DNA from: Palaeococcus pacificus DY20341
Lineage (GTDB): Archaea; Methanobacteriota_B; Thermococci; Thermococcales; Thermococcaceae
NCBI RefSeq assembly: GCF_000725425.1
Contig: NZ_CP006019.1
Coordinates: forward strand, 434,001 to 498,000
Direction of reading: 5' to 3'
Length of the DNA stretch: 64,000 nt
In this document: in pieces, positions 1-64,000 of the stretch
Layout: every line of letters starts with the position of its first letter
Numbering within the stretch: the first letter of the stretch is position 1
Translations under genes and position numbers: made by a program
Notes under the pieces: generated by a model
What the model was told of the DNA's origin: nothing
What the model saw: the letters and a program-made list of their open reading frames with translations, nothing else
Database searches by the model: none

Positions 1-1
1 G

Positions 2-286
2 CCCTATGTGTGGGATGTTGAAAACGGGGATGAGAGGCTAATTATAACTGACTGGCGTGAATTGGAGAATGCAGCTCAAAAGCTTCATTTTAAACGGGTG
101 GTGCAGATTTTAAAGCCGAACGGAGAAGTTAGGGCCTTTTATGTGCACGACATTCTAAATGTTTATACACCGAGGGAGATGAGGCTGTTGGCAAAGGATT
201 ACTTCAACGAAATTAAGATTTATGGCGATTTGAAGAGGAAGCTTGGAAAGAAAGCGGGGAGATTTTGGCTAGTCGCGGTTAAATAG
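2..286 (+). CDS. C-terminal part of a probable SAM-dependent methyltransferase (partial)
   Basis: The open frame runs in from the window edge; the first full codons read PYVWDVENGD, so the true start lies upstream. The visible 95 residues match the last strands of a class I methyltransferase: a strand ending in LKPNGEVRAFYV (the region after motif IV), a TPREMRLLAKDYF helix and a terminal IYGD...WLVAVK strand. This TPRE-helix-YGD ending is common in class I methyltransferases. The SAM-binding motifs are outside the window, so substrate and even family are inferred. Its stop overlaps the convergent HAD gene by 8 bases. Confidence 0.55.
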   Translation, partial: PYVWDVENGDERLIITDWRELENAAQKLHFKRVVQILKPNGEVRAFYVHDILNVYTPREMRLLAKDYFNEIKIYGDLKRKLGKKAGRFWLVAVK

Positions 287-968
287 TGTTGTCTAGTTTA
301 TTCTTTGAATTTTTCTTCATCACAAGCTCCCAAAGCTCCCACAAATCCTTAACGTGATAATCCGCTTCTCCAATGAAGTTATCAAATCTTAAGGCCTGCA
401 CTGCCTTCACATTCGCTCTGTGGGCTGCTAGAACGTCCGAGTATGAATCTCCAACAACTAGCGCCTCATTTGGTTGCACTCCAAGGGCTTTGAGGGCTTT
501 TTCTATGAGGTACGGGTTGGGCTTAGCACCATCTAAGTAGGAGTAGTCCTTGCCAAACACCACATCAAAGTATTTTTTCAAGTCAAAGAGCTCCAAAACG
601 AACTCCGTGCACTCTTGAGAAGCGTTGCTAACAGCCGCTAATTTTAATCCGAACTTCTTAAGCTCTCCGAGGGCATCAACATCAGGAAATGTCTTTATCT
701 TCCCTTCTTTCGCAGCTGCCTTTCTATATTTGAGCTTTGCCTCATCTATGGCCTTCCAAAATTCCACGTGGTTAACTCCAAATACTTCAACATAGCTCCT
801 TGGGAGCTCTCCTATAACCATTTTTCGGTATGTTTCGAAGTCCAAGTCTAGGCCGAGCTCTGCTATCTCGGGTTTTCCCCACTTCTCGAACCACTTCCTT
901 GAGTTGTAGCCTTCGTAGTAAACGAGAGTCTCATCGACGTCAAAAATTATGCCCTTTATAATCACCAC
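279..968 (-). CDS. HAD-superfamily hydrolase (phosphatase-like)
   Basis: A 229-residue HAD phosphatase. Motif I is DVDET at residues 10-14 (nucleophile and acid/base Asp), motif II is the Ser of AVSNAS near residue 115, and motif III/IV is GDSYSDVLAA, which holds the Mg-binding acidic pair. The helical insertion between motifs I and II marks a C1-cap enzyme like phosphoglycolate phosphatases and related housecleaning phosphatases. The substrate cannot be read from sequence. The start is a GTG inside a GTGGTG run; the second GTG at 965 is equally possible. It converges on the methyltransferase fragment. Confidence 0.8.
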   Translation of the reverse strand: MVIIKGIIFDVDETLVYYEGYNSRKWFEKWGKPEIAELGLDLDFETYRKMVIGELPRSYVEVFGVNHVEFWKAIDEAKLKYRKAAAKEGKIKTFPDVDALGELKKFGLKLAAVSNASQECTEFVLELFDLKKYFDVVFGKDYSYLDGAKPNPYLIEKALKALGVQPNEALVVGDSYSDVLAAHRANVKAVQALRFDNFIGEADYHVKDLWELWELVMKKNSKNKLDNTI

Positions 969-1083
969 CCATTGAGTTTTTGGAATGCTAAATTTTAAGT
1001 TTATCTCAGAATATGGAATTTTGGGAGACTAGGATGAGATGACAAAAACTCAAAATGCTCGTATTGCATTAAACAAAAAGAAG

Positions 1084-1142
1084 AGCCTCAGACAAGGCCG
1101 GTATCTTCATCAAGTCCGGTGGTTAATCCTTCGTCATTGGCT
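1084..1142 (-). ncRNA. Probable C/D-box guide sRNA
   Basis: Read on the minus strand: C box ATGACGA (1137-1131), 12-nt guide AGGATTAACCAC, D' box CGGA (1118-1115), 4-nt spacer CTTG, C' box ATGAAGA (1110-1104), 12-nt guide TACCGGCCTTGT, D box CTGA (1091-1088). The ends pair: AGCC before the C box and GGCT after the D box. Two 12-nt guides and a short D'-C' spacer are the known archaeal C/D sRNA geometry. C and D' each carry one mismatch to RTGATGA/CTGA. By the D+5 rule the targets would be GUGGUUAAUCCU and ACAAGGCCGGUA, if present in rRNA or tRNA. Confidence 0.7.
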
Positions 1143-1163
1143 ACTAAATCATGGTTTTAGATA

Positions 1164-1173
1164 GGTTAAAAGC
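1164..1173 (-). promoter_or_regulatory. TATA-like box for the C/D sRNA
   Basis: On the minus strand GCTTTTAACC lies about 25 nt upstream of the predicted 5' end of the guide RNA, the expected archaeal TATA-to-start distance. It sits between the end of the DUF835 gene and the sRNA, so the RNA could be made from its own promoter. Confidence 0.4.
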
Positions 1174-1185
1174 ATTCCGATTCTA

Positions 1186-2013
1186 TTAACTCACTTCATC
1201 TATCAACGGGAGCTCCCTCTTGAGTAGTGCCACCTCATTTTTAGTTAAAAACTCCTCTTCTAGTACTAAAAGCACTGTGGCATTGTTTGTTAAGGCGTAA
1301 TCTTTAAGGGTTGTTATGAATTTGAACATGGCTTCAAAGCCGTTCTCTAGAGCTAAGTATTCAAAGGCGTCGAATAGTACAATCTTGTTTGTTTCATCTT
1401 TTTTCATAAAATTAACTAGGAGGGAAATCAAATACGGGAGCCTTGTTGGATGGATGTTCCCTTCTCCTTCCACTTTAGTAATCCACAAAACCGGCGTTTT
1501 TTCAACTTTCAGCTCTTTCTTAATCTGTGCCGGATGTGTTCTTGAAATTATTAAACCGGCTCTTCCGTGAAGAAGTCTCAAAAAGAGAGCATAGGCTTTT
1601 CTTCGGTTGTTGCATATATACACGCCTGTGGGGGCTTTGATTTTTGCCATTTCTCCGGCCCCAAATTCAACTACCGGTATTAGCTCATATCTCCTTAAAA
1701 CCGAGTTTATAATATTGAGCCATCCGGCTAGAAGAAACATCAGTGCAATGAGAAAGAGGATATTACCGAGGGCATGAATAGTATATATGCGCTCATCAAT
1801 GGAGATATTTCCTACATCTCTTATGTCCAGTGATAAGAACACAGACCTTGCTAGGATAGCAAAAAACCAGCCTATCATCATGTAATCGTAAGCTCTTTCA
1901 AGTTGAGGATAATGCTGGATAAATGAACGCCTATACTTGAGACTTATAATCAATGTCACTAATAATACAAGTTCAATGGAGAATGCAACTATTAACGCCA
2001 CGGGGACCTCCAT
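1186..2013 (-). CDS. Membrane-anchored DUF835 protein
   Basis: A 275-residue protein with three hydrophobic segments at about residues 4-25, 42-62 and 80-106, then a soluble domain from about residue 128. The domain begins GVYICNNRRKAYALFLRLL and has the VLWITKVEGEG and VLFDAFEYL strands typical of DUF835, a Thermococcales-enriched family distantly like the KaiC/RecA fold and of unknown role. The active face is predicted cytosolic. A TATA-like box (ATTTATAG on the minus strand, 2078-2071) lies about 60 nt upstream of the start. It appears monocistronic. Confidence 0.75.
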   Translation of the reverse strand: MEVPVALIVAFSIELVLLVTLIISLKYRRSFIQHYPQLERAYDYMMIGWFFAILARSVFLSLDIRDVGNISIDERIYTIHALGNILFLIALMFLLAGWLNIINSVLRRYELIPVVEFGAGEMAKIKAPTGVYICNNRRKAYALFLRLLHGRAGLIISRTHPAQIKKELKVEKTPVLWITKVEGEGNIHPTRLPYLISLLVNFMKKDETNKIVLFDAFEYLALENGFEAMFKFITTLKDYALTNNATVLLVLEEEFLTKNEVALLKRELPLIDEVS

Positions 2014-2144
2014 GTTTGTCCCCTCTGCAGGCAGTTTGATATAACCAAATTATATTTAGAGAAGCTTATCTATAAATCTTTCTCTTGTAGTATGGCAACG
2101 ATAAATAACAAGGGAAGTACAAATAATAAAAAGGATAAACAGCC

Positions 2145-3329
2145 TTAAATAAACTTCATCTTCTTTCCAATTTCCTCGAATGCGTCAATTGCATATTGGA
2201 GGTCTTCCTTGCTGTGGGCTGCAGAAGGCTCGAGCCTTATTCTTGCAGTTCCCTTTGGAACGGTTGGGTAGACTATGGCTTGGGCGAAGATGTTGTACTC
2301 CTCATAGAGGATTCTACTGAACTCTTGAGCCCTCTTTTCATCATAGAGCATGACAGGTGTGATTGGGTGCTTGGTGTTGCCTAAGTCGTAACCGAGCTCT
2401 CTCAAGCTGTTTTGGAGGAATCTTGTGTTGTCCCAAAGCTTTTGAACTAGTTCATCGCTCTTTTGAAGTATTTCAACTGCAGCTATTGCAGCGGCAACAT
2501 CCGGTGGGTTGACGGCGCTTGAGAATAGGAATGGCCTTCCTCTTTGCCTAAGGTAATCTATAGCCTCTTCTGGTCCAGCGACATAGCCTCCGATGACACC
2601 GAATGCTTTACTAAGAGTACCCATCTCGAAGTCAATCCTATCATGGAGCTTGAAGTGATCAACAATACCCCTACCGTGCTCACCGAGGACACCTTCACCG
2701 TGGGCATCGTCAACGTAGACCATAGCATCATATTGCTCCGCTAATTCGGCAATCTCTGGGAGTGGAGCTAAATCACCATCCATTGAGAAGACACCATCTG
2801 TAACGATGAGCTTCTTCTTTTTGTCCTTAACTTCCTCAAGCCTCTTCTTGAGGTCCTCCATATCGAGGTGCTTGTAGATGACCTTTGGTGCTCCGCTTAA
2901 GCGCATACCGTCAATAATGCTCGCGTGGTTTAATTCTTCACTCACAAAGACTGCATCCTCGTTCTTCTTTATGAGTGCGCTAATTGCACCGAGGTTGGCG
3001 TTGTAGCCGCTCTGGAATAGAATTGCTGCCTCTCTCTTCTTGAACTTTGCTAATTTCTCCTCAAGCTCGACGTGTAATTCCATAGTTCCGGCGATTGTTC
3101 TAACAGCACCGGCACCAACACCGTAGTCGAGAATAGCCCTTATTGCGGCCTCTTTAATCTTTGGGTGGGCAGCTAAGCCCAAATAGTTGTTTGAACACAT
3201 GTTGAGAACCTTTTTGCCATCAACGACAACCCATGGGCCTTGAGCACTCTCAAGCTTTCTAATAGTCACATAAAGCCCTTTTTCCTTAAGCTCCTTCAAC
3301 TCTTCGGTAATCCAGTCTAACTTTGCCAT
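2145..3329 (-). CDS. kbl: 2-amino-3-ketobutyrate CoA ligase (glycine C-acetyltransferase)
   Basis: A 394-residue PLP enzyme of the alpha-oxoamine synthase family. It cleaves 2-amino-3-oxobutyrate with CoA to glycine and acetyl-CoA, the second step of threonine catabolism. The [14 protein letters not shown] motif, the [15 protein letters not shown] loop and the PLP-lysine segment [11 protein letters not shown] are visible. Length is normal. I chose ATG 3329 over GTG 3338 because GGTGG lies 6 nt upstream of the ATG. A TATA-like GCTTTTATACTC (minus, about 3372-3360) precedes it. Its partner Tdh is encoded 2 kb away on the same strand, and the glycine decarboxylase genes at 23.7-26.6 kb could use the glycine. 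Confidence 0.9.
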
Positions 3330-3465
3330 AAGAACCACCGGTTATGAATAACGTTTTATGAGTATAAAAGCGTTAAGATGTGGATGTTCAAAACTTCACC
3401 GAATAATAGAATAAGGCTGACAAAAATAATTGAGAAAAATTGACAAATGTTTAAAAAAGAGAGAC

Positions 3466-5334
3466 TCAGTTCTCGAAGTCGAAGGGTGATATGTAGTCCC
3501 CATACTTCTCCTTAGCCTTGAGGAGCCTCTGTCTCTCCTCTTCAAGAATGTCAAAGAGCTCCTGTGGGATGTTGCCAACTTCGCGGTAAATCTTCTCAAT
3601 TCTCTCAATCTTAGCCAAGAGCTCCGGTACTCTGATCATAAACTGCTTCTCGTAGTCCTCCCTTGAGTATTCTTTGTCTAGCACTTCCTTGAAGAGCCTC
3701 GCTAAATCTTCATACTTTGGAATATAGCCTATTGGTGTTTCTATCGCTTCAACGTCGTCATGGACTCTAAGCTCCATCCACTTCAACCAGACAGCTTTGT
3801 CGAGCTTGTGGTTGAGCCATCTATCGCCATCCTTTAGGAAATAATTCACTGCGAATATCTTTGGCGCATCTCTCAAGCGTTCGCCGAACTCGAGATAGTT
3901 TTTGAGGTATTTCCCAATGGGGACACTCATGAAATCGAGTATAGCCATTGGGTTGAAGGCCCTAACTCCCTCTTTGCCAAGCGTTGCTGCTGTAGTCTCG
4001 GACTCTAGTGAGGCTCCCATCGTGATTACGCCATGCGCCCAGTCAAAGGACTCCCTAACTGGCGGCCAGGTGTCCTTATCGCGGCCTCCAAAAATCATTC
4101 CTCCCACTTTTACGCCACATGGAGCATCTAAAGCTTCCCTATCGAGATTCTTGAAGGACTTTAAGTCTACTGTAAAGCGAGCGTTCTTGTGTGAAGGTGG
4201 AATCTCATTGCCTTCAGCGTCTTTCTTGCCGCGCCACCACTTTCCAGAATGGTTTTCACCTTCTTCTGGAATTTCTTCACCCATGTCATTCCAGTAGGGC
4301 TTCCCATCCTTAACGAGCACGTTTGAGAATATTATCTCGTTTGGTGAGTGGAGAACTTCCCAGATTATAGGGTCGTCAACCTTGTTAACGCCCTGGATGA
4401 TTCCAAAAACGCCTTTCTCGACGTTTGCTCCCCTCGCTTCTCCCTTCATATCTACGATAAATGCTAAATCATCGCCGACGATGTTCTCCCATGAGATCAT
4501 AGCAGTTGAGGTTTTACCGCACATTGAGGGATAAGCCCCGGTGAAGTATGTTTTCCTTCCGTTTGGTCCGTTAACACGCATTAGAAACATATGCTCTGAG
4601 AGCCAACCTTCCTCGACAGCCCTCTTAATTGTTAAGCGGAAAGCAAGCTTTTTGAGGCCTATTGTGTTTCCGCCGTATTGTGTGTTGGCTGAGTAAACTG
4701 TCTCGCCCATCAAATCAATGTAAATCCTCCTCTTGTCAATGTTCTTACTTGTTTTTCTCTCATCAAGCTCACCAGCAGAGTGCACGAACTTGAGAAACCT
4801 AGCTTGTCTTCCTAACCTCTTGAACTCTTCATAGCCTTTTCTATAGAGGATGAACTCACTGTGGGCAACGTAAGCAGAGTCAGTGAGCTGGACAGCTGGA
4901 ATAGTGAATATTGAGTTCTGAGGTCCGAGGGTGAAGAAACACACGAAAAGCTCTTTTCCTTTCATTATGTCCTTCATAATTTCATGAATTTCCTTTAGGC
5001 CTTCCTCTCTATCTAGGGTGTTTATGAACGGGATTTCCATGCCTTTTGGAACTAAAATCTTGGTTCTCGCTTTGTCCCTTGCTTGATCATAATAACCATC
5101 ATAGTGCACCGTATGTCCGTCTACCTCTAAGGGCATTTCCTCCCCGTACTCTATGGCCTTCCGCTTTATGTATTCTTCATCTTCAGGAGAGTCAGTAGCG
5201 ACAAAAACCCTGTCTGGATTTAAATGCTCTATGTATTTAGCCAAAAACTCGTGAAGTTCAGGATTATCAATTTCCCTGATTTTCTCAAATTGCTCTTTTT
5301 CGAGCCTCTTCTCGAGGTATTCGAGGGCGTTCAT
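3466..5334 (-). CDS. pckG: Phosphoenolpyruvate carboxykinase (GTP)
   Basis: A 622-residue GTP-dependent PEPCK, which interconverts oxaloacetate + GTP and PEP + GDP + CO2 at the entry to gluconeogenesis. The family P-loop GAYPSMCGKTSTAM carries the active-site Cys; GGNTIGLKKLAFRL and the GVKVGGMIFGGRD segment fit the GTP (not ATP) family. The chosen start is ATG 5334, preceded by GGTGG at 5-nt spacing; GTGs at 5346 and 5343 are part of that site. A possible activator site lies upstream of its TATA box. It is flanked by the two threonine-catabolism genes but spaced from both. Confidence 0.95.
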   Translation of the reverse strand: MNALEYLEKRLEKEQFEKIREIDNPELHEFLAKYIEHLNPDRVFVATDSPEDEEYIKRKAIEYGEEMPLEVDGHTVHYDGYYDQARDKARTKILVPKGMEIPFINTLDREEGLKEIHEIMKDIMKGKELFVCFFTLGPQNSIFTIPAVQLTDSAYVAHSEFILYRKGYEEFKRLGRQARFLKFVHSAGELDERKTSKNIDKRRIYIDLMGETVYSANTQYGGNTIGLKKLAFRLTIKRAVEEGWLSEHMFLMRVNGPNGRKTYFTGAYPSMCGKTSTAMISWENIVGDDLAFIVDMKGEARGANVEKGVFGIIQGVNKVDDPIIWEVLHSPNEIIFSNVLVKDGKPYWNDMGEEIPEEGENHSGKWWRGKKDAEGNEIPPSHKNARFTVDLKSFKNLDREALDAPCGVKVGGMIFGGRDKDTWPPVRESFDWAHGVITMGASLESETTAATLGKEGVRAFNPMAILDFMSVPIGKYLKNYLEFGERLRDAPKIFAVNYFLKDGDRWLNHKLDKAVWLKWMELRVHDDVEAIETPIGYIPKYEDLARLFKEVLDKEYSREDYEKQFMIRVPELLAKIERIEKIYREVGNIPQELFDILEEERQRLLKAKEKYGDYISPFDFEN

Positions 5335-5386
5335 TTTTACCACCACACTCGAAAGGTTTCATGTTCATGAAATGAATTACAGTATA

Positions 5387-5427
5387 CGTTTAATAACCTT
5401 ACTGTGCTGATTGTCACTTTGACGATA
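5387..5427 (-). promoter_or_regulatory. pckG promoter with TGM-like activator site
   Basis: On the minus strand TATCGTCAAAGTGACA (5427-5412) lies just upstream of GGTTATTAAACG, a TATA-like element (5398-5387). The first resembles the Thermococcales glycolytic motif TATCAC-N5-GTGATA bound by the TrmB-type regulator Tgr/TrmBL1, but the spacer is one base short and the left half-site is weak. A site upstream of TATA is the arrangement known for activated gluconeogenic genes, which would fit PEPCK. Confidence 0.4.
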
Positions 5428-5526
5428 ATGTGTTGATTTTTGGGCTAAAATGTGGCATCAATCCAATGATTTTACATATATTTGTAATTTAGACAAAACA
5501 AAGGAGAAGAATAGGTAAAAAGGCAA

Positions 5527-6576
5527 TCATTCCTTGGGGAAGAAGACAACTTTCCCAGTCTTTCCGGCTCTCATCAGCTCAAAAGCTTCCTCGAAGTTAT
5601 CAAAGCCCTTGTACTTGTGGGTTATAACAGGATCGAGGTTAAGCTTTCCGCTTCTTAGAAGGTTTGAAACGGTATACCAAGTTTGCCACAGATGCCTTCC
5701 AGTGATTCCGTGAACCTCGAGGGACTTGAATATTACAAGATTGTTTATGTCGAAGCTAACGTTTCCTGGGAAAAGCCCTAAAAGGCTTACCCTTCCAGCT
5801 GGTGTCACGGCTTGAAGGCCTTGCTCTAAAGCCTTTGGTGCACCGCTGAACTCGAGGAACACATCAACGCCGTTTCCGTCGGTTAAGTCCTTAACTTCCT
5901 TAACGACATCTTCTTCAATTGGGTTTATAGTTACGTCTGCTCCTACCTTTTTAGCCAGGTCTCTCCTAAACTCGCTTGGCTCGCTCACTATGACAAGGGA
6001 AGCACCGCTCGCTTTTGCCACTGTGATTCCTAAGAGACCTAATGGTCCAGCGCCTGTTATTAGGACGGTTTTACCAGCTATTGGGCCTGCTAAAACGGTA
6101 TCAACAGCATTTCCAAGAGGCTCTTGGAGTGTAGCGTACTCTGGTGGAATCTCCTTTGGATTCTTCCAAGCGTTTTGGGCTGGGACTATAGCATAGCTGG
6201 CGAATACACCATCCATGTCAACTCCAAAAATTTTGGTGTTTTGGCAAACGTGATACTGGCCATTTCTGCACTGGTAGCATGTACCACAAACGATGTGTGT
6301 TTCAGCTGAGATGTAATCACCAACTTGGATGTCATCCACGCCAGGACCTACTTCTATTACTTCACCTGCAACCTCATGGCCCATTATTTGAGGCGTTTTA
6401 ATCCTGCTTTGAGCCCACTCATTCCACTCGTAGATGTGCAGATCGGTACCACAGATGCTAGTCGCTAAAACTTTGATGAGAACTTCTCCTTCCTTTGGCT
6501 TAGGAACGTCAACTTCAACGAGCTCGGCACCGTAAGCAGGCTTTGCTTTCATAATAGCAACCATCTTCTCATCCAT
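5527..6576 (-). CDS. tdh: L-threonine 3-dehydrogenase
   Basis: A 349-residue zinc-containing medium-chain dehydrogenase that oxidises L-threonine to 2-amino-3-oxobutyrate with NAD+. Catalytic zinc site: Cys in [14 protein letters not shown] plus GHEVAGEV; structural zinc: [15 protein letters not shown]. The Rossmann motif is [10 protein letters not shown]. The sequence is close to the biochemically characterised Pyrococcus horikoshii enzyme as I recall it. Start ATG 6576 (MDEKMVAIM) is chosen because GGAGATGAT precedes it; the ATG at 6591 is part of that site. A TATA-like TTTATATC lies near 6640-6630 on the minus strand. It shares a 230-nt intergenic region with divergent thrC. Confidence 0.95.
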
Positions 6577-6805
6577 GCGTATCATCTCCATAAAACGCTT
6601 ACATGCCTATCTAAAGGACTACATTGATATAAACTTTTTGTGCGGAAGTTTTAAAGCAGCCCGTCAATTTTTCCGTATTTTCTTGAACGAGTGTGCACTT
6701 TCACATCACATATTTGTGCTTTATTCATAATAGAAGCATGAAAAATCTCACACATATTCTAAAAGTATTTAAGCTCAGCCTCATAGTGCCCCAGGGGTGG
6801 TGGTC

Positions 6806-7978
6806 ATGTTCGCGATTCACTTGGTGTGTACAAAGTGTGGGGAGAGATATTCCTTAGCTAATAAAATCTACAAATGCTCCAAATGTGGCTCTCCTCTGGA
6901 TGTTGTCTATGATTATGAAGGCATTAGAGAGGTCGTTGAGGACAACGATGCATGGTTTAGGGAAGCTCCTCGCGTATGGAAGTACTGGATGTTTTTGCCC
7001 GTGTCAAACTTGAGAAAAGTTGTTAGCTTAAATGAAGGGGGTACGAGACTTTATCGCTTAAAGCGCCTCGAGAAAGACTTAGGATTTTCGCAGCTCTATG
7101 TTAAAAATGAGGGGGAAAATCCAACGGGAGCGTTTAAGGACAGAGGCTCGAGCGTCGAGATAACCAAAGCCTTGGAATTCCACGCTAGAAAAGTTGTGGT
7201 GGCATCAACCGGGAATATGGCTGCATCAATAAGTGCCTATGGTGCAAAAGCTGGTTTAGAAGTTAATATAGTGGTCCCCGAAGGTACTCCGATTGGAAAG
7301 CTCGTCCAAGCAATGGCCTATGGTGCTAAAATAAAGGTCTTTGGGAAAGCTTATGATGAAGCCTTGGCGGAAAGTGAAAGGATGGCTGCCGAAGAAGGTT
7401 ACCACTTAACGGGTAACTATCACTTTAGAGTTGAGGGGCAGAAGACAACAGCCTTTGAAATCCTTGATCAACTGCACTTTAATACTCCTGACTGGATTGT
7501 GGTTCCAATAGGTGCAGGTACTCACTTAAGGGCTATCTGGAAGGGGATTAATGAGTTCTATAAATTAGGGTTGATAGATGAACTTCCAAAAATTGCTGGC
7601 GTTCAGGTGGAAGGATACGACGCTGTGGTCAGGGCTTGGAGGGAAAACAAGCCCATAGAAAAGATAAGGAAAAAAGTGCCCACCGTTGCCACTGCTATAG
7701 CGGTTAAAGCCCCTGTTGATGGTGCAAATGTTATAAACGCAATTAACGAGAGCCACGGATATTTGGGGAGCGTTTCCAATGAGGAGACCATGGAAGCAGG
7801 TCTTATGCTTGGTAGGGAAGGTCTTTTCGTTGAGCCCTCTTCAGCAACAGCTTTGGCGTTGGCAAAACACATGAGGGAAGAAGGCATTATTGACCAAGGA
7901 GAGAGTGTCGTTGTGGTTGCTACAGGCAATGGCCTAAAGGACATAAAGACATGGGAGAGCGCAATGAGCAAAGAATGA
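6806..7978 (+). CDS. thrC: Threonine synthase
   Basis: A 390-residue PLP enzyme converting O-phospho-L-homoserine to L-threonine. An N-terminal zinc-ribbon-like segment CTKCGERY...CSKCG precedes the fold-type II core. The PLP lysine is in NPTGAFKDRGSS, the phosphate loop is STGNMAASISAYG, and VVVATGNGLKD closes the site. ATG 6806 is preceded by GGGGTGGTG. A TATA-like AGTATTTAAGC sits at about 6764-6774. It is divergent from tdh, so threonine synthesis and breakdown share one intergenic region. Confidence 0.92.
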   Translation: MFAIHLVCTKCGERYSLANKIYKCSKCGSPLDVVYDYEGIREVVEDNDAWFREAPRVWKYWMFLPVSNLRKVVSLNEGGTRLYRLKRLEKDLGFSQLYVKNEGENPTGAFKDRGSSVEITKALEFHARKVVVASTGNMAASISAYGAKAGLEVNIVVPEGTPIGKLVQAMAYGAKIKVFGKAYDEALAESERMAAEEGYHLTGNYHFRVEGQKTTAFEILDQLHFNTPDWIVVPIGAGTHLRAIWKGINEFYKLGLIDELPKIAGVQVEGYDAVVRAWRENKPIEKIRKKVPTVATAIAVKAPVDGANVINAINESHGYLGSVSNEETMEAGLMLGREGLFVEPSSATALALAKHMREEGIIDQGESVVVVATGNGLKDIKTWESAMSKE

Positions 7979-8052
7979 TTTTTCCTTTTTATCCCCTTTG
8001 GGTGTCCACAAAATATATTAGGAGCGGGAAGCAACTTATTTTGGGTGGATAC

Positions 8053-9138
8053 ATGCAAGCGGTTTTGATGGCGGGTGGAAAAGGGACGAGACTGTTGCCT
8101 CTCACGGTTTACAGACCTAAGCCGATGATTCCTTTTTTCAACCGCCCAATGGTTGAGTATATCCTCAGGAGCTTAGTTGAGATGGGCGTTGATGAGGTCT
8201 TTATTCTCGTTGGCTACCTGAAGGAGAGAATAATGGACTACTTTGGAGATGGAAGTGAGCTTGGGATAGAGATACACTATTCAAATAAGGACAACATAAA
8301 GCTCGGAACTGCAGGAGCAACTAGGAAAGTTGTTGATATGATAGATGACACTTTTATGGTGGTTTCCAGCGATGTTCTGACGAATTTGGATTTGAAGGCC
8401 CTGTATGAATACCACAAGAAAAAGAAGGCTTTGGCTACAATTGCTCTATCCCAAGTTGAAGATCCAACACAGTATGGAATAGCCATAGTGGATAGCAAAA
8501 ACAGAATAACACACTTTAAAGAAAAACCCAAGCCTGAAGAAGCATTCAGCAACCTAGTGAACGCTGGGATATATGTATTTGAGCCGGAGGTTTTTGATCT
8601 AGTGCCAAAGGGCCAGGAGTTTGATTACTCAAAAAACCTGTTTCCGAAAATGCTCGATGAGAACTTGCCCCTTTACGGGTTCCCGTTTAAAGAGTATTGG
8701 AACGATGTTGGAAGACCTTCGAGCTTTTTGCAGGCTATTAATGATGTTTTCTTGGGCAAGCTAAAACTTCCAGAAGCTAGAGTGGATACTCTAAAGGGTA
8801 ATGTGGAGTATGGAGGGGCGATATTTACCGGGCAGAGATGCAGGATTAGACGTTTCAACGTTAGAGGCTTCGCTGTGATAGGGGATAACGTAGAAATAGG
8901 GAGAAACGTTAAAATAGAGCACTCTGTGATTTTTTCAAATACTGTGATAGAAGAAGGTGCTGAGATTAAGGAGGCGATAATTGGGGAAAATGTCTATATA
9001 GGAAAAGGTGTTCTAATAAAAGAGGGAAGCGTTATAGGCGATAACAGCGTTATTGAGGACTTTAGTAAAATTGGCTCAAACGTTAAAATTTGGGTTGAGT
9101 CAAGAATTGGTAAGGAAAGTATAATCTTGCCTGATTGA
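8053..9138 (+). CDS. Sugar-nucleotide pyrophosphorylase with beta-helix domain
   Basis: 361 residues. The N-terminal NTP-transferase domain has the signature MAGGKGTRLLPLT followed by RPKPMIP and VNAGIYVFEP, as in glucose-1-phosphate thymidylyltransferases and mannose-1-phosphate guanylyltransferases. From about residue 255 the chain is left-handed beta-helix hexapeptide repeats (VIGDNVEIGRNVKIE, IIGENVYIGKGVLI). Which nucleotide and sugar it uses cannot be decided. ATG 8053 is preceded by GGGTGGA; the longer frame from 7951 overlaps thrC and lacks a site. The next gene follows after 11 nt and encodes a phosphohexomutase-like protein, so the two probably act together. Confidence 0.85.
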   Translation: MQAVLMAGGKGTRLLPLTVYRPKPMIPFFNRPMVEYILRSLVEMGVDEVFILVGYLKERIMDYFGDGSELGIEIHYSNKDNIKLGTAGATRKVVDMIDDTFMVVSSDVLTNLDLKALYEYHKKKKALATIALSQVEDPTQYGIAIVDSKNRITHFKEKPKPEEAFSNLVNAGIYVFEPEVFDLVPKGQEFDYSKNLFPKMLDENLPLYGFPFKEYWNDVGRPSSFLQAINDVFLGKLKLPEARVDTLKGNVEYGGAIFTGQRCRIRRFNVRGFAVIGDNVEIGRNVKIEHSVIFSNTVIEEGAEIKEAIIGENVYIGKGVLIKEGSVIGDNSVIEDFSKIGSNVKIWVESRIGKESIILPD

Positions 9139-9149
9139 GGTGATGAAAG

Positions 9150-9857
9150 ATGGAGATATACTCTTCAGAGAAATTTAATCCCGAGGAGTTGGCATTGCTT
9201 GGAAGAGCTATTGGAACTGTAGTTCAAGGGACAATAATAGTTGGAAGGGATGGAAGAGCAATATCGAGGTATGGAAAAAGAGCTATGGTAGTTGGAATCG
9301 TCAGTACTGGAACTGCTGTTATGGATGTTAGGCTCATTCCATTGGTGATTCTCAGAGATTTTGCCCATAAGAAAGGTCTCCCATTGGCTTACGTTTATTA
9401 CAACCAAGGTGTTAAAGTAGAAGTGAGCGGCATGGACATAGATGAAGTGAAGGCTATCTTGGACAGCAAGAATTTCATAGAGGCTCATCCAAATGATATT
9501 GGCGCTGCTATATACTATCCAAACGCTCTGGATGACTTTTTGCATGACATCTTTAAATATCACAACTTTAACATTGAAGGAAAGGTCTTGGTTGATTGCA
9601 TGAACACTCCCGCTGCTCTGCTCTTCCCCAGGTTCAACGAGCACTTTGGCTTTGAGGTAGAGATACTCAATGACATGATAACAAGCTATGTCCCACCAAA
9701 ACCTAAGGAGGTCTTTCTGCAGCGCTTAAAGAAAGGAGATTATCTCTTTGGCTTGAGGTTCAAACCTGAAGGCATCATAGAGTTCTACGGCAAGGAAAAG
9801 AAGATTTTCACAAGCACTTGGAAGTTTTTGGACTACTTAAAGTCCATCTCCGAGTGA
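9150..9857 (+). CDS. Truncated phosphohexomutase-like protein, probable pseudoenzyme
   Basis: 235 residues, about half the usual 450. The chain resembles domains I-II of phosphomannomutase/phosphoglucomutase: IIVGRDGRAISRYGKRAMVVG matches the GRDtR helix and VVSTGTAVMDV-like VGIVSTGTAVMDVRLIP matches the domain I/II link. The segment where the catalytic serine loop (TASHNP) should be reads VYYNQGVKVEVSG, with no serine-histidine-asparagine. The metal-binding DgDgDR motif and domain IV are absent. It follows the pyrophosphorylase by 11 nt. In cyanobacteria and others these two modules are fused in one protein, so this looks like a split version. A scaffolding or regulatory role is inference. 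Confidence 0.7.
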   Translation: MEIYSSEKFNPEELALLGRAIGTVVQGTIIVGRDGRAISRYGKRAMVVGIVSTGTAVMDVRLIPLVILRDFAHKKGLPLAYVYYNQGVKVEVSGMDIDEVKAILDSKNFIEAHPNDIGAAIYYPNALDDFLHDIFKYHNFNIEGKVLVDCMNTPAALLFPRFNEHFGFEVEILNDMITSYVPPKPKEVFLQRLKKGDYLFGLRFKPEGIIEFYGKEKKIFTSTWKFLDYLKSISE

Positions 9858-9941
9858 CTTCATTTACAAATTTTTGCCTAAAAAAGAGTTTAAAGGACTC
9901 CCACTTAATTATACCATCATCTCGATTTTGGGGGTGCAATC

Positions 9942-10577
9942 ATGGGTATCTTTATAGTGTTGGAGGGCATTGATGGCGCCGGAAAATCTACACAGGCGAA
10001 ACTGTTGGCAAAATGGTTTGAAGAAAAAGGATATGAGGTCGTTTTAACGAAAGAACCTACAGACACTGCTTTTGGAAAGCTAATTCGAAGGCTCGTTCTC
10101 ACTGGAGGTAAGGAGGGAATTATAGATGGTGCGAGGATTAGCCACGAGGCTGAAGCTCTTCTCTTTGCAGCTGATAGGGCTGAGCACGTCCATAAATTGA
10201 TAAAGCCTTCTCTAGAGCAGGGAAAAGTTGTGATCTCCGATAGGTACTTCTATTCTTCATTGGCTTATCAATGGGCTCGTGGACTCGACTTGAATTGGCT
10301 TGTAGATTTAAACCGCTTTGCAGTTCGTCCAAACCTGACTATTCTCCTAGATTTGCCGGTTAAAGAGAGTATGAACAGGATAAACGGTCGTAAAATAAAG
10401 ACAGAATTTGATAAAATTGCGGAACTTCAGAGGAAAGTTAGAAAGAACTATCTCACATTAGCAGAGCGCTTCGAGGAAATCAGGATAATAAATGCTCTAG
10501 CTTCAATGGAGGATATACACAACGATATAGTGGCGTTAGTGGAGCATGAAGTTTTGAGAAGAATAGAGGAGCGATAG
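9942..10577 (+). CDS. tmk: Thymidylate kinase
   Basis: 211 residues. dTMP kinase, which phosphorylates dTMP to dTDP with ATP. P-loop [11 protein letters not shown] at residues 6-16, the [11 protein letters not shown] motif (DRY) binding dTMP near residue 95, and an Arg-containing LID region. The KEPTDTAFG segment matches the base-binding loop. A TATA-like GAGTTTAAAGG at 9887-9897 and GGGGGTG before the ATG suggest its own promoter. Confidence 0.95.
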
Positions 10578-10596
10578 CACGTTTTATTTAACATCT

Positions 10597-10655
10597 TTGG
10601 TCAGTTAACCCTCTTTTCTTCATCCATTCAGAGTGGCTAACGTTCATCATCCCCC
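10597..10655 (-). ncRNA. Probable C/D-box guide sRNA
   Basis: Read on the minus strand: C box ATGATGA (10650-10644, perfect), 12-nt guide ACGTTAGCCACT, D' box CTGA (10631-10628, perfect), 4-nt spacer ATGG, C' box ATGAAGA (10623-10617, one mismatch), 12-nt guide AAAGAGGGTTAA, D box CTGA (10604-10601, perfect). GG before C and CC after D can pair. The geometry is that of dual-guide archaeal C/D sRNAs. Predicted target sites: AGUGGCUAACGU and UUAACCCUCUUU. An AT-rich box at about 10675-10690 lies some 25-30 nt upstream and could drive both this RNA and the divergent ABC genes. Confidence 0.82.
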
Positions 10656-10671
10656 AATTAAAGAGGGCGAC

Positions 10672-10690
10672 ATATCTTTAAATAATTATG
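10672..10690. promoter_or_regulatory. Shared TATA-like box between sRNA and ABC operon
   Basis: The stretch ATATCTTTAAATAATTAT reads as a TATA-like box in both directions. It is about 25 nt from the predicted 5' end of the C/D sRNA on the minus strand and about 35 nt from the ATG of the ABC ATPase gene on the plus strand. The two-way use is inferred from spacing. Confidence 0.45.
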
Positions 10691-10716
10691 GGCAGTAGTT
10701 TTATTTAGGTGGTTCA

Positions 10717-11613
10717 ATGCATGCTCTTGAAATTAAAGGCTTGAAAAAATCCTACGGTAATTTTCTTGCTCTGAAGGGAATAGACCTGCAGGTTGAGGAG
10801 GGCGAGATTTTTGCCCTTTTAGGGCCAAATGGTGCTGGTAAAACAACGCTTATAAGGATTCTTGCGGAGGGCCTGAAGTTTGACGGTGGGGAGATTGAGG
10901 TATTTGGGAAAAAGCTGAGTAAGAAAACAGCACGTTTAATAGGTTATGTTCCCCAAGAAAGCATTTCCTATGATTTGCTGACCGTTGAGGAAAACCTTGG
11001 CTTTTACGCGGATCTCTACGATGCACCTAGGGAGAAGGTCAAGGAGCTCATCAAGCGTTTTGATCTGCCAGCCAAAAAGAAAGCTAAAGAGTTGAGTGGA
11101 GGATTTAAGAGGCGTTTAAACCTAGCTATCTCACTTTTATATGAGCCCAAAATCCTGATTTTGGATGAACCTTCGACGGGTCTGGATGTTCCATCAAGAA
11201 GGCAGCTTTGGGAGCTCATAAAAGGCTTTAAGGCTGAGGACAAAACAATACTCCTCGCCACACATTACATGGAGGAGGCCGAGGCGTTAGCTGATAGGAT
11301 AGCAATAATGAACGAAGGAAGAGTTGTGGCTGTCGGTACAGCGGATGAGCTGAAAGCCCTGATAGGGGAGGAAAGCATTATCCAAGTTGAAGGTGTTCTA
11401 AGAGGAGTCGAAGGAATTAGAGAGATATCCCCGAGGCTTATTGAGAAAAGCGGGACTCTCAGGATTCATGTGAAGAACTCGAGGGAAGCTTTACCGAAGA
11501 TTGTCGAGCTTTTGATCTCTGCCGGAAGCGAGATAAAGGCCATTAAAGTGGAGGAGCCCACTCTGGAAGATGTATTTTTAAAGCTGACAGGGAGGGCTTT
11601 GGATGAAGTTTAG
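10717..11613 (+). CDS. ABC transporter ATP-binding protein
   Basis: 298 residues. Walker A GPNGAGKTT near residue 36, signature LSGGFKRR, Walker B ILILDEPSTGLD and H-loop LATHYMEEAEALAD are all intact. A C-terminal DUF4162-like domain of about 80 residues ends in VEEPTLEDVFLKLTGR, typical of exporter ATPases of the drug/DRA type. The stop overlaps the start of the permease gene by 11 bases, so the pair is translationally coupled and should form one exporter. The substrate is unknown. Confidence 0.9.
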   Translation: MHALEIKGLKKSYGNFLALKGIDLQVEEGEIFALLGPNGAGKTTLIRILAEGLKFDGGEIEVFGKKLSKKTARLIGYVPQESISYDLLTVEENLGFYADLYDAPREKVKELIKRFDLPAKKKAKELSGGFKRRLNLAISLLYEPKILILDEPSTGLDVPSRRQLWELIKGFKAEDKTILLATHYMEEAEALADRIAIMNEGRVVAVGTADELKALIGEESIIQVEGVLRGVEGIREISPRLIEKSGTLRIHVKNSREALPKIVELLISAGSEIKAIKVEEPTLEDVFLKLTGRALDEV

Positions 11614-12838
11614 GGCCATTAAGGGCATAGTTTTAAAGGATCTCAAAGAGCTCCGCAGGGAAAAGATGGCTCTCTTTTGGATATTCATATTTCCGCTCAT
11701 GTGGATTACCCTATTTGGAACAATGTGGGGCGGTGAGAGCCCACCGATTACTGTGGACGTTGGAGTTGTTTACACAAACGAAAGCGCCCCATTTACAGCT
11801 TATGATATAATTGAGATAATGAGAAACGTAACACTTGAGGAGACAAACCTCTTCAACGTACTCGAGTTTGAAGACGAAACCAGTGCTGTTGAAGCTCTCA
11901 AAAGCGGAAAGATAGATGCCGTTGTAGTTTTTCCCAAAGGGTTTGGGACAAACCTCACGAGCGGTAAGCAGGCGAGAGTTTATCTCTACTTTGATAAGAG
12001 TGACCCCCAAGACTACCAAATAGTGAGCGGTGTTGTTAAAGGCTTTTTTGGAGAGATGGAAAAGGAGATGAAGCGCAGAAACCTTGAGATGCAGCTCGAA
12101 TATATGGAGTCATACCTTCCAAAAGAGCTTATTGCAGAGTATAATCTCACCACAGAGATGATCAGGGAGTACATGCTCGCGAGCGCTGAGCCCATTGTGA
12201 TAGAGGAGAAAGAGGTGGAAGGTAAAACAGCGACGCCGATACAGTTCTACATAACGAGCTTCATAGGGATTCAGTTCCTCTTTGCCACGATGCTAACTGT
12301 AGGTTCTGGGACACTGGAGGAAATTGAAAAGGGTACACTTAGGAGAATAGCCGCTTCACCTGCCACCGCATGGGACTTCCTGATGGGGAAGATGCTCTCC
12401 ACGTTTTTAATTATAATGATCAGCATAGTTGTGGGGCTGACTTATGCTAAAGCTGTGTTTGGCGAAACCATAGTGCCGAGTGCCCTCGGATGGATCATAA
12501 TATTCATCGCTTCGCTTTTCTCTATGAGCCTTGGCTTAGCGATCGCAATGGGAACGAGGAGCATAAAGTCAACGACAGCAGTGGTGAACTTTATATCAAT
12601 GCCTCTGCTCTTTTTAGCTGGTATAGTTGTTCCGGAAAGCGTCCTTCCAAAATGGGCGAAGCCCATAGTGAACTATTTCCCTCTTGGCAGGGCTTTAAAG
12701 GATTTCCGCCTCTTAGAAATTTATCACAGACCAGTGAGTGAAATAATACCCGATGTCTTGGGGTTGGCCTTAGCAACACTTGGTACTCTGGTAATTGCGG
12801 TGGCACTTTACAACTGGGCAGTTAAGAGGCTGGAATAA
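11603..12838 (+). CDS. ABC-2 type transporter permease
   Basis: 411 residues. One membrane segment near residues 22-42 (ALFWIFIFPLMWITLFGTM), a large extracytoplasmic domain of about 180 residues, then five C-terminal membrane segments, as in ABC2_membrane_3 exporters. The segment GTLEEIEKGTLRRIAASPAT is the coupling-helix region that contacts the ATPase. It overlaps the ATPase gene by 11 bases. A 10-bp hairpin begins right after the TAA stop and may end transcription. Confidence 0.88.
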   Translation: MKFRAIKGIVLKDLKELRREKMALFWIFIFPLMWITLFGTMWGGESPPITVDVGVVYTNESAPFTAYDIIEIMRNVTLEETNLFNVLEFEDETSAVEALKSGKIDAVVVFPKGFGTNLTSGKQARVYLYFDKSDPQDYQIVSGVVKGFFGEMEKEMKRRNLEMQLEYMESYLPKELIAEYNLTTEMIREYMLASAEPIVIEEKEVEGKTATPIQFYITSFIGIQFLFATMLTVGSGTLEEIEKGTLRRIAASPATAWDFLMGKMLSTFLIIMISIVVGLTYAKAVFGETIVPSALGWIIIFIASLFSMSLGLAIAMGTRSIKSTTAVVNFISMPLLFLAGIVVPESVLPKWAKPIVNYFPLGRALKDFRLLEIYHRPVSEIIPDVLGLALATLGTLVIAVALYNWAVKRLE

Positions 12839-12862
12839 CAAACTTCACCTTCGTGAAGTTTG
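12839..12862 (+). terminator. Perfect hairpin after the ABC permease
   Basis: CAAACTTCAC-CTTC-GTGAAGTTTG: a 10-bp perfect stem with a 4-nt loop starting on the base after the TAA stop. No long T run follows directly, so a terminator role is possible but not proven; it is also part of a larger inverted-repeat block up to 12989. Confidence 0.45.
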
Positions 12863-12989
12863 ATCAAGGTTTGTGCATCCGTTTTAATTTCCTTCTTTTG
12901 CCTGCGGTTTTCATTCTTCAATTCGCCAAAAACAAACCCTAAAGCGCTAATTTTTGAAGATGCACGAACTTCAGTCAGAGAAGTTTTGG
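12839..12989. repeat. Nested inverted-repeat block between convergent genes
   Basis: After the hairpin at 12839-12862, TTTGTGCATC (12870-12879) pairs with GATGCACGAA (12959-12968) with 9 of 10 positions matching, and AACTTC/GAAGTT (12967-12972 / 12980-12985) forms another small hairpin repeating the AACTTC word of the first. Nothing coding was seen inside. It could be a structured RNA, a bidirectional terminator or a degraded small mobile element. Confidence 0.45.
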
Positions 12990-12999
12990 AAAAAAGAAA

Positions 13000-13860
13000 T
13001 TACAGGTACCTTTCAAAGAACTCCAAAACTCTCTTTTTGTATTCTTTTGGAGTAGCTTCAATTGTCCTAACGTGGGCTGCCTCAGTTATCCAGAGCTCGA
13101 CGTTTGGATTTACAGCTTTGTTTTTCTCGTAGAACTCTTTGATTTCCTCAACTTTGACGAGGACGTCTTTCTTGCCCGCTATGAGTAGGAGGGGCTTTCT
13201 GACTTTGTTGGCATACTCTATTGGATTAACTTCCTTGCCGCCGCTGAAGAGCTTTGTAAATGGCCTGACGAAGATGTGTAATCCTTTAGGAAGGTTTGCG
13301 AAGTACTTTAAACCTCGAGCACCTGTTTTGTTGAGATACATTGGCGGGCTGTCCGTTACACCAACATCCACACGCTCATCCTCGCTCAAAGCCCTAATCG
13401 TCACCATAGCACCCATCGAGTAGCCTATTAAACCGATGCGCTTCGATTTTTCGGGTTTTTCTTTCTTGAGCCAGTCAACAGCGGACATTAGGTCAATGAG
13501 TTCTTTGTCCCCAACCGTAGTGTACTTCCCCTCACTCTCTCCATGGGCCCTGAAGTCAAAGGCCAAGACGTTGTAGCCAGCCTTAGCGAGCATTTCAATC
13601 GTGGGCTTGATGTAAAAGCCCCACCTGCTCGATGTATAACCGTGAAGCGGCAAAATTGTTTTCTCACTTCCTCTATCAATCCACCAGCCTTTCAGCTTTA
13701 GTCCATCTCTCGTGGTTATGGTGATTTCCTCATAGTCTAAGCCAACATCTTTAGGAGTCCACTCCCCGACCAAGCGTGAGGGCTTCACCATCTTATAACC
13801 CACAAATGCTACAAAAGCAGGGAAAATTAAAATCAAAGCAAACAGCAACTCCATAATCAT
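13000..13860 (-). CDS. Membrane-anchored alpha/beta hydrolase
   Basis: 286 residues. An N-terminal membrane segment (about residues 3-22) anchors an alpha/beta hydrolase domain. The oxyanion/HG motif is PLHGYTSS, the nucleophile elbow is GYSMGA, the acid is in GKKDVLVK and the catalytic His in EAAHVRT. This set resembles serine aminopeptidase/acyl-hydrolase types (Hydrolase_4). ATG 13860 has GAGGTGA 6 nt upstream and is preferred over GTG 13866. The substrate is unknown; an esterase or peptidase at the membrane is likely. Confidence 0.85.
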   Translation of the reverse strand: MIMELLFALILIFPAFVAFVGYKMVKPSRLVGEWTPKDVGLDYEEITITTRDGLKLKGWWIDRGSEKTILPLHGYTSSRWGFYIKPTIEMLAKAGYNVLAFDFRAHGESEGKYTTVGDKELIDLMSAVDWLKKEKPEKSKRIGLIGYSMGAMVTIRALSEDERVDVGVTDSPPMYLNKTGARGLKYFANLPKGLHIFVRPFTKLFSGGKEVNPIEYANKVRKPLLLIAGKKDVLVKVEEIKEFYEKNKAVNPNVELWITEAAHVRTIEATPKEYKKRVLEFFERYL

Positions 13861-13919
13861 GTTCACTCACCTCTTTCTCGTACTTTGTGAGCAAATCCCC
13901 ATATACCTTGCTGAATTCA

Positions 13920-13947
13920 AGGGGTGCTACCCAAGAACAACGCCCCT
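13920..13947. repeat. Small hairpin in the intergenic region
   Basis: AGGGGTG (13920-13926) and CGCCCCT (13941-13947) can pair over 7 positions (one G-U) around a 14-nt loop. It lies in the 244-nt gap between divergent genes. There is no T run and no guide-RNA box set, so its role is unknown. Confidence 0.3.
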
Positions 13948-14104
13948 GTGACCTACATGCTATCGCGTGCTGTTTTTAGCTAAACATTTATTATTGCATG
14001 CTGGCGTTTTATAATTTTCGCATGCATGAACAGCGCTCTTCAATAAACACAAAGCACAAAAAAGCTTTTTAGTTTGAAATGCCACTTTTTACCGGGCGAT
14101 TAAA

Positions 14105-14860
14105 ATGCCGAGATGGGATGAAAAGGGCATTTTAGTTTTAGGACATAGGGGCTTCATGTCAAGATATCCTGAAAATAGTATATTGGCTTTTCAAGAGGCA
14201 ATGAAAGCGGGAGCGGATGGAATAGAGCTTGATGTTTGGCTGACAAAAGATGGAAAGGCAATAGTCATGCACGATGAGAGCATTGATAGGACATCTAACT
14301 TAAGTGGAAAGCAGAAGGATATGACCATTGAAGAAATTAAAAAAGCGGATTTAGGAATGGGGCAGAGAATCCCAACGCTTGAAGAGGTTTTTGAAGCCCT
14401 TCCAAAAGATGCTTTAATAAACATAGAAATTAAGGACATTGATGCTGCCCAGGAAGCTGTTAAAGTTGTTCATGCCTTTGATGCTCATGATAGGGTCATG
14501 ATTTCATCTTTCAATGTTGGTGCTCTTAGAAAAGTCAGGGGATATGATAAAGATGTTCGTTTGGGTCTTTTAATTGGTGATGAAGGAATAGTTGCTCGGA
14601 TTCCAAAGCTTAAGGAAGAGCTCAACTTATATTCAGCAAATGTCCCGATGGAAGCCATTCCAATTATTGGCTTTAATAAGTTCAAGCAAGCTTTAATGTG
14701 GGCGAAGAGCTTAGGGCTGAAGATTGTTCTTTGGACAGAAATCGATGATCTTTACTATCAAAACGACAATTTAAAACGCTTGATTGGAATTTTTGATGTT
14801 ATTATTACGGACGATGTTGAAAGAATGGTTAACTATCTGAAGAGCCTGGGGTTGAGATAG
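14105..14860 (+). CDS. Glycerophosphodiester phosphodiesterase
   Basis: 251 residues. GDPD-family TIM barrel hydrolysing glycerophosphodiesters to glycerol 3-phosphate and an alcohol. Hallmarks: [13 protein letters not shown] (catalytic His and Arg-Gly) at about residue 13, [10 protein letters not shown] (metal Glu/Asp), [10 protein letters not shown] (second catalytic His) and NIEIKD. There is no signal peptide, so it acts in the cytosol. It is followed after 72 nt by glycerol kinase and the G3P dehydrogenase genes, so its product feeds the same route. In archaea the diesters may come from lipid head groups or external substrates (inference). Confidence 0.92.
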
Positions 14861-14932
14861 CTCTTTTTTCTTCCTTTTTGGGCGAAGCCTTAATATAACT
14901 CTCTGTACATCTCTTTCTTTTGGTGGTCATTG

Positions 14933-16408
14933 ATGGACAAGGTTATACTTTCTCTCGATGAAGGAACAACAAGTGCGAGAGCTATAATCTTTGACAGGGA
15001 GAGCAATATTCTTGGAGTGGGGCAATATGAGTTTCCCCAATACTATCCAAAGCCTGGATGGGTGGAGCACAATCCAGAGGAGATATGGGAAGCTCAACTC
15101 AAAGCAGTAAAGGCAGCCCTTGAGAATGCAAAAGTTTCCCCCGAGCAGATAGCTGCGATTGGAGTTACAAATCAGAGGGAAACAACAATAATATGGGACA
15201 AAAATGGAAAACCAGTTTACAATGCAATAGTATGGCAGTGCAGGAGAACCGCTGAAATGGTAGAAGACATAAAGAGGAACTATGGAGAGATGATAAAGGC
15301 AAAGACGGGCCTGATACCGGACGCCTATTTCTCAGCTTCGAAGATAAAGTGGCTTCTTGACAACGTCCCGGAATTGAGGAGAAAAGCAGAGAAAGGAGAA
15401 GTGATGTTTGGGACGATTGACACATTCTTAATATACAAGCTCACGGGTGAGCATGTCACGGATTATTCAAACGCTTCTCGTACAATGCTTTTCAACATTA
15501 AAAAGCTTGAGTGGGATGAGGAGCTTTTAGAGATATTCGGGATTCCGGATGCTATTCTGCCAGAGGTAAAAGAATCGAGTGAAATTTATGGCTACACGAA
15601 GCTTTTTGGAAAGGAACTTCCTGTCAGTGGAGATGCAGGGGACCAGCAAGCTGCTTTGTTTGGCCAAGCGTGCTTTGATGAAGGAATGGTAAAAGCAACT
15701 TATGGCACCGGGAACTTTATCTTGGTGAACACTGGAAAAGAGCTCCGCTATTCAAAGAACCTGCTAACAACGATTGCATGGGGCTTTAGTGGAGATGTAA
15801 CTTATGCACTTGAAGGAAGCGTGTTCATAACAGGTGCAGCTGTGCAGTGGCTTAGAGATGGAATAAAAATCATTAAAAGCGCAGCGGAGACAGAGGAACT
15901 TGCCTCAAAGCTTGCATCAAATGAAGGCCTCTATTTTGTGCCAGCATTTGTTGGACTTGGTGCCCCCTATTGGGATCAGTTTGCGAGGGGTTTGATCATT
16001 GGAATAACGCGCGGAACATCGAGGGAGCACTTGGTGAGAGCAACGCTTGAAGCTATAGCCTACTTGACAAGGGACGTTGTGGAGGAGATGGAAGAAGAGG
16101 TTCCCATAAAGGAGCTTAGAGTTGACGGTGGAGCAACGGGAAACAGCTTTTTAATGCGGTTCCAATCAGACATTCTAGGAAAAAGGGTCATAAGACCAGT
16201 TGTTCAGGAGACAACAGCTTTAGGAGCTGCTTATTTAGCGGGCTTAGCCGTTGACTACTGGGAGAGCTTGGAGGAAATTAAAGCTCTTTGGAAGGCTGAG
16301 AAAGTCTTTGAGCCTAAGATGAGCGAAGATGAAAGAGGGCGTTTATACAAAGGGTGGAAAGAGGCGGTAAAGAGGGCTTTGGGATGGGCCAAAGTAGTTG
16401 GAGTGTAG
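14933..16408 (+). CDS. glpK: Glycerol kinase
   Basis: 491 residues, full length for the FGGY family. It phosphorylates glycerol to sn-glycerol 3-phosphate with ATP. Visible: [14 protein letters not shown] (phosphate 1), [12 protein letters not shown], the [12 protein letters not shown] segment and [15 protein letters not shown] 14933 is chosen, with GGTGGT just upstream; the frame could extend 3 nt to a TTG. A TATA-like GCCTTAATATAAC lies at 14887-14899. It sits between the phosphodiesterase and the dehydrogenase genes. No aquaglyceroporin gene is present nearby. Confidence 0.96.
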
Positions 16409-16461
16409 TTTTTCTTCGTTTTCTGCTTTTTGACTCTTATTGAAAAATTAGCCTTTAGTGC

Positions 16462-16488
16462 CTCTAGAGTGCAGGAAAATATTTAAAC
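16462..16488 (+). promoter_or_regulatory. Promoter of the G3P dehydrogenase operon with palindrome
   Basis: A TATA-like AATATTTAAAC (16478-16488) precedes the glpA-like gene by about 45 nt. The perfect 8-bp palindrome CTCTAGAG (16462-16469), flanked by GTGC and TGCA, sits just upstream of the box where a regulator could bind. The operator role is inference. Confidence 0.4.
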
Positions 16489-16529
16489 TACGGTTCATTT
16501 AACATTAGAGTTAGGTTGGGGGTGTAATT

Positions 16530-18023
16530 ATGAAAACCAAAGTGGCTATAATCGGTGCGGGAATAAGCGGTGCAAGCATTGCGAGAGTTCTCAGCAAGTA
16601 CGAAAATCTTGAAGTTCACTTAATAGAAAAGTCTCCAGACGTTGGTTGGGGCGTCACCAAAGCTAACACGGCTCTTATTCATGGAGGTTATGACGATGAT
16701 TCTGAGAAGTATCCACTAAGAGCAGAGCTTTGTATAAAAGGCAATCGTTTGTGGCACCAATGGGTTAAAGAGCTGGAAATTCCCCATATTTGGAACGGTG
16801 CTTTAATAGTTGCTCTCAAAGAGGAGGACTTTGATGAGCTCGAAACGCTCCTTGAGAGGGGACAAAAGAACGGCGTTCCTGAAATGAGAATGGTTGGTAG
16901 AGAAGAAGCTTTGGCTTTAGAACCAAACTTAAATCCCAATGCTCTTGGCGGCCTATGGGTGCCAATTGTCGGTCAAATAGGTCCAATTCCAGCGGTTATA
17001 GCGATTGTTGAAAATGCTGTCGCTAACGGTGTAAAACTGCATTTGGAGACAGAAGTCAGGGGAATAAAAGTTGAGAATGGAGAAGTTAAAGGTGTTGAAA
17101 CTAATAATGGCTTCATTGAAGCTGATATTGTAATCAACGCAGCTGGACTCTATGCAGATGAAATCTCAAAGATGGCTGGAATTGACTACTTTGAGATTCA
17201 TCCACGAAAAGGTGAGTACTGGATTTTTGATGAAGATGCTGGCCCCAAACCTAAACGAGTTCTCTTCCCAACTCCCACCCCAATAAGCAAGGGTGTCGTT
17301 GTTACAACTGAAATAAGCGGCCATTTAATGATTGGCCCAAATGCTCAAGATTTGCCCAGGAAGTATAAGAGCGACACGGGCACAACGAGAGAAGGTCTTG
17401 AAGAAGTGTGGGAAAAAGCTAAGCAGCTCTGGCCTAAGTTGCCCCCAAGGAGCAAAGTCATTAGAACTTTCGCTGGCTTGAGACCAGAACCAGCTGAGGG
17501 AGATTTCATAATAAAAGCAGAGGATGAAGTCTTTGGCTTCATAAACGTCGCTGGAATTCGCTCACCGGGATTAACCTCTGCTCCGGCAATTGCATACTAT
17601 GTAAGGGATATAATAGCTAACGATTTAGGTGTTAGGCTGAAAGAGAAAGAAAAATGGAACCCATATCGCAAAGAGATTACACACTTTTTCATGCTTCAGC
17701 CGAGCCAAATCAATGAGCTCGTCAAGAAGAACCCAGCTTATGGTAAAATCGTTTGTAGGTGCAACAAGGTTAGCGAAGGGGATGTTTTAGAGGCTATTAA
17801 AAGGATGAAGTTTATTGGAGTTAAAACTCCCTCAGTTGATTCAGTTAAGTTCAGAACGAAAGCTACAAGTGGAACTTGCCAAGGAAGCTTCTGCAAAGTG
17901 GTGATAGTCCAATTGCTGGCAAGAGAATACGGAGTTCCTCCATGGAAGGTCACTCTCAAAGGGAAAGGAAGCGAGATTGGGATTGGAGACGTTAAAGTCC
18001 TCTTAAGGGGTGAGGTTCAATGA
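16530..18023 (+). CDS. glpA: FAD-dependent glycerol-3-phosphate dehydrogenase, GlpA-like, with Fe-S domain
   Basis: 497 residues. The FAD fold starts with IIGAGISGASIARVL at residues 7-21 and continues through a DAO domain (VINAAGLYADEISKMAG; ending with FINVAGIRSPGLTSAPA). The C-terminal ~95 residues form a BFD-like [2Fe-2S] domain with CRCNKVSEGD and GTCQGSFC. This matches anaerobic GlpA, which oxidises G3P to dihydroxyacetone phosphate. Its stop overlaps the next gene by 4 bases and three genes are coupled in a row. The electron acceptor is not known from sequence. No membrane segment is present. Confidence 0.85.
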   Translation: MKTKVAIIGAGISGASIARVLSKYENLEVHLIEKSPDVGWGVTKANTALIHGGYDDDSEKYPLRAELCIKGNRLWHQWVKELEIPHIWNGALIVALKEEDFDELETLLERGQKNGVPEMRMVGREEALALEPNLNPNALGGLWVPIVGQIGPIPAVIAIVENAVANGVKLHLETEVRGIKVENGEVKGVETNNGFIEADIVINAAGLYADEISKMAGIDYFEIHPRKGEYWIFDEDAGPKPKRVLFPTPTPISKGVVVTTEISGHLMIGPNAQDLPRKYKSDTGTTREGLEEVWEKAKQLWPKLPPRSKVIRTFAGLRPEPAEGDFIIKAEDEVFGFINVAGIRSPGLTSAPAIAYYVRDIIANDLGVRLKEKEKWNPYRKEITHFFMLQPSQINELVKKNPAYGKIVCRCNKVSEGDVLEAIKRMKFIGVKTPSVDSVKFRTKATSGTCQGSFCKVVIVQLLAREYGVPPWKVTLKGKGSEIGIGDVKVLLRGEVQ

Positions 18024-19267
18024 CTCAAACTCTTCAATATGATGTCGTTGTCGTTGGAGGTGGCCCAGCTGGCTTAGCTGCTGCAGTTAAGGCTAAAGAG
18101 CTCGGCTTAAATGTTCTTCTTCTCGATGAAAATGAATATCTAGGTGGAATACTTCCCCAATGCATCCACCCGGGCTTTGGTCTTCACTACTTTAGAGAAG
18201 AGCTAACAGGTCCTGAATTTTCCCATCGATTTGTTCAAAAAGTAAAGCAGCTTGGAGTTGAATATTTCACTAGCGCGAGAGTTTTGGAGATAAGGAACTA
18301 TTCAAACTTGGAAAAGGTCGTTCTATTTACGTCTCCAAAGGGAGTTTTTGAAGTGTGGACAAAGGCGATAATTTACGCGGCTGGAGCGAGGGAGAGACAT
18401 CAGTTTGAAATTGGAATCACGGGAGACAGAGTTGCTGGGATTTACACAGCAGGAGAAGCACAGACGCTCATGGACATTTATGGTGTAATGCCGGGCAAAG
18501 AGGTCGTTATAGTTGGCTCTGGGGATGTTGGTTTAATAATGGCACGCCGCTTTTCATTAGAGGGTGCTAATGTTAAGGCAGTGATTGAACTAATGCCATA
18601 TCCAGGAGGATTGGCGAGAAACGTTATGATTCTTAGAGATTTCAACATTCCCCTCTTCTTGAGCCATAAAGTCATAGCAGTGAAAGGAAAAGGAAGAGTA
18701 GAGAAAGCTGTTGTTGTAAAAGTTGACGAGAACTTGAGAGAAATCTCCGGGACTGAATTTGAGATTGAATGTGATACACTAGTTATTTCAGCAGGGCTTA
18801 TTCCTCAAGTAAAGCCATTGAAAAAGATAGGCGTTTTAATAGACCCGGCAACTGGAGGGCCTATAGTGAATGAACTTTTAGAGACCACGGTTCCGGGGAT
18901 ATTTGCTGCAGGAAATACGTTGCTCATAAATGATCTCGTAGATTATGTTGCAGAACAAGGTGAGTTAGCAGCATATGGAGCAAAGATATTCATTGAAAGC
19001 GGTGGAATTCCAAGCAAAAGGTGGATAAAGATAGAGAGAGGCGAAAATATAAGATTGCTCGCTCCACACTACCTCAGCGGTGAGAGGGACGTTTACATCT
19101 ATGCGAGGGTCAAAAAGCCCATGGAGGATGCGGTGCTCAGATTCCCTGAAATTAATAAAAAAATTAATCTTCCAGTTGTGAAGCCTGCAGAGATGCTCAG
19201 AATAAGGCTCAAGAAGGAGGAGATAGCAAAAGCAGGGGACAGGATTACCATGGAGGTGGTTCAATGA
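18020..19267 (+). CDS. FAD/NAD(P)-binding oxidoreductase subunit of the G3P dehydrogenase operon
   Basis: 415 residues with two dinucleotide folds: FAD motif VVGGGPAGLAAAVKAKELG near residue 11 and a second VIVGSGDVGLIMARRF near residue 162, with a closing EELLETTVPGIFAAGN-type motif. It belongs to the pyridine nucleotide-disulfide oxidoreductase family like HcnB/SoxA-type subunits, not to classic GlpB. Stop and start overlap both neighbours by 4 bases (ATGA), so the three proteins are probably made in equal amounts and form a complex. It probably passes electrons between the G3P site and NAD(P) or another carrier (inference). Confidence 0.8.
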   Translation: MTQTLQYDVVVVGGGPAGLAAAVKAKELGLNVLLLDENEYLGGILPQCIHPGFGLHYFREELTGPEFSHRFVQKVKQLGVEYFTSARVLEIRNYSNLEKVVLFTSPKGVFEVWTKAIIYAAGARERHQFEIGITGDRVAGIYTAGEAQTLMDIYGVMPGKEVVIVGSGDVGLIMARRFSLEGANVKAVIELMPYPGGLARNVMILRDFNIPLFLSHKVIAVKGKGRVEKAVVVKVDENLREISGTEFEIECDTLVISAGLIPQVKPLKKIGVLIDPATGGPIVNELLETTVPGIFAAGNTLLINDLVDYVAEQGELAAYGAKIFIESGGIPSKRWIKIERGENIRLLAPHYLSGERDVYIYARVKKPMEDAVLRFPEINKKINLPVVKPAEMLRIRLKKEEIAKAGDRITMEVVQ

Positions 19268-19617
19268 GCCCTAAGGTTTACCGTTTCACGTGCATCGTCT
19301 GCCCTCTCGGCTGTACCTTAGAAGTTGAAATTGAAAACGGAAAAGTCAAAGGATATACCTGTCCGAAAGGGAAGGAGTGGGCGATTGAGGAGGTCACAAA
19401 TCCTAAGCGTGTTGTTATGAGTGTGATTAAGGTAAAAAATGGTAAGCTACCAACGGTGAGCGTTAAAACCGATAAGCCAATACCAAAAGCTAAAATCCCT
19501 GAGCTCATGAAGCTCCTGGCGGATTTGGAAGTTGAGGGCCCTGTTAAAGTGGGCCAAGTGATTCTTGAGAACCCTCTTGGTTTGGACACTAAAATAGTTG
19601 CAACGAGGGAGGCTTAG
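19264..19617 (+). CDS. DUF1667 four-cysteine protein
   Basis: 117 residues. Cysteines at positions 10, 13, 17 and 33 (C-X2-C-X3-C-X15-C) resemble the N-terminal iron-sulfur segment of molybdopterin oxidoreductases, and the rest matches DUF1667. Members are usually found beside GlpA-like and FAD oxidoreductase genes, as here. The likely role is an Fe-S electron carrier or assembly subunit of the G3P dehydrogenase complex. The start overlaps the preceding stop; its own stop overlaps the convergent lipoprotein gene by 4 bases. Confidence 0.8.
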   Translation: MSPKVYRFTCIVCPLGCTLEVEIENGKVKGYTCPKGKEWAIEEVTNPKRVVMSVIKVKNGKLPTVSVKTDKPIPKAKIPELMKLLADLEVEGPVKVGQVILENPLGLDTKIVATREA

Positions 19618-20450
19618 CCCTCTTCCGCTGCTTCACTTTTTAGTTCCTCCACCCAAGAGGGAAGGGCGAACTCATAGTTGAAGACTATTGTTGAAGTACT
19701 GACCTTCTCATAGCCCTCTCCGGAGCTTTCAAAAGTCGTCCTCACCTTTTTCTTGAATTCCGCCTTTACGGGCCTCATCTTATCGTCAACCCATATCCTG
19801 CCCGTTACATTGCTAGAAACCCCTCTCTTCAGGGATTTTTCATAATCCTCCATGGCCTGCTGGGGCACTTTTGGGGACTCATCGTATTCAATGTGACCCT
19901 CGATGGTGAGGACGTAGAGCTTTCCATCCCTTTCAACGGAGGTTACCGTGCTGTTCGAGATTATGGCTTTCAGTTTGTTCCCCAAAATGTCGTGTATCTC
20001 TAAGGCCATCTCAAGGTACTCCTCCTTTGTCAGGTTCGTGCCGAGGTATTTCCCGGTCTCCTCATAGAGCTCATCCAGGGTGTAGCTTAATGTGTTTGTT
20101 AACACCACCCCACCATCGTTTTTCTCAATCTTCAGATAGAATCTGGCCCCATCGAAGTATCCCCAGGATCTGGTGCCCTCGTGGGAGCTGTCATGGCTCG
20201 CGTTAAATTCCCCAAATGAGAAGAATACCTTGTTTTTCCTGTCGATACCTCCCAGAGTATAAAGAGTATAGGTCCTCTTTGAGCCATCACCACTCACAAG
20301 TTCCTGCACTTCCGTCATCTCATAGGTATAAGCGTCGATCTGGTCGATGGCGTTGAGGATGCCCTCTTTTGTCGGCACCTCTTCTTGAGAAACGCACCCA
20401 AGGGAAACAACCAATAACACCAGCACTCCCATAATGAAGACCTTTCTCAC
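19614..20450 (-). CDS. Probable lipoprotein of unknown function
   Basis: 278 residues. A signal peptide ends in the lipobox VVSLGC (Cys19), so it should be lipid-anchored on the outside. The mature part is rich in charged beta strands (YEMTEVQELVSGDG, GRIWVDDKMRPVKAEFKKK), a pattern seen in Thermococcales LolA/LppX-like lipoproteins, but I cannot name a family with certainty. GTG 20450 has GGTGACC about 5 nt upstream and is preferred over TTG 20462. By eye the gene is more GC-rich than its neighbours, which could reflect transfer between Thermococcus strains. Confidence 0.7.
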   Translation of the reverse strand: MRKVFIMGVLVLLVVSLGCVSQEEVPTKEGILNAIDQIDAYTYEMTEVQELVSGDGSKRTYTLYTLGGIDRKNKVFFSFGEFNASHDSSHEGTRSWGYFDGARFYLKIEKNDGGVVLTNTLSYTLDELYEETGKYLGTNLTKEEYLEMALEIHDILGNKLKAIISNSTVTSVERDGKLYVLTIEGHIEYDESPKVPQQAMEDYEKSLKRGVSSNVTGRIWVDDKMRPVKAEFKKKVRTTFESSGEGYEKVSTSTIVFNYEFALPSWVEELKSEAAEEG

Positions 20451-20580
20451 AATGGTCACCAAGATTACTATGAAATGGAAATATTTATATTTTGCGTCAC
20501 ATTAGGAAAATGATTAAGTTTCAAAAGAAGCAAATCCTCTATTGTGCCCGTTTATAAAATGGCAAAAGAGAATTAAACGA

Positions 20581-20787
20581 TCAAAATGCTTCGAACTTCT
20601 GAAGAAAAATCCTTAAATCCGTCTTAAAGGGCTCTTTTGCCTTTGATATTTCCTCTTCAATGAGCGCTTTGAATTCTTTGTCATCCGAAGCCTTTGAGTA
20701 GAGTTCATTAACTTTAGTCTTAAGCTCCTCAAAATACTCTACATAAGGTCTTGCTTCAAAAAGTGCCTTTTCGATTTTCTCATTCAT
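20581..20787 (-). CDS. Small conserved-type hypothetical protein
   Basis: 68 residues, highly charged and predicted all-helical (VEYFEELKTKVNELYSKASD), with no membrane segment or cysteine motif. It overlaps the end of the PrsW gene by 8 bases with GGAGGGAGAAG before its ATG, so it is likely co-translated with PrsW. I do not recognise a family. Confidence 0.65.
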   Translation of the reverse strand: MNEKIEKALFEARPYVEYFEELKTKVNELYSKASDDKEFKALIEEEISKAKEPFKTDLRIFLQKFEAF

Positions 20788-21490
20788 ATCTTCTCCCTCC
20801 TACAAACCAATACCACCACATTCTTTCCAAATCCTCCCTTTGGCCTGCCATTACAAAGTACCTTATCAAAGCGACGTTTATGAAAATTAAAAGCACTGTA
20901 AATATATAATACGCAGGAATCTTTAGCGTCATAAATGCGAAGTAGTCCCAAAGGAAGTGCAGGAAGATTGCTAAAGTGAAGTAGCTTGTTACTGAGTGTA
21001 TCTTTCCTTCAGCTTTTAATCCATAGCCGACTCCTATTATTGCACTCCAAGTTGCGTGGGCAAAAGGCGTTAGGAATGCCCTGACTATTGTGCTCCCAAC
21101 ACCATAGCCCAGTCCATATAAGAAGTTCTCGGTGGCTGCAAACCCTAAGCCTGCAGCAACGCCATAAACGACGCCGTCCATAATGCCGTCCATTTGATTA
21201 GCTTTGAATGGGAGCCTTATTGCCAAAGCCTTTGCAGGCTCTTCAACTACCCCTGCAACTAATGCCATGTAAAAGACCGTCGCCGGTAATAAAGAGTATC
21301 CAAACTCTCCTTCCACCAAGAAAGCCTCTAAAATCATTGCAATTCCAACAGAAAGCGTTGCTCCCAATAGGAATGTCCCAATAACATATTTCTTTGGCTC
21401 TGGCTCGTATTTATCCTCATGGTAGAAATACCAGAGCAGTGCTAATGCAGGTGCGTAGGCAAAGAAGATTATCATACTGAGTACATCCAT
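20780..21490 (-). CDS. PrsW-family intramembrane metalloprotease
   Basis: 236 residues with about seven membrane segments. Signature motifs of the PrsW/CPBP-like clan are present: GVVEEPAKALA (EExxK-type), MDGVVYGVAAGLGFAATEN (E-N pair) and FAHATWSAIIGVGYG plus FLHFLWDYF (metal-binding His). Bacterial PrsW cuts anti-sigma factors; archaea lack these, so the substrate is unknown. It is followed by the 68-residue gene with overlap. No upstream partner is encoded. Confidence 0.88.
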   Translation of the reverse strand: MDVLSMIIFFAYAPALALLWYFYHEDKYEPEPKKYVIGTFLLGATLSVGIAMILEAFLVEGEFGYSLLPATVFYMALVAGVVEEPAKALAIRLPFKANQMDGIMDGVVYGVAAGLGFAATENFLYGLGYGVGSTIVRAFLTPFAHATWSAIIGVGYGLKAEGKIHSVTSYFTLAIFLHFLWDYFAFMTLKIPAYYIFTVLLIFINVALIRYFVMAGQREDLERMWWYWFVGGRRYE

Positions 21491-21628
21491 ACTACCACCA
21501 AAAAGAACTATGGCCTTTTGGATTTTAAGCTTTGTTGAAATTAAATAAAAAGAAAAGCCTAACAGTTAGAAGAGTACACATCATGCCTTATCACATCAAG
21601 GGGATTCTTTTTTGTGATTAATAAACGG

Positions 21629-21660
21629 GTGTAATGTCCAATGCTTCTGTGAGATTACAC
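21629..21660. repeat. Perfect 7-bp inverted repeat with 18-nt loop
   Basis: GTGTAAT (21629-21635) and ATTACAC (21654-21660) are exact complements 18 nt apart, just beyond the end of the HAD gene. It is in the gap between two minus-strand genes and could form a terminator hairpin or bind a protein. Confidence 0.3.
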
Positions 21661-21671
21661 TCTGGATGGAG

Positions 21672-22373
21672 TTATTGAGGATTTTCTTGAGTATTTGAGC
21701 TGTGATTAGCTCTTTCTGCCTCTACTCTCTTTATCACATCAAAGATACTCCACAAGTCTTGGATAACATGCAGGTGTGGAATTTCATCTAAAGTCCTTTC
21801 ATCCACGTATTTTCCTGTCATGGGAAAGTAGTACCACACGTATTCGGTGTTCTCATCCCCCCTTCCAATGAAGCGCCACGGTTTATCATCCACCCAGATA
21901 AAAATCTCATCACCGTATTTTTCTCTAACAATTTGAAATGCCTCACAAAGCGTTATCTCTCTCCCAAAGACTATTACATCGTCAAAAAGCTTATAAAAGC
22001 CGTTGAGTTTTAGTCTGTGCTCCTTCATCCCGTCCACGAAGTCCTCAGCTGAGAAGGAAATAACAATGTGTCCCTCCTCCTTAAGCCGCCTTAAGAGCTC
22101 TTTTGAATCATCCAAAGGTTTCGTTAACCTGGCCCTCTCCTCAAACCAAGTCCTAAAAAAGCGCCACTTAAAGAAAAATGGTTGCTTAACATTTCCGCTG
22201 TGCTTTCCAAACTTTGGCTTCTCAAAATACAGCTCAATTTTCGTTAGGATTTTAGCCCAAAATCCCTTAAGCGGGAGCCAGGAAAAGTGTTTCTCTAATG
22301 CTCCCCTAAAAGCTCCCTCTATCACAGAATAGCTGTCCACCAGTGTTCCATCGTAGTCAAAGGCAATTATCAT
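21672..22373 (-). CDS. HAD-superfamily hydrolase
   Basis: 233 residues. Motif I is AFDYDGTLVD at the N terminus. Motif II is near IVISFSAEDF and the acidic motif IV is WVDDKPWRF. Between these are aromatic and basic stretches unlike common phosphoglycolate phosphatases, so the substrate is unclear. ATG 22373 is preceded by GGTGGTG; the frame could extend to GTG 22382, which is part of that site. It stands alone between PrsW and the DOMON lipoprotein gene. Confidence 0.72.
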   Translation of the reverse strand: MIIAFDYDGTLVDSYSVIEGAFRGALEKHFSWLPLKGFWAKILTKIELYFEKPKFGKHSGNVKQPFFFKWRFFRTWFEERARLTKPLDDSKELLRRLKEEGHIVISFSAEDFVDGMKEHRLKLNGFYKLFDDVIVFGREITLCEAFQIVREKYGDEIFIWVDDKPWRFIGRGDENTEYVWYYFPMTGKYVDERTLDEIPHLHVIQDLWSIFDVIKRVEAERANHSSNTQENPQ

Positions 22374-22627
22374 AGGCACCACCTAATTTTGCCACTGGTA
22401 ACATTTTAATGTAAATATTTAACTTTTTCTTAAAAGTTCTTCATAGTTGTTGTTTATGAAAAATGATTAGTTGCGTTCTCTTAGACGGTGCCCAATCTAC
22501 AGCTCTGTTGGAATTTCAGCATGTAAATGATTACTGGTCTTTCTTCATCACTTTGTGGGTTAAACTAAGGTGAAAATTGTCAAAATCTATAAATATTTCA
22601 AGGCATGACTTTAATTAGGGGGACTTA

Positions 22628-23245
22628 ATGAAAAGAAGGGTTCTTGTCTTACTGGGCCTGCTTTTGGCAGTGGTCGCATTTAGTGGATGCACAAGCTATA
22701 GCTCAGAAACAACGTCTCCAACAACATCGATTCAAGAATCTCCCAAAGAGTTAGGGGAGTGGAAAGCTGATGGCATCATAGATGAAAAAGAATACGCCCA
22801 CGAACTTTCGTTAGCTGGTGGAAAGCTCATCGTTTATTGGAGAAATGATGATGAGTATTTATACATGGCTTTAAAGGGGCAAACCACTGGATGGGTTGCC
22901 ATAGGATTTGAGCCTACACAATCTATGAAAGATGCGGATATGATTTTTGGGTGGGTAAAAGATGGGGAAGTAACTGTTTTGGACCTATACTCCACCGGCA
23001 CATATGGTCCACATCCGCCCGATGAGAATCTTGGAGGGACTAACGACATTTTAGAGTACGCAGGGAAAGAAGAAAGTGGTTATACAATCATAGAATTTAA
23101 GCGCAAATTGAATACTGGAGATCAGTACGATAAAGCCTTTGTGAGGGGGCAGACGATAAAGTTCATCTTTGCAATGGCAGATGATGACGAGTTTACTTTA
23201 AAACACAATGTGGCGAGGGGCAGTGGAGAACTAGTACTTGATTGA
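22628..23245 (+). CDS. DOMON-domain lipoprotein
   Basis: 205 residues. Lipobox AFSGC ends the signal peptide at about residue 21, followed by a Ser/Thr-rich linker. The rest is a DOMON domain: TGWVAIGFEPTQSMKDADM, the MIFGWVKDGEVTVLDLYSTG strands and the closing LNTGDQYDKAF match the family. DOMON domains bind heme or sugars outside the membrane. The next gene, 21 nt on, encodes a small membrane protein with a histidine in each helix, suggesting a paired extracytoplasmic/membrane heme unit (inference). A TATA-like box CTATAAATATTTC lies at about 22589-22600. Confidence 0.82.
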   Translation: MKRRVLVLLGLLLAVVAFSGCTSYSSETTSPTTSIQESPKELGEWKADGIIDEKEYAHELSLAGGKLIVYWRNDDEYLYMALKGQTTGWVAIGFEPTQSMKDADMIFGWVKDGEVTVLDLYSTGTYGPHPPDENLGGTNDILEYAGKEESGYTIIEFKRKLNTGDQYDKAFVRGQTIKFIFAMADDDEFTLKHNVARGSGELVLD

Positions 23246-23266
23246 TATTCCTAGGGTGATAATTAG

Positions 23267-23623
23267 ATGGTTGCTCCCTATCAAATACATGCTGTCCTTC
23301 AAATTTTAGCTTTTCTTTTCCTACTCGTTGCGGTTTACTACGCTAAAGCTCATAATATGGAGATGCACCACCGCTTTATTTACATTGCAGTAGGTTTAAT
23401 GACGATAGCAGTGATTTATATGGTTTACACCACAGGTGGGATTCCTTCACTCCATGGAAGAATTGGGGTTGGAGTATACCTCTACGTTTTGGTCACTGCA
23501 TTTAGCGGAAAGTTATTCTTAAGGGGCAAAATTGCAAGGAGACAACATAGAGCATTAGCTATCGGAGCTCTGATTTTGCTTGCCTTACAGATACTCTCTG
23601 CATTATATACCTTTGTTTTCTAA
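23267..23623 (+). CDS. Small four-helix membrane protein with conserved-type histidines
   Basis: 118 residues with four predicted membrane segments. Histidines fall at positions 8, 35, 63 and 94, near one end of each helix (YQIHAVLQIL, MHHRFIYIAV, SLHGRIGVGV, RRQHRALAIG), like the heme ligands of cytochrome b561/DUF420-type proteins. GGGTGATAATTAG precedes the ATG. It lies directly behind the DOMON lipoprotein gene. A b-type heme is inferred from the spacing and has not been shown. Confidence 0.75.
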   Translation: MVAPYQIHAVLQILAFLFLLVAVYYAKAHNMEMHHRFIYIAVGLMTIAVIYMVYTTGGIPSLHGRIGVGVYLYVLVTAFSGKLFLRGKIARRQHRALAIGALILLALQILSALYTFVF

Positions 23624-23704
23624 GCTTTTCTTTAAACTTTTTAACGCAAAGCATATATTCCATAGACGAGAAATGTTTAGATGCAGATTTAAAAGGTGAT
23701 GCCT

Positions 23705-25060
23705 ATGGGAAAGCATTACATACCAAATTCGGCGCATAAAGAGGAAATGCTCAAAGAAATCGGCTTCAGTAGCATTGATGAACTTTTCTCCGATGTTCCA
23801 AAGGAAGTTTCATACGAGTTTAACTTGCCAAAAGGAAAGAGCGAATACGAGGTATTCCTCGAAATGAACGAGATGCTGAGCAAGAACAAAACCGCTTTGG
23901 AAGTGCCCACATTTTTAGGGGCTGGAACTTACTTCCACTATGTGCCAGCTCACGTGAAATATCTAATAGAAAGAAGCGAGTTCTTAACCGCCTACACACC
24001 CTACCAAGCTGAAATCAGCCAGGGGATGCTCCAAGCTCTATTTGAGTATCAAAGCCTAATCGCGGAGCTAGTTGGGCTTGAAGTGGTTAACGCTTCGATG
24101 TATGACTGGGGGACTGCTTTAGGTGAAGCAGCACTAATGGCCGCAAGAGTTACCAAGAAAAAGAAGTTTGTGGTTCCAAAGCACTTAAGTCCTGAGAAAA
24201 AGAGTGTTTTGAAGACTTACGTCGATGGTCCAGGTCTTGAGATAGAGTATGTTGATTGGAATGAAAATGGACAAATGGACTTGGAGGACTTAAAGGAGAA
24301 AGCTCAAGGAGCCGCTGGTGTTTATGTAGAGATGCCAAACTTCTTCGGACTTATCGAAGAGGATATTGCTGAGATTGGAGAAATTGCCCACGAGAATAAA
24401 GCACTCTTCGTTGTCGGTGTTGATCCAACGAGCCTTGGCGTTTTAGATGCGCCCGGCAATTATGGTGCCGATATTGTTATAGGTGAAGCTGCACACTTTG
24501 GTAATCCAATGAACTTCGGTGGACCAAGGGCTGGAATCTTTGCCGTTAGAAACGACAGGAAACTCATTAGGCAGATGCCTGGAAGAATAATAGGAATGAC
24601 AAAAGATGCTGATGGAAAGAGGGCCTTTGTTATGACGCTCCAAACCAGAGAGCAGCACATAAGGAGAGCTAAGGCAACATCGAATATATGCTCCAATGAG
24701 GCCTTAGTAGCTGTTGCGGCAGCAATTCACATAGCGTCTCTTGGACCAAAAGGGCTCAAGAGGCTTGGTGAGGTTATTCTCAAAAACACAGCCTACTTTA
24801 AGAAGCGCATAAGCGAGGTCGCTGAAATTCCATTTAACGGAATAAACTTCAAGGATGTTCTCGTTAAATTTGAGGTTCCCTATGATGTTATTCACGAGCG
24901 CCTTCTTGAGAAGAATATTCACGGCGGCTATTACTTAAAGCAGCACTTCCCAGAGCTGGGTGAAAGCGCTCTCTTTGCAGTGACAGAGACAACAAGGAAG
25001 GAATGGATAGATGCACTGGTGGAAGCGATTGGAGAGATAATAGGAGAGGCTGAGCTGTGA
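23705..25060 (+). CDS. gcvPA: Glycine dehydrogenase (decarboxylating) subunit 1
   Basis: 451 residues, the N-terminal half of glycine decarboxylase (P protein). Typical start [26 protein letters not shown], followed by [36 protein letters not shown] and GGPRAGIFA. With GcvPB it forms the two-subunit P protein of the glycine cleavage system. ATG 23705 is preceded by GGTGAT at good spacing. The next subunit gene starts 10 nt after its stop, so the two are cotranscribed. The H, T and L proteins are not in this window. Confidence 0.95.
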
Positions 25061-25070
25061 GGTGGTAAAG

Positions 25071-26570
25071 ATGTTCAGACAAGCTAAATGGAACGAACCT
25101 CTAATTTTTGAGCTCGGTGGTAAGGGAAGAATAGGATTTACGCTCCCTGAGCCAATTGAAGATGTTGACGTCCAAATTCCTGAAAAGCTCAAGAGGAAGA
25201 GCTTAGAGCTCCCAGAGCTCAGCGAGCCGGAGGTAGTTAAGCACTATACAAACTTAAGCGAGATGAACTACGGCGTTGACAACGGCATTTATCCCCTCGG
25301 CTCATGTACCATGAAGTACAACCCAAAGATAAATGAAGAAATTGCCAACCATCCAAAAGTTGCCTTTATTCACCCATATCAGGACGAGAAAACGATTCAA
25401 GGGGCTCTACAAATAATGTATGAGCTCGAGCAGTGGCTTAAGGAAATAACAGCTATGGATCGTTTTACCCTACAACCAGCGGCTGGTGCAAATGGTGAGT
25501 TCACGGGAGTTATGGTAATTCGCGCTTATCACCTTGATAGAGGAGAAACTCAAAGGAACGAGATAATAGTCCCAGATTCAGCTCATGGAACTAACCCCGC
25601 GAGTGCAGCTGTGGCAGGCTTTAAGGTCATTGAAATACCCTCAAATGAGCAAGGAATGGTTGATTTGGAAGCTTTAGAAAATGCTGTGAGTGAAAGGACT
25701 GCTGGCTTAATGCTAACAAATCCCAACACGTTGGGCATCTTTGAGGAGGACATCTTGGAGATTGCTAAGATAGTCCACGATGCTGGAGGACTGCTCTATT
25801 ATGATGGTGCAAACTTAAACGGTATCTTAGGAAAAGTTAGGCCCGGAGACATGGGTTTCGACGTTGTTCACCTCAACCTGCACAAAACATTCTCAACGCC
25901 TCACGGTGGCGGAGGTCCCGGAGCCGGACCAGTTGGTGTAAAAGAGTTCCTCGCTCAATATTTGCCTGTCCCAGTTGTGGAGTATGATGGGGAGAAATAC
26001 TACCTCAACTACGACCTTCCAAAGAGCATCGGCAAGGTTAAGGAGTTCTACGGCAACTTTTCAGTCCTCGTGAGGGCTTTAGTTTATCTTAAGACGATGG
26101 GTCGTGAGGGGCTTAAAGAGGCAAGTGAAATAGCAGTTCTCAATGCCAACTACCTAGCTCAAAAGCTCAAGGGAACGAGAGGTTACGAACTACCTCACAA
26201 GGAGCTTAGGAAGCACGAGGCAGTCTTTAGCGCAGAGCCTATGAAAAAGGAGACAGGGGTTAAAACATTGGACGTCGCGAAGCGCCTACTCGACTTTGGC
26301 CTGCACGCCCCAACGATTTACTTCCCGCTTATTGTGCATGAGGCTTTGATGATTGAACCAACAGAGACTGTTTCAAAGGAGGAGCTCGATGCTTATGTTA
26401 ATGCGCTCAAGAAGATAAGTGAAGAGGCCTACACCAACCCCGAGATAGTTAAGAACGCACCCCACAATACAGCTGTTAGAAGGGTGGATGACGTAACAGC
26501 AACAAAGAAGCCGATAGTTACGTGGCGCATGTACAAGGAGCTCAAAGAAAAAGGGGAAGTTGATTATTAG
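25071..26570 (+). CDS. gcvPB: Glycine dehydrogenase (decarboxylating) subunit 2
   Basis: 499 residues. The C-terminal half of P protein, which carries the PLP lysine: [19 protein letters not shown]. Also [15 protein letters not shown] and [16 protein letters not shown]. It catalyses glycine decarboxylation, passing the aminomethyl group to lipoyl-H protein. GAGGTGGT precedes ATG 25071. Tdh and Kbl encoded at 2-6.6 kb make glycine from threonine, so this is a likely downstream step, although the genes are far apart. Confidence 0.95.
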
Positions 26571-26593
26571 AGATTTGTCTTTTTATTTCCTTT

Positions 26594-27580
26594 TCAGTAT
26601 ATCTCTGCATACGCATCACTTTCAAACTTCGGGAACTCTTCGACATCTTTTCCTTTTATTAAAAGCCTCTCCTTCTCTGCCGTGAACTTTCCAATAGCGA
26701 ATCCCTCAATTCCAGCTTTGTGCAGTTCTTCGATTATTTTATTCGTGTTCTCTTTGGGGGAGATTATTATTAGAGCACCTGTTGATGAGACTGTTAGAGG
26801 ATTCACTCCATAAAAATCGAGAACTTTTTTAACGAGCGGAGGCGAGTGGATTTTGTCCTCATAAACCACAAAGCCAACGTTGGAATTGTCCGCTATTTCA
26901 TGAAGCGCTGTTAAACCGCCTTCTGTTGCATCATGCATTCCCCTAACCAATTCTCTAACTGTCAGGGCATCTCTCACAACAGTCTCTAGCTTGTACATTT
27001 CTTTGAGTTGAGAGACCTCACGTTGGGAGAGCTTTTTCTTAAGCTCTTGCCCTTTAAACCACGCTACTCCTACAGCGAACTCAATTCCAATGCCTTTGGT
27101 TATTATGATTTCATCTCCGGGCTTTGCTATGGGTAATTTGAGCTCCTCCTTTTTGACTAGGCCTAAAGCGGTTGTTGTGGCAGTAATGTCCCTTATTGTA
27201 GAGTAAACTCCAGTATGACCGCCTAATATGGAAGTGTTATATTTGAGGCACTCACCGTTTAGCTCCTCCATGAGTGCTTTCAACTCTCCTTTTGTGGTTC
27301 CCATAGGAAGGAGCAGATCAACGATTAGCCACCTTGGCTTTGCTCCAAAAACAGCAACATCGCTCGAGGCGAAGTGATAGGTGAAAAATCCAAAGTGCTC
27401 TCTAGGAACTCCTAACACTGGATCCGTTGCCACTATTAAGTAATTCTCCTCGTCATATTCAAGTACGGCTGAATCAAAGCCCTCTCTAGGCCCAATCACT
27501 ATTTTGAGGTCTTCTATACCAACATTGTTTAGGATGATTTCATTTAAAATCTCACTTCGCACTTTTCCAAGCGGTAGCAT
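26594..27580 (-). CDS. AIR synthase-related (PurM/HypE-like) protein
   Basis: 328 residues of the PurM/HypE/ThiL superfamily, with two ATP-grasp-unrelated alpha-beta domains. Visible features: ATDPVLGVP (metal-binding Asp), HFASSDVAVFGAKPRWLI, ILGGHTGVYSTI and GMHDATEGGLTALHE, which match the AIR synthase-related family and also HypE. The strong RBS GAGGGGG supports ATG 27580. It is not beside hydrogenase genes and the exact substrate is unclear; HypE-like and ThiL-like paralogues are hard to separate by eye. Confidence 0.8.
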   Translation of the reverse strand: MLPLGKVRSEILNEIILNNVGIEDLKIVIGPREGFDSAVLEYDEENYLIVATDPVLGVPREHFGFFTYHFASSDVAVFGAKPRWLIVDLLLPMGTTKGELKALMEELNGECLKYNTSILGGHTGVYSTIRDITATTTALGLVKKEELKLPIAKPGDEIIITKGIGIEFAVGVAWFKGQELKKKLSQREVSQLKEMYKLETVVRDALTVRELVRGMHDATEGGLTALHEIADNSNVGFVVYEDKIHSPPLVKKVLDFYGVNPLTVSSTGALIIISPKENTNKIIEELHKAGIEGFAIGKFTAEKERLLIKGKDVEEFPKFESDAYAEIY

Positions 27581-27696
27581 AGTATTCCCCCTCGGGACTT
27601 TGGACAAAAGCTTAAAAAGTTGATGCTTGAAGAATAACAAACTAATTTCGGAATTTTTGTTAAATATTCGCATTTTAGTTCGTTTTATTTAAAATG

Positions 27697-27714
27697 GAAC
27701 GTCCTGAAACGTTC
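27697..27714 (+). promoter_or_regulatory. Operator-like palindrome downstream of TATA
   Basis: GAACGT-CCTGAA-ACGTTC, two perfect 6-bp arms with a 6-nt centre, immediately after the TATA-like TTTATTTAAAATGG (about 27685-27697). A protein bound here would cover the start site of the 27754 gene, so it looks like a repressor site. The regulator is unknown. Confidence 0.35.
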
Positions 27715-27753
27715 TTTTCACCGCTTCCCTAAAATAGTACTTTATCTTAGATT

Positions 27754-28125
27754 ATGGCAGTGGTTGAAATGATGGAAGTGTTAAACCAAAGTTCCTCTAT
27801 GCTTGAGGCGAAGCCGGGCAATGTTATTTATTATGAGACTTTTAATGTGAACGGATATTTATTCAAAAATGGCTCTTTAGCAGGTGTTTACGCTGAAGGA
27901 GAGCTAATTCCTATTAAGGGCGAGAATTTGCCTTATGAAGTCCACGATAGGATTTTAAACAGAAAAAAGAGGTTCCACATCGTGTTTTTAGTAATTTGCA
28001 GAGAAGATAAGTATAAAGCAATGATCTATCTCGAAAACAGCTTAGAAAGATGGCTAATCTATGAAAAGGAGCTTGGAGAGAAGGACATCCAGTCATACTT
28101 GTTAAGTGGGCCCGGGGGGCTTTGA
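27754..28125 (+). CDS. Hypothetical protein ending inside a tRNA gene
   Basis: 123 residues, no membrane segment. No family recognised. A strand-rich N-terminal part (NVIYYETFNVNGYLFKNG) is followed by KKRFHIVFLVICREDKYKAMIYLE. The reading frame runs into the antisense tRNA (CAT) and its TGA lies within it (28123-28125), giving the tail SGPGGL from tRNA sequence. The start is uncertain: ATG 27754 lacks a strong RBS, and ATG 27769 or 27772 is possible. It could be a real gene whose end was extended by the tRNA overlap. Confidence 0.6.
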   Translation: MAVVEMMEVLNQSSSMLEAKPGNVIYYETFNVNGYLFKNGSLAGVYAEGELIPIKGENLPYEVHDRILNRKKRFHIVFLVICREDKYKAMIYLENSLERWLIYEKELGEKDIQSYLLSGPGGL

Positions 28126-28181
28126 ACCCCCGACCACGCGGTTATGAGCCGCGCGCTCTGACCAGGCTGAGCTACGGGCCC
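28107..28181 (-). tRNA. tRNA with CAT anticodon (likely Ile2, possibly elongator Met)
   Basis: A full cloverleaf of 75 nt on the minus strand: acceptor GGGCCCG/CGGGCCC, D arm GCTC/GAGC, anticodon stem CGCGG/CCGCG with loop CTCATAA, T arm GGGGG/CCCCC with loop TTCAAAG, discriminator A. CCA is not encoded (next bases CTT). It lacks the initiator features (three GC pairs GGG/CCC and AGC start). The GGGCCCG acceptor resembles archaeal tRNA-Ile, so a C34-to-agmatidine Ile2 is favoured. Confidence 0.95.
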
Positions 28182-28202
28182 ATGAGAGATATGAAAGCAA
28201 TA

Positions 28203-28278
28203 TGGCGCCGCCGCCCCGACTTGAACGGGGGACCACCGGATTAACAGTCCGGCGCTCTGCCGACTAAGCTACGGCGGC
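28203..28278 (-). tRNA. tRNA-Asn (GTT)
   Basis: On the minus strand the acceptor GCCGCCG pairs with CGGCGGC, the anticodon loop CTGTTAA gives anticodon GTT, and the D arm and T arm fold well. Discriminator G and the CCA end (28205-28203) are encoded. It lies 21 nt upstream of the CAT tRNA, so the two are probably one transcript. Confidence 0.95.
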
Positions 28279-28308
28279 ACAAGCCCATTCATAGGGAGTG
28301 CAGATTGA

Positions 28309-28350
28309 TTTATAAATCTTACGGTTCACCACGGCGAAAACTTTATAAAT
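28309..28350. promoter_or_regulatory. Back-to-back TATA boxes of the divergent tRNA groups
   Basis: TTTATAAATC (28309-28318) read on the minus strand is about 30 nt upstream of tRNA-Asn; CTTTATAAAT (28341-28350) is about 25-30 nt upstream of tRNA-Thr on the plus strand. The 97-nt gap thus holds two strong divergent promoters. Confidence 0.75.
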
Positions 28351-28375
28351 GCTGTTCAACACCTTTTCAAACGGT

Positions 28376-28452
28376 GCCCCGGTGGCTCAGCTTGGTAGAG
28401 CGGCGGACTTGTAATCCGCAGGTCCCGGGTTCAAACCCCGGCCGGGGCTCCA
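28376..28452 (+). tRNA. tRNA-Thr (TGT)
   Basis: Acceptor GCCCCGG/CCGGGGC, anticodon loop CTTGTAA giving TGT, discriminator T and an encoded CCA (28450-28452). First of three plus-strand tRNAs. It begins about 26 nt after the TATA box, the expected start distance. Confidence 0.95.
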
Positions 28453-28460
28453 GTTTTCAT

Positions 28461-28538
28461 GGGGCCGTGGGGTAGCTTGGTCTATCCTGCGGGCTTTGGG
28501 AGCCCGTGACCCGAGTTCAAATCTCGGCGGCCCCACCA
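28461..28538 (+). tRNA. tRNA-Pro (TGG)
   Basis: Acceptor GGGGCCG/CGGCCCC, anticodon stem CGGGC/GCCCG with loop TTTGGGA giving TGG, discriminator A, encoded CCA (28536-28538). It follows tRNA-Thr by 8 nt and is cotranscribed with it. Confidence 0.95.
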
Positions 28539-28539
28539 T

Positions 28540-28616
28540 GCCCCGGTGGCTCAGCCTGGTGGAGCGGCCGCTTGGTAAGCGGCAGGCCGCGGGTTCAAAC
28601 CCCGCCCGGGGCTCCA
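28540..28616 (+). tRNA. tRNA-Thr (GGT)
   Basis: Acceptor GCCCCGG/CCGGGGC, anticodon stem GCCGC/GCGGC with loop TTGGTAA giving GGT, discriminator T, encoded CCA (28614-28616). Only one base separates it from tRNA-Pro. It shares its acceptor stem with the TGT isoacceptor. The accessory gene pair begins on the other strand 11 nt beyond its end. Confidence 0.95.
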
Positions 28617-28627
28617 ATTTCGCCACT

Positions 28628-29401
28628 TTAAACTATTGAAGTTGCTTCTGAAGAAACGTCGAAAAATATCTTCTTCAACCTCGGTAAGATAATATCGTTA
28701 GCTACGATGCCTGAGTAAACATCGAACAAACTGTCGAGGAATAGGACAACAAGGGGGACTTTCTCCGCATCAAATTGGAGTGGACGGTATACGAGAACTC
28801 TGGTCTCTTTACCCTCGGGGAGGTCAGGAAGTTCACGAACGTACACATTCAGGTTCCTGCGGGGAACGTAGTAAGTTATCCGGTAATAGTAGTATGCACC
28901 ACTGTTCCCCGTGAAGAGCGCACCATTTTCCTTTAGTCTCTCGACTACTTCGTCAATGGGGAGGGATGTTTTCTTGACCACTACATCACCAACGAGCTTC
29001 CTCACAACATACAGAGCGTAAAGGAGTACGAGAGGCCTGATAATTTCCGTTCTGTTCTGTGAAATTCTTTCCCCGGCGCCTATTCTCTCGAGAACCCTAT
29101 CTCTAGGGATAACGTTGTTCCCGTCGAGTTCCACGTGTATCAGGTATCTGAGATACTTGGAGTAGTCATTCACAAAGTTGTCCGTGAGGTTCAACCTGTA
29201 TATCTTGTACAGGGTCTCGAAAAGCGTTGGGTCATCCGGCTCGATGTTGTTGTGTAGTGTAAAAACGCCAGCTCTCTGTAAGAATTCTTTAAGAGATACC
29301 CGTCTATCCCTATCGAGTGAAGATATATACTCCCGCGTTTTCCCGGCCTTGCTTGCACGCACCAGACCTTTCAATATGACTTCGAGCGTCTTCACCCCCA
29401 T
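28628..29401 (-). CDS. Unrecognised protein, partner of a nucleotidyltransferase-fold protein
   Basis: 257 residues, no membrane segment or cysteine motif. No family recognised. The N-terminal third is helical and basic (LVRASKAGKTREYISSLDRD). A helical centre (RTEIIRPLVLLYALYVVRKL) follows. The segment SLPIDEVVERLKENGALF then YYYYRITYYVPRRNLNVYV could be a winged-helix-like or beta-rich unit. The ATG overlaps the preceding gene's TGA by 10 bases, so the two are translationally coupled. It lies at the 3' end of a tRNA cluster, a common site of foreign gene insertion. A defence or toxin-antitoxin role is inference. Confidence 0.65.
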   Translation of the reverse strand: MGVKTLEVILKGLVRASKAGKTREYISSLDRDRRVSLKEFLQRAGVFTLHNNIEPDDPTLFETLYKIYRLNLTDNFVNDYSKYLRYLIHVELDGNNVIPRDRVLERIGAGERISQNRTEIIRPLVLLYALYVVRKLVGDVVVKKTSLPIDEVVERLKENGALFTGNSGAYYYYRITYYVPRRNLNVYVRELPDLPEGKETRVLVYRPLQFDAEKVPLVVLFLDSLFDVYSGIVANDIILPRLKKIFFDVSSEATSIV

Positions 29402-30126
29402 ACAAACTGCTTAATGTTTTTGATTTCATCCCGCACTTCCAGATACTTCTCACGCACTAGGTTAAGGGTTTCCCTTTGGTCTTCATCATAGAGGAAACTG
29501 GAAAGGTCATCCAAGGTTTCTAATGTGTTTTCAATCAACTCTTCAAATTCTATATATGTTTTGCTTTTCCCCAATATATACTTTTTCAAATACCGCTTAA
29601 CTCTGGGGATATTCACGTGTATCGTGTCAGACTCCATTAGGTAAAAGATGTCGTTTATATCCTTGATGGACTTCCGGATGCCTCTTTGGGTGCCGAGGCC
29701 TCTTCCGGGAGCAGAGATGAACTTCATTGCAACGAGTATTGTGGGATCGACAATGGGGAATCTGACCCCTCCATACTCCACAATCTTGGCAGTATTCCGG
29801 AGGTCTGAATGGTCTAAACCCATATACTTGAAGACGGACTCTGAGTTGAAAAAGTCGATAGATATTTCCTCGATGTGGTTGCTTCTGATTTTTGGCTTTA
29901 TTTCTTCGATGGTGGCCCGGATGGTGTCTTCAAGTTCTTTGTTGGAAACATAAATATCGATGTCCTCGCTTCTTTCGCCTCCGGCGTAAATATAAACTGC
30001 CCAACCTCCCAGTAGCAGGTAATCTCTTTCTTTGGCCCCATAATGCTCGTCGAGAAAATCGAACAACATTAAGAGCAGTTTTTCACTCGCGAGTGTTATT
30101 TCCTCACGGTTTATTCCATCCGGCAT
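29392..30126 (-). CDS. Nucleotidyltransferase-fold protein (AbiEii/DUF6036-like)
   Basis: 244 residues. LLLGGWAVYIYAGGERSEDIDIYVS near residues 37-62 matches the GG[WA]xxxx...DhD active-site motif of minimal nucleotidyltransferases and the AbiEii/DUF6036 type: GGWA for the phosphate loop and EDIDIY for metal-binding acids. VRFPIVDPTILVAMKF is the next strand of that fold, followed by a helical C terminus. The start is placed at ATG 30126, with GGTGAT 4-5 nt upstream. It is the first gene of a two-gene unit with its unrecognised partner. A TATA-like ATTATAAAA box is about 30 nt upstream. A role as toxin or antitoxin is not provable here. Confidence 0.75.
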   Translation of the reverse strand: MPDGINREEITLASEKLLLMLFDFLDEHYGAKERDYLLLGGWAVYIYAGGERSEDIDIYVSNKELEDTIRATIEEIKPKIRSNHIEEISIDFFNSESVFKYMGLDHSDLRNTAKIVEYGGVRFPIVDPTILVAMKFISAPGRGLGTQRGIRKSIKDINDIFYLMESDTIHVNIPRVKRYLKKYILGKSKTYIEFEELIENTLETLDDLSSFLYDEDQRETLNLVREKYLEVRDEIKNIKQFVWG

Positions 30127-30235
30127 ATTATCACCGTAGAGCATTATTGTTTTTCGATTATAAAAAAGTTCTTGGCAGAATGTTTATAAGAATATTTTGA
30201 AGCTCCAGAACTTTTATTTTTACTTTCAGTATTGC

Positions 30236-30254
30236 GATAACAACGATTGTTATC
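30236..30254. promoter_or_regulatory. Perfect 8-3-8 palindrome, possible operator
   Basis: GATAACAA-CGA-TTGTTATC, perfect arms of 8 bp around a 3-nt centre. It lies about 80 nt upstream of the accessory TATA box and 140 nt upstream of the rpo box, so it could be an operator or an integration-related site. Nothing in the sequence decides which. Confidence 0.35.
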
Positions 30255-30391
30255 ACACTATTTCAGCATCAACACGATGCACGATTATGTACGTTAATGA
30301 TGTTTTAAGGTCTCTCGCACTTTTGTTTTTCCTTCTTAAACTTTACGCAAGCCATATAAATGAAAAACTCAAAGTAACTTGCGATAGTCCA

Positions 30392-30407
30392 CGAAAAGCT
30401 TATATAC
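30392..30407 (+). promoter_or_regulatory. Promoter of the RNA polymerase operon
   Basis: CGAAAAGCTTATATAC has a good BRE (purine-rich GAAAA) and TATA box (CTTATATA) with an expected start about 25 nt downstream and a leader of roughly 45 nt before the rpoH GTG. It is the only strong promoter seen before a chain of eight genes. Confidence 0.6.
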
Positions 30408-30474
30408 CCAAAGTTGAAGGTTGAGGTTAGCATGTTCATATTAAATTCTAAAAATGTTAAGGGGGCAATTCTCT

Positions 30475-30723
30475 GTGGCGGCGAAGAAAAAGTTTAATAT
30501 ATTTGATCATGAGCTAGTTCCTGAGCATAGAATATTAAGCGAAGAGGAGAAGGCCGAATTGCTAAAAAGATACAACATAAAGCTTTCTCAATTACCGCAA
30601 ATTCGCGCAAGTGACCCTGCGGTGCAGGCCTTAGGGGCAAAAATTGGGGATATCATAGAGATTAAAAGAAAGAGTCCAACTGCTGGAATCTACTATTATT
30701 ATAGAATAGTGGTTGAGGATTGA
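30475..30723 (+). CDS. rpoH: DNA-directed RNA polymerase subunit H
   Basis: 82 residues, the archaeal counterpart of the C-terminal domain of eukaryotic Rpb5. Core motif [17 protein letters not shown], then [20 protein letters not shown] and [15 protein letters not shown] are diagnostic. I place the start at GTG 30475 ([14 protein letters not shown]) because Pyrococcus proteins begin there and AGGGGG lies upstream; ATG 30454 would add 7 residues. First gene of the operon; rpoB follows after 21 nt. Confidence 0.9.
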
Positions 30724-30744
30724 ATTTTTTGGTGAGGTGAGATT

Positions 30745-33700
30745 ATGAGGGGTCCTACTGTTGTTGAGGTTAATCCGGATGACCTTTGGTATGTTATGGA
30801 AAGCTATTGGCAAGAAAAAGGTCTTGTTAGACAGCACTTAGATTCATACAATGCATTCCTAGACCACGGGCTTCAAGACGTAGTCAACGAGTTTGGTGGA
30901 GTAAAGCCAGATATTCCTAACTTTGAGGTTAAGTTTGGAAAGATTAGAATTGGAGAACCAGAGTTTCAAGAGCCACAAGGACAAAGAAAGCCACTTTATC
31001 CCTTGGATGCTAGAATTAGGAACTTAACCTATGCAGCCCCAGTGTTCTTAGAAATGATACCTGTTGTCAACGGCATTGAGCAGGAGTCTGTTGAGGTAAG
31101 GATTGGCGAACTCCCAATAATGCTCAAATCTAAAGCTTGCAGGCTCCACGGTATGAGCGACGACGAGTTGAGGAAAATTGGAGAAGACCCAAAAGACCCG
31201 GGAGGATACTTTATTATCAATGGTTCAGAGAGAGTTATAGTGTCCATTGAGGATTTAGCACCAAATAGGACTCTGGTTGAAAAGGACGAGTCAAACAACC
31301 GCTATATAGCTAAGTGTTTCTCATACAGGCATGGATACAGGGCTTTAATTCAAGTTGAGAAGAGGAAGGATGGAATTGTATACGTTTCTATGCCGAACGT
31401 CCCTGGTCTTGTGAAGTTTGTTGTTGTGATGCGTGCTTTGGGTCTTGAAAGTGATAAAGAAATCGTTGAAGCTGTTTCTGATGATCCTGAAATTCAAAAG
31501 GAGCTTTTGGAGAACTTGGACGATGCTTCTGACATCCTGACCCAAGAGGAGGCTTTGGACTTTATTGGAAAGAAAGCTTTGCCAGGGCAGCCAAGGGAGT
31601 ACAGGATTAGGAGAGCTCAAAACATCATAGACAACAACCTTCTCCCGCACATGGGCGTTTCACCCGAAGACAGGATTAAAAAAGCTTATTACTTAGGAAT
31701 GATGGCCTTAAAGGTTCTCGAGCTCTCACTTGGCTTGAGAGGGGAAGATGACAAGGATCACTACGCCAACAAGAGATTAAAGCTCGCTGGTGATTTGCTA
31801 AAGGATCTCTTTAGAGTTGCATTTGGCCAATTGGTTAAGGACATGCAGTACCAATTAACAAAAACATACCAAAGAAAAGGCGAGAAGTATGTCTTTGAGA
31901 ATGTGCAGAGGTTTGTTAGGCACTCCGTTAGACCAGACGTTTTAAGTGAGAGAATTGAGCACGCAATGGCCACAGGTGCTTGGCCGGGTGGAAGGACGGG
32001 TGTGAGCCAGCTATTGGATAGAACAAACTACATGTCAACGCTCTCACACTTGAGAAGGGTTACTTCACCTTTGAGCAGAGAGCAGCCACACTTCGAAGCT
32101 CGTGATTTGCACGGAACTCACTGGGGAAGAATTTGTCCTACCGAAACACCCGAAGGTCCAAACTGTGGTCTCGTTAAGAACTTAGCTTTAATGTCTCAAA
32201 TAACCACTGCTGTGCCTGAGGAAGAAGTCCTCGAGTACTTGAGGAAGCTTGGGGTTATGACAATCCTGGAGAGAAGGCCAAATCCACACGTTTGGAGAGT
32301 TTACCTTAACGGTGTTTTAATGGGCACAATTGAGGACGGCATCGAGCTGGTTACGAGGATTAAGGAAGATAGGAGAAAAGGAAAGATAAATGACGTCATC
32401 AACGTTGCCTACTATGAGGATGTTAAGGAAGTTTATGTAAACAGTGATGACGGTAGAGTCAGAAGGCCCCTAATCATAGTGGAGAAGGGAGAGCCAAAGC
32501 TCAAGAAGGAGCATGTTGAGGCAATTAAGAATGGAAAGCTCACTTGGAGTGACTTAGTTAAGCAGGGCATCATAGAGTACCTCGATGCAGAGGAAGAAGA
32601 AAACGCATATGTGGCCCTTTGGCCGTGGGAAATTACCGAAGAGCACACTCACCTTGAGTTGATGCCCGCAGCCATATTAGGTCTCCCAGCATCTCTAGTT
32701 CCATACCCAGAGCACAATGCCGCTCCAAGAAATACCTATGGAGCCGGTATGGCAAAGCAGAGCCTTGGTTTGGGATGGGCTAACTTTAGGCTTAGGGTAG
32801 ATACAAGAGGTCACTTAATGCACTACCCACAAGTTCCATTAGTTAACTCAAGGGTCATGGGTGCCGTCGGTTTTGAGGAGAGGCCTGCTGGAGAGAACTT
32901 TGTCGTTGCTGTCTTGAGCTATCAAGGATACAACATGGAAGATGCCATCATCATGAACAAGGCTTCAATCGATAGGGGTTTAGCAAGGAGCACTTTCTTC
33001 AGAACCTATGAATCAGAGGAGAAGAAGTACTTAGGTGGACAAACAGACCACTTTGAGATCCCCGACCCAACAGTTAGAGGATATAGAGGAGAGCAATACT
33101 ACAGACACTTGGATGAGGACGGTATAATCTTCCCAGAATCAAAGGTTAGAGGTAAAGATGTTTTGGTTGGTAGGACATCTCCACCAAGATTCCTTGAGGA
33201 GCAAACTGGGTTGGGCGGAATAATCCTCCAAGAGCGCAGGGAGACAAGTGAAGCAGTTAGACACAGCGAGAAAGGTATAGTTGATAAGGTTATCGTTACG
33301 GAGAGTGGAGATGGAACCAAGCTCGTTAAGGTAACCGTTAGGGACTTAAGAATACCAGAGATTGGAGACAAATTCGCCTCAAGACACGGACAGAAGGGTG
33401 TCATTGGTTTGATAGTTCCACAAGAGGACATGCCATGGACAGAGAGCGGTATAGTCCCCGACTTAATCGTTAACCCACACGGTATCCCATCTCGTATGAC
33501 TGTTGGACAGCTCTTAGAGGCTATAGGTGGAAAAGTTGCTTCACTCAAGGGAAGGAGAATCGATGGAACTGCCTTCATTGGTGAGCCAGAGGAGAAGCTT
33601 AGGAAAGAGCTTGAAGAGCTTGGATTCAAGCACAACGGAAGGGAAGTTCTCTACGATGGTATAACCGGTAGAAGATTAGAGGCCGATATATTTGTGGGTG

Positions 33701-34101
33701 TTATTTACTACCAGAGACTCCACCACATGGTTGCGGATAAGATGCACGCTCGTTCAAGAGGTCCAGTGCAAGTCCTTACAAAGCAGCCAACCGAAGGAAG
33801 GGCAAGAGAGGGAGGTCTTAGATTCGGTGAGATGGAGCGTGATGTTCTAATAGGCCACGGTGCAGCAATGCTCATAGTAGAGCGTCTCCTTGAGGAGAGC
33901 GATAAGAGCGAAGTGTGGGTATGTGAGAACTGCGGTCACTTAGCATTGGAGGACAAGAGAAGGGACCAAGTTTACTGTCCAGTATGCGGTGAAACAGAAA
34001 GCATAAGCAAAGTAGAGATGAGTTATGCATTCAAATTGCTCCTGGATGAGCTTAAGGCTATGGTAATAAGACCAAAATTAAGATTGAAGGATAGGGTGTG
34101 A
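30745..34101 (+). CDS. rpoB: DNA-directed RNA polymerase subunit B
   Basis: 1118 residues, an unsplit archaeal beta-type subunit (some archaea split it into B' and B''). It contains the lobe region [13 protein letters not shown], the fork/catalytic region ([20 protein letters not shown]), [15 protein letters not shown], and a C-terminal zinc site [11 protein letters not shown]...CPVCGETES. No intein is seen. Its TGA overlaps a GTG of the rpoA1 frame. Confidence 0.98.
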
Positions 34102-34106
34102 GAGCC

Positions 34107-36824
34107 ATGCAGTCAATTAAGAAGGTTATTGGCAAAATAGAGTTTGGTATCCTTGCTCCTCAAGAGATACGCAAGATGAGTGCTGTAGAAGTCACTGTTC
34201 CTGACACTTACGATGATGATGGTTACCCAATAGATGGAGGCCTAATGGACAAACGCTTGGGTGTCATTGACCCCGGTTTGAGATGTGAAACCTGTGGGGC
34301 TAGAGCGGGTGAATGTCCAGGTCACTTTGGACACATTGAGCTTGCCAGACCCGTAATACACGTAGGATTTGCAAAGACCCTCTACAGAGTTTTGCAAAGC
34401 ACTTGTAGAGAGTGCGGAAGGATAATGCTCACGGATGAGGAGATTGAGGAGTATACAAGGAAATTTGAGTTTGCAGAGGGCAGGAGAGGCGAGATAAACA
34501 AGCTCATTAAAGAGATACACAAAAAAGTCAAGGAGAGAAAGACCTGCCCTCACTGTGGTGCTCCTCAATTCCCCTTAAAGTTTGAGAAGCCTACAATATA
34601 CTGGGAGATCAGAAAGGATGAGGAAGGCAACGAGTACAAGCACAGAATGATGCCAAGTGAAGTGAGGGACAGACTTGAGAAGATCCCTGACAAGGACTTG
34701 CTTTTACTTGGCTTCCACCCAGAGAACTCAAGACCAGAGTGGATGGTTCTCACAGTTCTCCCAGTTCCGCCAGTTACCGCGAGACCTTCAATTACTTTGG
34801 AGAACGGTGTAAGAGCGGAAGACGATTTGACACACAAGCTCGTTGATATCATTAGGATTAACAACCGTCTAAAGACGAACATTGAAGCAGGTGCACCGCA
34901 ACTCATTATTGAAGACCTTTGGGACCTCCTTCAATACCACGTCACCACTTACATAAACAACGAGACTTCAGGTGTCCCAGCAGCAAAGCACAAGAGCGGA
35001 AGGCCACTCAAAACGCTCTCTCAAAGATTGAAGGGTAAGGAAGGTAGGTTCAGGGGTAACTTGAGCGGTAAGCGTGTTAACTTCTCAGCACGTACTGTTA
35101 TTAGTCCAGACCCAATGATTAGCATTAACGAAGTTGGTGTGCCCTTAGCTATAGCAATGGAGCTCACAGTGCCAGAGAAAGTAACAGAGTTCAACATCGA
35201 GAAGCTTAAAAAGCTTATTTTGAACGGTCCTGAAACGTACCCAGGAGCTAACTATGTTTTGGATCCATACGGAAGAAGAATCAAGATAATGGAAACTAAT
35301 AGAGAAGCTATCCTCGAAATGCTTGATATTGGGTGGACAGTTGAGAGACACCTAATGGATGGGGATGTTGTCCTTTTCAACAGACAGCCCTCTCTCCACA
35401 GAATGAGTATCATGGCTCACCGCGTAAGGGTAATGCCATACAAGACGTTTAGACTTAATCTGTCAGTCTGCCCACCATACAACGCCGATTTTGATGGAGA
35501 TGAGATGAACTTACACGTGCCTCAAACACAGGAAGCTCAAGCAGAAGCTAGAATCTTAATGGAAGTTCAAAACCACATCATCTCACCAAGATACGGTGGA
35601 CCTCTCATTGGAGGAATCCAAGATCACATCTCAGGTGGATACCTCTTAACTAAGGAGGGAGCATACTTCACAAGGCTTGAAGTTGAGCAGATGCTCCTAT
35701 TTGCAGGCGTCGACATTGACGAGCTTCCAGAGCCTGACAAGGTAGAGAATGGGGTCGAATTTTGGAGCGGCAAAACAGTATTTTCACTAATCTTACCAAA
35801 AGACCTGACGATTTGGTACGAGAACAAATTAGGCTGCCAAGATAAGAAGAAATGCGAGAAGCTAAAGAAAGCCATTGAAGAGAAGCTCATATTAAGCGAT
35901 GATGATATTAGAGAGCTAGCAGACGATGGTTTTGTTTACATAAGGAACGGCAAGCTCTTGAGCGGTGCAATTGACAAGAAGGCCTATGGTAGGGAAGACG
36001 GTAGGCTCTTGAACCTAATAGTCAAGGAATACGGCGTTGAAGCTGGAAGGAAGTTCCTTGACCAAGTTACTAAACTCGCCATATGGACAATTACACACAA
36101 AGGATTCACGACAGCTATTGATGACGAAGACCTGCCACAAGAAGCTATTGAGAGGATTAGGGAGATAATTAGAGAAGCAGAGAACAAGGTTAACCAGCTC
36201 ATTGAGGCATACAAGATGGGAGAGCTAGATGCTCTGCCAGGTAAGACCTTAGAGGAAACCTTGGAGAGTCTCATTATGCAAAAGCTTGCTGAGGCGAGAG
36301 ACCAAGCCGGTGACATAGCTTCCCAATACTTGGGTATGGGTAACCACGCGGTGATCATGGCCAAGACAGGAGCAAGAGGTAAGATACTTAACATCACGCA
36401 GATGGCCGCTATGCTCGGACAGCAGTCAATTAGAGGTAAGAGACTGTACAGAGGTTATAGAGGAAGGGTTACGAGCCACTTCAAGCCCAGCGATTTGGGA
36501 GCTAGGGCTAAAGGATTCGTTGTAAACTCCTACAAGAGCGGTCTAACACCCACGGAGTACTTCTTCCACGCAATGGGTGGTAGGGAAGGTCTCGTCGATA
36601 CAGCAGTTAGAACAGCCCAAAGCGGTTACATGCAGCGTAGACTTATAAACGCACTCCAAGACCTCAAGGTTGACTATGATGGAACAGTGAGAGATCCAAC
36701 AGGAATAATCGTCCAATTCCGCTATGGTGAGGATGGAGTAGACCCAATGAGGAGCTGGAGCGGAAAGACGGTAGATGTGGATAGAGTTATTGTGAGAACT
36801 TTACTAAAGATGAGGGGTGAGTGA
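34107..36824 (+). CDS. rpoA1: DNA-directed RNA polymerase subunit A'
   Basis: 905 residues, the larger part of the split beta'-type subunit. Zinc sites [17 protein letters not shown] and CRECGR...CPHCG are followed by the Mg-binding motif [14 protein letters not shown] at about residue 454. The bridge-helix region [22 protein letters not shown] is present. ATG 34107 follows rpoB's stop by 5 nt and has AGGGTGTGAG upstream. Length is normal with no intein. Confidence 0.98.
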
Positions 36825-36825
36825 T

Positions 36826-38016
36826 ATGGCTTCCCTTTCTCCTAAATCTATTAAATCAATAGTCGAGAAGAAGGGCAGTATCTTGCCAATTAAGGTTAGA
36901 GAAGAGCTTTATCAAAAGCTCATTAAATATCACGAGAAATACAAGCTCAAGAAGAAAGAAGTTGAGGCTATTGTGGAAGAAGCCGTTAAGGAGTATGAGA
37001 AGGCACTTATAGAGCCTGGGGAAGCTGTGGGAACTGTGGCCGCTCAGTCTATGGGTGAGCCTTCAACACAGATGACACTCAACACGTTCCACTACGCAGG
37101 TGTTGCTGAAATTAACGTTACCCTCGGTTTGCCGAGAATTATAGAGCTTGTTGATGCAAGAAAGAACCCCTCAACACCAATTATGACAGTTTATCTCGAT
37201 GAAGAGCACAGGTATGACAAGGAAAAAGCAATGGAGGTAGCGAGGAGGATAGAGGGTACCACCATTAAAAATTTGGCTCAAAGTATAACAACGGACATAC
37301 TCAACATGGAAATTATAGTGGAGCTTGAGCCGGAGCGCTTGGAAAAAGCTGGCTTAACAATGGAAGACATCCAAAAGAAGCTTAAAAGCTCATTTAAAAC
37401 TGCTGAGTTTGAAGTGAATGGCTACACACTAACTGTCAGACCTAAGAAAGCTGAGAAGCTTTCGGACTTAAGGAAGATTGCCGAAAAGGTTAAAAGTCAT
37501 CGCTTAAAAGGTCTCTCCGGTGTGGGTAAAACAATTATAAGAAAGGAAGGAGAGGAGTACGTAATCTACACTGAAGGCTCAAACTTCAAGCAGGTGCTCA
37601 AAGTTAAGGGTATTGACCCAAGCAGAACAAGAACAAACAATATCCATGAAATAGCATCAGTGTTGGGAATTGAAGCAGCGAGAAATGCCATCGTTGAGGA
37701 AATTGTAAACACGATGCAAGAGCAGGGTTTGGAAGTTGATGTAAGGCACATCATGCTCGTCGCCGATATGATGACAATTGATGGTAATGTTAAGGCCATT
37801 GGAAGGCACGGTATTGTTGGTGGAAAAGCAAGCGTGCTCGCAAGGGCTGCTTTCGAGATTACCACTCAACACTTATTTGAAGCGGCCGAAAGGGGAGAAG
37901 CAGATCCCTTAAGCGGCGTAGTTGAAAATGTCCTAATAGGGCAACCTGTGCCCGTTGGAACGGGCATGGTTAAATTGACAATGAAGTTACCAATCCAACC
38001 AAAGGAAAAAGAATAG
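36826..38016 (+). CDS. rpoA2: DNA-directed RNA polymerase subunit A''
   Basis: 396 residues, the C-terminal part of the A subunit, carrying the trigger loop and clamp: [28 protein letters not shown] matches the trigger-loop region. [22 protein letters not shown] follows near the C terminus. The start ATG 36826 is 1 nt after the rpoA1 stop (TGA at 36822-36824), so the two halves are translated together. GAGGGGTGAG serves as RBS. Confidence 0.98.
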
Positions 38017-38033
38017 AGGAGGAGGTGTAGTTA

Positions 38034-38339
38034 ATGGATTTAGCTTACGAGCTTAGGAAGGCTTTGGAGACGGGCAAAGTTGTCATCGGTTCAAACAAAA
38101 CACTAAACTTGGCTAAGACTGGAGGAGCTAAGCTCATTATCGTTGCCAGAAATGCTCCGAAGGAGCTCAAGGAGGATTTGGCCTACTACGCCAAGCTCAG
38201 CAGCATTCCAGTCTATGAGTTTGAAGGGACGAGTGTGGAGCTTGGAACCACTTTGGGTAAGCCCTTTGTGGTTGCATCACTAGCTATAGTGGAGCCAGGA
38301 GAGAGCAACATTTTAGCCCTTGCCGGGGGTAAGGAGTAA
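38034..38339 (+). CDS. rpl30e: Ribosomal protein L30e
   Basis: 101 residues of the L7Ae/L30e family: [19 protein letters not shown], then [23 protein letters not shown]. It binds RNA in the large subunit. The strong GAGGAGGTG RBS lies about 8 nt upstream. The stop TAA shares one base with the NusA ATG, giving coupled translation. It is part of the rpo-ribosomal operon. Confidence 0.95.
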
Positions 38340-38776
38340 TGCCACTAAAGCTAAACACAGAGCAAATAAGGTACATAGCACTCTTTGAGAGCATGACAGG
38401 AGCTACAGCTCTAGACTGCATTATTGATCAAAATAAGAACAGACTCATCTACGTCATAAAAAAGGGTGAGATGGGTTTGGCCCTCGGAAAGAGGGGAGCA
38501 AACGTTAAGAAAATCCAGAACATGCTTGGAAAGGGCATTGATCTCATTGAGTTCTCAGAGAATCCCGAAGAGTTCCTTAGAAACATTTATAGGATAGTGG
38601 GCGTAAAGGTTAAAAAAGTCCACATCACGGAAAAGAGAGATGGGAAAAAGGTTGCCCTCCTCGATGTTAACCAGAGGGAAAAACCAAAAGCAATCGGAAG
38701 AGGGGGTCAAACCATAAACTTAGTTAGAGACTTAATGGAGAGACACCACGGTATTGAAGATGTGGTAATAATTTGA
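38339..38776 (+). CDS. nusA: Archaeal NusA-like transcription protein
   Basis: 145 residues, only the two KH domains of NusA, the usual archaeal form. KH motifs [13 protein letters not shown] and [12 protein letters not shown] carry the GxxG loops. The bacterial N-terminal and S1 domains are missing. A role in transcription termination or antitermination by RNA binding is inferred from the family. It sits between L30e and S12 with near-zero spacing. Confidence 0.93.
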
Positions 38777-38786
38777 GGTGATGATC

Positions 38787-39230
38787 ATGGCTGGTAAGAA
38801 AGCCCCATATGGAGAATTTGCTGGAAGGAAGCTCAAGCTCAAGAGGAAAAAGTTTAGGTGGAGCGATATAACATACAAGAGAAGGGTCTTGAACCTTAAG
38901 GTCAAGAGCGACCCACTTGAAGGTTCACCACAAGCCAAGGGTATCGTTTTAGAGAAGATTGCCGTTGAAGCTAAGCAGCCAAACTCAGGAATGAGAAAAG
39001 CCGTCAGAGTGCAGCTCATCAAGAACGGTAAGGTTATTACAGCATTCACACCGGGAGACGGTGCTATCAACCACATAGACGAGCACGACGAAGTTATCAT
39101 CGAGGGAATTGGTGGTGCCAAGGGAGGTCCAGTCGGTGATATCCCAGGAATTAGGTACAAGGTCGTTAAGGTTAATAGGGTATCACTAAAGGAGCTTGTT
39201 AAGGGTAGAAAGGAGAAGCCAAGAAGGTGA
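38787..39230 (+). CDS. rps12: Ribosomal protein S12
   Basis: 147 residues. The universal [19 protein letters not shown] motif, which lines the decoding site, is intact, and the C-terminal [22 protein letters not shown] fits the archaeal S23e/S12 family. ATG 38787 has GAGGTGATGATC upstream. It begins 10 nt after nusA. Confidence 0.97.
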
Positions 39231-39234
39231 TAGC

Positions 39235-39885
39235 ATGAACATGGAGAGCATCGAAAGGAGATTTTACCAACCAAAGGAAATTAAGGTCTTTGGAAGATGG
39301 AGCGTTGAAGACGTCGAAGTTAGCGATCCCTCCTTAAAGCCCTACATTACTTTAAAGCCAGTTCTCTTGCCACACTCACACGGCAGGCACGCTAAGAAGG
39401 CCTTTGGAAAGGCTAACGTTCACATCGTCGAGCGCTTGATTAACAAGCTCATGAGGAGCGGTGCTTCAAGCCACAAGGTTGGCGGTCACTTCATGAGAAG
39501 AGAGCACAGATCAGTAATGAGCAAAAAGATTAAGGTTTATGCGGTTGTTAAAGAGGCTTTTGAAATAATTGAGAAGAGGACAAAGCAAAACCCAGTCCAA
39601 ATCCTTGTTAGGGCTATTGAGAACGCCGCCCCAAGGGAAGACACTACAACAATCGCATTTGGTGGTATCAGGTACCATATGGCCGTTGATGTCTCCCCAA
39701 TGAGGAGACTTGACATAGCTTTAAAGAACATTGCTCTTGGAGCAAGCGCTAAGTGTTATAGAACCAAGGTCAGCTTTGCAGAGGCTTTGGCCGAGGAATT
39801 AATCGCTGCTGCAAACAGGGACACAAAGAGCTTTGCATACAGCAAGAAGGAAGAAATCGAGAGGATTGCTCAGTCCTCAAGGTGA
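39235..39885 (+). CDS. rps7: Ribosomal protein S7
   Basis: 216 residues. The small-subunit assembly protein S7: [39 protein letters not shown] is the family core; the motif YQVPVDV-like [17 protein letters not shown] follows. ATG 39235 has AAGGTGAT 4-5 nt upstream; ATG 39241 is a possible alternative. It is the last gene of the rpo operon; a 258-nt gap with a new promoter precedes EF-2. Confidence 0.97.
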
Positions 39886-40010
39886 GGGCTGTCTGTGCTT
39901 TTCTCTCCTTTGTTCTTAATATTACATTACATGCCATAATACTCTTTTATATCCCTCTCATATTAGGCTACCAGTTTTACCGTAAACTCTTAGTCATTCC
40001 AGCGGGGGTA

Positions 40011-40039
40011 ATTCTTATGAGAATCATTCTTAGGAGAAT
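40011..40039. repeat. Tandem palindromes upstream of the EF-2 promoter
   Basis: ATTCT-TATG-AGAAT (40011-40024) and ATTCT-TAGG-AGAAT (40026-40039) are two near-identical palindromes in tandem, separated by one C. The centre can also be read as a 7-1-7 palindrome TGAGAAT-C-ATTCTTA. They lie about 40 nt upstream of the EF-2 TATA box and may bind a dimeric regulator twice. Confidence 0.45.
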
Positions 40040-40076
40040 CTTTCTCTCTTTTCCTACCCGTTTCTTTTAGGGAAAG

Positions 40077-40086
40077 ATTTATAACT
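40077..40086 (+). promoter_or_regulatory. TATA box of EF-2 gene
   Basis: GATTTATAAC, with GGAAA just upstream as BRE, lies about 60 nt before the EF-2 ATG. It separates EF-2 expression from the rpo-ribosomal operon. Confidence 0.6.
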
Positions 40087-40143
40087 CAACTTTTAGAGTG
40101 AAAGATGACAAGCTCACGAGAGTATAATTTGAGGTGATTGATA

Positions 40144-42342
40144 ATGGGAAAGAGGGAAGAGATGATTAAGCAAATTAAAGAACTGATGGTTCAGCCCGAG
40201 AGAATTAGAAACATGGGTATTGCCGCTCACATTGACCACGGTAAGACTACGTTGAGCGACAACCTGTTGGCTGGAGCGGGAATGATTAGTGAGGAGCTTG
40301 CTGGTAAGCAGCTCGTTCTTGATTTCGACGAGCAAGAGCAAGCAAGAGGTATTACAATCAACTCAGCCAACGTTTCAATGATTCACGAATACGAAGGCCA
40401 AACCTACCTAATTAACCTCATCGACACTCCAGGTCACGTTGACTTCGGTGGTGACGTTACAAGGGCAATGAGAGCTATTGATGGAGCAATCATTGTCGTT
40501 GACGCTGTTGAAGGTGTCATGCCACAAACTGAAACAGTCCTTAGGCAAGCTTTGAGAGAGTATGTTAAGCCAGTACTCTTCATCAACAAGGTTGATAGGC
40601 TTATCAAAGAGCTTAAGCTCAACCCACAACAAATGCAAGAGCGCTTCGTTAAGGTCATCAAGGATGTTAACAGGCTCATCAGGAGGTATGCTCCTGAGGA
40701 GTTCAAGGACAAGTGGCTTGTTAACGTTAACGACGGTAGCGTTGCCTTTGGTAGTGCTTACTACAACTGGGCTTTGAGTGTCCCATTCATGAAGAAGACA
40801 GGCGTTTCCTTCAAGGACATTATAGACCTAACAAACGCTGGCGACCTTAAGACACTTAGAAAGAAAGCTCCACTTCACATAGTTGTATTGGATATGGTTG
40901 TTAAGCACCTACCAAACCCAGCACAAGCTCAAAAGTACAGAATTCCACACCTCTGGAGAGGAGATGTGAACTCACCAATAGGACAGGCCATGGTTAACCT
41001 TGATCCAAAAGGAAAGATGACCATGGTTGTTACTAAGATCATCATAGACAAGCACGCTGGTGAAGTTGCAACAGGTAGAGTCTGGAGTGGAACATTGAAG
41101 ACAGGACAAGAGGTTCACCTCATCACAGCTAAGAGAAAAGCTAGAATCCAACAAGTCGGTATCTATATGGGTCCCGAGAGAGTTAACATGGAGGCCATTC
41201 CAGCTGGTAATATCGTTGCAGTTACTGGTTTGAGAGATGCTATGGCCGGTGAGACTGTTAGTGAGGAGCTAATTGAGCCATTCGAAGCTCTCCACTACAC
41301 AAGCGAGCCAGTCGTTACCGTTGCCATTGAGGCTAAGAACGTTAAGGACTTGCCAAAGGTTATCGAAGCTTTGAGGCAGCTCGCTAAGGAAGACCCAACA
41401 CTCCACGTTAAGATTGACGAGGAGACCGGACAACACCTCCTCAGCGGTATGGGTGAGCTTCACCTTGAAGTTAAGCTCGTCAAGCTCAAGGAAGACTGGG
41501 GAATTGATGTTGAGGTCTCAGAGCCAATCGTTGTTTACAGAGAGAGCATAACCAAGACAAGCCCAATAGTTGAGGGTAAATCACCAAACAAGCACAACAG
41601 GTTCTACATCGTAGTGGAGCCATTGCCAGACAGCATATACCAAGCTATTAAAGAGGGCGAACTCCCAGAAGGCAGGCCAAAGAATCCAAAGGAAGTTGCC
41701 AAGAAGCTTGCAGAGCTTGGAATGGACTACGAAATGGCTAAAGGTATCGTCGATATCTACCAAGGCAACATGTTCCTAGACAACACCAAGGGTATCCAGT
41801 ACTTGAACGAAGTTATGGATCTCTTGGTTGACGGTTTCCACCAAGCTATGGATGAGGGACCACTTGCTAAAGAGCCTGTCATGAAGGTCTTAGTTAGACT
41901 AGTCGATGCTAAGATACACGAGGACAACGTCCACAGAGGTCCAGCACAAGTCTATCCGGCAATTAGAACCGCTATCCACTGTGCAATGATGAAGGCAAAA
42001 CCAGTCCTCTATGAGCCATACCAAAAGGTTATTATCAACGTTCCATACGAGTACATGGGTTCAGTTAGCAGAGAGATGAACCAAAGAAGAGGACAGCTCA
42101 TTGACATGAAGCAAGAAGGAGAAGTAATGACCATCATCTCAAAGGCTCCAGTTGCAGAGATGTTCGGATTTGCTGGAGCCCTTAGAGGTGCTACAAGTGG
42201 TAAGGCTCTATGGAGCACAGAGCACGCTGGTTTCGAGAGAGTTCCACAAGAACTTGCTATAAACATAATAAGACAAATAAGACAAAGGAAAGGCCTTGAT
42301 CCAAACCCACCAAAGGAGCAAGATGTCTGTCCAGCTCAATGA
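40144..42342 (+). CDS. fusA: Translation elongation factor 2
   Basis: 732 residues, the GTPase driving translocation. G1 AHIDHGKTT near residue 26, G3 [10 protein letters not shown]4 NKVD. In the C-terminal region [20 protein letters not shown] carries the expected diphthamide histidine. ATG 40144 is preceded by GAGGTGATTGAT. Length is normal with no intein. A short hairpin spans its stop codon. Confidence 0.98.
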
Positions 42343-42351
42343 GCTCTTTTC
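42333..42351 (+). terminator. Hairpin over the EF-2 stop codon
   Basis: AGCTC-AAT-GAGCT (42333-42345) with CTTTTCT after it. The TGA stop falls at the loop and 3' arm. It is short, but the T-rich tail and position fit a terminator. Confidence 0.4.
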
Positions 42352-43106
42352 TAAATTCTTTCTATTTTAATCTTGGATTTTTCTATCCCGTACTTGTAAG
42401 TTTTGGGCTCAAAATCGGGTAGAGGCGATTTTATAACGTGCATTGTTTCATCCAAACCTGATTCAGTGATTTTAGTGGAGAACTCAATTACATATTCGCT
42501 CATCTCAGTAAGCCAGGCTATGAACTTCTCTGAAACCCTATCCATGTTGACGTTAGTTATGTTAATCGGGAGCTTTCTCTCAGGGGATTTTTCTAATATT
42601 GCAAGCTCTTTTTTGGCTAAATTGCTCCTCAAAATTCTAATTATCGTCTCTTCCCCTATCTCAAATGCCATGCCGTCAACTGTAAAGTTCAATCCAATTG
42701 GTCGTCTGTTTTTGATTCTTTCCTTCATGATCTTTGAATAAACCTGCACGAACTTTGGCATGTATGTGTGAGCGTCGAAATTTTCAACCACGTAGACGAA
42801 GTTGTAGGGATAGGATATGCCGTAGCGAGAGCCAAAAAAGTCAATGATTGCCAAATTGTTTTTCTGACCTTCTCTGATCATCTCTATTCCTGCCATATCC
42901 ATCCTTATTCCCAGCCTATTAACCGGTAAGTTATAGTTCATCAAAAGGCCAAAATCCCCCTGTCTTATCCTGTTCTTTAGTATTTCAAAGCCTAAAAGCC
43001 ATCCCCACGAGTAAGAGTCGTAGATCAGCAGCAGGATTCCATCTTCAATTATTCCTCCTCCAAGTGCTTTATCCAACTCCTTTATCCCAGTGCTTAGAAC
43101 TTTCAC
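42351..43106 (-). CDS. KaiC/RecA-like ATPase homologue with degraded P-loop
   Basis: 251 residues. It starts STGIKELDKALGGGIIEDG like KaiC-family ATPases, where Walker A (GxxxxGKT) should follow; here the segment reads LLLIYDSYSWGWLLGFEIL, with no Gly-Lys-Thr/Ser. Downstream ISYPYNFVYVVENFDAHTY and the C-terminal EFSTKITESGLDETMHVIKSP keep the fold order. It probably does not bind ATP normally. GTG 43106 is preceded by GGAGGTACC. A separate minus-strand unit between EF-2 and EF-1A. Confidence 0.72.
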   Translation of the reverse strand: MKVLSTGIKELDKALGGGIIEDGILLLIYDSYSWGWLLGFEILKNRIRQGDFGLLMNYNLPVNRLGIRMDMAGIEMIREGQKNNLAIIDFFGSRYGISYPYNFVYVVENFDAHTYMPKFVQVYSKIMKERIKNRRPIGLNFTVDGMAFEIGEETIIRILRSNLAKKELAILEKSPERKLPINITNVNMDRVSEKFIAWLTEMSEYVIEFSTKITESGLDETMHVIKSPLPDFEPKTYKYGIEKSKIKIERI

Positions 43107-43253
43107 GTAGGGTACCTCCCTAATGATGTTTACCGTTGTCTGGGATATTGCCTAATCTTGTATTTATTGTTTATGTAACGTAGTCTCTTAAGTTGTGTGA
43201 CCGCAACGGTTAACTTTTTAAACCTTTGTTGATATTCTCCATTGGACTCATGA

Positions 43254-43293
43254 GGCTCTCTTGAAAAAAGCGGGTTTCCCGCTCGAGAGAGCC
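43254..43293 (+). other. Two-part hairpin upstream of EF-1A
   Basis: Outer stem GGCTCTCT (43254-43261) / AGAGAGCC (43286-43293); inner stem AGCGGG (43269-43274) / CCCGCT (43278-43283) with a 3-nt loop TTT; a 7-nt bulge (TGAAAAA) on the left and CG on the right. It sits between a TATA-like ACTTTTTAAACC (about 43213-43224) and the main TATA box at 43307-43318, so it may be transcribed from the first box. Role unknown. Confidence 0.5.
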
Positions 43294-43306
43294 GAGGTTA
43301 CAGAAA

Positions 43307-43318
43307 GATTTAAAAACC
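43307..43318 (+). promoter_or_regulatory. TATA box of EF-1A gene
   Basis: AGATTTAAAAAC with an AGAA purine run upstream as BRE, about 45-55 nt before the ATG. A second TATA-like element about 95 nt further upstream suggests two promoters. Confidence 0.55.
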
Positions 43319-43364
43319 AATCCCAATCAATATGGGTTAGGCAAAAATTTGGAGGTGTGTGAAG

Positions 43365-44651
43365 ATGGCTAAGGAAAAGCCACACATTAACATTGTGTTT
43401 ATCGGACACGTAGACCACGGAAAGAGTACAACAGTCGGTAGATTGATGTTCGAGACCGGCCACATTCCAGAGCAAGTCATCAAGAAGTTCGAGGAAATGG
43501 GTGAAAAGGGTAAGTCATTCAAGTTCGCTTGGGTTATGGACAGGCTCAAGGAAGAGAGGGAGAGAGGTATTACAATTGACGTTGCCCACATGAAGTTCGA
43601 GACCCCAACCAAGTACTTCACAATCATTGATGCCCCAGGTCACAGGGACTTCGTTAAGAACATGATTACCGGTGCTTCACAAGCTGACGCAGCTATTCTC
43701 GTCGTTGCCGTTACAGACGGTGTCATGCCACAAACAAAGGAGCACGCTTTCCTTGCCAGGACACTCGGTATCGGCCAAATGATCGTTGCCGTCAACAAGA
43801 TGGATATGGTCAACTACGACGAGAAGAAGTTCAAGGCAGTTGCTGACCAAGTTACAAAGCTCTTAGCAATGCTTGGCTACAAGAACGTTCCAGTCATCCC
43901 AATTAGCGCTTGGGAAGGCGACAACGTCGCCAAGAAGAGCGAGAACATGGGCTGGTACAAAGGCCCAACACTTCTTGAGGCCCTTGACAAGCTCCAAGAG
44001 CCACCAAAGCCAATTGACAAGCCATTGAGAATCCCAATCCAGGATGTTTACTCAATTAAGGGTGTTGGTACAGTTCCAGTTGGTAGGGTAGAGACAGGTA
44101 AGTTGAAGGTCGGAGATGTCGTTATCTTCGAGCCAGCTTCAACAATCTTCCACAAGGCCATCCAAGGTGAAGTTAAGAGCATTGAGATGCACCACGAGTC
44201 AATGTCAGAGGCTGTTCCAGGTGACAACATCGGTTTCAACGTCAGAGGTGTCGGTAAGAACGACATAAAGAGAGGTGACGTTGCTGGACACCCAGACACA
44301 GCCCCAACAGTTGTCAGGCCAAAGGACACATTCAAGGCCCAAATCATCGTCCTCAACCACCCAACAGCTATTACAATCGGTTACACCCCAGTTCTCCACG
44401 CCCACACAGCTCAAGTTGCTGTCAGGTTCGAGCAACTCTTGGCCAAGCTTGACCCAAGAACTGGTAACGTCGTTGAGGAGAACCCACAATTCATCAAGAC
44501 CGGTGACTCAGCTATTGTCCTCTTGAGACCAACCAAGCCACTCGTCATCGAGCCAGTCAAAGAGATCCCACAAATGGGAAGATTCGCCATCAGAGACATG
44601 GGTCAAACAGTCGCTGCAGGTATGGTTATTTCAGTTCAAAAGGCCGAGTGA
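43365..44651 (+). CDS. tuf: Translation elongation factor 1-alpha
   Basis: 428 residues. G1 GHVDHGKST at residues 14-22, G3 [12 protein letters not shown]4 NKMD; switch region [15 protein letters not shown]. It delivers aminoacyl-tRNA to the ribosome. ATG 43365 has GGAGGTGTG upstream. A terminator hairpin spans its stop codon, yet S10 follows only 60 nt later with no clear box, so some read-through is likely. Confidence 0.98.
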
Positions 44652-44665
44652 AGGCCTTTTTTCTT
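44638..44665 (+). terminator. Stem-loop with T run spanning the EF-1A stop codon
   Basis: AAAAGGCC (44638-44645), loop GAGTGAA, GGCCTTTT (44653-44660), followed by TTCTT. An 8-bp stem plus T run of six is close to a bacterial intrinsic terminator. The TGA stop is inside the loop. Because rps10 and tRNA-Ser follow without a clear TATA, it may be a leaky attenuator. Confidence 0.55.
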
Positions 44666-44710
44666 AATTCCTCTTTAATTTAAATTCTAAATTTTCAAGA
44701 GGTGTCTAGA

Positions 44711-45019
44711 ATGCAAAAGGCGAGAATTAAGCTGGCAAGCACCAATGTAAGGTCATTGGATGATGTTTGTAACCAAGTCAAGCAGATTGCAGAGAGAACT
44801 GGAGTTAGAATGAGCGGCCCAATACCCCTGCCAACAAGAAAGATAAGAATTACAACGAGAAAAAGCCCAGACGGCGAAGGCACAGCTACCTTCGATAGGT
44901 TTGAGCTTAGGGTTCACAAGAGACTAATTGACATTGAAGCTGATGAGAGAGCTATGAGGCAAATTATGAGAATTCGCGTTCCTGAGGATGTCACTATCGA
45001 GATTGAGCTCATTTCATGA
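44711..45019 (+). CDS. rps10: Ribosomal protein S10
   Basis: 102 residues, the normal archaeal length. [41 protein letters not shown] and [19 protein letters not shown] are diagnostic. ATG 44711 has GAGGTGTC upstream. It follows tuf by 59 nt and is followed after 17 nt by tRNA-Ser, the tuf-rps10-tRNA-Ser order typical of Thermococcales. Confidence 0.97.
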
Positions 45020-45036
45020 TTCTCTCCCTTTTTAGC

Positions 45037-45124
45037 GCCGGGGTAGCCTAGCTCGGGAAGGCGCGGGCCTGGAGAGTCCGTGGGCGTCTAGCCCGCCAGG
45101 GTTCAAATCCCTGCCCCGGCGCCA
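45037..45124 (+). tRNA. tRNA-Ser (GGA)
   Basis: A class II tRNA of 88 nt with CCA encoded. Acceptor GCCGGGG/CCCCGGC, anticodon stem CGGGC/GTCCG (one G-U pair) with loop CTGGAGA giving GGA, long variable arm GGGC-GTCTA-GCCC, discriminator G. Only 17 nt separate it from the S10 stop and no TATA box is visible, so it is probably released from the tuf-rps10 transcript. Confidence 0.96.
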
Positions 45125-45168
45125 AAACCCCTTTAAACCTTTAATCCAAGCTTTTCTTGGTGTTGCTA

Positions 45169-45498
45169 ATGGAGGAATACTTAAGACTCATCCCAAAGAG
45201 AAACGATGAGATCCAGCTCAAAAAACTTGATGATAAATACTATCTCTTAATCCCAATGGATTCCCCATTGGACTTCTTAGCTAAGAGGCTTCATGGGGAT
45301 TACCGTAAACTCGAGCTCGATGAAATAGGAGCTTTTGTTTGGAACTTCTGTGATGGGACTATAACAATAGAGCAAATAGGCAAAAAGCTGAAGGAAAAGT
45401 TTGGAAAAGAAGCTGAACCTCTTTATGAGCGCTTAATAACGTTTATCTTGGAGCTTTATAAGAGAAACCTTGTGTCTTTAGGTGGAATTAATGAATAG
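45169..45498 (+). CDS. PqqD-family protein without other PQQ/RiPP genes
   Basis: 109 residues. LELDEIGAFVWNFCDGTITIEQIGKKLKEKFG is the core of the PqqD fold, which in RiPP pathways binds the precursor peptide. No precursor or radical SAM gene lies nearby. ATG 45169 has TTGGTGTTG upstream. It overlaps the start of the DMT transporter gene by 8 bases, so the two are coupled. The function in this setting is unknown. Confidence 0.78.
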   Translation: MEEYLRLIPKRNDEIQLKKLDDKYYLLIPMDSPLDFLAKRLHGDYRKLELDEIGAFVWNFCDGTITIEQIGKKLKEKFGKEAEPLYERLITFILELYKRNLVSLGGINE

Positions 45499-46330
45499 AG
45501 AATCTCAAGGAACATTATTTGCTTTCATTGGCATGTTCCTCTACGGTTTAGAGCCCGTAGTCATTAAATCAAACCCTTCCAACCCTCTAAGTTTTGCGGC
45601 TTTTTCCGCTTTATTTGCCTCTTTGCTCCTCTGGATTTTTGTGATATCAAATCAAAAATGGCATGATTTAAAGGATGAGCCTCACCATTTACCAAAGGCC
45701 TTTTTAATTGGACTCTTTGGGACAGCGCTTGCATACTTAGCTTACTCCTACGGTGCCCGGATGAGTACGGCCATAAACGCTTCCTTAATAACGCGCGCTG
45801 AAGTGCTGTTCTCATTTGCCTTATCTTACGTGCTATTAAGGGAGAGAATAACAAAAAATCAGCTCTTTTATTCATTTTTCATACTTTTTGGGCTGTTTCT
45901 AGTGATAACTAAAGGTCAACTCATAGTTCCTGAAAAAGGCGATATTCTCCTTCTTTTGGTGCCTCTCTTTTGGCAGATTGGTCATGTGATAGCAAAGAAC
46001 ATCCCTTATAACCCCTACTTAATCGCCACCCTTAGAAATACATTTGGAGGTATAATACTATTTCTGCTGGCCCTCCCTAGGGGCTTGGAATTCTCAAAGC
46101 TTGCCCTTGTGGAAGGAATAATCATATCCCTCGGTCAGGTGATATGGTACCTTTCCATAAAGCGCATCAACCTTTCAAAAGCAACCGCCATAATAACCCC
46201 TGCACCTGCTGTTGCAATAGCTCTCTCGCTGCTTTTGGGAGAAGAGTTTACCCCTTACCATGCCATTGGTTTTCTTTTGATAGCCCTTGGAACCCTGAAA
46301 ATAACAAAAATAAAAAGCGAGAGACGTTAA
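45491..46330 (+). CDS. DMT-family (EamA) transporter
   Basis: 279 residues with ten hydrophobic segments in two EamA repeats: the first covers about residues 9-140 ([20 protein letters not shown]), the second about 150-275 ([20 protein letters not shown]). Members export or import small metabolites; the substrate is unknown. TAGGTGGAATTA precedes ATG 45491. It overlaps the PqqD gene and converges on panB with a 4-base overlap. Confidence 0.85.
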
Positions 46331-47190
46331 TCATCAGAGTCTTCTAGGAATTGCTCAAGAACTTTCTTTTTCTTCTTTTCAAAGTCATCCTTATCTAAAA
46401 ATTCCCAATAATGCTTCGGCGCCGGGAATTTGCCTTCTTTGACTTCATTTTTGTAATCTTCCAACGCTAGTCCTATCATGTCTCTCAGATCGGCGTACTT
46501 CTTAACGAAGGGGGGAACATTCTCATAGAGGCCTAAGAGGTCGTGCCATACCAAAACCTGTCCGTCACAGTAAGGACCGCTCCCTATCCCTATCGTGGGA
46601 ATTTTAACTTCTTCCGTTACGAGCCTTGCAACATCAGCCAAAGTGAACTCTATGACAAGAGCGAATGCTCCCGCTTTTTCTAACGCTTTTGCATCCCTAA
46701 GTATTTCTTCTATCTCCTCCTCTGTTTCTCCCATCAGTCTGTATCCACCCAAGCGTAAATACCTTTGAGGGGTTAAACCCGTGTGACCCATTACAGGGAT
46801 GCCGCTCTTAACGAGCTTTTTAACGAGCTTTCTATGGTCATAGCCGCCTTCAATTTTGATGGCATCGGCACCTGCTTGTATCAAGCGTGCTGCGTTTTTC
46901 ATTCCCTCTTCAACGCTTATCTCATAGCTCATAAATGGCATATCCGCCAATACAAGAGCTCTTTTTACTCCTCTGGAAACGGCCCTTGTATGGTAGACCA
47001 TTTGCTCCATGGAGACGTTCAAGGTGTTCTGCTCTCCATAAATTACCATTCCCAAGGAATCGCCGATGAAGATTATGTCTATGCCTGCTCTGTCGGCTAT
47101 TAGAGCTGATGGATAATCATAAGCTGTAACCATCACGATTTTCTCTCTTCCTTTCATTTCTAGTATTTTCCTTGGAGTTATCTCTCTCAT
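46327..47190 (-). CDS. panB: 3-methyl-2-oxobutanoate hydroxymethyltransferase
   Basis: 287 residues. [37 protein letters not shown] and [15 protein letters not shown] carry the metal and substrate residues of ketopantoate hydroxymethyltransferase, which starts pantothenate/CoA synthesis. [17 protein letters not shown] and [17 protein letters not shown] are also typical. The acidic/basic tail [20 protein letters not shown] is variable. GGGGG precedes ATG 47190. Divergent from archease. Confidence 0.96.
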
Positions 47191-47249
47191 TTTTAACCCC
47201 CAAGGCTAATAAACACTCATGAAATATTAACCTATCGGGGGTGAGAGAA

Positions 47250-47678
47250 ATGGGAAAGTGGGAGCATTATGCTCACACCGCTGACGTCGGTATAAGAGGA
47301 TATGGGGAAACGCTTGAGGAAGCCTTCGAAAACGTTGCAATAGCGCTCTTTGAGATCATGGTGGATACAAACAGAGTAGAAAAGCGTGAAGTGAGGGAAG
47401 TGGAAGCAGAGGGGGAAGATTTGCAGGCACTGCTCTACAACTTCTTGGAGGAGCTTTTAATCCTTCACGATACAGAAGGACTCGTGTTCTCGGACTTTGA
47501 GGTTAGAATTGAGAAAACTCTTGATGGCTACAAACTTAAGGCAAAGGCCTATGGAGAGCCTTTAGACTTAGAGAAGCATGAGCCCAAGGAAGAGGTCAAG
47601 GCGATAACATACCATGAGATGGAAATCAAGCAACTTGAGGGCGGCACTTGGGTGGCACAGCTTGTTCCGGATATATGA
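47250..47678 (+). CDS. Archease, RtcB activator
   Basis: 142 residues. [22 protein letters not shown] and [16 protein letters not shown] with LVPDI at the end are archease hallmarks. Family knowledge: archease speeds RtcB guanylylation and, in Pyrococcus abyssi, increases the specificity of a tRNA m5C methyltransferase. Both partners are encoded just downstream (methyltransferase 9 nt on; RtcB 1.4 kb). ATG 47250 is supported by CGGGGGTGAGAG; GTG 47241 is part of that site. Confidence 0.93.
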
Positions 47679-47687
47679 GGTGGTTAA

Positions 47688-48605
47688 ATGGAGGAGTTAT
47701 TTAGAGAGGTAAATCTCAAGTTTTATAAGCGTTATTCAAAACTTGACGATAGTAAAGAGTTTTGGGAACTGATGAAGGCCCCATTAAGGCAGAGCATAAG
47801 AATCAATACTCTAAAAGCTCCTTTTGATTATATTGTAAAGCGCTTGAAGGAAAGGTATGAGCTCGAGCCGATACCTTGGGTTAAGGAAGGCTTCTTTATA
47901 AACACGAGAGAGTTCAGCACGATGATTGAGCACGCTCTCGGCTTAGTATTTCCCCAAGAGGCATCATCCATGATACCGCCTGTTGTTTTAGACCCCAAGC
48001 CTGGAGAATTGATTTTGGATATGGCTGCAGCTCCAGGGGCCAAGACGACGCAAATAGCCCAATACATGGAGAATGAAGGGTGTTTGGTGGCGAATGATAT
48101 GAAAAAGTGGCGCGTTAACATTCTCCGCTCAAATTTAAATCGTTTTGGCGTTTTGAATGCTTTGGTTACCCAAAAAGATGGAACTTATTTCGGGAGATTT
48201 AAAGAAACTTTTGATAAGATACTCCTCGATGCGCCCTGTACAAGCGTAGGGATGGTGCGAAAGAGCTTTAAGTTCGCAAAAGATTGGAAGATCGATAGAG
48301 TTTACATGTACTCAAAGATCCAAAAGAAGCTCATACTGGCAGCATATAAAGCTTTGAAACCCGGTGGGACGTTGGTTTATTCAACATGCACTGTCGATCC
48401 ATTTGAAAATGAGGAAGTGGTTGATTTTCTATTGATGAAAACGGATGCAAAGCTTGAGAAGATAAAACTTCCCCTCAAATCAACTCCGCCAATTTTAGAA
48501 TTTGATGGGCACAAATACTCGGAGGAGGTGAAAAAATGCCTGAGGCTCCATCCACAGGACAACAACACGGAGGCATTCTTCGTGGCGAAAATAAGGAAGC
48601 CATAA
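47688..48605 (+). CDS. tRNA cytosine-5 methyltransferase, NOL1/NOP2/sun family
   Basis: 305 residues. SAM motif I DMAAAPGAKTTQIAQYM, motif IV LDAPCTSVG (PC) and motif VI YSTCTVDPFENE (TC) give the two cysteines of RNA m5C methyltransferases. The size fits the archaeal Trm4-like enzyme studied in P. abyssi. It starts 9 nt after archease, with GAGGTGG upstream. Its last 70 bases overlap the next gene in another frame. tRNA C5 methylation is inferred from family and neighbours. Confidence 0.92.
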   Translation: MEELFREVNLKFYKRYSKLDDSKEFWELMKAPLRQSIRINTLKAPFDYIVKRLKERYELEPIPWVKEGFFINTREFSTMIEHALGLVFPQEASSMIPPVVLDPKPGELILDMAAAPGAKTTQIAQYMENEGCLVANDMKKWRVNILRSNLNRFGVLNALVTQKDGTYFGRFKETFDKILLDAPCTSVGMVRKSFKFAKDWKIDRVYMYSKIQKKLILAAYKALKPGGTLVYSTCTVDPFENEEVVDFLLMKTDAKLEKIKLPLKSTPPILEFDGHKYSEEVKKCLRLHPQDNNTEAFFVAKIRKP

Positions 48606-49009
48606 AGGAGACAACCGGAAGGATTAAACATGCTCTAATCGAGCAGTACGGCTATGCACCGGAGCTGATCTTTGAGATGAGGGGAGGTAGGAAAGTTTAT
48701 GCTTACAAGAATTGCTCCTTTGATGTTAAAGCTCACGTAGAGAAGGGGATATACTTCGGAAGAGTTGAAGCAGACGGAATAAGACTCACGATTGAGGGTG
48801 CTTTTCTGGTTGGCCCTAATGCTACAAAAAATGTCATAGAGATAGATGAAGAAAAAGCTCTGAAGTGGATGAGCGGAGAGGACATTGAAGCAGAAGGGGA
48901 AGGATGGGTCATACTTAAATGGGGGGAGTACTTCCTAGGTGGAGGAAAGGCAAAGAATGGGATTGTAAAGAACTATATTTCTAAGGATAGGAGGATAAAG
49001 TTGGAATAG
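48536..49009 (+). CDS. PUA-domain-like RNA-binding protein, methyltransferase partner
   Basis: 157 residues. The central VEADGIRLTIEGAFLVGP, then WMSGEDIEAEGEGWVILKWG and a LGGGKAKNGIVKNYISKDRR ending fit the PUA-type C-terminal domain that in many NOL1/fmu RNA methyltransferases is fused to the enzyme (COG3270-like). Here it is a separate gene overlapping the methyltransferase by 70 bases. GGAGGTG lies 5 nt before ATG 48536, supporting this start despite the overlap; an internal start after residue 20 is also possible. Confidence 0.78.
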   Translation: MPEAPSTGQQHGGILRGENKEAIKETTGRIKHALIEQYGYAPELIFEMRGGRKVYAYKNCSFDVKAHVEKGIYFGRVEADGIRLTIEGAFLVGPNATKNVIEIDEEKALKWMSGEDIEAEGEGWVILKWGEYFLGGGKAKNGIVKNYISKDRRIKLE

Positions 49010-49068
49010 TTTGGATTTCAGCGCAACCCTCTTAAGTTTCTACACTAATCTAATATGGAGGTGAGAAT

Positions 49069-50508
49069 ATGATACCGCTGAAGAGAATCGATGAGATTAG
49101 GTGGGAAATTCCAAAGTTTGACAAAAGGATGAGAGTCCCCGGAAAGGTTTATGCGGATGATCTTTTAATTCAAAAGATGAGGCAGGACAGGACTCTGGAA
49201 CAGGCAGCCAATGTTGCAATGCTTCCTGGCATTTATAAGCATTCAATAGTAATGCCTGATGGTCATCAAGGCTACGGCTTTCCAATTGGTGGTGTAGCGG
49301 CCTTTGATGCTAGAGAGGGAGTTATAAGCCCTGGAGGAGTTGGCTACGATATTAATTGTGGTGTACGTTTGGTTAGAACAAACCTAAAAAAAGATGAAGT
49401 TAGGCCGAGAATTAAACAAATTATCGATACACTCTTTAAGAATGTTCCAAGTGGCCTTGGTAGTAAGGGACGAGTAAGGCTTCAATGGACTCAGCTGGAC
49501 GATGTCTTGGCAGATGGTGCAAAGTGGGCTGTTGACAACGGCTACGGTTGGAATGAAGACTTAGAACACCTAGAAGAAGGCGGAAGAATGGAAGGTGCAA
49601 ACCCAAGCTACGTAAGCCAAAAGGCCAAGCAAAGAGGGGCTCCACAATTGGGCTCTCTAGGCTCAGGAAACCACTTTTTAGAAGTGCAGTATGTTGATGA
49701 AATCTACGATGAGGAGGTAGCAAAGGCCTACGGCCTCTTTAAGGGACAAGTAGTTGTCATGATCCACACAGGATCAAGAGGTTTGGGCCATCAAGTGGCG
49801 AGCGACTACCTCAGAATAATGGAGAAGGCAAATAGAAAGTACAACATTCCATGGCCTGATAGAGAATTAGTTAGCTTACCTTTTGAGAGTGAAGAGGGAC
49901 AACGCTACTTCAGCGCTATGAAAGCCGCCGCTAATTATGCTTGGGCCAACAGACAGATGATTACTCACTGGGTAAGGGAGAGCTTTGAAGAGGTTTTCAA
50001 GCAGAAGGCAGAAGATTTGGAGATGAGCATCGTTTACGATGTCGCCCACAACATAGCAAAGCTTGAAGAGCATGAGATTAACGGAAAGAAGGTCAAAGTC
50101 GTTGTCCATAGAAAAGGTGCTACGAGGGCTTTTCCACCTGGACATGAGTCCGTTCCAAAGGCCTATCGCGATGTTGGTCAGCCTGTCTTAATACCCGGCT
50201 CAATGGGAACGGCAAGCTATATTTTAGCAGGAACTGAAGGAGCTATGAAAGAGAGCTTTGGTTCAACATGCCATGGTGCCGGCAGGTTGATGAGCAGACA
50301 TGCCGCAACTAGAACATGGAGAGGAGATAGAGTTGAGAGAGAGCTCCTTCAAAGGGGAATTTACGTTAGGGCGGCTAGCAAGAGAGTAGTGGCTGAAGAA
50401 GCACCCGGGGCTTACAAGAGTGTTGACAACGTCGTTAACGTCGTCCATAAAGCAGGGATAGCCAAGCTCGTTGCAAGAATGAGGCCTATGGGTGTTGCTA
50501 AGGGATGA
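49069..50508 (+). CDS. rtcB: tRNA-splicing RNA ligase RtcB
   Basis: 479 residues. Joins 2',3'-cyclic phosphate and 5'-OH ends with GTP and Mn2+, sealing spliced tRNA halves. Key sites: [28 protein letters not shown] (metal Cys), [20 protein letters not shown] and [14 protein letters not shown] (the His guanylylated in the family). No intein, although some Pyrococcus RtcB alleles carry one. Its own TATA-like CTCTTAAGTTTC lies at about 49031-49042. Archease is encoded just upstream. Confidence 0.97.
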
Positions 50509-50545
50509 ACTCTCTTTCTTTTTTAACCTTTTTAAAAAGAGAAAG
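50509..50545. terminator. T-rich region with inverted repeat between convergent genes
   Basis: CTCTCTTTCTTTTTTAACC on the plus strand ends in a T run after rtcB, and TTTTTAAAAAGAGAAAG allows a weak stem. On the minus strand the mirror image gives another T run. It fits bidirectional termination between rtcB and the ABC permease. Confidence 0.5.
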
Positions 50546-50547
50546 AA

Positions 50548-51531
50548 CTATCTTAAGTCGCTTGTCATGAACTTCATATAAGCTATGCTGAAAGGCAACA
50601 AAAGCTGCACCATTATTATGGCAAAACTGTTTATAGTTAAGGGTAGGGATTCATCCAGGGGTAGATAGTCCTGAGCGAAGTTATCGCCCGCGAAAGCTCC
50701 TACTATTAGTTGTGTATAGTGGTGAGCGGGAGTTATAAAGTAGAGCCTCCTTTTCCAAGTTTCCATTTTGTTCATCCACTCTTCCATCGCCGGACATGAG
50801 AAGTCATCCACTCTAATCTGCTGAGGACCGTTGGGTGTTTGAACCGTCTCAATTCTTGGCGGGCAGTAGGGCATATCACCGGCTATTTTGTATGCTGCAA
50901 CGTTGACGATAACTGGGTATACTATTGTAAGGAAGATGGTTAGGATTATTGCAAGGAGCATCGCTGTTTCTGCCTTCTTTAAAAGCGTGGAGAGTAGTAT
51001 CCCGAGACTTAAGAACGTAAGCATATAGATAAGCGTGTAAATTGATGCTAAAAGGGCTCTGGTTATCGAGGCACCGTCTATTGGAACTCCAATTATGAAG
51101 AGATACGCTATTGAGAAGATGTAGCCAATGAAAATCATGAACACTAATGCAAATCCGTTGCCAATGAATTTGCCATTTATCACCTGATCTCGGTAGATTG
51201 GATGGCTTAGGAGCACTTTTACCGTCCCCTCTTCTATCTCCCGATTTATGGCATCGGCCCCTAGGGTTATTCCAATGAGCGCCCCAAAGATTGTGAGTGC
51301 CATTAGATTTGTGATTATGGACATTGAGACGGGCGTCATTGCGACCTCGCCCTTAACACCATACAATTCTAGCCTCTCAACACTTATCCGGCCCGCTTGA
51401 TCTATTATCTGGTCTTTTGCAGCGTAGTTGATGAGGAATATTAAGAGAATGTAAAAGAGAAGGAGGCCTATGAAACGCTTGCTCTTCACTGCCACGTAGA
51501 ACTCCTTGAATGCTATGTTTAATTCCTTCAT
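50548..51531 (-). CDS. ABC-2 type permease (second of the cluster)
   Basis: 327 residues with six membrane segments: residues about 18-36, 65-90, 115-140, 160-185, 190-215 and 290-315. EIEEGTVKVLLSHPIYRDQVINGK is the cytoplasmic coupling region also seen in the first permease of this cluster (REVKEGTIKLTLSRPLYRDQ...), so the two are paralogues. GGAGGTAGC precedes ATG 51531. It is the last gene of the four-gene minus-strand operon. Confidence 0.85.
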   Translation of the reverse strand: MKELNIAFKEFYVAVKSKRFIGLLLFYILLIFLINYAAKDQIIDQAGRISVERLELYGVKGEVAMTPVSMSIITNLMALTIFGALIGITLGADAINREIEEGTVKVLLSHPIYRDQVINGKFIGNGFALVFMIFIGYIFSIAYLFIIGVPIDGASITRALLASIYTLIYMLTFLSLGILLSTLLKKAETAMLLAIILTIFLTIVYPVIVNVAAYKIAGDMPYCPPRIETVQTPNGPQQIRVDDFSCPAMEEWMNKMETWKRRLYFITPAHHYTQLIVGAFAGDNFAQDYLPLDESLPLTINSFAIIMVQLLLPFSIAYMKFMTSDLR

Positions 51532-51535
51532 GATG

Positions 51536-53737
51536 CTACCTCCGTCCTATGCGTCTCATCATTAAGATTAGTCCTCCAAATGCCGCGATTAAGATTAATA
51601 TTCCAATGTAAGTAGAGCTTGAGCTTTGGCGAACCCTCACTCTCAAGCTGTCTTCCCATTCTGCTTGATCAGATTTCACCCTTATTGTTACCCTATACTC
51701 TCCAGCTGGGGTAGTCTCAGGGACTTTTATCCTAAGAAGCACTTCATTGCTCCCTCCACCAACGAGGCCTTTTCTATTCGATTCAAGCTTTGCTATTTTT
51801 GATGGCACTACTTCGACTTCCCACCCCTCTGGAGCCTCAGCTTCGATGTTTATGTTTGTTATTGGGGCGCTTCCATAGTTATTCAAGAGCATTGTTGTGC
51901 TGCTTTCGTCACCTGCTTTTATTGAAAGCTGATAGCTCGTCAAGCTTACGGAGAGCTCATAGCTACCTACTAGCTCTATTTCGAGTCTCCTCTCATACTT
52001 GATGCCCGAAGAGCTGGTTATGATTAGCGTGGCATTGTATGTGCCCGGTTCAGCGTTGTAGGAGGGGATTATTTTAAGGTACACTGTCCTGGATTCCTCA
52101 CTATCAAGCTTAATGCTCTGTACCTGGATGTTGCTTTGGGTGTCCTTTAAGAACATATATGCCCAATCGGAGGGTAGGCCTTTTAACTCGAGGCTGTATG
52201 TATCCTCGAGCTTTCCTAAATTTACCAGTGTGACTGCATAAGGTATCTGATATTCAAATTGAACTGTCAGATGGTCGCTTTCAATCTCAGCAGTAAAATA
52301 GTAGCTTACTCTAGTAAGCCTAATGATTAACGACTTTTCTTCACCATCTGAAAGGCTGATTTCTTCTTTATGGCTTATAAAACCCTCTTTTTTAACTTCC
52401 ACCATGTAGTCTCCAGGGTTTAGCTCAACTTCCAAAGTCCCTTGGGCGTCCGTTAGGTATTTTTCGTTTCCTATAAGAACTTCCGCACTTGCTATGGGCT
52501 TTGATTCATCATCTAAAACGCTAATTTTGAGAGTTGCCTTTTCTCCTTTGTGTGTTTTGTATATGTAGACACTAACGCTGTGCTCAACACCATTAACCAA
52601 AAACTTTATCTCATGCTCACCTAACTCCGCGTTCCTGGGAGGTTCTACAATTAAGTTCACCTGTTCGCTTTTGTCAAGCAGGAAGGATTTTATTCTCTGG
52701 TTGTTCAGAGTAAAATAAGCGTTCCAATCGCTTGGTTTTTCCGTTATCTCAAGCTCTACGATCTTCTCGTCGCCATAATTGATAAACTGTATTGGAAAGC
52801 TCACAGCTTGGCCTGCTTCTGTTTCTAGAGCTAGAATGGGTGTCTTGACTTCCAGTCCTTCTTTTCCAGCCACATCGAGCTTAACTTCTCCGACCTCATC
52901 TCCAACAGCAAACCTTATGATATTCAATCCCTCAGCGTCTTCAGGGATTTCAATGAGGAGGATTAGATTTGTTGAAGTTTTGGCTTTCAGACTAATCTCG
53001 CTAATTTCATAATTGCTTCCTGCTTCCAAAAGTTTGGCGCTCCATCCTAGAGGCTTTGAAATTATTCTCAAGCCGAGCGTTATGTCCTCCACACCATTGT
53101 TGATTACGGTAATGGGAATTTGCACCTTGTCTCCTGCTTCAACCTTGAGGGATCCAAAAGGATAGTAAATCTCGTAGTCCCTCATCTCCTCGCGCTTTAC
53201 TTGGACATCTGCAGAGTAAACTTTTAGGATTCCCTCATTGTACTCAAAGGCAAGCCTATCATAAACTCTCGAAGAGTTGTTTCCTATACTAATCTCATTT
53301 CCGTTGATTGATAGAGAAACGCTTTCATTACTTGACGCGATTACCTCGATTGAATAGTCATTAACGCTGAAGGAGACGCCTTCTTTAGGTGTTATCTCTT
53401 TAACAAGGCTTGGCTTGTACTGGAGAACTATAAAAATCTCTTGAGTTTCGTCGTTGAAGCTGCCGGGGATTATTCTAACATTCTCGACCTCAATAGGATT
53501 AAAGCCTAATTTTGCCACTTCTTTAATTTGCTCACCTTTGTAGATTATTGCATAGGTTTCTGGCACTTGCGAATTGTTTGTGTATCCCTGAGTTATCTTA
53601 ATTTGGTAGCCTCCTACAATCAAAGTCTCCCCAATCTTGACTTTTCCTTCAAAAACCTCTACCCAAGGCTGAGAAGTGCTAAAAGGTATTGTTGAAGCAA
53701 GTAAAAGCACAATGAGCGCAAAAACTGCTTTTTTCAT
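51536..53737 (-). CDS. Large surface protein with NEW3-type repeats and CTD anchor
   Basis: 733 residues. Signal peptide at 1-23 (MKKAVFALIVLLLAS) and one C-terminal membrane segment before RRIGRR, so it is an external protein anchored by its tail. In between are four NEW3-like beta domains (each with a PVxxN-type turn and a W, such as ITVINNGVEDITLGLR, FPIQFINYGDEKIVELE, VTLVNLGKLEDTYSLEL, MLLNNYGSAPITNINIE) and one CarboxypepD_reg-like domain (VLIGNEKYLTDAQGTLEVEL). NEW3 domains often accompany ABC-2 exporters. ATG 53737 has GAGGTGG upstream; the longer frame overlaps the ATPase gene. Confidence 0.82.
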   Translation of the reverse strand: MKKAVFALIVLLLASTIPFSTSQPWVEVFEGKVKIGETLIVGGYQIKITQGYTNNSQVPETYAIIYKGEQIKEVAKLGFNPIEVENVRIIPGSFNDETQEIFIVLQYKPSLVKEITPKEGVSFSVNDYSIEVIASSNESVSLSINGNEISIGNNSSRVYDRLAFEYNEGILKVYSADVQVKREEMRDYEIYYPFGSLKVEAGDKVQIPITVINNGVEDITLGLRIISKPLGWSAKLLEAGSNYEISEISLKAKTSTNLILLIEIPEDAEGLNIIRFAVGDEVGEVKLDVAGKEGLEVKTPILALETEAGQAVSFPIQFINYGDEKIVELEITEKPSDWNAYFTLNNQRIKSFLLDKSEQVNLIVEPPRNAELGEHEIKFLVNGVEHSVSVYIYKTHKGEKATLKISVLDDESKPIASAEVLIGNEKYLTDAQGTLEVELNPGDYMVEVKKEGFISHKEEISLSDGEEKSLIIRLTRVSYYFTAEIESDHLTVQFEYQIPYAVTLVNLGKLEDTYSLELKGLPSDWAYMFLKDTQSNIQVQSIKLDSEESRTVYLKIIPSYNAEPGTYNATLIITSSSGIKYERRLEIELVGSYELSVSLTSYQLSIKAGDESSTTMLLNNYGSAPITNINIEAEAPEGWEVEVVPSKIAKLESNRKGLVGGGSNEVLLRIKVPETTPAGEYRVTIRVKSDQAEWEDSLRVRVRQSSSSTYIGILILIAAFGGLILMMRRIGRR

Positions 53738-53747
53738 CCCTACCACC

Positions 53748-54665
53748 TCACTCCTTCTTATATATCGTTTTGAGAAATACATCTTCTAAGCTCGGCTCCT
53801 CTATCTCGAGGCTTATGAGTGTAACACCTTTCTGGGTAAGATAATCCGAAATCTGCTCTCTAATATCATTTTTTGCAAATATTATCGCTTTGTTATTCCC
53901 TATCCTCTCAACTCTTATGATTCCTTCTAAATCAAGCTCCGGCAGGGGGTGTTTAGCCTCTATCTTTATCTCATACCCTTCAAGCTCCATAAACTGCTTT
54001 TTTATATCATCGAGAGGCCCCAGTGCCATAAGCTTTCCATCCACGAGGATTCCAACTTTGTCGCTTAGTTCTTCAACTTCACTCAGTATGTGGGATGAGA
54101 AGAAGACAGTCTTTCCTTTTTTGCGCTCCTCTTTGACTATGCTTTTAACCAAGAATGCTCCCTCGGGGTCGAGGCCACTCGTAGGCTCATCCAAAATCAA
54201 AACCTCAGGGTCATTGATGAGTGCTTGAGCCAAAAGCAAACGCTGCTTCATTCCCTTTGAGAATGTCTTGGCTTTCCTGTAGCGAACATCCCAGAGGCCG
54301 ACCATTTTGAGGAGCTCTTCTATTCTTTTCTCCTTTTCAGTTTTGCTCACATTGTAAAAGTTTGCGAAGAATTCGAGGTTTTTCCAAGCTGTTAGCTCTT
54401 CGTAAACGGTGGCGTTCTCTGGGAGGTAGCCTATTCTCTCTTTTACCTTAACGGGCTCTCTAAAGACGTCGTTTCCCAAAATCTTGATGCTTCCACTGTC
54501 GGGAATTATTAAGCCGAGCATGCTTAAGATTGTGGTTGTCTTTCCAGCGCCGTTGGGCCCTAAAAAGCCAAACGTAATGCCTTTCTCGACCTTCAGCGTT
54601 AGATTATCGACAGCTTTAAGATCACCATATTTTTTAGTCAAGTTTTCAATTTCAATGTCGTACAT
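53748..54665 (-). CDS. ABC transporter ATP-binding protein
   Basis: 305 residues. Walker A GPNGAGKTT, signature FSKGMKQRL, Walker B VLILDEPTSGLD and H-loop FFSSHILSEVEE are intact; the signature begins FSKG rather than the usual LSGG. The C-terminal domain ends LEEPSLEDVFLKTI. It should drive one or both permeases. GAGGTGAT precedes ATG 54665, and the next gene starts 10 nt after its stop. Substrate unknown. Confidence 0.9.
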   Translation of the reverse strand: MYDIEIENLTKKYGDLKAVDNLTLKVEKGITFGFLGPNGAGKTTTILSMLGLIIPDSGSIKILGNDVFREPVKVKERIGYLPENATVYEELTAWKNLEFFANFYNVSKTEKEKRIEELLKMVGLWDVRYRKAKTFSKGMKQRLLLAQALINDPEVLILDEPTSGLDPEGAFLVKSIVKEERKKGKTVFFSSHILSEVEELSDKVGILVDGKLMALGPLDDIKKQFMELEGYEIKIEAKHPLPELDLEGIIRVERIGNNKAIIFAKNDIREQISDYLTQKGVTLISLEIEEPSLEDVFLKTIYKKE

Positions 54666-54669
54666 AAAA

Positions 54670-55629
54670 TCACCTCAGATCCATCCTCATGAACTTTGCA
54701 TAGCTTATAGCAAAAGGCAGGAGGAGCATAACGATTAAAATTACAATATTCTGCCACACTAAGTTTAGGCTTTCTAAAATTGAACGCTCTTCAAAGATGC
54801 TACCCCCGAACAGTGCTGCTCCACTTACTTCGGCGTAATCCGTTTTTGTGCCAAATATTGCTCCTACAATTACTCCATAATGAGTTGAGGGGATGATATA
54901 GAGCATTCCATAGAGAGACTTGTAATATCCCTCTGGGAGCGGTTGGGCGGTGTAGGTCTCGTTGTTTGCGTAGCTCATACTCGCGCTTATAATCTCCTCT
55001 TTGTGCATTAAGAAAGCCACGATTCCAGCAACCATCGGGTAGATGATTTGGATGAAAATTATCAGGATTATAACGGCTATAAGTGCTGTGGAGGGCTTTT
55101 TTATTATGGTGGAGATTACCATGCCTATCCCAAGGAAAACCAGCGCGTAGATTAAAGAGAATGGTAGAGTTACGAGGAGCATTACGATGTCTCTCCCTTG
55201 GATTGGTATTCCAAAGATTAAGGAGAGAGCTAAAGTCATGGTATAGAACATTAGAAGTCCAATTGTTATCGTTGCCGCAGAGCCCAAAAACTTGCCGTTT
55301 ATAAACTGGTCGCGGTAGAGAGGTCTACTCAGTGTAAGCTTTATCGTGCCCTCTTTAACCTCTCTATTAATCATATCGTACCCTAAAGCGCCTCCCAAAA
55401 AGGGAAGCAAATTGGAGAGTGCGTTGGAGAATGAGGATGTGAACATAATTTGAAATGGAGACGCTCCTTCGTAGAGCTTTTCAAATCCTAACGACTGGGA
55501 TAAGAGCCATTTTATTAGATAAACTCCTCCAACCGCCATGAGAGCGAATACACCTAAAATTATGTAAAATCTCTTAGTTTTCAGCTGAGTATAAACTTCT
55601 TTTTGAGCAATATTCAGAATAGGGTTCAC
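54670..55629 (-). CDS. ABC-2 type permease (first of the cluster)
   Basis: 319 residues, six membrane segments, a paralogue of the 50548-51531 permease with the same coupling segment EVKEGTIKLTLSRPLYRDQF. GTG 55629 is preceded by GGGGTGGTGG. It opens the four-gene operon permease-ATPase-surface protein-permease, spaced 4-10 nt throughout. Two different permeases could form a heterodimer with one ATPase. Confidence 0.85.
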   Translation of the reverse strand: MNPILNIAQKEVYTQLKTKRFYIILGVFALMAVGGVYLIKWLLSQSLGFEKLYEGASPFQIMFTSSFSNALSNLLPFLGGALGYDMINREVKEGTIKLTLSRPLYRDQFINGKFLGSAATITIGLLMFYTMTLALSLIFGIPIQGRDIVMLLVTLPFSLIYALVFLGIGMVISTIIKKPSTALIAVIILIIFIQIIYPMVAGIVAFLMHKEEIISASMSYANNETYTAQPLPEGYYKSLYGMLYIIPSTHYGVIVGAIFGTKTDYAEVSGAALFGGSIFEERSILESLNLVWQNIVILIVMLLLPFAISYAKFMRMDLR

Positions 55630-55688
55630 ACCACCACCCCACTTAGACTAAATAATTGCCTATAACTCTCAAAAAATAAAGAAGAATC

Positions 55689-56018
55689 TCACTCTTTCTC
55701 AATAATCACTGCAGTTCCGTAGGCAAATATCTCTGCAACGCCTGAAGCTATTCCTGAGGTCATAAAGCGAACTCCTACTATTGCATTAGCGCCCATCTCT
55801 TTCGCATGTTGTATCATTCTTTGTATAGCAACTTCCCTTGACTCGGCGAGCATCTCGGTGTACTCTTTAACTTCCCCGCCTGCGAGGTTTCTCAAGCCCG
55901 CCAGAATATCCTTTCCAATGTGCTTTGCCCTTGCGGTTCCTCCTCTTGCAATACCGAGCACTTTAACAACTTTATACCCTGGTACGTGCTCGGTTGTAGT
56001 GACGATAAATTCTTCCAT
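55689..56018 (-). CDS. DUF74 / YbjQ-family pentamer protein
   Basis: 109 residues. VTTTEHVPGYKVVKVLGIARGGT, then AESREVAIQRMIQHAKEMGANAIVGVRF and the closing AEIFAYGTAVIIE are the YbjQ/DUF74 pattern, a small oligomeric family suggested to bind heavy metals. Its role is unknown. ATG 56018 has GGGGTGGT upstream. Divergent from moaC. Confidence 0.88.
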   Translation of the reverse strand: MEEFIVTTTEHVPGYKVVKVLGIARGGTARAKHIGKDILAGLRNLAGGEVKEYTEMLAESREVAIQRMIQHAKEMGANAIVGVRFMTSGIASGVAEIFAYGTAVIIEKE

Positions 56019-56104
56019 ATTTACCACCCCATACCTCGGACTTCGATGTATTTTGGACTTCAAAGCTTAAATACTTTTCCGTGCAATAATTGGGAGGTGG
56101 TTCC

Positions 56105-56569
56105 ATGAAGCTCACCCATGTGGATGAGAAGGGTGTTAAGATGGTGGAAGTTGGACACAAGGAAGTAGTTTTTAGAAAAGCCGTGGCGAAGGGAAAGATA
56201 AAGCTCAAACCGGAGACGATTATACTCATTCAGGAGGGGAAGACCAAGAAGGGAAACGTTATTGCGAGTGCGCAAATAGCTGGAATCCTGGCTGTAAAGA
56301 GAACTTGGGAGATTATCCCATTGTGTCATCCGCTTCCCCTTACTGGTGTGGATATAAGCTTTGAGTTCGGCGAGGACTACATTGAAGCAACTTGTGAGGT
56401 TAGAGCCTATTACAAAACAGGCGTCGAGATGGAAGCCCTAACAGGCGTAAGCGTTGCGTTATTGACGATTTGGGATATGGTGAAGGCTGTTGAGAAGGAT
56501 GAGAAAGGACAATATCCCGCTACGATGATTTACGATGTGAGGGTCGTGGAGAAGGTGAAGGAGAAGTGA
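56105..56569 (+). CDS. moaC: Cyclic pyranopterin monophosphate synthase
   Basis: 154 residues. MoaC converts the MoaA product to cPMP in molybdenum/tungsten cofactor synthesis, a cofactor Thermococcales need for tungsten enzymes. [34 protein letters not shown] contains catalytic Lys and His; [18 protein letters not shown] is conserved. GGGAGGTGG precedes ATG 56105. The stop TGA overlaps the GTG start of the MutS-family gene by 4 bases. Confidence 0.96.
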
Positions 56570-58266
56570 AGCTCAACAGTGAAGCCAAAAAGATTTACAA
56601 TCAAATCGCCGGCGAGATTAAGAAAAGAATTATCTTAAAAGAGAGCTTGGCCTATTTAGAGCGCTTTTCTCCCACAAACGATAAGAGGGAGATACTAAAG
56701 CGCCAAGCCTACTTCAAAGAGAATCTTAAACTAGTTAAGCCCGAAATGAGGAATCTTCTGCTGAAAATCAAACCAATACGTTTTAGGAAAAACTTTCTTT
56801 ACGACAGGCTTTTGGTTGTTGATGAAAGCGAACTTGAAAAAGCTCAAGCGTTGGGGGTTTGTGAAGTCTCTACAGAGCCTTTAGAAGGGTACGATTTAAT
56901 TTTAAGCACGATAGGGTATGGGATTGATGTTGATCTGAGCGTTGGGGATATTGCCCCCGAGCTCTACATAATGCCTCTCTGGGAGAACAGAGAAACTCTT
57001 GAAGCCCTTGCAAGAATTGGAGAGCTTACTGGGGAAGGAAGTGTCGCGGGAGAAATCCTTGAGGGTCTTAAAGAGCTTGATGAAGTAATGAAGCGGAAAG
57101 GGCTAATAGGGGACTTAGATGAGCTTATAGCCTCTGAAGAGAAGAGGCTCAACGAGAAGATAGCAGAAAAGCTTGAAAAGTTCAGCTTAACTTTGAGTGG
57201 AAAGGAGCTTTTAGAGTTCTTGAATGAGCTTAAAAGTGGCAACTACGAAGCAATATTCGCCCACTTTTCAGAGGTTGAAGGGGATATATTGAGCGAGATA
57301 AATGAGAGCGAAAAAAAGCTGAGTGAGACGCTTGGGTTTACAGTAGAGCTCTTTTCGAGAGAGAATCTTTACCCCGTTGAAGTATCAGCGGAGCAAATCG
57401 AGCTTTTGAGGCATGAGCTTGAGAAGGAACTCAAAGTAGAGCTCTACTTGAAGAGCCGCGAGATTTTGGAGAAAGTTAAACCTCTCCTACCGAAGCTTAA
57501 GGAAGAGCTTAAGAGAGCTTATGAGTTGGAATTCCTCAGGGCAGTGAAAGAATTTACTGAAGGATTTACTTTTCCAGAGATTGTTGAAGGAGGCATAGCC
57601 TTTATCAATGGGAGGCACCTCTTCATTGAGCGCCCTCAACCTGTAAGCTACGTCGTTGGCAATGTTAAAGTGACTTTTGATGGAACCAATGGAGAGAAGG
57701 TTCTTATCCTAACCGGTGCAAACAGCGGTGGTAAAACCTCATTGCTTGAACTTATTTCTCAAATAATTATCTTGGCTCACATGGGCTTCCCTGTAAATGC
57801 TGAGAATGCTTATGTTGAGCCTCTCGATGAGCTTTTCTTCTTTAGGCGTAAGAAAAGTGTTTATGGTGCTGGAGCGTTTGAAACAGCCCTTAGAGGGTTT
57901 GCACGCTCTCTTGTTCGCGAGGGAAAAAAGCTGATCCTTATTGACGAGTTCGAGGCAATAACCGAACCCGGTGCAGCTGTCAAGATAATTGGCGAGCTAT
58001 TGAAAATTGCCCATGAAAAAGGCTTTTATGTTGTCATTGTGTCCCACTTAGGTGAGGATTTGATGAAGATTCTCCCCTTTGCAAGAGTGGACGGCATCGA
58101 GGCAAAGGGACTCGATGAACATCTAAACCTAATAGTCGATAGACAGCCAAAGTTTGGCGTTTTGGGCAAGAGCACTCCAGAGCTGATAGTCCAAAGGCTC
58201 TATCATAAAAAGAGAGGCAAGGAAAAGGAAATTTTTGAGAGAGTTTTGGGAGCTTTTAGAAGCTGA
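56566..58266 (+). CDS. MutS-family ATPase without mismatch-recognition domain
   Basis: 566 residues. A helical lever-like region with many Leu/Lys/Glu repeats (about 1-330) is followed by the MutS ATPase: [20 protein letters not shown] (Walker A near residue 383) and [18 protein letters not shown] (Walker B). The N-terminal mismatch domain of MutS1 is missing, as in archaeal MutS2/MutS5-like proteins; no MutL gene is nearby. It may resolve branched DNA or act on stalled ribosomes like MutS2 (inference). GTG start overlapping moaC. Confidence 0.8.
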
Positions 58267-58281
58267 AATCCCACCGCTCTT

Positions 58282-58839
58282 TTAAAGCCATTTTCTGTGT
58301 TTTGATATGTAGTAAAGAGCTAAAAATGAAGCCAGTGTTGAGAGGTATGGGCTCACCATATAGAGCGGAGTAAAAAGTGCAAATATTGGGACAGCGGCCA
58401 ACAATAGCTTTAAGCTTTCGAAGAGATACGTCCTTCCAAGCTTTATGAGAGCGTAGAGCCCTATTAGACTTATTATGAGTTCAAGTGGATAAAACATCAC
58501 CTCACTGTTCGCAAGATAAAAAGTCCAGGGATGGGGGTTGAGCCCTATAATTCTATCACTCCATAGGGGTATTCCACGAGCATAGAAATCGCAGAGTAAA
58601 TGGAGTGCGTTTCCTAAAAGCCCGTATGAACCAAACGGGAGAACATAAGCAAAGGACACAATAGAGTGATTGAAGAATGCTCTAGTGAGATAGCTCCAAG
58701 AGGGATGGACAATGATCGCCTGGACATAGCTCAAATCTGGCGCTAAGCTCCCCACTATTAGTTTTGCACTCCTTTTTCTGTCAAGGTTTAAAAAATAGGC
58801 AAATATAAAACCTAAGAGAATGTGTGTTGTTCCAAACAT
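58282..58839 (-). CDS. Membrane-bound metal-dependent hydrolase (YdjM/DUF457-like)
   Basis: 185 residues. Early THILLGF (metal His), GSLAPDLSY, FFNHSIVSF and NALHLLCDFYARG give the His/Asp set of the YdjM/LexA-regulated membrane hydrolase family. The second half has three or four membrane segments. The substrate is unknown. It converges on the MutS-family gene (15-nt gap) and follows bud32 by 13 nt, probably in one operon. Confidence 0.75.
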   Translation of the reverse strand: MFGTTHILLGFIFAYFLNLDRKRSAKLIVGSLAPDLSYVQAIIVHPSWSYLTRAFFNHSIVSFAYVLPFGSYGLLGNALHLLCDFYARGIPLWSDRIIGLNPHPWTFYLANSEVMFYPLELIISLIGLYALIKLGRTYLFESLKLLLAAVPIFALFTPLYMVSPYLSTLASFLALYYISKHRKWL

Positions 58840-58852
58840 CCAACCGCCTTCT

Positions 58853-59518
58853 TTACTTTATCCACTTCCTCTCCCTCACATATCTCCCTCTGCTCTCGAT
58901 CTCCGCTATCTTCTCTTTTACTTTCTCCATTTTCTCCCCGCCTCTAACCTCTGCATAGCCCTGAAGGACAGCTTCAAATCCCTTATCGAACCATTTATAG
59001 TGGGTGCTCTCCATAGCACGCTTTAAAAGGTGCAAATCAACGCCTTGGGCCTCTAACGTTGGGTCAAAGTCTGCAAGACCAAAGTCGATTAGGTAAACTT
59101 TTCCATCCTTGAAAATCATATTTGACGTCGTCAAATCACCGTGAACCACTCCGCTTTCGTGAAGTTTTCCAAGCTGTCTTCCAACTTCTTTGCACAGCTC
59201 CAAGCGTTCTTTCATTGGCACTCTCTCGAGGAGCTCCTTTAAGCGTTCTCCCTCGATGAACTCCATTACGATTTTCATATCCTTAAGATCGACCTCATAG
59301 ATACGGGGAACATTTACACCAAATTCTTTTGCCTTGTATAAAATTCTCGCTTCTCTAACGGTTCTCTCCTTTCTGAGCTTTTGGTCAATTTCCTTAATGC
59401 GGTAGCGCTTTGATATGCGGTGCTTTACAATGACTTTTTCATCGTTGAGTGGAAAATAAAGCTCTTCAAAGCTCGCCAGGTAAATCTTAGCCTCTGCTCC
59501 CTGCTTTATGAGTTCCAT
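58853..59518 (-). CDS. bud32: Kae1-associated kinase Bud32
   Basis: 221 residues, stand-alone (not fused to Kae1). GAEAKIYLASF, the KHRISKRYR helix, VVHGDLTTSNM (catalytic loop) and YLIDFGLAD (DFG) identify Bud32, the ATPase of the KEOPS complex making t6A37 on tRNA. The C-terminal GRYVRERKWIK tail is basic as in the family. A GGTGAGAAT RBS precedes the ATG. Confidence 0.96.
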   Translation of the reverse strand: MELIKQGAEAKIYLASFEELYFPLNDEKVIVKHRISKRYRIKEIDQKLRKERTVREARILYKAKEFGVNVPRIYEVDLKDMKIVMEFIEGERLKELLERVPMKERLELCKEVGRQLGKLHESGVVHGDLTTSNMIFKDGKVYLIDFGLADFDPTLEAQGVDLHLLKRAMESTHYKWFDKGFEAVLQGYAEVRGGEKMEKVKEKIAEIESRGRYVRERKWIK

Positions 59519-59680
59519 ATTCTCACCCTCAACTTTTTAATCTCTGACACTCATTATCTATTTATCTTTAAAAACTCTCTTCTTCCAGCCGTTCACTGAG
59601 TTAGCATTTTTCGTTTTAATCCATCTCTATCTTGGTATTTTTTCAAATAATTTTGTAAATATTTGTCTTTTTGAACAAAA

Positions 59681-59694
59681 AGCTTTTATATAGC
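59681..59694 (+). promoter_or_regulatory. Promoter of the thermosome gene
   Basis: AAAAGC immediately before TTTTATATAGC gives a strong BRE and TATA box about 50 nt before the ATG. The AT-rich stretch with TTTTTGAACAAAAAGC just upstream is a possible regulator site, but I cannot match the Phr heat-shock consensus with confidence. Confidence 0.55.
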
Positions 59695-59738
59695 ACTAAC
59701 GTATGGATTTTGAAAATAAAATTTAGGAGGAATGCCAA

Positions 59739-61391
59739 ATGGCTCAATTAGTTGGACAAGGCGGACAACCCGTTATTATTCTTCCAGAGGGGACCCAAAG
59801 ATATGTTGGTAGGGACGCCCAAAGGTTGAACATTCTTGCTGCAAGAATAATTGCTGAAACAGTTAGAACCACTCTCGGACCAAAAGGAATGGACAAAATG
59901 CTCGTAGACAGCCTCGGAGACATCGTTGTCACAAACGACGGTGCCACAATTCTCGACAAGATTGATCTCCAGCACCCAGCTGCTAAGATGATGGTTGAAG
60001 TTGCCAAGACCCAAGATGAGGAGGCTGGAGATGGAACTACCACTGCTGTTGTTATTGCTGGTGAGCTCTTAAGAAAGGCTGAGGAGTTGCTTGACCAAAA
60101 CATTCACCCAAGCATTATCGTTAAGGGTTACACAATGGCCGCTGAGAAAGCCCAAGAGGTTCTTGAAGAGATTGCTATCAAAGTGGACCCAGAGAACGAA
60201 GAGACACTCACGAAGATAGCTATGACCTCAATCACTGGAAAGAGCGCCGAGAGCCACAAGGAGAAGATGGCCAAGTTGGCCGTTGATGCCGTTAAGCAAG
60301 TCGCTGAGAAGGTTGGCGACAAGTTTGAAGTCGACATCGATAACATAAAGATTGAGAAGAAGGAAGGAGAGAGCGTTGAGGCAAGCACACTCATTAGGGG
60401 TGTTGTCATTGATAAGGAGAGGGTTCACCCAAGGATGCCAAAGCGCGTAGAGAATGCTAAGATTGCCCTCATCAACGATGCTCTTGAAGTTAAGAAGACT
60501 GAGACGGATGCTAAGATAAACATCACCGCCCCAGAGCAGCTCTACTCATTCCTTGAGCAAGAGGAGAGAATGCTCAAAGAGATGGTCGAGCAAATAGCTG
60601 CCACAGGCGCTAACGTTCTCTTCGTTCAAAAGGGTATTGATGACTTGGCTCAACACTACCTTGCCAAGGCCGGCATCTTAGCCGTTAGAAGAGTTAAAAA
60701 GAGCGACATGGAGAAACTCGCCAAAGCCACAGGCGCCAAAGTTGTTACAAACGTTAAAGACCTCACGAGCGAAGACCTTGGCTTTGCTGAGCTTGTTGAA
60801 GAGAGGAAGATATCTGGCGAAAGCATGATATTTGTCGAGGGCTGCAATAACCCCAAGGCTGTAACAATCCTCATTAGAGGTGGAACAGAGCACGTTATCG
60901 ACGAGGTCGAGAGAGCTTTAGAAGATGCAATAAAAGTTGTTAAAGACGTTATGGAAGACGGCTTCATCCTTCCAGCTGGTGGTGCTGGAGAAATCGAATT
61001 GGCTATCAAGCTCGACGAGTTCGCTAAGGAGGTCGGCGGTAAGGAAGCTTTGGCCATCGAAGCCTTTGCCGACGCTTTGAAGATAATCCCCAAGACCCTC
61101 GCTGAGAACGCAGGTCTTGACACCATCGACATACTCGTTAAGGTCGTCAGTGAACACAAGACCAAGGGTAGGGCCATTGGTATTGACGTGTTCAAGGGTG
61201 AGCCGGTTGACATGCTTGAGCAGGGCATCATAGAACCATTGAGGGTTAAGAAGCAAGCTATCAAGAGTGCCAGCGAGGCTGCAATAATGATACTCAGAAT
61301 TGACGACGTTATAGCAGCTAAGATCTCAAAGCCGGAGGGTGGCTCTGGCGGAATGCCCGGCGGAATGGGCGGCATGGACATGGGAATGTGA
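59739..61391 (+). CDS. Thermosome subunit (group II chaperonin)
   Basis: 550 residues. [54 protein letters not shown] (catalytic Asp-Gly) and [12 protein letters not shown] are group II chaperonin hallmarks. The C terminus ends in a GGM repeat ([14 protein letters not shown]), the flexible tail inside the folding chamber. TAGGAGG precedes the ATG. Strong own promoter; probably a heat-shock gene. Confidence 0.97.
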
Positions 61392-61464
61392 CAAACTTTG
61401 CTTTCCTTTAACTTCTTTTTGTTAAAAACTGTTGAAAATGTGAACTTTTCTACATATTTTTGCT

Positions 61465-61497
61465 TAACACCAGTAGTGAAAACAAAGCTTTAATAAT
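61465..61497 (+). promoter_or_regulatory. TGM-like site and TATA of the GAPDH gene
   Basis: TAACAC-CAGTA-GTGAAA (61465-61481) matches TATCAC-N5-GTGATA at 10 of 12 fixed positions. It lies just upstream of GCTTTAATAAT (61487-61497), the TATA box. This upstream arrangement is known for genes activated by Tgr/TrmBL1 during gluconeogenesis. Confidence 0.6.
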
Positions 61498-61527
61498 TTC
61501 ATAAGCGTAAAATACTTTGGTGGTGAC

Positions 61528-62532
61528 ATGAAGATTAAGGTGGGAATTAACGGTTACGGTACTATTGGAAAGAGAGTAGCCTATGCCGTCACAAAGCAGG
61601 ACGATATGGAGCTCATCGGTGTTACAAAGACAAAACCGGATTTTGAAGCGTATAGGGCAAAAGAGCTTGGTATTTCTGTTTATGCGGCAAGTGAGGAGTT
61701 CATTCCAAGATTCGAAAAAGCAGGATTTGAGGTTGAAGGGACTCTCGAAGACCTTCTCGAAAAAGTCGATGTAATTGTTGACGCTACCCCCGGAGGAATG
61801 GGTGCTAAAAACAAAGCTCTCTATGAGAAGCATGGCGTTAAAGCTATCTTCCAAGGTGGAGAAAAAGCTGAGGTCGCCGAGGCCTCATTCGTCGCTCAAG
61901 CAAACTATGAAAACGCTTTGGGTAAGAACTACGTTAGAGTTGTCTCATGCAACACTACGGGCCTTACAAGGACGCTAAATGCCATAAAAGATTACATTGA
62001 CTATGTTTATGCCGTAATGATTAGAAGGGCAGCGGATCCAAATGATATTAAGCGCGGTCCAGTTAACGCAATAAAGCCGAGTGTTAAAGTGCCTTCTCAC
62101 CACGGTCCAGATGTGCAGACGGTGATTCCAATAAACATTGAGACAACAGCTTTTGTTGTTCCCACAACTCTAATGCACGTTCACAGCGTGATGGTGGAGC
62201 TCAAGAAGCCTATAGAAGCCAGAGATGTTGTGGATATCTTTGAAGGTACCACTCGTGTGCTTCTCTTCGAAGAGGGTAGGGGCTTCTCAAGCACCGCCCA
62301 GCTGATTGAGTTCGCCCGCGACATGCACAGGGAGTGGAACAACCTCTATGAGATAGCGGTTTGGAAGGAGAGCATTAATGTTAAAGGAAACCGCCTGTTC
62401 TACATCCAAGCTGTCCACCAAGAGAGCGATGTTGTCCCGGAAAACATCGACGCAATTAGGGCCATGTTCGAGTTAGCGGACAAATGGGAGAGCATAAAGA
62501 AGACGAACAAGAGCTTGGGCATTTTGAAGTGA
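61528..62532 (+). CDS. gap: Glyceraldehyde-3-phosphate dehydrogenase, archaeal type
   Basis: 334 residues. [16 protein letters not shown] (NAD(P) site), [14 protein letters not shown] (catalytic Cys) and [11 protein letters not shown] are typical of class II archaeal GAPDH. In Thermococcales the glycolytic direction is carried by GAPOR/GAPN, so this enzyme is expected to serve gluconeogenesis, consistent with the activator-like site upstream of its TATA box. GGTGGTGAC precedes the ATG. Confidence 0.97.
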
Positions 62533-62598
62533 AAAGCATTTCTCTTTTCTCCACCCTAAATTTTAAATGTCTTTAAATCGATTCTTTTTTGTGATAGC

Positions 62599-62955
62599 GT
62601 GGAGAAGGAGGAGTATCTAATCATCCTTGGAGTTCTTCTCATAGTGGGCTTTTTTCTCTTCCCAAGCGAAAACCTTAGTGGAATGTTCTGCGACGGTGAT
62701 AGGGGAACGCTGGGTGATTATTACATCAGCGTTCAAAATGGGTTTTTAATGGTTTCTAGCAATAGTCAAGAGCTTTTTGTAGCGAGGGGAAGGAACGTTA
62801 TCTTAAAGAAGATTGAATTGGACTACTCTTTCTCAAATGGCTGCTACACTTTAAATGTCAGAAGAAAACCAGAAGAAGCGTTATATCTCTTCATTCTTGG
62901 AGTCGTGCTCATAGGGATGGCTTTTTACTATCTTGCTTTCCTGAAATACCGCTAA
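62599..62955 (+). CDS. Hypothetical two-segment membrane protein
   Basis: 118 residues. Membrane segments at about residues 6-22 and 95-114 flank a 70-residue loop with two cysteines (residues 31 and 82) and strand-like stretches. No family recognised. GTG 62599 has GTGATAG upstream. Its stop overlaps the convergent DUF167 gene by 4 bases. Confidence 0.6.
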   Translation: MEKEEYLIILGVLLIVGFFLFPSENLSGMFCDGDRGTLGDYYISVQNGFLMVSSNSQELFVARGRNVILKKIELDYSFSNGCYTLNVRRKPEEALYLFILGVVLIGMAFYYLAFLKYR

Positions 62956-63230
62956 ATCTTGAGTTTTTCTTTGACTTCCTCTTTACTAGCCCCCTTAATG
63001 AGCAGGTCCTTCTCCCTTGAGGTTTCCCCCCGGATTATAACCACCTCTCGCCCAAAAAGCTTTGAGAAGAACTTTACCACTTCCTTGTTTGCTTTGCCTT
63101 CAACCGGCGGGGCTTTGATTTTGACCTTTAAACGCTTCCGCCACTCATCTATCCCATCAATCTCGTTCTTCTTTGCCTTTGGTGAAACGTAGAGCATCAA
63201 AATTACTCCATCTTTGGTTTCCTTAATCAT
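62952..63230 (-). CDS. DUF167 / YggU-family protein
   Basis: 92 residues. VSPKAKKNEIDGIDEWRKRL, then KIKAPPVEGKANKEVVKFFSK and VIIRGETSREKDLLIKG are the DUF167 (YggU) pattern, a small conserved fold of unknown role. ATG 63230 with GGAGG 9 nt upstream is chosen; it overlaps the end of the DUF402 gene by 8 bases. Confidence 0.85.
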   Translation of the reverse strand: MIKETKDGVILMLYVSPKAKKNEIDGIDEWRKRLKVKIKAPPVEGKANKEVVKFFSKLFGREVVIIRGETSREKDLLIKGASKEEVKEKLKI

Positions 63231-63753
63231 GTGTATCTTCCTCCGCTTCATAATGCTCAGAAAGTGAGTACTCCCACACAATCTTAGGCGGGAATTCTCC
63301 TTTCTCAATTTTTTCCATTATTTCCCTTGCTATGTTATAAGCGAAGTCAACAGTCTCCTTATCAACTATGCCGTAGTTAAGTGCCATCTCGAGCTCTTCC
63401 TCGTCTAATAGGAAGTGCTCTCCATTGGGGAATATGAAGATGTCTAAAAACAGGTCGAGCATCTCCAGCGTATTTTCATATCGCTTTGTATATGCTAACA
63501 CATCAACATATAGGCCTTTAAAATTCCCTTCTCTATCGTAGACCTTCAAAACATCGTAGTTCTTTCCAACGAAGGCAAAGTAGAGCATTTTGTAGTTGTT
63601 GTCGATAACCTTAACTCCATTTACCTTAAGTGGAGTGAGCATGCCTTTAAACTCAGACTTGGCTATTATCACATCCCCCAAATCCACTATAAGCTCGTCG
63701 TCCCTCTCCAATACACGGTTGGGAACTCTTTTATATATGAGGTGAACTTTCAT
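63223..63753 (-). CDS. DUF402-family protein
   Basis: 176 residues. FKGLYVDVLAYTKRYENTLEMLDLFLDIFIFPNGEHFLLDEEEL matches DUF402, whose members include nucleoside di/triphosphate phosphatases and the C-terminal part of the RNase E/FAU-1-like protein; YVDV...DLFLDI...LDEEEL holds the acidic metal residues. ATG 63753 has GGGGGTC upstream. It starts 28 nt after the glyS end, so all three may be one operon. Confidence 0.8.
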   Translation of the reverse strand: MKVHLIYKRVPNRVLERDDELIVDLGDVIIAKSEFKGMLTPLKVNGVKVIDNNYKMLYFAFVGKNYDVLKVYDREGNFKGLYVDVLAYTKRYENTLEMLDLFLDIFIFPNGEHFLLDEEELEMALNYGIVDKETVDFAYNIAREIMEKIEKGEFPPKIVWEYSLSEHYEAEEDTHD

Positions 63754-63781
63754 CTGCGACCCCCTAGAAAATAAAAAGAAA

Positions 63782-64000
63782 TCAGCCGAAGATGAGCTCT
63801 CTAAGTTTCTCTGGAAGCTCATCAATCTTAACCCTTATCTGCTCCCTCGTGTCTCTATCCCTAACTGTGACCGTTTTATCCTCTGGAGTTTGGTTGTCTA
63901 TGGTTACGCAGTAGGGCGTTCCAATCTCGTCGTACCTTGCATATCTCCTTCCAACGGTGTCTTTCTCGTCGTAAACCACTATAAAGCCTGCCTTTTGCAG
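63782..64000 (-). CDS. glyS: Glycyl-tRNA synthetase, C-terminal end (partial)
   Basis: The last 72 residues, running off the window. [49 protein letters not shown] is the anticodon-binding domain of archaeal GlyRS and related class II synthetases, and [13 protein letters not shown] is a typical C terminus. The catalytic domain lies outside the window. Confidence 0.88.

Follow-up and report, generated by a model that had tools for sequence, protein, structure and literature searches.

An sR34-family C/D-box RNA beside tmk in Palaeococcus pacificus, with a predicted 23S rRNA target for its D guide and an invariant D' guide

Introduction

Archaeal C/D-box sRNAs are bound by L7Ae, Nop5 and fibrillarin at their C/D and C'/D' motifs. 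The closest described relatives of the RNA analyzed here are the Pyrococcus sRNA sR34, catalogued as Rfam family RF01273, and Thermococcus kodakarensis sR41. The latter lies at 1226838-1226899 with a TSS at 1226903, is expressed and partly circular, and faces a second expressed and circularized RNA, sR42, which starts at 1226948 on the opposite strand (PMC9014305). In archaea, predicted guide-directed methylation sites are known to concentrate in helices 68-71 of 23S rRNA (PMC4644070; PMC7994747); RiboMeth-seq data for P. furiosus are reported to be deposited in GEO (PMC7758197). Guide segments devoid of a target, the so-called orphan guides, have numerous examples (PMC7994747). Within the same region of the ribosome, E. 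coli C1920 is the base methylated by the bacterial enzyme TlyA (PMC12805891), and a list of methylated positions in Arabidopsis organelle rRNA includes its equivalent (PMC8053127).

Here we analyze a 64,000-nucleotide stretch (the window) of the single-contig, 1,859,370-base genome of the thermophilic archaeon P. pacificus DY20341, in which an initial annotation had called a C/D-box guide RNA. The call was a correct one made from raw sequence, and the RNA is an ordinary member of the known and already catalogued sR34 family. We consider it almost certain that this orthologue is a double C/D-box guide sRNA whose D guide addresses 23S 2017-2026, where fibrillarin would methylate C2020, and we weigh several explanations for the strict conservation of its second, D' guide.

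Results and Discussion

Architecture of the sRNA

The sRNA, delimited by the Rfam match and by its orthologues, spans positions 10598..10655 of the window on the minus strand, where the sequence reads 5' to 3' GGGGG-ATGATGA(C)-ACGTTAGCCACT-CTGA(D')-ATGG-ATGAAGA(C')-AAAGAGGGTTAA-CTGA(D)-CCA. Box C (10644..10650), the D' guide (10632..10643), box D' (10628..10631), box C' (10617..10623), the D guide (10605..10616) and box D (10601..10604) all lie on that strand and present the order C, D', C', D and the guides of about 12 nt that characterize archaeal C/D-box sRNAs; the assignments of D', C' and D are supported by comparison with relatives as well as by the sequence itself. Both guides are 12 nt long and the box-to-box spacings are 12/4/12, as the initial annotation had given them; its perfect C, D' and D boxes likewise hold on the sequence, and it had never claimed a perfect C', which departs from RUGAUGA by one mismatch. 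A scan of both strands allowing up to two mismatches located the double C/D-box pattern at this single site in the whole window, and 60 first-order Markov simulations of the window yielded 0 sites.

Family membership and conservation

The RF01273 covariance model matches positions 10599-10654 with 49.0 bits (E 4e-6 over the window), above the family's gathering score of 40 bits. The family is present in 36 of the 61 genomes searched, host counted, every one of them in the host's own family, in which one member, 77% complete, is without a match; it was found in 0 of 14 control genomes and nowhere among the remaining families sampled. Relative to the Rfam sR34 of Pyrococcus, the host RNA has the same boxes, both guide cores and the same size, but differs in two extra spacer bases, in CTGA rather than CCGA as box D, in a diverged terminal stem, and in the orientation of its gene, which is reversed with respect to tmk. 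Shared guide cores and the adjacency of tmk in most loci identify the RNAs as sR34 orthologues.

In the 36 sequences read (host included, all from one archaeal family), the boxes are recognizable throughout, with box C conforming to ATGANGA in every case; the loss of boxes in relatives, which the initial annotation had named as grounds for abandoning its call, did not occur. The 10-nt cores of the D' guide, CGTTAGCCAC, and of the D guide, AAGAGGGTTA, are identical in all 36, whereas spacer length, the outer guide bases and one position in each C box vary, a pattern of selection on both guides. A reading in which the boxes fell into this arrangement by chance, in an intergenic region containing no gene, has a vanishingly small probability: conservation had already refuted a chance origin, and the Rfam match, the 23S complementarity described below, the expressed orthologue and the empty simulations contradict it as well.

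Four genomes of genus g6 contain a second RF01273 match (L043-L046), which we rejected as sR34: it is another C/D RNA, and its guides differ. The D' guide segment of this RNA, ACGTCAGCA, shows complementarity to the host 23S around 854-862.

Genomic setting and candidate promoter

The sRNA lies between an ORF for a putative thymidylate kinase, tmk (9942..10577, plus strand), a name taken from the initial annotation and consistent with the sequence, and an ORF for an ABC transporter ATP-binding protein (10717..11613, plus strand). The former gene is convergent with the sRNA and is, by tblastn synteny, a conserved neighbour of sR34; the latter is divergent from it and also adjoins sR34 at loci L008, L009, L010, L011, L015 and L040-L042. 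The host sRNA would be transcribed from the minus strand, convergently to tmk and probably from a promoter of its own. A TATA-like element, TTTAAATA (10677..10684, no strand assigned), was recognized from its sequence and spacing. On the minus strand, the sRNA 5' end is about 26 nt away from its center; on the plus strand, the ABC ATG is about 36 nt away and a plausible ABC mRNA start, near 10707, about 26 nt. It is plausible that this candidate element is common to the sRNA and the ABC gene, since both predicted starts lie at the same distance of about 26 nt and since T. kodakarensis sR41 and sR42 likewise form a divergent pair.

Gene orientation at the locus is not uniform. In the host, G001 and G005 (window, L038 and L040), sR34 and tmk occupy opposite strands, and the ABC gene is the divergent neighbour in G005 as it is in the host. 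Every other relative with tmk in reach, among them G002, a member of the host's genus, has sR34 and tmk on the same strand. The inverted sR34 of the host, G001 and G005 points to a local flip that was either repeated or reversed.

Comparison with T. kodakarensis sR41 and its divergent partner

The RF01273 match in G029, at 1226844-1226898, coincides with T. kodakarensis sR41, and slices of that genome at the sR41/sR42 coordinates contain two divergent C/D RNAs around CTTTTAAAAAG. The host RNA and sR41 have in common an orthologous sequence at the tmk locus and a divergent promoter arrangement, a predicted one in the host. Unlike the host RNA, sR41 has a longer terminal stem, is circularized, diverges from the sR12-like sR42 and lies on the tmk strand. 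The terminal stem beside the host boxes amounts to 2 bp only (GG/CC), and in T. kodakarensis short stems of this 2-bp type go with absent circularization (PMC9014305); a short terminal stem has no known implication of lost function.

In many relatives (L002, L009, L016, L021, L031, L041, L042) the divergent partner of sR34 scores as sR12, whose D' guide has its complement in 23S at 1994-2003, some 20 nt to the 5' side of the sR34 site. No sR12 was seen at the sR34 locus in the host, G001, G002, G005 and some g6 genomes. A search of the host genome for exact copies of the sR12 D' guide, GCGTTTACCGGT, found none, and the sR12 model reaches 20.6 bits there, below threshold; the absence of sR12 from the host is nevertheless not proven by these results, since the same model also misses T. 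kodakarensis sR42.

The D guide and its predicted target in 23S rRNA

In each of the two host rRNA operons, the D guide core and 23S 2017-2026 can form 10 Watson-Crick pairs; the operons and 45 tRNAs hold no other perfect match, and 0 of 40 shuffled D guides reached the same rRNA pairing energy. The two target strings that the initial annotation had proposed to look for fared differently: for UUAACCCUCUUU, the inner 10 nt have a match in 23S, while AGUGGCUAACGU found no match in rRNA or tRNA. The base at +5 of the D guide is C2020, which alignment to an E. coli 23S gene equates with C1920 of E. coli, a helix 69 position, so that at least one guide pairs with rRNA and positions a target as expected of archaeal C/D-box sRNAs.

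We therefore propose, from sequence complementarity, that the D guide most likely directs 2'-O-methylation of 23S C2020 in the host. L7Ae, Nop5 and fibrillarin would assemble on the C/D and C'/D' motifs of the sRNA, the D guide would pair with 23S 2017-2026 at helices 69-71, and fibrillarin, whose gene is present in the host genome (G000:838607-839269), would methylate the 2'-OH of C2020, whose partner in the guide lies five nucleotides upstream of box D. The C/D-box guide RNA call is borne out by this 23S site together with the RF01273 match, the conservation, the fibrillarin gene and the expressed T. kodakarensis orthologue. The predicted target nucleotide is the same as that of bacterial TlyA, which forms Cm1920 of 23S as a stand-alone protein enzyme, whereas the host RNA would guide fibrillarin; if C2020 is methylated, two unrelated machineries, one RNA-guided, would have converged on a single base of the subunit interface.

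The two host 23S genes, G000:C1:764909-767965 (L033) and 1524095-1527119 (L032), are identical save for one tandem duplication. The duplicated segment, present in one of the two genes, is a perfect tandem of a 32-nt hairpin unit, GATAAGGCCTGAAGGCATCTAAGGCCGAAGCG, at 23S 2827-2858, and could be either real or an assembly error.

The invariant D' guide

The D' guide yielded no acceptable match in 16S rRNA, 23S rRNA or the 45 tRNAs: the best rRNA and tRNA sites for its 10-nt core need at least one mismatch plus wobbles, and its best rRNA duplex includes a bulge. A genome-wide search for exact copies of GTGGCTAACG returned the guide's own site and one other place, no more than chance, which excludes an exact match in the 5S, SRP and RNase P RNAs. 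By sequence comparison, the D' guide is under selection, yet it has no clear target in rRNA or tRNA.

One explanation is that D' is a second working guide, directed to 23S G2478 (E. coli 2384) by a duplex with GUGGCCUAACG (2475-2485) that contains a one-base bulge. This duplex, with one bulged C, has the best D' energy in rRNA (-14.5 kcal/mol), and in many relatives the base beside D' is a G that would add a pair with C2474. The extra base is a U in the host, however, and stays unpaired; 14 of 40 shuffled guides pair equally well, and published prediction rules exclude bulged guide duplexes (PMC4644070). We consider methylation of G2478 by this route very doubtful.

Alternatively, the D' guide may guide nothing and be kept by pairing with the D guide of the same RNA, acting as a built-in target mimic that would tune folding or target release. 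Indeed, GUUAGCC-A-CUCU can pair with AGAG-GGUUAAC over 11 bp with one bulged A, the free RNA folds with an MFE of -12.9 kcal/mol (z -2.0; 4 of 200 shuffles are equally stable), and the 7-bp core of this pairing recurs in several orthologues and in the Rfam consensus structure. The core is not found in all relatives, however, and the T. kodakarensis RNA (L006) folds otherwise; moreover, the internal fold and the C/D k-turn of the RNP exclude each other. Compensatory changes are absent, since the D' core never varies, and L030 breaks one pair with no matching change. We regard the D'-D complementarity as a possible, suggestive reason for D' conservation, and the account in which D' serves the RNA in this way as unlikely. 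We would similarly give only a small chance to the broader proposal that the invariant D' guide is either a built-in mimic of the D target or a guide for a non-rRNA substrate, which would make sR34 a self-pairing or dual-purpose RNA that does not methylate rRNA via D'.

Other RNA features of the window

Elsewhere in the window, an ARAGORN tmRNA call spanning positions 28107-28613 is probably spurious; that interval holds five clustered tRNA genes, distributed over the two strands. The Rfam SscA RNA is matched at positions 43243-43342 on the plus strand (76.4 bits, E 1.2e-11).

Follow-up and report, generated by a model that had tools for sequence, protein, structure and literature searches.

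A Putative AbiE/MenAT-Type Gene Pair of Reversed Order at a tRNA-Thr Locus of Palaeococcus pacificus

Overall Organization of the Locus

Between a tRNA cluster and the RNA polymerase operon of Palaeococcus pacificus DY20341 lie two overlapping genes, here A and B, and the locus raises the question of what kind of unit they form and how it came to this site. The window analysed is the whole stretch of 64,000 nucleotides from position 434,001 to 498,000 of contig NZ_CP006019.1, and all coordinates refer to it. An earlier note on this DNA described an overlapping pair made of a nucleotidyltransferase (NTase) gene and a gene for a 257-residue protein, 11 nt from a tRNA-Thr end, with tRNAs on one side and the polymerase operon on the other. 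This description agrees with the coordinates: both minus-strand open reading frames exist and share a 10-nt overlap, the stop codon of B is separated by 11 nt from the tRNA-Thr(GGT) end at 28616, and A is divergent from rpoH (30454) and the gene for a 1118-aa RNA polymerase B subunit, both of which lie on its upstream side. The features are as follows.

Gene A, 29392–30126, minus strand: 244 aa, AbiEii/DUF6036-like nucleotidyltransferase, probable toxin.
Gene B, 28628–29401, minus strand: 257 aa, probable strongly diverged partner/regulator.
Overlap of the A stop and the B start, 29392–29401, minus strand: 10 nt, ATGGGGGTGA.
tRNA-Thr(GGT), 28540–28616, plus strand: its 3' end is the left edge of the inserted stretch.
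Inserted stretch with B, A, and the upstream region, 28617–30355, no strand: 1,739 bp, as against 149 bp in the congener G002.
Putative A-B operon promoter, 30127–30200, minus strand: read by eye, unscored.

The ATG at 30126 is a better start for A than the longer in-frame ATG at 30144 because GGTGAT directly precedes it. Two TATA-like stretches were found by eye 5' of A, CTTATAAA near 30185–30192 and TTTTTTATAA near 30158–30167; together with GGTGAT, they presumably mark candidate promoter and start signals of an A-B operon. The 10-nt overlap suggests that A and B are translationally coupled. Translation of B probably depends on that of A, and the two proteins would therefore be made together. 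A perfect inverted repeat, GATAACAA-CGA-TTGTTATC, is present at 30236–30254, about 110 bp 5' of A. As an operator, this 8-bp palindrome is a faint candidate only, with arms of this length occurring in 47 of 400 shuffles. On the tRNA side, a 79-aa ORF at 28387–28626 (minus strand) runs antisense to the tRNA genes; it is likely an artefact that could enter annotations. The "tmRNA" called by ARAGORN at 28108–28538 (plus strand) is false and spans real tRNAs.

Gene A Encodes an Active-Looking Nucleotidyltransferase

The AbiEii toxin binds GTP and carries motifs I–IV, namely hG[G/S]x(n)DhD, K...R, and +DxxD, and mutations in each of them abolished toxicity (Dy et al., PMC3985639). All four are kept in A, which contains the motif GGWAVY...ERSEDIDIY. 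Motifs I and II read L39 G40 G41 x13 D55 I D57; the definition, hG[G/S]x9-13DhD, allows a spacing of 9–13, and the spacing is 13 in A and 15 in AbiEii. Motif III is formed by K135...R142, with the Arg seven residues past the Lys, and the residues between the two deviate from the exact COG4849 wording (KLxAaxxR). Motif IV is formed by K155-D156-I-N-D159. In an alignment of 25 sequences, G40, G41, D55, and D57 are invariant, other invariant columns include S53, K135, K152, K155, D156, and D159, and conservation is 90% or more at R142 and at a third Asp, D91.

A matches neither the AbiEii nor the DUF6036 curated model in Pfam, NCBIfam, and PADLOC. Its relatives are better covered, since Pfam places 19 of the 25 in DUF6036 and 5 in AbiEii. 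In a comparison of the family profile of A with the PDB, AbiGII is among the nearest solved sequences (E 0.004), and an AbiEii/AbiGii-family toxin is matched weakly (E 0.54). PADLOC also returned weak HamA matches, which cover inconsistent parts of the profile, and an identity of A with HamA of Hachiman was rejected. Judged by its motifs, A looks like an active member of the AbiEii NTase superfamily, though one that the curated models miss. The AbiEii/DUF6036-like assignment proposed earlier is thus borne out, and a degenerate active site, which the same note held would speak against its reading, is not what was found, as the catalytic residues are all kept.

These motifs also bear on the roles of the two proteins. 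In HEPN/MNT systems, as reported in PMC7641770, the NTase adenylylates and thereby silences its partner. On this precedent, A would be the antitoxin, modifying a toxin B, and B is indeed larger than the usual partner of such NTases and helical in its N-terminal half. However, A possesses motifs III and IV and groups with AbiEii/DUF6036 rather than with the minimal MNTs, and B has no HEPN family match and most resembles regulators, so that this reversal of roles is very improbable. The only HEPN-like motif (R-x4-6-H) in B, R43-x6-H50, is at about the chance level for a protein with two His residues.

Gene Order in Relatives of A

In the genomes of the family Thermococcaceae, A has one clear match, G052, with 33% identity, plus one borderline match. 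A scan with A and this relative gave 50 loci, and more were added by genome searches. In 77 of the 77 loci with a readable 5' flank, a set that includes several duplicates (the same genome reached twice), the NTase gene is directly preceded by a regulator gene, typically of about 195 aa and often slightly overlapping. An automated tally counted 72 loci as partner-first, none as partner-second, one at a contig edge, and five as unassigned; the last are over-extended NTase ORFs, in which the upstream regulator is evident on reading. No ORF of at least 60 aa is present on the strand of A between A and rpoH within the window, so the order of A and B is truly inverted. The earlier observation that the partner comes second here therefore holds against all readable relatives.

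The closest counterparts are DUF6036-type NTases paired with an upstream winged-helix (wHTH) regulator (for example L102/L003 in a Thermococcaceae MAG, L098, and L126), whose NTases are 22–28% identical to A. They share with A-B the invariant NTase residues and two overlapping genes, and the distal two thirds of their partner weakly resemble B by profile. Yet the regulator comes first, the NTase is usually about 200–215 aa long compared to 244 aa for A, and the regulator, of about 195 aa, has a clear N-terminal winged helix, whereas none is recognised in the 257 aa of B.

AbiE (AbiEi/AbiEii) of Streptococcus agalactiae, a type IV toxin-antitoxin system (PMC3985639), shares NTase motifs I–IV and an overlapping two-gene operon with the present pair. 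It differs in that AbiEi precedes AbiEii with a 4-nt overlap, whereas the NTase gene is first here, in the spacing of motifs I and II noted above, and in that A and B match no AbiEii or AbiEi model. The functional hallmarks of AbiE systems are a toxic NTase, its neutralisation by the partner without direct binding, and phage resistance; the partner combines a winged helix with a C-terminal antitoxin domain. Their regulator gene comes before the NTase gene and overlaps it, which is not the arrangement of A-B. On the reading favoured below, A-B would work as AbiE does, but both gene order and curated-model matches were tested and neither agrees, so the pair is not counted as an AbiE system. Another AbiE-like pair from an accessory island of the Thermococcales, that of the PYG1 island of Pyrococcus yayanosii (PMC5126054), also stands beside a tRNA gene, tRNA-Gln, but is regulator-first, belongs to COG5340/COG2253, and is part of a 21-kb island with an integrase.

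Other arrangements were met in the loci collected. A second, more distant type of AbiE-like pair is scattered across the Thermococcaceae (L138–L148 and L153); it consists of a winged-helix regulator of about 190–205 aa with "SGxSALW", followed by an NTase of about 240–300 aa, and is always regulator-first. A Patescibacteria contig (L088; 2537–3199 and 3361–4555) has a second AbiEii-looking NTase ORF just 5' of a regulator/NTase pair, possibly forming tandem modules.

Gene B Resembles the Regulators Weakly

B was described earlier as a protein that could be placed in no family, and it has no family match in Pfam, NCBIfam, or PADLOC. As a single sequence, B is matched weakly by hhalign to the regulator profile (P 7.6e-4, probability 25%), with residues 83–253 aligned to profile positions 47–218, i.e., from the recognition helix through to the C-terminus, and with a score above 200 of 200 shuffles. 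A wider regulator profile gave a P of 5.5e-4, above 150 of 150 shuffles, so that the shuffles total 350 over both profiles, although the hhalign probability for B is only 25–30% overall. The control ORFs that outscored B were all true regulators except for two, both of them HTH proteins by Pfam. Plain HMMER against the regulators separates B less clearly, with 1 of 500 shuffles scoring higher. The C-terminal half of B alone gave no signal and no separation with a C-terminal-only HMM, and an hhalign comparison with the second set of Thermococcaceae regulators likewise gave no signal. Regulator matches obtained in other Thermococcaceae from a single query are unrelated HTH proteins.

When modelled by AlphaFold without an alignment, B has a mean pLDDT of 37, too low to be of use, with residues 100–247 mostly at 20–50. 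With the regulators aligned, the block means for residues 100–247 are about 65–87, a gain owed in part to the alignment itself. The latter model has a predicted helix-plus-wing pattern followed by an α/β domain, and a Foldseek search with it found no matching solved structure in the PDB. The N-terminal part of about 95 aa is helical and unlike the regulators. In a Thermoplasmata regulator of this kind, 329 aa in length (L110:2208–3197), the HTH follows a lengthy additional N-terminal segment, so partners remodelled at the N-terminus are known from elsewhere too.

A new protein, unrelated to the regulator, may instead have replaced it as the antitoxin or cofactor of the NTase, giving a toxin-first pair. 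The empty family and Foldseek searches, the lack of a relative of B in any collection searched, its distinct N-terminal part, and the inverted order would all fit such a replacement. Against it, the match over residues 83–253 keeps its order all the way from recognition helix to C-terminus and is above all 350 shuffles, and it falls on exactly the family that the context predicts; replacement is accordingly considered unlikely. Because of the profile match, and because this NTase family otherwise always stands beside this regulator, B is probably a diverged relative of the regulators with a winged helix and a C-terminal domain, with a new helical N-terminal part of about 95 aa. Its label as unplaceable thus probably does not stand, as B most resembles the regulator of this very NTase family, even if the match is only weak.

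An Accessory Pair at the tRNA-Thr End

B has no match at E 0.001 in the other 93 genomes of the Thermococcaceae. No match was found in GTDB contigs by a low-sensitivity scan, the searches of viral contigs, plasmids, and phages were all empty, and there was no convincing match among sampled genomes of Thermoproteota (398) and Thermoplasmatota (293). The one weak match, in the Thermoproteota genome G246, has no adjoining NTase and looks like chance.

G002, of the same genus, has a rpoH that is 91% identical, and its tRNA cluster and rpoH are syntenic with those of P. pacificus. The homology continues to the final base of tRNA-Thr and restarts at position 30356 of the window, with the break at 28616/28617; at this site, P. 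pacificus has 1,739 bp and G002 has 149 bp. Since B is absent from the other genomes searched, the relatives of A are distant, and the site is empty in G002, the A-B unit is accessory. A break at a tRNA end together with an empty site in another genome is the pattern of tRNA-targeted insertion. These data uphold the proposed acquisition at a tRNA locus, and the universal conservation that would have argued for a different reading is not seen across the family genomes searched. The tRNA neighbours are markers of the insertion site, and they give no evidence for tRNA as the target of the pair.

No att direct repeats were found at the site, nor a tRNA copy on its far side, and no integrase ORF lies between tRNA-Thr and rpoH within the window. 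In G001, another member of the genus, an ORF resembling an archaeal tyrosine integrase (L062:1285–2166) begins inside a tRNA-Thr 3' half and adjoins rpoH, in the place of the A-B pair and in an 8-kb stretch without a complete tRNA. Because of this ORF, it seems that integrating elements make use of the tRNA-Thr/rpoH gap in Palaeococcus. The A-B unit may have been delivered by an integrase.

The missing integrase and att repeats, and a strongly diverged B known from one genome, could also mark a decaying relic of a formerly mobile module with no present function. However, both frames are intact and overlapping and A keeps all its catalytic residues, which makes decay quite improbable.

Proposed Mechanism and Implications

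On balance, the likelier reading of these sequences is that A-B is a horizontally acquired AbiE/MenAT-type toxin-antitoxin module in which the gene order is reversed and the partner remodelled. MenA/MenT of Mycobacterium tuberculosis, a pair of an AbiEii-superfamily NTase toxin and an antitoxin, is linked to A by a weak profile match of the A family to PDB 8an4 (E 0.54), and MenT is reported to transfer a nucleotide to tRNA (PMC10435456, PMC11375011). By analogy with such systems, A would be toxic and B would neutralise it, in a defence role that is possibly anti-viral. A would attach a nucleotide to an essential cellular target, with tRNA the likeliest candidate if it acts as MenT does, and growth would stop. 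B, made from the same mRNA by coupled translation, would restrain A by means of its C-terminal domain and may also repress the A-B promoter. Loss or disturbance of B, by a virus or by loss of the unit, would release A.

A bolder and rather unlikely possibility is that B founds a new antitoxin/effector family that displaced the AbiEi-like regulator, in which case A-B would be a toxin-first AbiE-type system controlled without a classical winged-helix repressor. For the remodelled module favoured here, the locus would represent a toxin-first variant, found in a deep-sea hyperthermophilic archaeon available in culture, of a family in which the regulator very regularly comes first, and its partner would have diverged so far as to be hardly recognisable. 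With such a pair, one could test whether the DNA-binding or the C-terminal domain of AbiEi-like partners is needed to restrain the NTase. In addition, the tRNA-Thr/rpoH gap is indicated as a variable site in Palaeococcus.
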